Of a stretch of DNA of 36,169 bases, positions 1 to 36,169 are shown one piece after another. The stretch covers positions 1 through 36,169 of the forward strand of contig CAKJZE010000050.1 in NCBI GenBank assembly GCA_918285425.1, given 5' to 3'. Both the position numbers and the translations under genes were made by a program. The stretch's first letter is position 1. Every line of letters starts with the position of its first letter. Under the pieces are notes generated by a model. It saw only the letters and a list, made by a program, of their open reading frames with translations, was not told where the DNA came from and did not search any database. The stretch comes from Clostridiales bacterium. GTDB lineage: Bacteria > Bacillota > Clostridia > Christensenellales > UBA1242.

Positions 1-150
1 CTCTTACATTTTCACTTTTTATCATTTGCTCTTATTGTCGCCCTGACTTGTCACTTTTATGTGTAAGTTTAATATATTTATATATTAATCATTTTAATTG
101 GTTCTGTCAAACAAAATTGGCACAGTAATTATTATAATTGCAAATTACGT

Positions 151-1248
151 TTATAGTTTCTTTAACAACGCTTTGATTTTATCTTCGCTGGTAAGAAGCG
201 GAGAAAGACTTTCACCACTGTTAAGTGTATGAATAATAAGCCCCAAAAATCTGCACAAATCCACAACGCAAAGCCATGGTTTTTGCTTAAGTTCTTCAGG
301 AATATAACTTGCGTTTGTGGTATAAACTTTTTTAATGACACCTTCTTCATAAAGTTTATCAAACTTTTCAGTACCTTCAGTGAAAAATGCAAAAGTTGCA
401 ATAACAAACATATCTTTTGCGCCACGTGATTTAAGTTGATTGCATATGTCAACAACACTTTCGCCACTGGCAATCATATCATCAATAATAAGTGCACTTT
501 TGCCATTGACATCTGGACCCATATAGTCGTGTGCTATGATTGGATTTTTGCCGTTGACAACACGCGTATAATCTCTGCGCTTAAAGAACATACTGGCATT
601 AAGTGACAGCATGCTGGCATACTGAATCACCCTGTTCATAGCCCCCGCATCTGGACTGACAACCACCATCTTATCCTTATCAATATCTTCTTTATTGTCC
701 GCAATAAATTGTTTCAAAATTGGATAAACCGGGAAAATTGAATCAAAGCTGCCATATGGCACTGCGTTTTGTATGTTTGGATCATGGGCATCAAAAGTCA
801 ATATGCTGCTGACACCAAGCCTTTCAAGCTGTTGCAGAGCAATCGCGCAATCAAGCGACTCGCGCCCAGTACGGCGGTGCTGACGACTTGCGTAAAGCAG
901 TGGCATGATGATATTGATTCGTTCGGCCTTGCCGGCTATTGCAGAAATGGTACGGATTATGTCTTGGTAATGCTCATCAGGCGACATATAATTTTCATGG
1001 CCATACATTGTATATTTCATGCTATAGTTGGACACATCACTGATTATATAGACATCTTTTCCACGAACAGATTTTGTCAGTTTTACCTTACCCTCACCAT
1101 TTGAAAACTTAAGAGCATTTATCTTTGTGACAAAAGTATCTCGCTTTTCGTTTTCTCGATTTTTCTTAACCTCGTCATCAACAATAGAGATTCTGTCCTC
1201 AAAGTTTCCAAAATACAAAATTTCCAACTCACCATTTCTGTTTTTCAT
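151..1248 (-). CDS. prs: Divergent ribose-phosphate pyrophosphokinase (PRPP synthetase family)
   Basis: Motifs YASRQHRRTGRES, LTFDAHDPNIQNAV, VVVSPDAGAMNRV and the PRPP-binding-like ALIIDDMIASGES match the PRPP synthetase layout but are variant. 365 aa. Confidence 0.85.
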   Translation of the reverse strand: MKNRNGELEILYFGNFEDRISIVDDEVKKNRENEKRDTFVTKINALKFSNGEGKVKLTKSVRGKDVYIISDVSNYSMKYTMYGHENYMSPDEHYQDIIRTISAIAGKAERINIIMPLLYASRQHRRTGRESLDCAIALQQLERLGVSSILTFDAHDPNIQNAVPYGSFDSIFPVYPILKQFIADNKEDIDKDKMVVVSPDAGAMNRVIQYASMLSLNASMFFKRRDYTRVVNGKNPIIAHDYMGPDVNGKSALIIDDMIASGESVVDICNQLKSRGAKDMFVIATFAFFTEGTEKFDKLYEEGVIKKVYTTNASYIPEELKQKPWLCVVDLCRFLGLIIHTLNSGESLSPLLTSEDKIKALLKKL

Positions 1249-1291
1249 ATTTTCCTCCTTATAAAAATTTTCGGAAAGTATCTTCCGAAAA

Positions 1292-2200
1292 TTATTCTAT
1301 GGTTAATATAATCCCCTTATAACCCTCTGTAGTTATTTGGTTTTCAAACGAGATTTTACCAAGCAACTCAAGACCGCTTGGAATTAAATTTTCAAACTCT
1401 GAAATAAGTTTGGCAGTGGTCATCTCATCTTCCTTTTCAAAAATAAAACTGATAAGCAAATCAAGCAGAATTTCACTTTGTTTAGCAGTTCTGTTGTTTA
1501 TACCAACAGTTCCACCACTCATAATATATTCCCCGCTTTCATTGATTGTGATGTTGAATTCGGTAGTAATATAAAGAGTTTTTGGCAAAATCATGTTCAA
1601 AAGGAACATTGGAGTATCCATTGCTTCAGCAATTTGAGTTCTGACTGAAGATGTATCAAATTTGAAAATAAATTTTATGTCTGCACTGTCATGCGAAAAG
1701 CCACCATCTTGCAAAGCCACTGGGTTAATATCAACTTCAAGCACTTTTATACTTGAAGTATCAATGTATTGCAAATTTGGCAATTTACTTTCCAAAATCC
1801 CACTTTCAAGCATTTGGTTAATAATTGCTGCAATTTCTTTATCAGTAAATTTATATTCACCATCAACCAATCCCAAATCTCCGCCGTCTGCAATTGTACG
1901 ATAGTCAATGGTATTGTCATAAGTCGTTGGGAACCCAGCATCAATAAGTTTGCTTGTTGCAGAGTCCATGTCAATTTTGCTGTATCCGTTTGTTATCATC
2001 TTGGACTCTTTTGGGCTGGTATAAAGAGTTTTTAATGTGCTTACAAGTTCCTGCATATTGTCAATGCCATAGGCTTTAAAATATTTTGGAACAATCAACA
2101 TATCAAGTGCAAGATACACAGAGAAAAATACTGTTGTTAAAACAGACAATATTATGAAAAGCTTTATAAAAAAATTTGCAGTTTTATTTTTCTTTCTCAT
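1292..2200 (-). CDS. Hypothetical membrane-anchored protein (single N-terminal TM)
   Basis: 302-aa ORF with basic N-terminus and one hydrophobic segment (FFIKLFIILSVLTTVFFSVYLAL), then a soluble region. Confidence 0.7.
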   Translation of the reverse strand: MRKKNKTANFFIKLFIILSVLTTVFFSVYLALDMLIVPKYFKAYGIDNMQELVSTLKTLYTSPKESKMITNGYSKIDMDSATSKLIDAGFPTTYDNTIDYRTIADGGDLGLVDGEYKFTDKEIAAIINQMLESGILESKLPNLQYIDTSSIKVLEVDINPVALQDGGFSHDSADIKFIFKFDTSSVRTQIAEAMDTPMFLLNMILPKTLYITTEFNITINESGEYIMSGGTVGINNRTAKQSEILLDLLISFIFEKEDEMTTAKLISEFENLIPSGLELLGKISFENQITTEGYKGIILTIE

Positions 2201-2207
2201 GTGATTC

Positions 2208-2324
2208 CTAGTGAACTATGTTATAGTTTATTTGCCCACGAAGAAGCAAATACAAACATACCCCAGCAACAACAATGCCAAGAATAAGTCTTATGATACT
2301 AAATCTTTTTCTAAAAATTCCCAT
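2208..2324 (-). CDS. Small single-TM protein, 38 aa (MGIFRKRFSIIRLILGIVVAGVCLYLLLRGQINYNIVH)
   Basis: ATG at 2324-2322 preceded by purine-rich GGAAGAGGGAAGAGGC; 38 clean codons to TAG, one hydrophobic helix. Below the 60-aa cutoff of the ORF track. Confidence 0.6.
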   Translation of the reverse strand: MGIFRKRFSIIRLILGIVVAGVCLYLLLRGQINYNIVH

Positions 2325-2408
2325 GCCTCTTCCCTCTTCCTTAAGTATATATAACCTTTATATTTATGTCAAGCACAAAGCAATCTATATCAAATTTTGT
2401 TAAAATTT

Positions 2409-3752
2409 TTAGTCTGCACTTGTCTTTTTATAAGATATTTTAACAATGCTGTTTGTGCCATTGGTAATCTTGACACTGTCAGAGATGTCAAGGTCAGCGA
2501 TAACTAAAATTTTATTACCATGTGCCAAAACTGGTACTTGGTCACGCATTCTTTGAGGTATCTTTTTGTCAATAAAATAGTCATTAAGCTTTTTGCTGCC
2601 GCTGCCAATTTTAGCAAAAATGTCACCCTCTTGCCTTGTTCTCCAAACCGCATCAGTTGGTATGCTGTCAAAATCAACATAGTGGTTACCATCACCAAAC
2701 TCTGCAAAACTGTCATCTGAAAGCATGACGGCATTTATTTCACCAAAGTCAGGAATTTGAGTCTTACCCAATTTGAAGGGGTAAACCATTTCTTCAGCAA
2801 ATTGCTTTTTAAAGGTAATCACAACTCCATCATATTCTTTAAATGCAATCATTTTAAAAGGCAGACTTATCTTACTTCCATTTTTCATGTTGAAAAGTTC
2901 TTTGATCTGTAAAATGTGCTTTTGTTCAATATCGTAGTATGCACCCAAATGTTCAAAAGCACTTTTAATAATTCTGGAAGAAAGTGCAATGTGAAGTTCA
3001 TTTACTTGGTTTAAAATTTTTACAAAATCATCTCTATAAACCAACATCTTCGTTGGAATACAAGAGGTAATAAAGTCATCATCTATTGCGCACTTGTCGG
3101 CAAATTTACAAACTGCACTTACTGCGTCAGGATAAACTTTTTCCATATCTGGAATAATTTTATGTCTAAAAAAGTTTCTGCTGTAATTGATATCATCATT
3201 TGACGAGTCTTTTATGCTTGGAATTTTATTTTCTTCATTATATTGTTCAATATCACATCTTGTAAAGTTCAAAAGAGGTCTTAAAATATAGCCACTTTTA
3301 AGAGCCATACCCTTTGCGCCTTTTAAACTACTTCCCCTTGCAATGTGCATAAGCACTGTCTCTGCCTGATCATCTTTGTGATGAGCAACTGCCAAAACTG
3401 TCGCCTTTTCCTTTTGCATAATTTTATCAAAAGCCGCGTATCGTAATTCTCTTGCAGCCTGTTCTACAGATTTTGCATACTTTTTTGAATGCTTCAGTGC
3501 ATCAACAGTTTCACAAATAAAATCAATGCCATTTTTTTCACAGTATTTTCTTACGAACATTTCATCTCGGTCAGACTCTTCACCGCGAAGACAATGGTTG
3601 ACGTGCACAGCTATCAAGCTAAACCCCATTTGCTTTTGTGCTTTTTGTAAAATATCAAGCAAACACATACTGTCTGCACCACCACTTACACCAACCAAAA
3701 CTTTATCATTTTTTGTAACAAAGCCTTCAATAATTTTGCAAGAAATGTTCAT
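2409..3752 (-). CDS. tilS: tRNA(Ile)-lysidine synthase TilS
   Basis: PP-loop VGVSGGADSMCLLDIL, VNHCLRGEESDRDE, AVAHHKDDQAETVLMHIARGSSLKG. The likely start is MNISCKII with GGAGAG upstream; the ORF is open to 3803. Directly downstream of spoIIE. Confidence 0.93.
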   Translation of the reverse strand: MNISCKIIEGFVTKNDKVLVGVSGGADSMCLLDILQKAQKQMGFSLIAVHVNHCLRGEESDRDEMFVRKYCEKNGIDFICETVDALKHSKKYAKSVEQAARELRYAAFDKIMQKEKATVLAVAHHKDDQAETVLMHIARGSSLKGAKGMALKSGYILRPLLNFTRCDIEQYNEENKIPSIKDSSNDDINYSRNFFRHKIIPDMEKVYPDAVSAVCKFADKCAIDDDFITSCIPTKMLVYRDDFVKILNQVNELHIALSSRIIKSAFEHLGAYYDIEQKHILQIKELFNMKNGSKISLPFKMIAFKEYDGVVITFKKQFAEEMVYPFKLGKTQIPDFGEINAVMLSDDSFAEFGDGNHYVDFDSIPTDAVWRTRQEGDIFAKIGSGSKKLNDYFIDKKIPQRMRDQVPVLAHGNKILVIADLDISDSVKITNGTNSIVKISYKKTSAD

Positions 3753-3771
3753 AATTCTCTCCATATACATA

Positions 3772-3800
3772 ATTATAACCAATTTTAGCAAAAGGTGCAA
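3772..3800 (-). promoter_or_regulatory. Candidate internal sigma-A promoter for tilS
   Basis: Minus-strand TTGCAC (3795-3800) - 17 nt - TATAAT (3772-3777), just upstream of the tilS RBS. Confidence 0.45.
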
Positions 3801-3803
3801 CAA

Positions 3804-6095
3804 TTATGCAAAATTTTGATTCAGTTTTACTGCAATAACAGTCATATCATCTTGATGAGTGGTTCTGCTTTCTGCTTCTTCCAAAATACTTTCTGCAAGC
3901 ATCTGCACATTTATGATTTTTTCATTATTTACAAAATCAGCAAAACTTTCAGGGCTTGTAAAGGCATCAACAACACCATCTGAAGCAAGCACAATTATAT
4001 CCCCAATTTTAAGCACTTTTTGTTCAGTTTTTGGATAAATATTTTCCATAACTGCAAGAGGCAGACTGTCAGAGCTTATGATACTGGCTTGATTACCACT
4101 TTTAATAACGCTGACAGTGGCTCCTATTTTCACAAAGTCAGCCTTACCAAGTGAAAGATCCAACACACAAATATCAATAGTTGTAAAATTTTCCTCCCCC
4201 GCTGGCAACATAAGTTTATTTACACTTGCAATCACTGTTTCTGATGAAATACCAGACTTATAAAAGCTTTCAATAACTGACAATGCGGCTGACGAAAGTC
4301 TCCTTGCTTTTTCACCATGGCCTTTGCCATCAGCAATTGCAAAAAGATATCTTCCACTTCCTATCTTTTTATAAGCATAAGTGTCACCATTGACACCATC
4401 TTTTGCCTTTTGTGCATAGCCCACCATAATTTTATACTTATCTGCAGGCTGATACAAAAGTATGCTCCACCCTGCAAAATGTGCAAAAGTTTGTTTTAAA
4501 AGACTGAAATTAATACCAAAAACATCTTTTAACACTTTGCAAATTTCTGGACGCACAACATCGCTGTTTCGTACAACTAAAACAACTTGTTTTACACCCT
4601 GTTTACTGCTTATAACCTCGCACTCGTTGACAACAACCTTTGCTTGTGTCAACTCATTTAAAATAAGCGTTGCACTTTTATGATCAAGTACATCTTCTTG
4701 TTGAACTTTGCTGGCAAGCTCTCCAAAGATTTTGCCAGTCGCCCCCATTTGTGAACTTACAAGCATTTTACCTTGATCAGAAACACACACTTGCTCACGA
4801 TATTCAAAATAGCTTTTCAGCGCCACATTAACTTGTGAAATAAGTGATGAAATATCTTTACAAACTCCCATAAGTAAATTATTTGCGTCCAGTATCGTAA
4901 CTTTTCCCTTTTCAATACCAAAGGCGATAAGCTGATTAATACCTTCTTTTATTTGCTGATTGTCACTGCAGACATCTTTATTTATACAAAGAGCGCAATG
5001 CCTGGTGATGATTTCATTAGTAAGCATGTCACAATACTCTTGCTTATTGACATTTCCTATGCTTAAATCTCTGTATTCGACTTGCATAAGACGAAACAGA
5101 GAAGAAAGCTCCAGCAGTTTATTTTTAAATTCTTCCTGTTTCCCCAAAATAAGAAAATCCGATGCCAACTCACCATCATAACTCCAGCTGAAGTTTTTAA
5201 GGTAACAAAAAAGAGAGTTTGGCACACACAAAAACAGCAAAACACATGCCAGCAAAGTTAAAATATTCAAATAATTATACATTGCGTAAGCATTTAAAAA
5301 TAGCCCAAAGACGCAGTCACACAAAAGTAGCAAAATTGAAGGGAAAATTCTTGTATTTTGCGAAAAACATGCACAAATAAGCCCAAAAATTGCAAATATT
5401 GCAATAAAAATTACACTTGCATTTACAAAAGAAAAACCCAGCCCAGCAATAACCGAAAAATAAATAGTCGCACTTTTTGTTAAAAAACGAGATATACATA
5501 AAAGCGCAAAAACTGTTAAAGCAAAACTTAAATTTACTTGTCCAATGTACATGCCAAACAATCCGCTGAAAAATGCAATTAAGAACAGACCAAAACAAAT
5601 ACTCTCATCAGTTGTAAAGCGACTTTGCAGGCCTCTGAAAAAAATTGCACTAAACGCAATGTGAGAGATATACATAAAACAAAGCCCAACCAAAATTGTG
5701 ATACAACTTGTAACAATTTGATATGTTGTATTGATATTAAAATATAAAAAACCAGCCTGACTTAAAATGCAAAAAATATAGGCTGCGTAAATTGGCATCT
5801 TCTTTTTGGCAATTTTAAAGATCAAAAAAGCCAATACTGCAACAGAAACTGTTGAAAGTGCAATTATTATTCCCTCAATAGTGGGATTTTGAATAAACAT
5901 ACTTACAAAATAAAACAATGATAAAATTAATACATTTTTATTAAGATAAATAAGGGTAAACAAAAAACTGAATGCATATGGATAAATCTTATGCATCACA
6001 TTTGCTCTTGCCAAAATAAGGAAGCAAATAAAAAGACATAAATACGTGAATATCTCTTTTCTGTACTTGATAACCCAGTTTTTAATAACTCTCAT
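3804..6095 (-). CDS. spoIIE: Stage II sporulation protein E (multi-TM plus PP2C-like SpoIIE phosphatase)
   Basis: N-terminal multi-TM region followed by a phosphatase domain (FAIADGKGHGEKARRLSSAALSVIE, LASDGVVDAF, HQDDMTVIAVKL). Next to tilS as in Bacillus-type synteny. Confidence 0.92.
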   Translation of the reverse strand: MRVIKNWVIKYRKEIFTYLCLFICFLILARANVMHKIYPYAFSFLFTLIYLNKNVLILSLFYFVSMFIQNPTIEGIIIALSTVSVAVLAFLIFKIAKKKMPIYAAYIFCILSQAGFLYFNINTTYQIVTSCITILVGLCFMYISHIAFSAIFFRGLQSRFTTDESICFGLFLIAFFSGLFGMYIGQVNLSFALTVFALLCISRFLTKSATIYFSVIAGLGFSFVNASVIFIAIFAIFGLICACFSQNTRIFPSILLLLCDCVFGLFLNAYAMYNYLNILTLLACVLLFLCVPNSLFCYLKNFSWSYDGELASDFLILGKQEEFKNKLLELSSLFRLMQVEYRDLSIGNVNKQEYCDMLTNEIITRHCALCINKDVCSDNQQIKEGINQLIAFGIEKGKVTILDANNLLMGVCKDISSLISQVNVALKSYFEYREQVCVSDQGKMLVSSQMGATGKIFGELASKVQQEDVLDHKSATLILNELTQAKVVVNECEVISSKQGVKQVVLVVRNSDVVRPEICKVLKDVFGINFSLLKQTFAHFAGWSILLYQPADKYKIMVGYAQKAKDGVNGDTYAYKKIGSGRYLFAIADGKGHGEKARRLSSAALSVIESFYKSGISSETVIASVNKLMLPAGEENFTTIDICVLDLSLGKADFVKIGATVSVIKSGNQASIISSDSLPLAVMENIYPKTEQKVLKIGDIIVLASDGVVDAFTSPESFADFVNNEKIINVQMLAESILEEAESRTTHQDDMTVIAVKLNQNFA

Positions 6096-6264
6096 ATAAA
6101 CAAAGTATCAAATACAAGCATATTTTCAAACAATACAAAAAACTAACTTTATCAAAATTTGACGAAAATTGTATTAAATGAACTAAAGAAAAATCAGCAA
6201 TAAAATCGACATATTGTTGAAATTTTAAATGGTTGGTGATAAAATATAGCAAAGGTACAAAAAA

Positions 6265-7143
6265 ATGACAAATTCAATGCAAAACAACTCAATAATAACT
6301 GATGAAAAACAATTTGCACAAAAAGTTGAATTAAGCCTTCAAAAAAAATTTAGGAAAACTATTCTAAGCAAGTTTATAAAAGCCATAAAAACCTATGACT
6401 TAATAAAGCCAAACGACAAAATTGCAGTTTGTATTTCGGGAGGCAAAGACAGCTTCCTTATGGCAAAACTTTTCCAAGAGCTTTTAAAATTTACTGAAAT
6501 TCCATTTGAAGTTGTCTTTTTATGCATGGATCCAGGTTACAGTGCAGAAAACCGCAAAAATATAGAGATAAATGCAAAAAATATGAACATATCTCTGACT
6601 TTTTTTGAAACAGACATATTTGCAAATGTATTTAATATCGAAAAATCGCCATGCTATCTTTGCGCAAGAATGAGACGTGGACATCTTTACAGCCAAGCAG
6701 AAAAATTAGGCTGCAACAAAATTGCACTTGGGCATCATTATGATGATGTGATTGAAACAATACTGATGGGAATGCTTTATGGTGGACAAGTTCAAACCAT
6801 GATGCCAAAACTCCACAGTGACAATTTTGGAAATATGGAATTAATACGCCCACTATATTTGATCAGGGAAAAAGATATTAAACATTGGCGTGATTATAAT
6901 GAATTAAAATTTCTGCAATGTGCTTGCAAGTTTACAGAAAAAAATTATAATGAAAACAAAGATGAGCCAACAGAAAGTAAGCGCAAAAAAGTAAAAGAAA
7001 TTATTGCAAATATTGCAAAGGAAGACCCTTGCATAGAGCAAAACATCTTTAAAAGCGTGGAAAACGTCAATCTTTCAACAGTTATCACCTATAAAGATAA
7101 ACAAGGAAATAAACACAACTTTTTAGAAGATTATGATAAATAA
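6265..7143 (+). CDS. TtcA-family PP-loop tRNA 2-thiocytidine biosynthesis-like protein
   Basis: PP-loop VCISGGKDSFLMAKLF, CxxC in SPCYLCARMRRGHLY, GHHYDDVIETILMGMLYGG. Confidence 0.85.
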   Translation: MTNSMQNNSIITDEKQFAQKVELSLQKKFRKTILSKFIKAIKTYDLIKPNDKIAVCISGGKDSFLMAKLFQELLKFTEIPFEVVFLCMDPGYSAENRKNIEINAKNMNISLTFFETDIFANVFNIEKSPCYLCARMRRGHLYSQAEKLGCNKIALGHHYDDVIETILMGMLYGGQVQTMMPKLHSDNFGNMELIRPLYLIREKDIKHWRDYNELKFLQCACKFTEKNYNENKDEPTESKRKKVKEIIANIAKEDPCIEQNIFKSVENVNLSTVITYKDKQGNKHNFLEDYDK

Positions 7144-7172
7144 AAAGTGCCTAACGGCACTTTTTATTATTG
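7141..7172 (+). terminator. Intrinsic terminator downstream of the ttcA-like gene
   Basis: AAAAAGTGCctaacgGCACTTTTTATT hairpin with T-tract. Confidence 0.7.
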
Positions 7173-7182
7173 TGTGTGCTAT

Positions 7183-7695
7183 TTATGCACCTTTTTCTGT
7201 TTCTTCTTTTTTTTCTTTTTTTGCTTTATACTTTAAAGCTGCATCACGACAAGCAAATAACTTTTCGACATCTTCTTTTCCCAATACTTCATCAGTGTTA
7301 AATTCAATAACATACTTTATTTTCAGCTTTGGATCAGAATATTTGCCAGTTACTTCGTCAAACTCTCTCTCTGTCTCAAAATAAATATCTGTAAAAAGTA
7401 CTATAAATTCATCAGCATTTCTTATAGCCTTTTTATATTGAGATTTATAAATTGTTTTAAGCGCATCAACAATGTCTGCACACGCAACGCCATTTGGGCA
7501 AATAAATTGAGGAGCTTTAGTACCATGACCTTTATTATCTTCAGTATACTGTCCAACCGAATTTTCCAAAATATATAATAAATCCTGTTGTGAAATATTG
7601 AATGGATCAACAAATGATTTTGTAATGATCTTGCCATCAACTGCACTATTGTGTATATTGTATAAAGCTTTTTGATCAAAAATTTTAAGTTCCAT
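7183..7695 (-). CDS. Hypothetical protein
   Basis: 170-aa ORF with AAAGGAG RBS before the ATG; K/E-rich C-terminus. Confidence 0.75.
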   Translation of the reverse strand: MELKIFDQKALYNIHNSAVDGKIITKSFVDPFNISQQDLLYILENSVGQYTEDNKGHGTKAPQFICPNGVACADIVDALKTIYKSQYKKAIRNADEFIVLFTDIYFETEREFDEVTGKYSDPKLKIKYVIEFNTDEVLGKEDVEKLFACRDAALKYKAKKEKKEETEKGA

Positions 7696-7800
7696 AACTT
7701 CTCCTTTGTATTAGTTAAAGTATAACATCAGCTTAAAACCTTGTCAATATCAAATTATAATCAAAACTTCATTGTTGCCACAAAATCTGTAAAATAGCTA

Positions 7801-7829
7801 TTGAACTTATTGAATTTTAATGTTATAAT
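7801..7829 (+). promoter_or_regulatory. Sigma-A-type promoter of the HExxH protein gene
   Basis: TTGAAC (7801-7806) - 17 nt - TATAAT (7824-7829), immediately before ATG 7837. Confidence 0.65.
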
Positions 7830-7836
7830 TGTTCAT

Positions 7837-8676
7837 ATGAAAAATACTTTGCTTTTGCAAATTTTAAAATATTGGAATGAACTGTCTTACAAAGAAAAGA
7901 TAGACCTTTTGCAAAAGTACGAAATTGAAAACAGCAATATTCAAAATCGCAAAGCTCGCGAGCTTGTTGTTGATGAGGATATGAACAGTGATGTTGGTGG
8001 TCTTTTCTATTATGAAGCACCAAGTTTCATATCTATTCCAAAACCAACTTTGTTCGACGGCTTACATATGGCAAGCTCTGTTACTCATGAGGGATACCAC
8101 GCTTATGTATATGATCATATGAAAGATAAATGTGACCTTAATCTTTACAGTGACATAGATATTAATGAATTTTATAAAGAGAAAAAATATGACAGAAAAC
8201 TCATGAATATCTGCAATATTTATCAAGATGGTGCAGCACTGTTTTCTCTTTATAGTATTGAAGAAGGCCTTGCAGAAAAAGAGTCCGCACTTCATATTAT
8301 TTATAATCTTCTCAAATCATGTGATAATAAAATCGAGCTTTTAAATATTGCAGACTTATTAAACAATGTTATAGATTTACAAACTGATCGCGAGCTTGCA
8401 AAAAAAACATATAGCAAATCGAAATATGATGCAATTAAATCATTTTGCGAGTCAGCCATTATAAATGATATAGATAACTATAATACAACTAAAAAAATTA
8501 ACAAAAATCTAAATCCTAAACTGGTTGAAAATTTTGATGAAAATTTAAGACTATTTGTTATGGCCAGTCAATATCCTGAAAGTTTTGATAAATTAAAAAT
8601 TGGTATGAAAGTTGGCCAAAATTTGTTAAATTTATATGATGACCTTGAATTAGGCCTTGAATTAGGCAAAGAATAA
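7837..8676 (+). CDS. Putative zincin-type metallopeptidase-like protein (HEGYH motif)
   Basis: SVTHEGYHAYVYDH (HExxH) followed by SIEEGLAEKESALH as a possible third ligand. The track start at 7801 (TTG) lies on the -35 box, so ATG 7837 is preferred. Confidence 0.65.
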   Translation: MKNTLLLQILKYWNELSYKEKIDLLQKYEIENSNIQNRKARELVVDEDMNSDVGGLFYYEAPSFISIPKPTLFDGLHMASSVTHEGYHAYVYDHMKDKCDLNLYSDIDINEFYKEKKYDRKLMNICNIYQDGAALFSLYSIEEGLAEKESALHIIYNLLKSCDNKIELLNIADLLNNVIDLQTDRELAKKTYSKSKYDAIKSFCESAIINDIDNYNTTKKINKNLNPKLVENFDENLRLFVMASQYPESFDKLKIGMKVGQNLLNLYDDLELGLELGKE

Positions 8677-8686
8677 TAAAAAATAA

Positions 8687-8712
8687 AAGAGAGATTTAAA
8701 AATCTCTCTTTT
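8687..8712. terminator. Bidirectional intrinsic terminator between convergent genes
   Basis: AAAAGAGAGATTTaaaaATCTCTCTTTTT. Confidence 0.75.
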
Positions 8713-8714
8713 TA

Positions 8715-9275
8715 TCAATAATTTGTTCTCAATTCAAATACAATGACTTTCTCATTTTGAATACCGACAGGAATATCAAAGGAAGAGAACTCCACCATAT
8801 AGTCAAAAAGGTTTTTCTTAAAGATATAATCAATCACTTGGTCAAGTCCATCAATCTGATTTAATCTTTTGTCATCAATATCACAATTAAATGAATACTC
8901 TGGGTTAACCTCCGCCTGACGGACAGAGCATTCATCTTTACAACAAACACTTAAAGTAACATTCATGTTTCTTCTGATCAGTATTGCACCCGTACAAATT
9001 TGATGACCTTTGAAATTTGAAGTGCTCACATTAATTGCAAATTTTTCAGCGTCTTTTACATAATCATAAACTTCTTCTTTTGTAACATTAAATCTGAAAA
9101 ACTGTGATGAAGCATGACCGAAATCTCGCACCACATAGTATTTATAATCATACTTGTCGAAAAATTCCTTTAAAAGTTCTTTATCATAGACCTCAAAATA
9201 TTCAACTGGCATATTATTAAGTTTTAACTGTTTAATAGTTTTTAAACTTTGCAGTTTATTGCTTATTTGTATCAT
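8715..9275 (-). CDS. Hypothetical protein
   Basis: 186-aa ORF with GGGG-type RBS and downstream terminator. Confidence 0.7.
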   Translation of the reverse strand: MIQISNKLQSLKTIKQLKLNNMPVEYFEVYDKELLKEFFDKYDYKYYVVRDFGHASSQFFRFNVTKEEVYDYVKDAEKFAINVSTSNFKGHQICTGAILIRRNMNVTLSVCCKDECSVRQAEVNPEYSFNCDIDDKRLNQIDGLDQVIDYIFKKNLFDYMVEFSSFDIPVGIQNEKVIVFELRTNY

Positions 9276-9351
9276 TTACATTCCCCTTTTTTTTGCATTA
9301 TATCATCTTTTAAAAGATCTGCAAAACAATTTTGAAAAATAAACATATAAA

Positions 9352-9380
9352 AAATCACTTTATGTTTTTAAAGTGATTTT
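9352..9380 (-). terminator. Intrinsic terminator
   Basis: AAATCACTTTatgttttTAAAGTGATTTT hairpin just downstream of the 148-aa CDS. Confidence 0.6.
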
Positions 9381-9384
9381 AATT

Positions 9385-9825
9385 TTAACGTTCATATTCT
9401 GGATTTTCGTAAATTTTATCTGTTAACCAATCAATTTCTTGTTCCATTTCTTTTTTTGTCCTTTCATTTACCACTTGAGCAAACTTACCAATTGCAATAC
9501 CAGCTTTTGTTTCGCTTATTTTGTTCTTATAATTTTTTAAACTAAATATTTTTAATATAAACCCAGCAGCCCCTATGCCTGCAAAAACTGATCCCAAAAC
9601 AGGCTGACCAAGTGCAATGTCACTTATACCAAGACAAAAAGTTACGACATCAAATGGGATAAAAGCTTTGTTTAAGCCGGACATTGTTACATAACTTTTC
9701 AATTGTTTTTCTTGCTTTTCACATAGCTCTTCATTTATTTTTTGATGATCATTTAGTTCTTTATATTCTCTTTTTAAATCGTTAAGTTGGTCATTTAATT
9801 CTTCTTTATTCATAATTTTTTCCAT
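9385..9825 (-). CDS. Hypothetical protein: N-terminal coiled coil plus hydrophobic hairpin
   Basis: Coiled-coil-like MNKEELNDQLNDLKREYKELNDHQKINEELCEKQEKQLK then a hydrophobic segment. Start at 9825 or 9813. Confidence 0.65.
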   Translation of the reverse strand: MEKIMNKEELNDQLNDLKREYKELNDHQKINEELCEKQEKQLKSYVTMSGLNKAFIPFDVVTFCLGISDIALGQPVLGSVFAGIGAAGFILKIFSLKNYKNKISETKAGIAIGKFAQVVNERTKKEMEQEIDWLTDKIYENPEYER

Positions 9826-9834
9826 ATGCAAAGC

Positions 9835-9863
9835 ATTATACTACATAAACTTATAACTTTCAA
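9835..9863 (-). promoter_or_regulatory. Sigma-A-type promoter of the coiled-coil gene
   Basis: Minus-strand TTGAAA (9858-9863) - 17 nt - TATAAT (9835-9840). Confidence 0.6.
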
Positions 9864-9898
9864 GAGTAATTTTCAAATAAATGTATTTATTAAATAAA

Positions 9899-9930
9899 AT
9901 GACGCATCTCGCGTCACTTTATTATTTTTC
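9899..9930 (-). terminator. Intrinsic terminator of the transglutaminase-like gene
   Basis: TGACGCatctcGCGTCA hairpin with flanking A/T tracts, overlapping the 3' end of the CDS. Confidence 0.55.
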
Positions 9931-11604
9931 AATTTCACCGTCATTATTATTTTGTTGACTTTGTTGATTTTTTCGTCGCTCATATATCTCTTTAGTTTTT
10001 GTATATAATTTATTTGTCGCTCCCTCTGTATAAGAATTAAGAATTGTTGCTTCTGTCCTATCAAAATACCCTTTTACTTCAGCTTTTGTTTCTGCTTCAG
10101 ACATACCTTCGTGTTTACAAACTTCATTCATTGCTCTATTATATGAATTGATAGATATAGGCTGAGAATCAATTTTTGGACGTAAATCATTTGCAATGTC
10201 CATAGATAATTTAACTTGACATATAGAGTCAATTAATTGAACCTTAGTTAATTCATTATTCTCTCTATATAAAACAAGATCTCCTTTTATTGTTTCTGAA
10301 AACTTAAACTCTTTTGACTTACCTGTCAATGTGTTCCACTTATCAGCGATTTTTGAAATTATGCTTTTATTTGCTCTATATTTTTTGTCAGTCTGTTTTA
10401 ATCTTTGAATATTTTCATTTATAAGATCCATATCAGGATTTTTTGACATACATAATGCCAACATTGTTTCAAAATGTAAAGATTTTGGTGGATTACATTC
10501 ATATACATTATCTTTTATGCCATTTTCGTTAAACAGTTTTTCAAGCAAATCGCATGCATTTGCAACTCTTTGATCATCATTTACAATATCTGTAGCCTTC
10601 TTTTCCACCTCTTTTATATAATTTTCATCTTTACCAATAGTTTTTAATGTAAAACTTTTTGTCTCTGGATAATACATCAACATACGCGAATCAATAACTG
10701 TATTTAAGTATTCATTATCACTAAAATGATTACTATAAAAATGATTAAATTGAGGTCTGGTCTTTACATCAGCATTGAGTTTATTTTTGTCCGTTAAAGG
10801 TATTAGACAATGATTTAGGGTACGTTTTTGTTCTCTTCCATTGACTATCGTAGAGGAATCCCAACATGCGTCCGAATAAAATATACCATGAATATTATAT
10901 TTATCATCATCAATGCAAACAATATTATTTTCATGCCCACCAATAGGTCGACCATCTGTTCTATTGTAAACTTCTGACTCTTGACATATGCAAGGTATCC
11001 CAACTTCATCACACAAATATTTCATCAACTTTGCATACCCAACACAAACTATATCATCACCATTAAGAACCGAGATAAGATTGCGGGACTTTGATAGATC
11101 ATCATCAGACTCATGATATACCTTTGTTGTAAGAAAATTATAAATAGCCATATATTTTTCAAAGGGAGACAGATCAGAATCTTTCAAATTTTTAACAATT
11201 TCATTTGCTTTTTGTTGTGCACTTAATGTTTCTGATAAAACGTATTCTTTATAATCAAAATCACTTGCTATAAAAACTTTTCCATTATTATTCTTTTGTA
11301 TAAACTCTTCAAGTTCCACAATATTTTCAGCATCAGCAACGCGCAAACCTTTCACACTGAAAGAAACATCAATAGGTTGACCTTGAAATTTACTCAAAAA
11401 TTCTTGAATTTTTTGATAATCAGTCTTGTTGCAATCAAACTCTATATTTATTCTAGACAAATTTGAATAAGTTCTTGGACGCCCTTGGAAAAAATTTTCT
11501 ATTTCATCCAATGACTTAAAATTCAAAACCTCAACAGATGGATTATCTCTGACTTTATCCTTTTTGATTTCATCAAGAAGCGACATTTTTACTTCTTCAG
11601 ACAT
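9922..11604 (-). CDS. Transglutaminase-like superfamily protein
   Basis: Cys-His-Asp-like blocks: DDIVCVGYAKLMKYLCDEVGIPC, GGHENNIVCIDDDKYNIHGIFYSDACWDS. GAGAGG RBS before the ATG at 11604. Confidence 0.7.
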   Translation of the reverse strand: MSEEVKMSLLDEIKKDKVRDNPSVEVLNFKSLDEIENFFQGRPRTYSNLSRINIEFDCNKTDYQKIQEFLSKFQGQPIDVSFSVKGLRVADAENIVELEEFIQKNNNGKVFIASDFDYKEYVLSETLSAQQKANEIVKNLKDSDLSPFEKYMAIYNFLTTKVYHESDDDLSKSRNLISVLNGDDIVCVGYAKLMKYLCDEVGIPCICQESEVYNRTDGRPIGGHENNIVCIDDDKYNIHGIFYSDACWDSSTIVNGREQKRTLNHCLIPLTDKNKLNADVKTRPQFNHFYSNHFSDNEYLNTVIDSRMLMYYPETKSFTLKTIGKDENYIKEVEKKATDIVNDDQRVANACDLLEKLFNENGIKDNVYECNPPKSLHFETMLALCMSKNPDMDLINENIQRLKQTDKKYRANKSIISKIADKWNTLTGKSKEFKFSETIKGDLVLYRENNELTKVQLIDSICQVKLSMDIANDLRPKIDSQPISINSYNRAMNEVCKHEGMSEAETKAEVKGYFDRTEATILNSYTEGATNKLYTKTKEIYERRKNQQSQQNNNDGEIEK

Positions 11605-11722
11605 ATAATACCTCTCATTATTGTTAACTAATTTAATTGTAACATAAATCAATTGTATTTGCAACATATTGTCAATATTATTATACAATAACATCAAATC
11701 TTGAAATTAAATTAAAAAAATA

Positions 11723-11751
11723 TTGACAATTTACAAATCTTCGTCTATACT
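11723..11751 (+). promoter_or_regulatory. Promoter of tRNA-Arg
   Basis: TTGACA (11723-11728) - 17 nt - TATACT (11746-11751). Confidence 0.75.
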
Positions 11752-11802
11752 TAATCACGCTAAGGGTGTGCCAAAGGCATACCCTTGCAAAATCCCTCTT
11801 TT

Positions 11803-11879
11803 GCACCCGTATCTCAGCTGGATAGAGTCCACGGCTACGAACCGTGTTGTCGGGGGTTCGAATCCCTCCGGGTGCACCA
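11803..11879 (+). tRNA. tRNA-Arg (ACG), CCA encoded
   Basis: Acceptor GCACCCG/CGGGTGC, anticodon arm CACGG-CTACGAA-CCGTG, T-arm GGGGG-TTCGAAT-CCCTC, ACCA end. Confidence 0.95.
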
Positions 11880-11940
11880 TAAAAAGTTGACGCATTTTTG
11901 CGTCAATTTTTTATTGCATATTCGGTACGGATTCGAACAA
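11861..11940 (+). repeat. 80-bp direct repeat copy 1 (tRNA-Arg 3' end plus terminator)
   Basis: AATCCCTCCGGGTGCACCATAAAAAGTTGACGCATTTTTGCGTCAATTTTTTATTGCATATTCGGTaCGGATTCGAACAA. Confidence 0.95.
11880..11915 (+). terminator. Terminator of tRNA-Arg
   Basis: TTGACGCAttttTGCGTCAATTTTTTATT. Confidence 0.85.
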
Positions 11941-12054
11941 ACTGGGGTCCACGCAAAATTGCATAAGCGATTTTGTGGGGAGAGGAGCAACCACTCGCAA
12001 AGGCAAAATTTTGATTGTAAATCAAAATGAAGCAAAAAGAGCATGTTGCGACGA

Positions 12055-12134
12055 AATCCCTCCGGGTGCACCATAAAAAGTTGACGCATTTTTGCGTCAA
12101 TTTTTTATTGCATATTCGGTGCGGATTCGAACAA
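12055..12134 (+). repeat. 80-bp direct repeat copy 2 (duplicated tRNA 3' end plus terminator)
   Basis: Same 80 bp as 11861-11940 with one substitution, 194 bp downstream; no intact tRNA precedes it. Confidence 0.95.
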
Positions 12135-12201
12135 TTTTTAAATGTTTTGCATAATGTAAATCTACAAAATCTTTTAATTAAATCATATCTGCATATTTTT
12201 A

Positions 12202-12230
12202 TTGACTTTTATTTTTTGAGGTGTTACAAT
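12202..12230 (+). promoter_or_regulatory. Promoter of the metG-like leader RNA
   Basis: TTGACT (12202-12207) - 17 nt - TACAAT (12225-12230). Confidence 0.7.
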
Positions 12231-12236
12231 AAAGTT

Positions 12237-12350
12237 ATGAGAAATATTAAATTACAGCAACAAAATAGATAATTTTTGTGCAAATCTTTGCACAAGTATT
12301 TTGTTGCTTGTGAAATAATAAGTCACTCGCAACAGAGTGATTTTTATTTT
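12237..12350 (+). ncRNA. Candidate attenuator leader or small RNA upstream of the MetRS-like gene
   Basis: Starts at the predicted +1. Contains an 11-codon ORF (MRNIKLQQQNR), outer stem AGCAACAAAATA/TATTTTGTTGCT, inner stem TTGTGCAAA/TTTGCACAA, then a terminator. Confidence 0.6.
12320..12350 (+). terminator. Intrinsic terminator within the metG-like leader
   Basis: TCACTC-gcaaca-GAGTGA-TTTTTATTTT, about 55 nt before the CDS. Confidence 0.75.
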
Positions 12351-12407
12351 GAAATCACATCACATAAAATTTGAAAGTATGATATGACAAACTTGTAAGG
12401 AGAAATT

Positions 12408-14423
12408 ATGAACAATAAAATTATTGATCTTGTTGGTAAAGAAAGATGGGAAAGACGACCAAACTTCCCTTTAAGAGCGGTTGTTACAAGCGGTATGCCA
12501 TATGGCAATAAAGAAATGCACTTTGCTCATGCTGCGCTGACCCTTAGGGCTGACACTTTTGCACGCTTTATGCGCGACAGAATTGGCAACGAAAATGTTA
12601 TCTTTGTTTCTGGAACAGACTGTTTTGGAAGCACGGCAACTGAAACATACAGAAAACTTAAAGAAAGTGGAAATTGCGCATTTAACAATATAAAACAATT
12701 TGTTGAGCATAATCATAAACTGCAAAAACAAACCATGCAAGATTATGAGATATCTCACAATTTCTTTGGTGCATCTGCTCTTGAGCCTATGTTCTCAAAT
12801 CATAAAAAAGTAAGCGAGTATTTTGTGAAAACTTTGCTTGATGCAAAAATGCTTTCAAAACGTTCTTCTTTGCAATTTTTTGACCCAAAACTGAAAACCT
12901 TACTCAATGGCAGACAGGTTATTGGTAAATGTCCAATAGAGGGCTGCCCTGGTGAAAAGGGTTATGCAGATGAGTGCGACATGGGGCATCAATACTCCCC
13001 TGTCGATTTGATCGATCCTGTAAGCGCATTAAGTGGAGAAAAACCAGAGCTTGTAAAAGTTGAAAATTTATATTTTGACCTTGACAAATGCACTGATGAA
13101 ATGTGGACATGGCTTTCTTCAATCGAAAAACGTGGAGACACTGCTCCATTTATGTTTAAAGAAATCAAAGAGTTTTTGAAAAAACCTGAAATCTATGTTA
13201 AGAGAGAGCTTGTTGCAAAAATTAATTCCCTCGATCTTCCTCCATTTGAAATAGTGGACAAAAATGGGCCAAGCGTAAACCTTGTCTTTGAAAAATTATC
13301 TGACCGTGAGACAGCATGTGAAATTCTGACAGAAAATTTGGTAAGATACCGCACTGGCAAAACTCTTGTTCCTTTCAGACTGACAGGAAATGACAGTTGG
13401 GGTGTTCCTTGCCCTGAAATTGATGGCATAAAAGATCAAACTTTCTATGTATGGCCAGAAAGCCTTTGGGCACCAATAAGTGAAACAATAACTTATCTTA
13501 AATCTGTTGGTAAGCCTGAAGATGAGTGGAAAAAGTTTTGGTGCAGCACTGACGCACGAGTTTTCCAATTTATTGGTGAAGATAACCTTTCTTTCTATGG
13601 CCCAGCACAGCAAGCAATTTGGCTTCACATGCAGGGCACAAATCCTAAATTCCCTGCACCTGATGGTCAACTACAAAACACAACTATTGTTCCAATAAAA
13701 CACCTATTGTTTATGAACAAAAAAGCAAGTTCTTCAGGACAGTTTAAAGCACCAATGGCAAAAGAGTTTTTGAATTACTACACTCCAGAGCAACTCAGAA
13801 TGCACTTTTTAGGAATGAATGTCACAAACAACAACGTAAGTTTTCTGCCAAAACCTCTTAACCCTGACGCAACACCAGAAGAAGTTGATATTGTACTTAA
13901 AGAAGGAAACCTTCTTACTAATGTATATAACAGAATATTAAGAACAGTTTTTTATACAATGCAAAAAGAAATTGGTGGAAAAATACCAAATATTGAAGCA
14001 AGTGATGAAGTTAAAAAAGAATGCGCAAATGCTGTTTTAAACTATGAAAAATTCATGTTTGATTTGAAACTTCACCAAGTTGTTAACACTGTTGATGTAT
14101 TTGTCAGAAATATCAATAAATTCTGGGTTAAAAACTATGCAGAAGCAAGTTCAAAAGAAGAAAAAGAACAGCTTATTGCCAATACCCTGCAATATATTGT
14201 CATAGCAAATATTCTTCTTCATCCAATGTCTCCTAACGGCACTGAAAAAGTCGCAGAATATTTGAAACTTGATAAATCTAAACACTTCTCTTGGAATCAT
14301 ATATTTGATAACATCTATGATATATTAAAAGATAAAAATGACAATCAAATTATATTCTTAAAAGAAAAGGAAGACTTCTTCAAAAAGCACCCAAGTCAAC
14401 TTGCTGCTTTGGAAGAAAAATAG
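12408..14423 (+). CDS. metG: Methionyl-tRNA synthetase family (class I aaRS) protein with divergent signature motifs
   Basis: SGMPYGNKEMHFAHA in place of the HIGH block; zinc-knuckle-like CPIEGCPGEKGYADECDMGHQYSPVDLIDP; FIGEDNLSFYGPAQQAIW; KKASSSGQF in place of KMSKS. Confidence 0.8.
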   Translation: MNNKIIDLVGKERWERRPNFPLRAVVTSGMPYGNKEMHFAHAALTLRADTFARFMRDRIGNENVIFVSGTDCFGSTATETYRKLKESGNCAFNNIKQFVEHNHKLQKQTMQDYEISHNFFGASALEPMFSNHKKVSEYFVKTLLDAKMLSKRSSLQFFDPKLKTLLNGRQVIGKCPIEGCPGEKGYADECDMGHQYSPVDLIDPVSALSGEKPELVKVENLYFDLDKCTDEMWTWLSSIEKRGDTAPFMFKEIKEFLKKPEIYVKRELVAKINSLDLPPFEIVDKNGPSVNLVFEKLSDRETACEILTENLVRYRTGKTLVPFRLTGNDSWGVPCPEIDGIKDQTFYVWPESLWAPISETITYLKSVGKPEDEWKKFWCSTDARVFQFIGEDNLSFYGPAQQAIWLHMQGTNPKFPAPDGQLQNTTIVPIKHLLFMNKKASSSGQFKAPMAKEFLNYYTPEQLRMHFLGMNVTNNNVSFLPKPLNPDATPEEVDIVLKEGNLLTNVYNRILRTVFYTMQKEIGGKIPNIEASDEVKKECANAVLNYEKFMFDLKLHQVVNTVDVFVRNINKFWVKNYAEASSKEEKEQLIANTLQYIVIANILLHPMSPNGTEKVAEYLKLDKSKHFSWNHIFDNIYDILKDKNDNQIIFLKEKEDFFKKHPSQLAALEEK

Positions 14424-14445
14424 TTTTATAATATTTTAAATTAAT

Positions 14446-14474
14446 AAAAAGTCGTTGATGCGACTTTTTATTTT
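14446..14474 (+). terminator. Intrinsic terminator
   Basis: AAAAAGTCGttgatgCGACTTTTTATTTTTC. Confidence 0.75.
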
Positions 14475-14486
14475 TCTTAAATTCAA

Positions 14487-14515
14487 TTTACAAATACTTA
14501 TTATTGTGTTAAAAT
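14487..14515 (+). promoter_or_regulatory. Promoter of the rubrerythrin gene
   Basis: TTTACA (14487-14492) - 17 nt - TAAAAT (14510-14515). Confidence 0.5.
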
Positions 14516-14545
14516 TTTAGTATTAAAATAAATAGGAGAAACACT

Positions 14546-15082
14546 ATGAACAAATATCAAGGAACAAAAACTGAAAAGAATTTACAAACTGCTTTTGCAG
14601 GAGAATCACAAGCAAGAAATAAATACACATATTTTGCTTCAGTTGCAAAAAAAGAAGGATTTGAACAAATTTCTGAAATCTTTTTAAAAACAGCTGAAAA
14701 TGAAAAAGAACATGCAAAAATGTGGTTCAAAGAACTTGGCGAGCTTGGAAATACTGCAAAAAATCTCGGAGCTGCTGCAGATGGCGAAAACTTCGAGTGG
14801 ACAGATATGTATGAAGGTTTTGCAAAAACTGCAGAGGAAGAAGGATTTAAAGACCTTGCATACAAATTCCGCGCAGTTGCTGCAATTGAAAAAGAACATG
14901 AAAAAAGATATCGCGCACTTTTGAATAATGTTGAAACTGTAGCTGTTTTTGAAAAATCAACAATTACTGTTTGGGAATGCAGAAACTGCGGACACATCGT
15001 TGTTGGCAAAAAAGCACCAGAGGTTTGCCCAGTATGTGCTCACCCACAAAGCTATTTTGAAGTACGAAAAGAAAATTTCTAA
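14546..15082 (+). CDS. rbr: Rubrerythrin
   Basis: Ferritin-like ExxH repeats ([20 protein letters not shown]) plus C-terminal rubredoxin-like [23 protein letters not shown]. Confidence 0.96.
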
Positions 15083-15086
15083 TTTA

Positions 15087-15118
15087 AAAAACACATCATT
15101 AATTTGATGTGTTTTTTT
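15087..15118. terminator. Bidirectional terminator between convergent genes
   Basis: AAAAACACATCAttaatTTGATGTGTTTTTTT. Confidence 0.75.
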
Positions 15119-15121
15119 ATT

Positions 15122-16783
15122 TTATTTTTTATCTACAAACTGAATATTTTTAACTTCCCCATCTTCAATCTGCACAACCTTATCACTAATTTCAGAATAA
15201 GTTTCTTGCGCAGAGAAAATAATAATTGTTTTTGTTCCATTAAGTTTTCTTAATATTTGTTTAATTTCTTCAGTATCTTGGTCATTTAAACTTGGCAATT
15301 CATAGATTGCAATTATACTTGCACCAGTTACTATTGCACGTGCTAATCCAAGCAAAAACTTTTCTTTTGCAGACAGGTCGGCTACATTGCTTTCAAATTT
15401 CTGTGGCAAACGCATAACATAATCATAAAGACCAGACATCATACACGCATTTTTAATTTCAGTTTTATTTTTTGACACAGCTTTAAATTGTTCAAATATA
15501 TTCCCATCAAGCACATAAGGTTTACTTGATGTATATGTCACATTTTTAAAATATGATTTGTTGGAATAATCTTTGATGTCAAGCCCATCAATGTAAATAC
15601 TGCCTTTTGTTTGCTCTATTTCACGAACAAGAAGACCAAAGATTGATCTTTTGCCGCAATTTTTTTCTCCCAAAATCAATGTAGTTTCATTGTGTTGAAC
15701 ATGGAAGTTTATATCTTTAAGAGTGTTAATTTTAACCCCTTTTGGTTGATAAAACAGATCAATAAAGTCAATTCTCCCCAGAATGTCATCAACCGAGTTG
15801 TTGCCAAATCGCACTATATCTCTTGGTGTAAAGTTTTCAATAACTTTTAATCTGTTCATTGCAACTGTTGCATTTTTTAAATCCTTAAATCCAGACAAAA
15901 TTTCATTGCTATGATCAATTATGGTTGTTATATAAGGCACAACAATCAGGTACATTTCAAGTGAAACAGAGCTCTTTGATACAAGCATTATCATTATAAG
16001 TGTAAGTGCTGTGATAAACACTTTACACCAAGCTCCATAGCCTACATCAATGGCAGAACTCCATGTTTGCCTTGCGCGGAATTGATCAATCATGCTCTTA
16101 TTCGCATTCAAATGTGCTTTCCTTAAATTTTGCTTATCATTTTCTGCATAAAGATATTGTGCTGAATCCAACATCTCTGACATCGTGTGATAGCTGTTAT
16201 CTATTCCCTCTTTTATCTTTTTTGTACCAGCCGCATACTTAGTTTGTAAAAGTGACAAAATGGCAGCATTAATAAACACCATAATTAAAATAATAAGAGC
16301 CACCAGGGCATTTGAAAATATTATTGTAAAGAAAATTATGATCACTTGCCCTAACTGACCTATTTTATTTGTCAAAGTATCAGCAAAATTTGCGGTATCC
16401 CAAGCATCTTGATAAGAAATATTAAGTAATCTGTCTTTAGAGTTATTTTTAAAATTTACTTTGTCTGCAAGAAAGATCTTTTCACTTATCATATCTTGAA
16501 AACGAAGATAGGTTGATCTCAATAATTTGTCATGTACCAAATATTTTACATGAATAATACAATAACCTGCCAAAAATGCAACCAGACCAAAAATTAAGTT
16601 ATACATTGCCCACTCGTAATTGCCCGCAGACAAATTAGTTATAACCCTTGCTGCAAAAACTGGCTGAATGACATACATGCAAATTCTGTATAAAAATGCA
16701 GACATAAATGAAAGAACAAAATAGCCTTTATGAGGCCTTGTATATTTCCACCACCTTCCAAGCATTCTTAAGTTTTCAAACAT
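15122..16783 (-). CDS. ABC transporter half-transporter (TMD-NBD) with degenerate ATPase motifs
   Basis: N-terminal multi-TM exporter-like domain; NBD with GEKNCGKRS (Walker A position), LSAKE (signature), IIAIYELPSLND (Walker B/D-loop). Confidence 0.85.
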   Translation of the reverse strand: MFENLRMLGRWWKYTRPHKGYFVLSFMSAFLYRICMYVIQPVFAARVITNLSAGNYEWAMYNLIFGLVAFLAGYCIIHVKYLVHDKLLRSTYLRFQDMISEKIFLADKVNFKNNSKDRLLNISYQDAWDTANFADTLTNKIGQLGQVIIIFFTIIFSNALVALIILIMVFINAAILSLLQTKYAAGTKKIKEGIDNSYHTMSEMLDSAQYLYAENDKQNLRKAHLNANKSMIDQFRARQTWSSAIDVGYGAWCKVFITALTLIMIMLVSKSSVSLEMYLIVVPYITTIIDHSNEILSGFKDLKNATVAMNRLKVIENFTPRDIVRFGNNSVDDILGRIDFIDLFYQPKGVKINTLKDINFHVQHNETTLILGEKNCGKRSIFGLLVREIEQTKGSIYIDGLDIKDYSNKSYFKNVTYTSSKPYVLDGNIFEQFKAVSKNKTEIKNACMMSGLYDYVMRLPQKFESNVADLSAKEKFLLGLARAIVTGASIIAIYELPSLNDQDTEEIKQILRKLNGTKTIIIFSAQETYSEISDKVVQIEDGEVKNIQFVDKK

Positions 16784-16873
16784 ACTTTATCTCCTGTATT
16801 GATTAAATTACGTCATTATTAAGTAAAATTTTGAATACGTTAATAACAAAATTTTATTATTTAAATTATAAGA

Positions 16874-18280
16874 TTAAATTTTTAAAAAGTTTTTCCAAAG
16901 CAAAATTTCATTTTCACATTTTTCTTTTGTATCAAACTCTGCAAAAATTCTAAGAAGTGGCTCAGTTCCAGAAAATCTGATAAGAACCCAATCGCCATTT
17001 TGATAGAATATTTTCAGATAATCATTTCTTACAATTTGTGCAACCGGATAATTTAAATTTGGTAAAAGTTGATCATAAAATAAAACATTTTTTATCTCAT
17101 TTTCTTTAATTTTGGAATAAGCGATTGAACAATCCACTATGGTTTTATTATATCCATCTGCAAATTCAAACATCTCTTCAATAATATTGTTTAAAGGCAT
17201 TTTAAGTTCTGAAAGAATTTTTAAGCAAAGCGCGATCGAAATCAGGCTGTCCTTTCCCCAAATGTGAGTTGTTATTGCAAGGCCACCACTGCTTTCTCCA
17301 CCAACAACGCCATTCACTTCTTTTAATTTATTTGAGATATATTTAAAACCAACAGGGACTTCATGACATATAAAGCCAAATTTATTTGCAAGTAAATCAA
17401 GCAAAGAGGTTGTAGCACAATTTTTTATAACATCTCCTTGCTTATTTTCATATTTTATCATGTAATAGTAAACAAGCGATAAAATAGTATTATTGTCCCA
17501 ATATTTTCCATTTTTATCAACAACCGCAAGCCTGTCTCCATCTGCATCAAGTGCAAAGCCAATATCAGCTTTATTTTGGATAACTTCGTTACGTAACGCA
17601 CCAATATTGTCTTCGTTTGGAGCTGGTGGCACAAAACCAAAAAATGCATCATGCGCGCTATTGATTATTTTATAATTTTTTATACCTAATTTTGTGCAAA
17701 ATAATTCTATTTCATTTTTAGTTGATCCAAATTTTGTATCAAACACTACATTAATATTACTTAATTTTGAAAGATTTTGATTTTCTATTATATAGTCGAC
17801 AAATTCATTGTCATAATTTACAAGCTTTACATTTTTTTCAAATCCAGTTGTGTCATCAATATGCATTTCAGATATTTTATTAAATTCATTTTCAATTTCT
17901 TGCGTTTGCTCGACTGAAGCGTCTTTTCCCTCTTTCACAATAACTTTAATACCATTATACATATATGGATTATGACTTGCAGTTATCATTACGCCATAAT
18001 CGTTGTCTTGTTTCATCGTCTGATACATTATAACAGGCGTTGCACAAGGTGCAGCAACAAGATCAACAGTAATGTCATTTTTTGCAAACACTTCTGCACA
18101 CCACTTCGCAAAAATTTCAGACATAAAACGATTATCATATCCGATACATATATGTTGTTTGAGTTTTTTATTTTTTACAATATTTGCCATACTTTGACAA
18201 ATTTTTTGTACATTTTTCTTTGTAAATGATTCACCAATAATTCCTCTGAATCCACCAGTTCCAAATTTAATTTTATCCAT
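16874..18280 (-). CDS. Phosphoglucomutase/phosphomannomutase family protein
   Basis: FGTGGFRG, MITASHNPYMYNGIKV, DADGDRLAVVD, GGESSGG, RFSGTEPLLRIFAE. Confidence 0.95.
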   Translation of the reverse strand: MDKIKFGTGGFRGIIGESFTKKNVQKICQSMANIVKNKKLKQHICIGYDNRFMSEIFAKWCAEVFAKNDITVDLVAAPCATPVIMYQTMKQDNDYGVMITASHNPYMYNGIKVIVKEGKDASVEQTQEIENEFNKISEMHIDDTTGFEKNVKLVNYDNEFVDYIIENQNLSKLSNINVVFDTKFGSTKNEIELFCTKLGIKNYKIINSAHDAFFGFVPPAPNEDNIGALRNEVIQNKADIGFALDADGDRLAVVDKNGKYWDNNTILSLVYYYMIKYENKQGDVIKNCATTSLLDLLANKFGFICHEVPVGFKYISNKLKEVNGVVGGESSGGLAITTHIWGKDSLISIALCLKILSELKMPLNNIIEEMFEFADGYNKTIVDCSIAYSKIKENEIKNVLFYDQLLPNLNYPVAQIVRNDYLKIFYQNGDWVLIRFSGTEPLLRIFAEFDTKEKCENEILLWKNFLKI

Positions 18281-18356
18281 TGTAATATCACCTGTATTAA
18301 TTTTAACACAATATAAATAAAAATCAAAACCATTCTGATATAATTCTTAAAAATAA

Positions 18357-18378
18357 AAAACCGCAATAGCGGTTTTTC
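18357..18378 (-). terminator. Terminator of tRNA-Thr
   Basis: Minus strand: AAAAACCGCtattGCGGTTTTTTATTTT. Confidence 0.75.
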
Positions 18379-18383
18379 TTTAT

Positions 18384-18458
18384 TGGAGCTGATGGCGGGA
18401 ATCGAACCCGCGACCACCACCTTACCAAGGTGGTGCTCTACCTCTGAGCCACATCAGC
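18384..18458 (-). tRNA. tRNA-Thr (GGT), CCA encoded
   Basis: Minus strand: GCTGATG...CCACC-TTGGTAA-GGTGG...GCGGG-TTCGATT-CCCGC-CATCAGC-TCCA. Confidence 0.95.
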
Positions 18459-18698
18459 ATTTTAGGGGCATAAGCCCCTGTCCTAAATTAGCATCCCATA
18501 ATGTCCTCCATATTTAGCGGTGTTTTTACTTGGTTTTTCCTTACCAATATTTGACGGACTAGCCATCTTGTCTGTCATCAAACTTTTGCATAAATATCCT
18601 TCTTATACAATTATTTTTATCATACTTTATGCTTTTATATAATATCATATGCATAATAAAATTTCAAGGATTTTTTATTTTATTTTGCCATTTTAATA

Positions 18699-19250
18699 TT
18701 AAACCATTGCCGCATACATTGCAAGTTTTAAACTTATTTTTTTGTTCTTAACAAACTTTTTCAAATCTTTTATTTTGACAATTTGTACATTTATGTCCTC
18801 ATGATCCTGCAAATCCTGTTGACCTATTTTTTCAATTTCCGCCAAATACACAACAGAATTTTCATCGGTAAGACCATCACTTGAGTATGCTTTATCGCAA
18901 AAAAGTTGAAGCTTAACATTACCTTCTGCTCCAATTTCTTCTTTAAGCTCACGAACCGCAGCTGTTTCAAGGTCTTCCCCATCTTCAACAAGTCCAGCAG
19001 GAAAAGAATAGACATAATCATTTATCGGATATCGAAACTCTTTTGTGATAACCACACACTTATCACCATCTTTATCAGCCCAAAGCGGAATAATATTTAC
19101 CGCATCAATTTTGTCATTTTTGTTTTTAACAGAAAGCTCTGTTTCATTTCGCCTTGAAGCAATAGTCCAAAGAGCACCATTTTCGTACTCAAGCTTGTAC
19201 ATATTGATATATTTGTTATCAGTTTGTTTTGTTATCTTATTTACTTTCAT
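18699..19250 (-). CDS. NUDIX hydrolase (ADP-ribose pyrophosphatase-like)
   Basis: Nudix box GLVEDGEDLETAAVRELKEEIGA. The likely start is MKVNK; the ORF is open to 19262. Confidence 0.9.
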   Translation of the reverse strand: MKVNKITKQTDNKYINMYKLEYENGALWTIASRRNETELSVKNKNDKIDAVNIIPLWADKDGDKCVVITKEFRYPINDYVYSFPAGLVEDGEDLETAAVRELKEEIGAEGNVKLQLFCDKAYSSDGLTDENSVVYLAEIEKIGQQDLQDHEDINVQIVKIKDLKKFVKNKKISLKLAMYAAMV

Positions 19251-19410
19251 AATCACACCCAAACAAAGATATACAACAAAAAATCTGAAAATGCAAACAA
19301 TGTGATAACATTTTTTAATTTAGTTGAATATAACAAATTTATAATTTTTTAATTATTATTATGAATAATAAATTTTTTATGGTATATTCAAATCAGAGGT
19401 GAAAAAATAG

Positions 19411-21051
19411 ATGAAAAGTGATATTGAAATTGCAAGAAGCAAAAAAATGCAAAAAATTGAAGTCATTGCTGAAAAACTGCATATAAAAGCAACTAATTTG
19501 ATCAAATACGGTGACTATAAAGCCAAAATAGACATAAAGTCAAAACAAAAACATGGCAAACTTATATTGGTAACTGCAATAAACCCAACAAAAGCAGGAA
19601 ATGGAAAAACAACAGTTTCCATAGGACTTGCAGATGCTTTTGCGTTGAAAAATAAGAGCGTTTGTCTTGCCCTTCGTGAGCCTTCGCTTGGCCCAGTTTT
19701 TGGTATGAAGGGTGGCGCAACTGGTGGCGGATATAGCCAAGTTGTACCTATGGAAGACATCAACTTGCACTTTAATGGAGATTTCCATGCAATCACAAGT
19801 GCAAACAACCTGCTTTGTGCAAATATTGACAATCACATTTTCCAAGGAAACAGCCTTGATATTGACCCTGACACCGTGATGTTTAACAGATGTATGGACA
19901 TGAACGACCGTGCTCTTCGTGATTTTACAATCAACAGCAGCTATCAACGTAAAGAAAAATTTAATATCACTGCAGCATCAGAAATAATGGCAATCATGTG
20001 CCTTGCAACTGACATCGTTGACCTTAAAGAAAGGCTTGGTGGAATTATGGTTGCACTTAATCACAAAGGTGAGCCAGTCTATGCCCGCGATCTTAAAGTT
20101 GAGAACGCAATGGCAATACTTCTCAAAGATGCCCTGAAACCTAACCTTGTACAAACCTTGACAGGCACACCAGCAATTGTGCACCTTGGGCCTTTTGCAA
20201 ATATTGCTCATGGTTGCAACAGCATAGTTGCAACAAAAACAGCAATGAGCCTTGCAAAATACACTATCACCGAAGCAGGATTTGGAAGTGACCTTGGCGC
20301 AGAAAAGTTTTTAGATGTCAAATGCAGAATTGCAGGACTTAAACCTGACTGTGTTGTTTTGGTTGCAACTATTCCTGCACTTAAACTTCATGGTGGTGCA
20401 AAAGATGATCCAACCCTTCGCACAGAGAACCTTGAAAAACTGCAAAATGGTATCCCGCACCTTGTAAAACACATCAAAAATATGACAGAAGTTTATAAAG
20501 TACCAACAGTTGTAACGCTGAACAAATACGCAAGTGACACACAAAAAGAAATAGCCCTTGTCAAAAAACTTGTTGCACCTTATGCAAAAGTGGTTGTTAA
20601 CAATGTCTGGGGCAAAGGTGGTAAAGGTGCAATTGAACTTGCAGACGAAGTGATAAAAAAATGCAATCAAGAAAACAACTTCACTTACTGCTATGGCCTT
20701 ACCGATTCAATAGAAACAAAAATTGAAAAAATCGTCACAAAAATATATGGCGGCAAAGGTGCTGCTTACAGTGAAAAAGCAAAAGAAAAGCTTAAAATAA
20801 TAAAAAAATTACATTTAACAGAATATCCTGTGATTATTGCAAAAACTCAGTTTAGCTTGACCGACAACAAAAATATCATGGGCGCTCCAAAAGATTTTGA
20901 GGTTTATGTCAATGACCTTGAAATTAAAACTGGTTCAAAATTCATTGTCGCAATCTGTGGCAGCATGATGCTTATGCCAGGACTTTCTGCTCATCCAGCA
21001 AGCGAATGCATGACCATTGATGAAAACGGCAAAGTTGACGGTATTTATTGA
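19411..21051 (+). CDS. fhs: Formate--tetrahydrofolate ligase
   Basis: ITAINPTKAGNGKTTVSIGLADA, LREPSLGPVFGMKGGATGGGYSQVVPMEDINLHFNGDFHAI; full length. Confidence 0.97.
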   Translation: MKSDIEIARSKKMQKIEVIAEKLHIKATNLIKYGDYKAKIDIKSKQKHGKLILVTAINPTKAGNGKTTVSIGLADAFALKNKSVCLALREPSLGPVFGMKGGATGGGYSQVVPMEDINLHFNGDFHAITSANNLLCANIDNHIFQGNSLDIDPDTVMFNRCMDMNDRALRDFTINSSYQRKEKFNITAASEIMAIMCLATDIVDLKERLGGIMVALNHKGEPVYARDLKVENAMAILLKDALKPNLVQTLTGTPAIVHLGPFANIAHGCNSIVATKTAMSLAKYTITEAGFGSDLGAEKFLDVKCRIAGLKPDCVVLVATIPALKLHGGAKDDPTLRTENLEKLQNGIPHLVKHIKNMTEVYKVPTVVTLNKYASDTQKEIALVKKLVAPYAKVVVNNVWGKGGKGAIELADEVIKKCNQENNFTYCYGLTDSIETKIEKIVTKIYGGKGAAYSEKAKEKLKIIKKLHLTEYPVIIAKTQFSLTDNKNIMGAPKDFEVYVNDLEIKTGSKFIVAICGSMMLMPGLSAHPASECMTIDENGKVDGIY

Positions 21052-21077
21052 TAATTAAAATAAATATAATATGCAAA

Positions 21078-21111
21078 TAAAAAATAGAGCAATGTGTTGC
21101 TCTATTTTTTG
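21078..21111. terminator. Bidirectional terminator between convergent genes
   Basis: AAAATAGAGCAAtgtgTTGCTCTATTTTTT. Confidence 0.8.
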
Positions 21112-21113
21112 TA

Positions 21114-21320
21114 TTAAAAGTAAAATAATTCTTCAAACTTTTTGTCAAGCACCAAACATATTAAAAGTGCAAGCTTCGCACTGGGATTAAAAGTTCCATT
21201 TTCAACAGCAATTATTGTTTGTCTTGTTGTAGAAGTCTTTTTTGCAAGTTCTTCTTGGCTGAGCCCAATTTTTTGCCTGAATTCCTTTATTCTGTTGTTA
21301 AGTTTAAGTGTCTTATCCAT
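21114..21320 (-). CDS. XRE-family HTH transcriptional regulator
   Basis: NNRIKEFRQKIGLSQEELAKKTSTTRQTIIAVENGTFNPSAKLALLICLVLDKKFEELF. Confidence 0.93.
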   Translation of the reverse strand: MDKTLKLNNRIKEFRQKIGLSQEELAKKTSTTRQTIIAVENGTFNPSAKLALLICLVLDKKFEELFYF

Positions 21321-21661
21321 TAAATTATACCTACATTGTAAAGAATATAAACGACCAGCATTGCGATTGCACCAACAGCCTCAAGTACTGCACCAATAAG
21401 CACTTGCCAAGGTCTTTTTGCCTTGAAATATTGCATAAAGTAAAGCACGCTTGCCCAAGTGAAACAAACCATACCAAGAACATAGATGCTTGTGAAATGC
21501 CCAAGCGCACCTTCCACAATCATAAGCGCAACAGCAAGCACACCGGCAACAATAAGTGCAATCCAATTCCCTGAATTGACCTTTTGTTTTTCTGCCTCAC
21601 CAACAACAGCCTTTTTCTTTGAAGCCTCTTTCAAAACATCTTCTTTTTTCATTTCTTCCAT
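21320..21661 (-). CDS. Small membrane protein cotranscribed with the XRE regulator
   Basis: Charged N-terminus then about three hydrophobic helices; overlaps the regulator gene; AGGAGG RBS. Confidence 0.8.
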   Translation of the reverse strand: MEEMKKEDVLKEASKKKAVVGEAEKQKVNSGNWIALIVAGVLAVALMIVEGALGHFTSIYVLGMVCFTWASVLYFMQYFKAKRPWQVLIGAVLEAVGAIAMLVVYILYNVGII

Positions 21662-21681
21662 AATATAACCTCCTTTTATTA

Positions 21682-21699
21682 TGTAAAGTTTTCTTTACA
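21682..21699. promoter_or_regulatory. Operator palindrome O1
   Basis: TGTAAAG-TTTT-CTTTACA (18 bp). Confidence 0.8.
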
Positions 21700-21704
21700 C
21701 TCTT

Positions 21705-21733
21705 ATTATATTACAGAAAAATAAAAATGTAAA
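21705..21733 (-). promoter_or_regulatory. Promoter of the membrane protein-XRE operon
   Basis: Minus-strand TTTACA (21728-21733, inside O2) - 17 nt - TATAAT (21705-21710). Confidence 0.75.
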
Positions 21734-21745
21734 GTATTCTTTACA
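21728..21745. promoter_or_regulatory. Operator palindrome O2
   Basis: TGTAAAG-TATT-CTTTACA, extendable to 28 bp (AAAAATGTAAAG...CTTTACATTTTT). Confidence 0.8.
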
Positions 21746-21777
21746 TTTTTATCAAATATTTTTTTATTTATTATTAT

Positions 21778-22836
21778 TCATTTTTGTTGGTTAAACATAT
21801 TTATTTCTTTATATATATAACTTACTGCCTTATCTAAAACTTTATCTTTATTACTACTTATTTCATCTATTGTCAATTTAACTGGCACATCTGGTTGGAT
21901 TGCCCCTTCGTAACCAAAAGTTTTGCTAAAATCCCACAACCTTATTGAAACCGAAAATGTTTTTCCATCAACCTCAAGAAGCTTAGTATATCCATAAGAT
22001 TTAGCTGCACCACCTGTTGGTTGACCTATCAATGGAGTATTAAATTCTTTTTTAAATCTAGCTACTGCAAATCGTCCAGATGAAATTACACCATTATTTA
22101 TTAAAAGTACTCCTTGAAGATTTTTATTCCTTACTAAATTCTGAAAAGGATTTAGGATTTCAGAACTACCACCCATATTATTTCTTACATCCAGAATATA
22201 AAATTGTAAATGTTTTTTTTCCACTTGCTTTTTTATGTCTTTGACAAAATCTTTAAATTTATAATTTGGATTTTCAATACATGCTGTATATCTGACATAC
22301 AAAATATCATTATTAATAATTTTGAATTCATATGGATCCCTATTCTCTTTATTGAAACTTGTGCGTATATTTATAGGAATTTTATCCCCACTTTCTAATT
22401 CAATAATGTCAGCAATCTTCAGCATTTCCCATACATAATGATTATTAATAAAATCATTTATAAGCACATTACGCCATTCAATAGTCTCAAAATTTATTAT
22501 GTTTTCTAATCTGAAAATTATTCCTTTACTTTTTATATTACCAAATTTTACGATTTCTTTCCATTTGTTTTTATAAAAAACATAAAATTTATTTTCTAAG
22601 AATGTAATTTTTTCTTTAATAAGAATATAAGGGATTTTATAAGAAGTGTGTGCATCTTTAAAAAGGGCAAACAATTTTAAAAGTTCATAATCAAACTCCC
22701 TAGAAGAAAGTTCATCTATATTTTTTATATTATTTACATACTTAACAACATCTTCTTTAGTAATATCATGGTATAAATTTACATGTTCTTTTTGCAGTAC
22801 CGACAATATATCATTCAATATTTTGCTATTTTTCAT
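21778..22836 (-). CDS. S41-family (C-terminal-processing-like) peptidase without evident signal peptide
   Basis: LDVRNNMGGSSEI, LINNGVISSGRFAVARFK, GQPTGGAAKSYG. Confidence 0.8.
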   Translation of the reverse strand: MKNSKILNDILSVLQKEHVNLYHDITKEDVVKYVNNIKNIDELSSREFDYELLKLFALFKDAHTSYKIPYILIKEKITFLENKFYVFYKNKWKEIVKFGNIKSKGIIFRLENIINFETIEWRNVLINDFINNHYVWEMLKIADIIELESGDKIPINIRTSFNKENRDPYEFKIINNDILYVRYTACIENPNYKFKDFVKDIKKQVEKKHLQFYILDVRNNMGGSSEILNPFQNLVRNKNLQGVLLINNGVISSGRFAVARFKKEFNTPLIGQPTGGAAKSYGYTKLLEVDGKTFSVSIRLWDFSKTFGYEGAIQPDVPVKLTIDEISSNKDKVLDKAVSYIYKEINMFNQQK

Positions 22837-22955
22837 ATTTGTTACCCACTACAAACATTATATCATAATAAACATATAAAGTAAATTTTTAAATTAATTT
22901 ATATTTCTCTAATATTTTATTTAAACAAATATATGGCAAATTTTACTTTCAGAAG

Positions 22956-23028
22956 AAGGCATAAGAAAAATCCACATAGGTGCGTATTTTCATACGTAAC
23001 TATGCGGATTTTTTTGAAATAACAAAAT
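22956..23028 (-). repeat. Structured intergenic repeat, copy 1 (also a plausible SDR terminator)
   Basis: AAGGCATAAGAAAAATCCACATAGGTGCGTATTTTCATACGTAACTATGCGGATTTTTTTGAAATAACAAAAT; hairpin directly downstream of the SDR stop. Confidence 0.9.
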
Positions 23029-23038
23029 ATTTTTTATT

Positions 23039-23773
23039 CTAGATTAACAATATGCCGCCATTAACATTAATGTCTTCGCCTGTAATATAACCTGACTCTT
23101 CTTTACAAAGAAATGTCACAAGATTTGCAACGTCTTCAGGCTTGCCAAGTCTTCCAGATGGATTTTTACTTGAAATAGTTTCAATTTCCTCCTTTGTACA
23201 TATTTCCAATGTGTGTGGCGTAAGTGTCAATGATGCACAAACAGTATTTACTTTTATGTTGTATTTCGCATATTCCAGTGCAAGAACCTTTGTCATCATA
23301 ACTGTTCCAGCCTCGGCAACAGAATAGCCCATCATACCATCAAAAAATGGCTTATATGCAAAACGAGATGCAATATTTACAATTCTTCCACTCTTTGATT
23401 TCTTTAAAAGTGGTATTGCATATTTTGAGCAAATCATTTTACCAAATAAGTTTACATCAAGCACTTTTCTTATTTCGTCAATAGTCAAAACGTCAAAAGG
23501 TTTTTCAATGCTTATTCCTGCAACATTAATAAGAAAATCACATTTCTTCTGCCCAGCAAAAAATTTTTTAACATCTTCTTCATTTGATATATCAACATTA
23601 TAAGTATCAAATTTACCAAATTTTGATAATTCTTTCTTTACTTTCTGTGCTTTTTTATCATCTTTTGCATACAATGTGATAACATCAACACCCTGCTTCA
23701 GAAATTGTTTTGATATTTCATATCCAAGACCACCATTTCCACCAACAACTATAGCAACTTTTTTATTTTCCAT
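23039..23773 (-). CDS. Short-chain dehydrogenase/reductase (FabG-like)
   Basis: VVGGNGGLGYEISKQF, NVAGIS, YSVAEAG in place of the YxxxK block, C-terminal GYITGEDINVNGGILL. Confidence 0.9.
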   Translation of the reverse strand: MENKKVAIVVGGNGGLGYEISKQFLKQGVDVITLYAKDDKKAQKVKKELSKFGKFDTYNVDISNEEDVKKFFAGQKKCDFLINVAGISIEKPFDVLTIDEIRKVLDVNLFGKMICSKYAIPLLKKSKSGRIVNIASRFAYKPFFDGMMGYSVAEAGTVMMTKVLALEYAKYNIKVNTVCASLTLTPHTLEICTKEEIETISSKNPSGRLGKPEDVANLVTFLCKEESGYITGEDINVNGGILLI

Positions 23774-23910
23774 TATTTATCTCCTACGTATATATTATAT
23801 CATACAAAATTAAACTTGTATATAATTTAATACTATTTTTATAATAAGATTACTTCTTTACTAACGTCAGTTCAACTCAACCAATTTACGGCAAAGTTTG
23901 CATGCAGAAC

Positions 23911-23982
23911 AAGGCATAAGAAAAATCCACATAGGTGCGTATTTTCATACGTAACTATGCGGATTTTTTAAAATAACAAAAT
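23911..23982. repeat. Structured intergenic repeat, copy 2
   Basis: Nearly identical to copy 1 over about 72 bp; the similarity also extends weakly upstream. Confidence 0.9.
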
Positions 23983-24015
23983 TAAAAATAAAATATACTT
24001 ATTCTTATAACATTT

Positions 24016-24139
24016 TTTAGGGTGAAGTTTGCGTATATAACAAGGCAACAAAAAATCGCGACGCTCGATTTTATTTTCATAAATGAGTGTGTCGCGATTT
24101 TGTAGTTAACGCAGTTAGCGATGTAAATTTCGCCCTAAA
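24016..24139. repeat. Structured intergenic repeat, copy 3 (divergent stem sequence)
   Basis: Outer inverted repeat TTTAGGGTGAAGTTTGC/GTAAATTTCGCCCTAAA; inner AAAATCGCGAC.../GTCGCGATTTT; 5' leader shared with copies 1 and 2 (GAAGTTTGC...AACAAGGCA). Confidence 0.75.
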
Positions 24140-26954
24140 TTTTTATTCTTTCAAAAATTGAATAAATCACATTAATCAACGTTGGCGAAATAATTGCAAG
24201 TATAACAATATATAACTTTTGTGTTAAATCAGTTACACCAAGCTGGAAGAAATTGACTGGATTTATAACTATTCCAAGGAAACAAAGCGTAGCCATAACT
24301 ATAAATAACAAGGTTGTCAAAACTGTCCAAGGTTTGCAAAGTCTCATCAAAAGTCCAAGGCCTGTAAATGTTAAAGTGATTGCACACATTGTACTTATAA
24401 GTGCTTGAATTTCTGTTCCTGAAATTGTACCATTTGTAAGGTAAACAAACAGATATACAGCACCAATATTAAGAAGCAATGTTATTGCGCCAGGAAGGGC
24501 ATTTCTGATAAGATTATAGATAAATTTGCCTTGCACTTGATTGTCATTTGGCAGAAACGCCAAGAAGAACGAAGGTATGCCAATAACACAAGTTTCCATT
24601 AAGATAAGTTGAGTTGTTGACAAAGGATAAGGTGTTTGCAAAATTAAAGTCACAATGCTGAAGATGATTGTAAATATTGTCTTCATAAAGAAGAGTGATG
24701 AGGATTTTTGAACGTTGTTAATAACCCTTCTTCCTTCCAAAACTGTGGCTGGCATACTGCCAAAGTCAGAGTTTAAAAGCACCATGTGAGAAACACTTCT
24801 TACAGCTTCCGAACCACTTGCCATTGCTATTGAGCAATCTGCTTCTTTCAAGGCAAGAATATCATTTACACCATCACCTGTCATGGCAACAGTATTGCCG
24901 GCAGTCTTAATGGCTTTTATCAATATTGCTTTCTGTTCTGGAGTAACACGGCCAAACACAGTATATTTGTTTGCCGCAGCCATAACCTGTTTTTCATTAA
25001 GACCTTCAAGATTGATAAATGATTCAGTGTTATCCACACCCACACGTTTTGCAATCTCTGCAACAGTGAGTGGATTATCACCTGAAATTATTTTTACTTT
25101 TACGCCATTATTTTTAAACCATGCAATAGTGGATATTGCATCATCACGGATTTTATCTTCCAAAATAAGCAATGCAATTGGAGTTCTGTTTGATGGTGGA
25201 TTGTCTTTAATTATATTGTTTGTTGAATGTGCCAAAAGCATAACTCTGTAACCGTCTTTTGCGTATTGTTCAATCATGTTTTTGATTTTTTCATCGTCCA
25301 TGTTTGGCATAACAAACTCTGGTGCACCCATGATATAGGTTCCTGCGTTTTCAAAAGTTACTGCACTTAACTTTCTTGTTGAAGAGAAAGGAATAGTTGC
25401 AATTGGCTTAAGCTCTTTATTGTAACCAAAATAGTTGATAAGTGCCTGACTTGTTTGGTTGTTATCTCCAAGTGCTGAAAGCATGCTTCCCATAACTCTT
25501 TTCAAAGTAAAGTTTGTGTTGTTGAGTTGCAAACAGTTATATACCTTCATGGTACCGTCAGTGATTGTCCCAGTTTTATCAAGGCAAAGCACATTTACGC
25601 GGGCAAGCATTTCAACGCAATAAAGGTCTTGCACAAGTGCTTGGCGACGAGCAAGCTTGATGACAGACACAGTCAAAGCAACTGAACAAAGCAAGAACAT
25701 GCCTGCTGGAATCATACCTATAATTGAGCCTGCTGTCTGTGTGATAGTTTTAGTAACAGATTCAGTGGTGCGATAGTTGTTAAGATACATTAAAATTGCA
25801 ATTGGAATTATTATCATACCAATAACTTTAATGATTGCTTTAAGTGAATTGAAAAGTTCACTTTTTGGACGCTTATATTGCTTTGCTTTTGCCGCAAGCT
25901 GTTGAATATAGTTGTTTGAAGCAACCTTCTCCACCCTTGCCTTGCAAGATCCACTTACCACAAAAGAGCCAGCATAGATCACATCACCTGTCTTTTTCTT
26001 TATTGGCAAACTTTCACCAGTAAGCATACTTTCGTTTACTTCAATTTGACCTTCAACTATTCTGCTGTCTGCCACAATTTGTTTACCATTTGACAGCACG
26101 ACAATATCGTCAATAACGACCTCGTCTGTGGTGATGGTGAACTCAACTCCACCTCTTAAGACCTTAACTGCAGGGGCAGTCAAAAGACTTAATTTTTCAA
26201 TAGTCTTTTTGGCACGTATTTCTTGCACAATACCAATTGCACTGTTGACAATAATTATCACCATAAACAGACAGTTAGACCATGCACCAACACATATAAG
26301 ACTTATTGCAACAGCCAGACACAAAATGTTAAAGAATGTTACGGTGTTTTCAAAAATTATTCTTCCATAAGTTTTGACATTTTTGTTTGGAGTCGCATTT
26401 GTTTGACCTTTATTGATACGTTCTTGCACTTGGTCTTCGGTAAGACCAGTATTTGCATCAGTGCGCACACGTTTTACACGTGTTGGTTTTTTCTCTGGCT
26501 CTTGATCTTTCTTTTTAAATATTTTATTCCAAACGTTTGGCTTTTTATTTTTGTCTTTTTCTTTATCTTTTTTCTTGTCAGAAATATTTTTAGATTTATT
26601 TTCAGTTGAAACTTCCACTTCTGGCTCTTCCACCACAAGAGGTTTTGCAACCAATTCATTTTTGTTTGTATCTTCTGCTTTTTTCTCAAGTTTTTCCTCT
26701 TTTACTTTTACAGAAGAATTCCCCTCTTTCTTTTTTGCATTTTTTACATCTTCAGCAACTTTAGGGGTTTTATTTTTATCATTTTTTTCTGCAATACTTT
26801 CAGTGTTAACCAAAGGCTTTTTTTCTTCAACTTTAACTTCAGCTGCAGAAGTTTTTTCTGCTGCTTTAGTTTTTTCGTCAGCTGCACTTTTGCCTTTGTC
26901 ATTTGAAATAACATCTTCAATTTTAACTTGTTTTGAGCTGTTTTGTTTTGCCAT
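24135..26954 (-). CDS. Cation-translocating P-type ATPase with K/E-rich N-terminal extension
   Basis: MLTGES, CLDKTGTITDG, MTGDGVNDILALKEADCSIAM; about 180 aa of charged low-complexity sequence at the N-terminus. The start MAKQNSS has a GAGAGG RBS. Confidence 0.93.
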   Translation of the reverse strand: MAKQNSSKQVKIEDVISNDKGKSAADEKTKAAEKTSAAEVKVEEKKPLVNTESIAEKNDKNKTPKVAEDVKNAKKKEGNSSVKVKEEKLEKKAEDTNKNELVAKPLVVEEPEVEVSTENKSKNISDKKKDKEKDKNKKPNVWNKIFKKKDQEPEKKPTRVKRVRTDANTGLTEDQVQERINKGQTNATPNKNVKTYGRIIFENTVTFFNILCLAVAISLICVGAWSNCLFMVIIIVNSAIGIVQEIRAKKTIEKLSLLTAPAVKVLRGGVEFTITTDEVVIDDIVVLSNGKQIVADSRIVEGQIEVNESMLTGESLPIKKKTGDVIYAGSFVVSGSCKARVEKVASNNYIQQLAAKAKQYKRPKSELFNSLKAIIKVIGMIIIPIAILMYLNNYRTTESVTKTITQTAGSIIGMIPAGMFLLCSVALTVSVIKLARRQALVQDLYCVEMLARVNVLCLDKTGTITDGTMKVYNCLQLNNTNFTLKRVMGSMLSALGDNNQTSQALINYFGYNKELKPIATIPFSSTRKLSAVTFENAGTYIMGAPEFVMPNMDDEKIKNMIEQYAKDGYRVMLLAHSTNNIIKDNPPSNRTPIALLILEDKIRDDAISTIAWFKNNGVKVKIISGDNPLTVAEIAKRVGVDNTESFINLEGLNEKQVMAAANKYTVFGRVTPEQKAILIKAIKTAGNTVAMTGDGVNDILALKEADCSIAMASGSEAVRSVSHMVLLNSDFGSMPATVLEGRRVINNVQKSSSLFFMKTIFTIIFSIVTLILQTPYPLSTTQLILMETCVIGIPSFFLAFLPNDNQVQGKFIYNLIRNALPGAITLLLNIGAVYLFVYLTNGTISGTEIQALISTMCAITLTFTGLGLLMRLCKPWTVLTTLLFIVMATLCFLGIVINPVNFFQLGVTDLTQKLYIVILAIISPTLINVIYSIFERIKI

Positions 26955-27061
26955 AGCCTCTCCCATCCTCATATTATGCGGAATTCACTAGAAATATAAT
27001 ATAATAAAACACCTGAAATTGTCAACATTTTTAGGCAGAGTAATGAAATTTTAAAAAAAGG

Positions 27062-27090
27062 TTGATTTTAGGTATTATGTATGTTACAAT
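27062..27090 (+). promoter_or_regulatory. Promoter of rpsF-ssb-rpsR
   Basis: TTGATT (27062-27067) - 17 nt - TACAAT (27085-27090). Confidence 0.7.
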
Positions 27091-27104
27091 ACAATCAGTT
27101 CCTT

Positions 27105-27128
27105 GCTTGGAACTCATTTTCCAAGCCG
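27105..27128 (+). promoter_or_regulatory. Candidate S6:S18 autoregulatory leader hairpin
   Basis: GCTTGGAA-CTCATT-TTCCAAGC stem with an adjacent CCG(AA), in the rpsF 5' UTR. Confidence 0.55.
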
Positions 27129-27153
27129 AATAAGTCCATAAGGAGGTAAAGTT

Positions 27154-27435
27154 ATGAAAGCATACGAAGTTTTATACATTATTGAAAACACAGTAAGTGA
27201 CGAAAAACGTGAAGAGATCGTTAATAAAGTCAAAGCTTTGGTTGAAAATAATGGTGGCAAAGCTGAGGAGCCTGAAAAATGGGGTCTTCGCAAGTTTGCG
27301 TATCCTATTGCATACAAAAACGACGGATACTATGTGCTTATGAATTTTGAAGCACCATTAAACGTTCCACAAATTTTAAACAGTCAATTGCTTATCATGG
27401 AAGGCGTTGTTCGCTTCATGGTATCAGCAAAATAA
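27154..27435 (+). CDS. rpsF: 30S ribosomal protein S6
   Basis: MKAYEVLYIIENTVSDEKREEIVNKVKALVENNGGK...KWGLRKFAYPI; AAGGAGG RBS. Confidence 0.97.
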   Translation: MKAYEVLYIIENTVSDEKREEIVNKVKALVENNGGKAEEPEKWGLRKFAYPIAYKNDGYYVLMNFEAPLNVPQILNSQLLIMEGVVRFMVSAK

Positions 27436-27454
27436 AGAAAGAGGGGTAAAACAA

Positions 27455-27877
27455 ATGAACAAAGTTATATTAGTGGGAAACTTGACAAAGGATCCTGAAC
27501 TTACAACAACAAACAGTGGCGTATCACTCTGCAAATTCACTCTTGCAGTGCAAAGAAGATATGCCGGCAGTGATGGAGAGCGCGAGGCTGATTTCCTTCC
27601 AATTATCGTTTGGAGAGGTCAGGCAGACAACTGCTATAAATATCTTAAAAAGGGAAGCAAATGCTCAATTTCTGGAAGCGTTCAAACAAGATCTTATGAC
27701 GCACCAGATGGCACAAGAAGATACATCACTGAAATCATCGCTGACGAAGTTGAATTTATCACAACAAAAAATAACAGCGGTGATGACGAAGCCGCTTTTG
27801 AAAAACCAGCAAGCGACAAAAAAGAAGATGTTGTGGCAAAGTTTGAACCTATTGATGACGACAATTTGCCATTCTAA
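27455..27877 (+). CDS. ssb: Single-stranded DNA-binding protein
   Basis: MNKVILVGNLTKDPELTTTNSGVSLCKFTLAVQRRY; acidic C-terminal tail DDDNLPF. Start ATG 27455 with GAGGGG RBS. Confidence 0.97.
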   Translation: MNKVILVGNLTKDPELTTTNSGVSLCKFTLAVQRRYAGSDGEREADFLPIIVWRGQADNCYKYLKKGSKCSISGSVQTRSYDAPDGTRRYITEIIADEVEFITTKNNSGDDEAAFEKPASDKKEDVVAKFEPIDDDNLPF

Positions 27878-27900
27878 TGCAAAATTAAAGGAGAATAATA

Positions 27901-28173
27901 ATGGTTAAAAAGCAAATTAAAAATAATGATGCTTATGACGATAAAAATCCTAAAAAGATAAAGAAAACACCAAAGAAAGTTTGTGCTTTCTGTGCAGATA
28001 AGATTGAAGTGATCGACTATAAAGACACTGCAAGACTTAAAAAATATATGACAGAAAAGGGAAAAATTATCCCACGCAGAACAACTGGTGTTTGTGCAAA
28101 GCATCAGAGAGAGCTTACAAACGCAATCAAAAAAGCACGTGTTATGGCTCTTCTTCCATACAAAAACAACTAA
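27901..28173 (+). CDS. rpsR: 30S ribosomal protein S18
   Basis: [60 protein letters not shown]. Confidence 0.97.
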
Positions 28174-28194
28174 TAGCTATGGAAATTATAGAAA

Positions 28195-28233
28195 ACAAAA
28201 ATGGTACGAAGTGTACCATTTTTTATTTTTATT
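28195..28233 (+). terminator. Terminator of the rpsF-ssb-rpsR operon
   Basis: AAAAATGGTACgaagTGTACCATTTTTTATTTTT. Confidence 0.8.
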
Positions 28234-28234
28234 T

Positions 28235-29539
28235 TTAATTAAAATTATTTACTTTTACATTGACTTCAATGTCTGTGCCAGATAAGTAAGACTCACCAGT
28301 TTTACTGTAATATTCCTTCCACTCGTATGGTTTTTGTCTGTATGCAAGATCCCCAATATTTAAAATATCAACACCATCTTTCTTTGCCTTTTCATAAGCC
28401 AAACGGACACAGCTTTCAACTCTTTCTTGAATTGCCTGCACAATGTTTGATTGCGAGCTTTCTGCTTGAAACTCATAAAGTGCAGGTGTTGGTTGACCTT
28501 GATTTAAAATCTCGTTTATTTTTACATCTTTAAAAGCCATATCAATAACAAGTATAGGTTTACCATCTATAAATTTTATATTATTTTTGGTTTCTTGTTG
28601 ACGAAACTTACAACCTATTGTTGCATCTTTTAAAAAGTCACCCTTAACATTTTGTACAACAAGCTCACCAGTATTTGGGGCTCGATTTGACAAAAATATT
28701 CCCAAAATCTCATCTTCCTTGTCATACTTATTCACATACTTACCGTTTTTAAAATAGTAAATATCATTATAATATTTGATTCTTCCATTTTGCTCTTTAG
28801 AACTCTCACCGCCTTGCTGATTGGAGCTTTCTTTTGACTCTTGACCATTTTGATTTCCGCCGCCTTGCTGTTGCGACTGCTGGCTTTCAAGTGTTTTGTC
28901 AGTACTTTGACCCAGCACTTCTTCCCCTTCATTTGAAATAAGTATTCCACTTGCCATACTGCTGCCTGAAATGGTTAAAGAGTTGTTCATAAACTCAACA
29001 ATTGGCATCATCAGTCCATTAAGTGAGCTTTCTTTATAGACAAACACTTTTTGAAGCCTTATTGCCTCATTGATTTCCAAATTCTGTGTTTTTTTAAGCA
29101 TATCTTTTGCACTTTCGGGTGCAATAAGCAACATAACCGCAGAGTTGAACTCTGTATTTCTGATAAAATAGTCTAATTCTTTTGTTAAGTTGCCATCAAG
29201 CAAAGAATTTCCAACAATGACGGTACTTACATGTGATAAAGCCGCCGTGTTGCCAATCTTATAGGCAATCTTTTGTATGCTCTCTGATATACTTTTGCCC
29301 TGTTCTGTGATAAAGCTTAAAACTGCTTTGCCACTGCCCTGCTCTGCCTTGGCCTGAGGCATGACAACTTGAAGTGTAACCTCATAATCTTCTTGGACTT
29401 TGTCAACCGCTATGGCAGTGACCAAAACCCTCATATTAAGTTTAGATTGATAGGAAAAGCTTTGCGGAAACAGTATTGAAATTGCAAGCAAAATGATTAA
29501 TATTGTATGTTTTTTTACAAATGCGACAATTTTTCTCAT
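28235..29539 (-). CDS. Ger(x)C-family spore germination protein
   Basis: VLVTAIAVDKVQEDYEVTLQVVMPQA, QGKSISESIQKI, SHVSTVIVGNSLL; third gene of a gerA-gerB-gerC order. Confidence 0.85.
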   Translation of the reverse strand: MRKIVAFVKKHTILIILLAISILFPQSFSYQSKLNMRVLVTAIAVDKVQEDYEVTLQVVMPQAKAEQGSGKAVLSFITEQGKSISESIQKIAYKIGNTAALSHVSTVIVGNSLLDGNLTKELDYFIRNTEFNSAVMLLIAPESAKDMLKKTQNLEINEAIRLQKVFVYKESSLNGLMMPIVEFMNNSLTISGSSMASGILISNEGEEVLGQSTDKTLESQQSQQQGGGNQNGQESKESSNQQGGESSKEQNGRIKYYNDIYYFKNGKYVNKYDKEDEILGIFLSNRAPNTGELVVQNVKGDFLKDATIGCKFRQQETKNNIKFIDGKPILVIDMAFKDVKINEILNQGQPTPALYEFQAESSQSNIVQAIQERVESCVRLAYEKAKKDGVDILNIGDLAYRQKPYEWKEYYSKTGESYLSGTDIEVNVKVNNFN

Positions 29540-30753
29540 TGTTTTTCTCCCTCACAAATTTGGTCGCAACTTTTATATACTTTTTTATCCTTAATAAAGT
29601 TTTTTATGTTTTTGCTTGAAATGCCAGTAAGCAACTTAAATTTCACAAGATTGTTTGAGAAAATTGCATTTTTTTCTTTTTTTCTTGCAACACATGCAAT
29701 GATGATAAAGAATATAGGCAGTCCGATCACTGTTATTGGGTGCACATATTTGACAATTGTGGAAACTTCACTGACCCCTTCACCAACTGTCTTAAATAAA
29801 AAGACGTCCAAAAGATAAACAGCCATCACAACTATGAAACTCATAAGCACACGATTCTTTATACCAAATACTTCGCTGAAACATTTTGTTGCAAGGCAAA
29901 GGTAAAGTCCAATACAAATAAATTGACCAAATTGATAAAACAGTATAAAAAACCAATCAATACGCCCAAGGTCAACGTTAAGCAAAGAAAATTGCGAAAT
30001 CATACTTATAAAATTTACCTTGTCTGCTGCAAGATTTTCGTAAAGTCCATAAAAAACCATATAGCCAAATGCCATAATAAGATTAACAGCCAGCACTGCA
30101 ATAATTATTGGCCAGCCCATTTTGCCATCGTCCTCTTTCACCCTGCCCATAAACATAAATATTATCACAAAGCCGCCAAACCAAAGGCAGAAGTCCCAAC
30201 ATGCGTCTATGATTTTTGGCACATCAAAATCTATAAAAGGAAGCACTCTTGACAAGTCTGTAGTTGATACACCAAGTCCAAAAAGCACAATAAAACTTGT
30301 AAGAAAAAGATATACAAATGGCTCACCAACCCTTCCAATAGCATTAAGGCCATAGATGCATACAAGTATGATTGCAACAATAATAAACAGTCCATAAAGT
30401 GGCCATGGCAGGTTGTCAAAAAGCACAGTAGAAAATGCGTCATGTATGGCTTCAAATGGAAGCAATGATTTTATAAAAAAGTAAGCTCCCAAGACAAACA
30501 CCACTACTTTTGCAATAAAAATTCCACATGTTTGCTTGCACAGCTCATAGCAGGTTTTGCTTTTGTTAATTTTATTTGCCAAAAGTGCAAGCGAAACAAA
30601 ACCAACATCAATTAAACCAAGTATCACAAACACAAGCCAACCATGTCTGCCAAGCTGTGCTGAAATTAAACTTGGAAGCCTTTGAGTTTTATTTGCAAGA
30701 GTTGTTATAATCACAAGAAAAAGCACTTGTCTTTTAGTCAGCTGTTTTTTCAT
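29536..30753 (-). CDS. GerB-like endospore germination permease
   Basis: Multi-TM protein, KKQLTKRQVLFLVIITTLANKTQRLPSLISAQLGRHGW; between gerA and gerC. Start MKKQLTK with GGGGAAG RBS. Confidence 0.88.
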   Translation of the reverse strand: MKKQLTKRQVLFLVIITTLANKTQRLPSLISAQLGRHGWLVFVILGLIDVGFVSLALLANKINKSKTCYELCKQTCGIFIAKVVVFVLGAYFFIKSLLPFEAIHDAFSTVLFDNLPWPLYGLFIIVAIILVCIYGLNAIGRVGEPFVYLFLTSFIVLFGLGVSTTDLSRVLPFIDFDVPKIIDACWDFCLWFGGFVIIFMFMGRVKEDDGKMGWPIIIAVLAVNLIMAFGYMVFYGLYENLAADKVNFISMISQFSLLNVDLGRIDWFFILFYQFGQFICIGLYLCLATKCFSEVFGIKNRVLMSFIVVMAVYLLDVFLFKTVGEGVSEVSTIVKYVHPITVIGLPIFFIIIACVARKKEKNAIFSNNLVKFKLLTGISSKNIKNFIKDKKVYKSCDQICEGEKQ

Positions 30754-32263
30754 TTTTCTTCCCCTTTTTAAGCGTCTTTTTTGCAGTTTCACTCTTGTTT
30801 TGCAGTTTTGTTTTGTAATGATGATTGAAAGGTTGTTGGCGCACGCTGTTCATTGTCTTATAACTTTTTGGACGATATATCATTGCCTTAATAGGCTGCT
30901 TAACAAAACCATCTTTTTGGTCAGTGGCAACATATGGCGCAAATGGGGCAAAGTATGGTGCACCATAGTTCTCAAGCGAAGCGAGATATGAAAACACCAT
31001 AAAAAATCCAACAAACAGTCCATAAAAACCTGCTATGCCACCGACTATTGTGAAAAGAGTGCGAAGCAAGCTTGCTTGACTGGACTGGTTTGGGATAATG
31101 TAAAGCGTGATGCCAGAAATTGCAACCACAACAATGCTTGGTGAAGAAATTATACCTGCCTGAACTGCAGTGTCGCCCAAAATAACAGCACCAATAATTG
31201 ACAATGCAGTGCCCAAAGGTTTTGGCATGCGTACGCTGGCTTCAGACAAAATTTCAAATAAGAAAATCACAAAAAGGACTTCAAGCATTGGTGGAAAGCT
31301 TATGTCTTCCACTGCATTGAGAAGATTAATAAGAAAATTTATGGGAAGAGCGCGGTATTGGTAGCTTTCAAGAGCCACATAAAGTCCCGGAAGCATCAAT
31401 GATAATATCATACCAACAAGGCGCAAAAATCTTACAAGAGTTGTACGCAGTGGGATATCATAATAATCCCCCGGCGACTGCATATCTTCAAAATACACAT
31501 AAGGTACAGTCAAAATGGTGGGTGAGCCATCAACAAATATTGCAATTCTACCCTCCAAAATTTTTGCCGCAACAACGTCAGGTTTTTCACTGCTGCCTAT
31601 TTTTTTGAAAAACTTTTCACCTTTTGGTGACAACATTTCTTCAATATAATAGCTGTCCAAAACTCCATCAATATCAAATTTGTTTAAACGAGTTTCAATC
31701 TGCCTTATCACTTTAGGATCTGCAACATCTGACAAATAAACTAAAGCGATTTTTGTTTGAGTTCTTCTGCCAATTTCTCGCCTTTTTACAGCAAGTGTTG
31801 TGGTCTTTAATCTGCGTCTTATAAGACCTAAATTGACCTCTATATTTTCAATAAATCCCTCACGCGGGCCACGCAGAGCACTTTCATTTGGTGGCTCGGT
31901 TATGGATCTTTTTGATTCACCATTTGCCTGCAGAGAAAGATATTCGGTTTGCCCTTCTACCGCAAGTAAAATTGCACCACCTAATATTGCCTTTGTTATC
32001 TGCTGATCAGTTTGCACTCTTTCAGCTTTAGCCATAGAAACCACACGTTTTTCAAGTGATGATAAAATATTGTCACCTATGTTTTTCTCTCTTTCAAACA
32101 GTGAGTTGATAACTCCACTTTCAATAAGTTTTTTGTCAACAAGACAAGATATAAAAAACAAATAAACTTTTTTGTGATCAAGTAAAAGAGTGCGACATTC
32201 AAGGTCACTGTTGTCGCAGAAAAGTCCATATATTTTCTTTTCAACCGCACTCTGTTTTTCCAT
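30734..32263 (-). CDS. GerA-family spore germination protein
   Basis: GPREGFIENIEVNLGLIRRRLKTTTL, GRRTQTKIALVYLSDVADPKVI, EGRIAIFVDGSPTILTVPYVYFEDMQSPGDYY. Confidence 0.95.
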   Translation of the reverse strand: MEKQSAVEKKIYGLFCDNSDLECRTLLLDHKKVYLFFISCLVDKKLIESGVINSLFEREKNIGDNILSSLEKRVVSMAKAERVQTDQQITKAILGGAILLAVEGQTEYLSLQANGESKRSITEPPNESALRGPREGFIENIEVNLGLIRRRLKTTTLAVKRREIGRRTQTKIALVYLSDVADPKVIRQIETRLNKFDIDGVLDSYYIEEMLSPKGEKFFKKIGSSEKPDVVAAKILEGRIAIFVDGSPTILTVPYVYFEDMQSPGDYYDIPLRTTLVRFLRLVGMILSLMLPGLYVALESYQYRALPINFLINLLNAVEDISFPPMLEVLFVIFLFEILSEASVRMPKPLGTALSIIGAVILGDTAVQAGIISSPSIVVVAISGITLYIIPNQSSQASLLRTLFTIVGGIAGFYGLFVGFFMVFSYLASLENYGAPYFAPFAPYVATDQKDGFVKQPIKAMIYRPKSYKTMNSVRQQPFNHHYKTKLQNKSETAKKTLKKGKKNEKTAD

Positions 32264-32325
32264 TGAAAATAGTGTGGAATTGATAAGATCTTTTTATTCA
32301 AAAAATAACTAGCTATATATTTTAT

Positions 32326-32931
32326 TTATTTTTTTTCATTATCATGTTTAACAATTTCTAAAAATGAAACTACTTCTTGTAAAGATGAAATGCAATTTTG
32401 AAACAGAAGTGATGATTTATCTACACCAAAATTTAAAATAGTGTTTGAAATTAAATTGTATGTTATTTGTGGATTATCAAATTTTTTTAATCTTATTATT
32501 AATCGTAGTTCTTTGCAATTTTTATTTGTGGTCGCACCAAAAATTCCAGTACCAAATCCCCCAATACCAGCACCTGTTGTTACATTATTTCCGTTCTCAT
32601 AAACTTCATAATTCAATATTTCATTAAAATTTACCAATAATATTGAACCTTTTAAATAATCAACAAAACATATTTTTTTATTTTCACTATCTACTATAAT
32701 TATTTTTTTACTTTCAATATTTTTATTGTAAGAAATATTGTCATTCAAATAAAATTTTTTTGAAGAAACAAATTCTGTTTTAATTTTTAATAAATCATTT
32801 ACTTGGTTGTTTACTAATGTTTGATTTTTTAATATTTTAGAAGCATTATAAAAATAAATTGCCAAAGCGATTAACAACACTCCAAGAAAAACTATTAAAA
32901 ATATCAATGGATATAAAAAAAGAAAAAACAT
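32326..32931 (-). CDS. Hypothetical membrane-anchored protein
   Basis: 201-aa ORF with N-terminal TM (FLFLYPLIFLIVFLGVLLIALAIYFY); 13 bp downstream of the next CDS. Confidence 0.7.
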   Translation of the reverse strand: MFFLFLYPLIFLIVFLGVLLIALAIYFYNASKILKNQTLVNNQVNDLLKIKTEFVSSKKFYLNDNISYNKNIESKKIIIVDSENKKICFVDYLKGSILLVNFNEILNYEVYENGNNVTTGAGIGGFGTGIFGATTNKNCKELRLIIRLKKFDNPQITYNLISNTILNFGVDKSSLLFQNCISSLQEVVSFLEIVKHDNEKK

Positions 32932-32944
32932 ATTTTATCAACTC

Positions 32945-33397
32945 CTACCATGCATAAATTTTTACTAATTTACATCTTACAGGCTCTGTACTTGGGTAAC
33001 TAAACAAATGAGCTTCAAACTGCCAAGTATCATTTGTAGCTAAATTATTTATATTTGCAAGTGCAGTGCCTAAATTATTACCATAACTATCGTAAATTGA
33101 AAATTCAACACTTGCATATGATAAATTTTTACCGCTCACATTTTTTGCAGTTCCTGTTACTACTGCCGAATATCCAAGATATTCACTGTAATCAACAGTA
33201 AGTGATAAATTTGTAACTTCTAATTTTGTATTTAAACCATTTGAATTTACTGAACTTTCACCACTCATCACGCAATCTACGGTGAAAAAAACTATTGCAA
33301 ACAAAACAATTGCCCCTATTATACTTAATATAATAGGAACTATTTTTTTATTTCGTTGCACGTTTTCAGTGTTTATATCAAGTTTTGTTTCTTCCAT
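32945..33397 (-). CDS. FxLYD-like domain membrane-anchored protein
   Basis: One TM then VVTGTAKNVSGKNLSYASVEFSIYDSYGNNLGTALANINNLATNDTWQFEA. The start MEETKLD has GGAGATC upstream; the track start lies inside the promoter. Confidence 0.75.
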   Translation of the reverse strand: MEETKLDINTENVQRNKKIVPIILSIIGAIVLFAIVFFTVDCVMSGESSVNSNGLNTKLEVTNLSLTVDYSEYLGYSAVVTGTAKNVSGKNLSYASVEFSIYDSYGNNLGTALANINNLATNDTWQFEAHLFSYPSTEPVRCKLVKIYAW

Positions 33398-33439
33398 ATT
33401 GATCTCCGATAGGATTATGTATAGTCTTATAATAACATA

Positions 33440-33483
33440 AATAGGATGACATGTCAACCAAAAGAATGACGTATCATCCTATT
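33440..33483. promoter_or_regulatory. Inverted-repeat operator between divergent genes
   Basis: AATAGGATGACATGTCA (33440-33456) / TGACGTATCATCCTATT (33467-33483), 15/17 complementary; overlaps the minus-strand -35 TTGACA. Confidence 0.75.
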
Positions 33484-33529
33484 TTTATGAAAATTTTGAC
33501 TAAACTTAATTTAGGAGTTTAGATTAAAT

Positions 33530-33775
33530 ATGAAAACAATTAATGATGTTGTAGTTAATAGATTAAATAAATATATGGGAGAAAAAGATATAACCCAATA
33601 CAAATTAGCTCAATTAAGTGGCATTCCTTTTTCAACAATAAAAAGCATAATGCAACGTAGAACTAAAGGTATATCATTAAAAACAATAATTATGCTAGCT
33701 GACGGATTGAAAATATCTCCTAGTGAATTTATAAACGATAGAGCATTTTGTGCTGAAAATCTAGAATTAGAATAA
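33530..33775 (+). CDS. XRE-family HTH regulator
   Basis: VNRLNKYMGEKDITQYKLAQLSGIPFSTIKSIMQRRTKGISLKTIIMLADGLKISPSEFI. Confidence 0.92.
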   Translation: MKTINDVVVNRLNKYMGEKDITQYKLAQLSGIPFSTIKSIMQRRTKGISLKTIIMLADGLKISPSEFINDRAFCAENLELE

Positions 33776-33791
33776 AAAACATTTTAAATAA

Positions 33792-33822
33792 AAAAACACC
33801 GAGAAATTCTCTCGGTGCTTTT
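33792..33822. terminator. Bidirectional terminator between convergent genes
   Basis: CACCGAGAaattcTCTCGGTG flanked by an A-tract and CTTTT. Confidence 0.75.
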
Positions 33823-33834
33823 CCCTTGTGTTTT

Positions 33835-34056
33835 CTAAACATTAAGAAGACGCCAAATAGACTTATTCATAATCATCATTACAAGGTCAACAAGCCAAAT
33901 GAGCCATCCACCAAAAATTCTGATGATTCCGGCAACATATTTGCCTTCTTGGAATCTTGTTACAATTCCACAGATCCATGCCGTTGGTGGAAGAATTACA
34001 AGTATTAAGCTTATAATCCAGTCAAGACCAAAATAGTCTGATTTTTTCTTTGCCAT
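33835..34056 (-). CDS. Small two-TM membrane protein
   Basis: 73 aa, WIISLILVILPPTAWICGIVTRFQEGKYVAGIIRIFGGWLIWLVDLVMMIM; GGAGG RBS. Confidence 0.75.
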   Translation of the reverse strand: MAKKKSDYFGLDWIISLILVILPPTAWICGIVTRFQEGKYVAGIIRIFGGWLIWLVDLVMMIMNKSIWRLLNV

Positions 34057-34152
34057 ATTTTTACCTCCATAATATTTCTATATTCAATGATACTCTCTTA
34101 TATACAAAAAATCTAACAAATTTAACAAAATTTTTAAAATTTTTGCAATTTT

Positions 34153-35541
34153 TTAACCTTGAATACCACCAACGGTTCTTGGGAATATTTCAACATCACG
34201 AATATTTGAAACTCCTGTAAGGTACATTATCATTCTTTCAAAACCAAGGCCATAACCACTGTGAATATTTGTTCCATATCTTCTTGTGTCAACATAGAAC
34301 TTATATTCTTCTTCATTAAGCCCAAGTTCTTTCATTCTTGCACAAAGTTTGTCAAGTCTCTCTTCACGCTGACTTCCACCAATAAGCTCTCCAATCCCTG
34401 GAACAAGAAGGTCAACGGCAGCAACTGTTTTGCCATCATCATTTTGACGCATATAAAATGCCTTGATATCTTTTGGATAGTTCTTCAAAAATACTGGTTT
34501 TTTAAATACTTCTTCAGTAAGGTATCTTTCATGCTCACTTTGAAGATCAATACCCCACTCGACTTTAAACTCAAACTTTTTGCCAGATTTCAGCAAAATG
34601 TCAATGGCATCAGTATAGTCAAGTCTTTCAAATTTATTGTTAATAATGTTGTTCAATCTTTCAATCAAGCCGGTGTCAACAAATTTGTTTAAAAACTCCA
34701 TTTCTGCACTGCACTCTTTCATAACATAAGAGATAACATATTTAACCATCTCTTCTTCGTTATCCATAAGTTCGTTGATGTCACAGAAACACATTTCTGG
34801 TTCCATCATCCAAAACTCTGCAGCGTGCCTTGAAGTGTTGCTGTTTTCAGCCCTGAATGTTGGCCCAAATGTATAAGTTTTTCCAAAAGCGTGAGTAAGT
34901 GGTTCTTCATTAAGTTGACCAGACACAGTCAACGCAACTTTTTTACCAAAAAAGTCTTGGCTGTAATCCACTTGTCCGTCTTTCTTTGGCAATTTGTCCA
35001 AATCAAGAGTTGTAACTTGGAACATTTCACCCGCACCCTCGCAGTCACTTGCAGTGATGATTGGAGTATGAACATACACAAAGTTTCTTTCATTAAAGAA
35101 TTTATGAATTGCAAAAGCCGCAACGCTTCTTATTCTGAACACTGCGTTAAACAAATTGCTTCTTGCACGTATTGATGGGATTGTTCGCAAAAACTCAACA
35201 GTGTGATGTTTCTTTTGCAGTGGATAGTCTGCGTCACTGCTTCCCAAAACTTTTATCTCTGTTGCATTTATTTCATATGGTTGTTGAGCCTGTGGTGTTA
35301 CAACAAGTTTTCCAGTCACAGCAAAACTTGCACCAACAAGCTGAGATGCAACTTCATCATAGTTTGCAACTTTATCACGTTCCAACACAATTTGCACACC
35401 TTTAAAATATCCATCGTTAAGATTGATAAATGCAATATTTTTGCTGTCACGAATGGTACGCGCCCAACCACAAACAGTTATTGTTTTACCATCATAATCT
35501 TTATACGACTTATCAAGATCTTTAATTTCAATGCGTTTCAT
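34153..35541 (-). CDS. asnS: Asparaginyl-tRNA synthetase
   Basis: Class II aaRS motifs: [56 protein letters not shown]. Confidence 0.96.
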
Positions 35542-35603
35542 AATTTCATTTCCTTTTTAAAATAATAGTTTTTATAGTTTTTGTTACAATTTAAATATAT
35601 GTT

Positions 35604-36169
35604 TTATGGAGTAAGTCTATCTGGCCCACGGAACAGAAACTCTGCTTCTTTAAGTGATGCAACATTTAAAAGCAACATTGTCATGCGGTCAACACCAAGA
35701 CCAAATCCGCCATGTGGTGGACAACCGTATTTGAAGAACTCCAAATAAAATTGAACGTCCTTATCAAGTCCTTTCTCTTGTGCTTGCTGTTTAAGTATCT
35801 CATACCTGTGTTCACGTTGTGCACCAGTTGTAATTTCAATTCCCTTCCAAATAAGGTCATAACCTTGTGGCACACCATCTTTACGCAAGTGATAGAATGC
35901 CCTTTTATCTTTTGGAAAATCTGTTACAAACAAGAACTCACTGTCAAACATATCTTTTGCAAGTTTTTCACAAAGTCTTTCAGCTTCAGTTGTAAGGTCA
36001 TTTTTCTCGCTTTCCGCAATTGTATAGCCATATCTTTCTTCAATCTGTTTATATACATCTGCAAGTTTCATCTTTGGGAAAGGTAATTTAGGAACAACAA
36101 CTCCTGTTCCAAACACACGTTTAATATCTTCACCATACTGTTTATTAACTTGCTCAAGCATATATGTTA
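35604..36169 (-). CDS. Archaeal-type (non-discriminating-like) aspartyl-tRNA synthetase, C-terminal part, truncated by the window edge
   Basis: LFVTDFPKDKRAFYHLRKDG, GIEITTGAQREHRYEIL, GGFGLGVDRMTMLLLNVASLKEAEFLFRGPDRLTP. Frame open to the window edge. Confidence 0.88.
   Translation of the reverse strand, partial: TYMLEQVNKQYGEDIKRVFGTGVVVPKLPFPKMKLADVYKQIEERYGYTIAESEKNDLTTEAERLCEKLAKDMFDSEFLFVTDFPKDKRAFYHLRKDGVPQGYDLIWKGIEITTGAQREHRYEILKQQAQEKGLDKDVQFYLEFFKYGCPPHGGFGLGVDRMTMLLLNVASLKEAEFLFRGPDRLTP

Follow-up and report, generated by a model that had tools for sequence, protein, structure and literature searches.

A putative glutamine-codon attenuator upstream of the gene for a likely MetRS-derived glutaminyl-tRNA synthetase in Clostridia

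The window analyzed here is the whole stretch of 36,169 nucleotides taken from a Clostridiales bacterium (GenBank assembly GCA_918285425.1; contig CAKJZE010000050.1, positions 1 to 36,169, forward strand). Within it, a MetRS-fold protein, here called M, is encoded behind a leader in which a promoter, an 11-codon open reading frame (ORF), a nested hairpin, an intrinsic terminator, and two competing GCAACA pairings were confirmed base by base (Table 1). An original prediction made from the sequence alone had placed the promoter, the peptide MRNIKLQQQNR, the hairpins, the terminator, and the GCAACA/TGTTGC pairings, and its coordinates all held.

Table 1. Features of the leader and structural gene (window coordinates)
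Feature	Position	Strand	Remarks
Promoter TTGACT-17-TACAAT	12202..12230	+	TTGACT 12202-12207, 17 nt, TACAAT 12225-12230; TG before -10
Leader ORF MRNIKLQQQNR-stop	12237..12272	+	Gln control codons CAG CAA CAA at 12255-12263; QQQ kept in the leaders of orthologues
Region 1, codon strand AGCAACAAAATA	12256..12267	+	Partner is region 2
Inner hairpin TTTGTGCAAATCTTTGCACAAG	12275..12296	+	Directly after stop codon; two-sided changes at 7/9 aligned pairs in relatives
Region 2 TATTTTGTTGCTTGTGA	12297..12313	+	Alternative partners: region 1 (protector) or region 3 (antiterminator)
Region 3 TCACTCGCAACA, terminator 5′ arm and loop	12323..12334	+	Antiterminator partner of 12302-12313
Intrinsic terminator and T-run	12320..12349	+	Hairpin 12320-12343; covarying in relatives
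Shine-Dalgarno-like AAGGAG of structural gene	12397..12402	+	Sequence
M, 671 aa, MetRS fold, proposed MetRS-derived glutaminyl-tRNA synthetase	12408..14423	+	Pfam, phylogenetic profile, pocket, gene swap, AlphaFold/Foldseek

The anatomy of the leader was read directly from the DNA. The outer hairpin arms lie at 12256-12267 and 12297-12308; GCAACA occurs at 12257-12262 and again at 12329-12334, with TGTTGC at 12302-12307. The antiterminator is longer than these 6 bp, with GTGA (12310-12313) also pairing with TCAC (12323-12326), and its 3′ strand takes in the 5′ arm of the terminator; the original prediction had missed both points, as well as QQQ being the conserved element. Folding of the 125-nt leader gave -37.6 kcal/mol, against -18.9 ± 3.0 kcal/mol for shuffled sequences (z, -6.2; 0/200 shuffles as low), and both competing helices were more stable than those formed with shuffled partners (P = 0.002 for region 1:2; P = 0.008 for region 2:3, at -12.8 kcal/mol where shuffled partners averaged -5.8). 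The promoter is sigma-70-like, and its -10 element ends 6 nt before the leader ATG (12237). A spacing of exactly 6 nt was the commonest value among leaders of the same type (18/29), so the mRNAs of leaders with this spacing, the window's included, probably begin at the AUG and are leaderless.

Leaderless leader ORFs thus appear to be systematic (window positions 12225-12239), and candidate papers on leaderless attenuator peptides in other bacteria exist in the literature. Just upstream of the leader, a direct repeat (11864-11940 and 12058-12134, 194 bp apart) holds the 3′ end of tRNA-Arg(acg) and the hairpin that follows it (TTGACGCA...TGCGTCAA), and reads as an att-like scar. Rfam searches over the whole window at gathering thresholds found nothing but two tRNAs, and neither these nor a permissive search of 11880-12450 matched a T-box or other Rfam element to the leader; without an Rfam match, such an identity was rejected. 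No significant second copy of the leader was found in the window's own genome.

Conservation was surveyed in 309 genomes from the window's family of gut bacteria, most of them incomplete MAGs. Leaders were collected from the regions upstream of M orthologues and by covariance-model search, in which matches with E values above about 0.01 were mostly chance. Homologous leaders precede approximately 17 M orthologues and encode peptides of the form MxxxxxQQQ(Q)x-stop (MRNIKLQQQNR, MNSILLQQQQNINF, MKNLVKVQQQR, MVNICKRFQQQI, MKNVKIQQQQR, MSKFFNKVQQQR, MTNIKSQQQY, MKNIKSQQQQY, MSKNLQQQQY, MFNLQKEQQQF, MIKLVKAQQQC, MVINFKEAQQQR, MKTKNQQQQNF, and others), whose sole constant part is the Q run adjoining the stop codon. 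A Met codon after the start was absent from every leader, and methionine was rejected as the signal for that reason. Covariation upstream of orthologous genes, a check named in the original prediction, was run on a 12-sequence alignment and gave two-sided changes at 12 of 21 pairs (0/500 shuffles; sliding controls much lower). The covarying pairs fall in the inner hairpin and the terminator, while the outer helix (region 1:2) is nearly invariant, because it is built of CAA codons. The antiterminator is also conserved in the leaders of M orthologues. For region 2 (TTTTGTTGCTTGTGA), the codons and the 5′ arm and loop of the terminator are equally good partners. In a set of 22 leaders, the duplex of region 2 with its own region 3 averaged -14.3 kcal/mol, against -8.4 kcal/mol with swapped partners (0/2,000 permutations reached the observed sum). 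Conservation, as seen in the two-sided changes at 12 of 21 pairs, is the strongest evidence that the structure of the window leader exceeds chance.

Most M genes, the closest orthologues (67 to 68% identical) included, lack the attenuator. The leader was therefore rejected as a constant companion of M; attenuation is a lineage feature, not an obligatory property of the enzyme family. Upstream of canonical glnS, no Q-leader was found in 21 readable regions (about half of the 40 regions were unreadable by the motif used).

Leaders of the same architecture precede other genes, and their control codons are those of the amino acid that the downstream gene serves. Those before hisS carry His codons (MKTLNILHHHK, MKKIFNLHHHA), those before leuS carry Leu codons (MKNFKTLALL, MKNKYLALLL), Asn-run leaders precede aspS of the aspartate--tRNA(Asn) type and gatA, and Q-run leaders precede glutamine synthetases (type III and a GlnA-type protein). 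One unexplained exception counts against this rule, a Q-run leader (VKLLNLIQQQII) with a terminator before the gene for a YgjV-like inner-membrane protein (L373; G012:C16:1981-2121), for which a glutamine-linked role is possible. Given the match in these siblings, the Gln codons before M predict that M handles glutamine; the match for M itself depends on its assignment as a glutaminyl-tRNA synthetase (GlnRS), which has no biochemical support as yet.

As a separate observation, this nested-hairpin attenuator family (L158, L162, L166, L170, L163, L164, L167, L391, L160, L165, L168, L169, L172, and L379), with its members before hisS, leuS, tRNA(Asn)-type aspS, gatA, and glutamine synthetases, is apparently absent from Rfam.

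By domain content, M matches only Pfam PF09334 (tRNA-synt_1g, MetRS; E value, 1.6e-55), falls below every NCBIfam MetRS equivalog cutoff (200.6 against 587 bits for NF001100), and has neither the PF00749 catalytic nor the PF03950 anticodon domain of canonical GlnRS. A second, canonical MetRS is encoded on contig C22 of the window genome, and a separate canonical MetRS was found in every genome checked. M forms one clade apart from canonical MetRS (97/97). Its AlphaFold model is a confident MetRS fold (pLDDT, 88; pTM, 0.89), for which the best Foldseek matches were solved MetRSs, with the PyrN domain in complex with an analogue of glutamyl-adenylate (9l8v) lower down. The MetRS-like domain of PyrN activates Glu (PMC8664883), so the fold is capable of this.

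In MetRS, Tyr260 and His301 belong to the methionine pocket and Trp461 reads the CAU anticodon. When 27 M proteins were aligned to E. coli MetRS, the pocket residues were lost throughout (His301 to Tyr in 27/27; Tyr260 to Pro in 26/27), Trp461 of the anticodon domain was missing from all 27, and KMSKS had become KASSS in most, with a few variants. Further pocket changes were Ala256 to Ser and Leu13 to Met (26/27). Asp52, Trp253, and the HIGH-type histidines were kept, and the canonical MetRSs of related genomes retain the pocket residues, Trp461, and KMSKS that M has lost. Engineered changes at Leu13, Ala256, Pro257, Tyr260, and His301 alter the specificity of E. coli MetRS (PMC12123629). The loss of methionine and CAU determinants is thus shown; against the GlnRS reading, the M clade retains Asn391 and Arg395, two anticodon-contact residues of MetRS.

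Bacteria are known to reach Gln-tRNA(Gln) by two routes, a GlnRS acquired from eukaryotes, or GluRS with GatCAB (PMC3927822, PMC7373986). Among the 309 family genomes, M was present in 117 and canonical GlnRS (PF03950) in 164, and the two exclude each other (both, 2; M only, 115; GlnRS only, 162; neither, 30; Fisher P = 2.8e-53). The two genomes with both (G075 and G119) speak against strict exclusion, and the 30 with neither are, by our estimate, about the number expected from assembly incompleteness. GatB was independent of M (P = 0.10) and present in about half of the M genomes. It tracks the absence of AsnRS in both the M and the GlnRS groups (29 of 31 genomes without AsnRS have GatB); GatCAB therefore serves Asn in this family and was rejected as the source of Gln-tRNA(Gln) where M is present. 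From 59 M genomes, among them that of the window, both GlnRS and GatB are missing. The GluRS/GlnRS catalytic family (PF00749) was searched in 62 genomes; M-only genomes had at most one match, and the matches read in four of them (G000, G121, G102, and G112) were GluRS. By inference, and without biochemistry on charging, M is the only candidate for making Gln-tRNA(Gln) in those 59 genomes. Counting against this picture, 14 genomes lack GlnRS, M, and GatB, and five of these are ≥94% complete (G139, G091, G072, G248, and G030); these five may reflect gaps in the assemblies or a further route.

Beyond the family, M was found in Ruminococcus, Oscillospiraceae, and Coriobacteriia. In 20 such genomes, one of which (G352) is represented by a contig that belongs to the window's own family, GlnRS was found in 0/20 and GatB was missing in 6, and canonical MetRS was present in 13 of 13 outside-family M genomes tested. 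Two of the six, the Ruminococcus flavefaciens isolates ND2009 and SAb67, carry M and AsnRS, without GlnRS or GatB. The window genome itself has an AsnRS gene (34165-35529, minus strand, over the cutoff), which fits a genome that charges Asn directly and has no GatCAB. Genes for tRNA(Gln) were present in the M genomes examined, where no identity switch (e.g., A73) was seen and G73 was kept. Pair 1-72 of tRNA(Gln) was U1-A72 in all M genomes examined and A1-U72 in 9 of 14 GlnRS genomes, a difference that is probably one of lineage.

Gene-for-gene replacement is shown at one locus. Two sister genomes of one genus (G321 and G322) have flanks that are 92% identical over approximately 4 kb on each side and share the order ileS, X, a shared terminator, and the same following gene, where slot X holds M in one genome and glnS in its sister; the breakpoints come within tens of bases of where the coding sequences end. 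In the largest genus, one and the same sigma-factor gene precedes M in some species and glnS in others, and both states were found within several genera. Genes for tRNA-Met lie near M in several relatives; they also lie beside a canonical glnS (L176) and therefore mark the neighborhood and not M, so they were rejected as a sign of MetRS function.

We propose that 12202-12407 works by ribosome-mediated transcription attenuation, as trp and his leaders do, with the Gln control codons CAG CAA CAA, and that M is the cell's GlnRS, of MetRS fold, in place of the canonical enzyme. When Gln-tRNA(Gln) is plentiful, the 11-codon peptide would be finished and the ribosome would leave, region 1 would pair with region 2, and the terminator would form and stop transcription; untranslated leader RNA would terminate as well. 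When Gln-tRNA(Gln) is short, a ribosome would stall on the Q codons and cover region 1, and the freed region 2 would pair with region 3 (terminator loop and 5′ arm), letting RNA polymerase continue into the gene so that M is made. Should M indeed replace GlnRS, the loop would be ordinary feedback, low charged tRNA(Gln) raising the enzyme that charges tRNA(Gln). That the leader is translated, that ribosomes stall on it, that antitermination occurs in vivo, and that M charges tRNA(Gln) with Gln are all inferences, and the direction of control (starvation leading to read-through and expression) is inferred from the architecture. A slow-terminating ribosome or slow peptide release might possibly antiterminate too, because the Q codons adjoin the stop codon.

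The original prediction had read the leader in the same way, with a ribosome on the QQQNR codons masking the 5′ arm, freeing region 2, and opening the terminator. Two things support that reading: all elements are conserved in relatives, and in sibling leaders the control codons fit the downstream gene. Its doubt that the signal was simple Met starvation also held, the signal pointing to glutamine and M being probably a GlnRS; its alternative of a stand-alone sRNA of about 115 nt is not favored. The stems and the ORF are conserved in relatives, and a promoter-like match downstream of the terminator is weak (9/12). An attenuator combined with a MetRS-derived GlnRS is likely to be the best joint explanation, in the absence of biochemistry.

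Four other readings were weighed. That M is a genuine second MetRS (e.g., of the antibiotic-resistant MetRS2 type) behind a leader answering some other stress is very unlikely: M has the fold and Pfam family of MetRS, and tRNA-Met genes lie nearby in several relatives, but Tyr260, His301, and Trp461 are lost in the whole M clade, the control codons are Gln and not Met, M and GlnRS exclude each other and swap at one locus, a canonical MetRS is present in every genome checked, and tRNA-Met also neighbors canonical glnS. We give as little weight to misacylation, in which M would load tRNA(Gln) with Glu for conversion by GatCAB, as a MetRS-derived analogue of GluRS2. The Glu activity of the related PyrN domain (PMC8664883) and the GatB of roughly half of the M genomes speak for it; against it, GatB is missing from the 59 M genomes noted above, many of them near complete, and from the two isolates, and it follows the absence of AsnRS in M and GlnRS genomes alike.

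It is also highly improbable that M is a tRNA-independent amino acid ligase of specialized metabolism like PyrN or Spb40. MetRS-derived ligases of this kind exist (PMC8664883) and the fold is similar, but no cupin or hydroxylase partner was noticed beside M, which takes the exact place of an essential housekeeping gene and keeps a HIGH-type motif and an anticodon-binding domain. The remaining reading, that M and GlnRS only seem to exclude each other, owing to incomplete MAGs or shared ancestry, and that the leader is a stand-alone sRNA, has in its favor that many of the genomes are MAGs and that a transcript ended by the terminator would be about 115 nt long. It too is very doubtful, since both states occur within several genera, including the sisters with 92% identical flanks, random gene loss in assemblies does not explain 115 against 2, and the genes directly behind the leaders still match them in function.

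With the attenuator and GlnRS reading preferred, a bolder one also seems likely, again without biochemistry: a MetRS lineage changed its amino acid and tRNA specificity, giving a third route to Gln-tRNA(Gln). Its probable scope is small-genome Clostridia, Ruminococcus, and Coriobacteria, with glnS replaced gene for gene, a Gln attenuator in some lineages, and a wider family of His, Leu, Asn, and Gln attenuators. No report of a MetRS-derived or otherwise new GlnRS was found in the open-access full texts searched (open-license papers only, so absence is not proof). If true, this is a case of synthetase specificity changing across subclasses in nature; it explains how cultured R. flavefaciens strains without GlnRS and GatB decode CAA and CAG, it makes database entries named "methionine--tRNA ligase" wrong, and it offers orthogonal tRNA/synthetase work a starting point taken from nature. 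The clue to M came from its attenuator; where a synthetase is misannotated, the control codons of a leader peptide can show its real substrate.

Among known systems, M shares with canonical bacterial GlnRS (subclass Ib; PF00749 and PF03950) its inferred function and its slot in sister species and differs in subclass and ancestry (PF09334, subclass Ia). With MetRS it shares the fold, zinc-knuckle-like cysteines, a HIGH-type motif, and the fold of the anticodon domain, but it lacks the Met pocket and the CAU-reading Trp, has KASSS for KMSKS, and forms a separate clade. The PyrN and Spb40 ligase domains are likewise a MetRS fold put to use with a different amino acid (in PyrN, Glu; PMC8664883; 9l8v), but they serve tRNA-independent specialized metabolism with a cupin partner. 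Class I and class II LysRS are two unrelated types of synthetase for one amino acid that replace each other; M and GlnRS resemble them in this mutual replacement, which for Gln was not known before in the literature searched. T-box riboswitches, the usual switch of aminoacyl-tRNA synthetase genes in Bacillota, also sense uncharged tRNA and antiterminate such genes, whereas sensing in the window leader would be by a translating ribosome. Closest in plan are the trp, his, and pheST-type attenuators of E. coli, which have a run of control codons, three alternative pairings, an intrinsic terminator, and a gene for the same amino acid; the window leader differs in its Gln codons adjoining the stop codon, in the extra hairpin nested between regions 1 and 2, in its probably leaderless mRNA, and in controlling a MetRS-derived enzyme.
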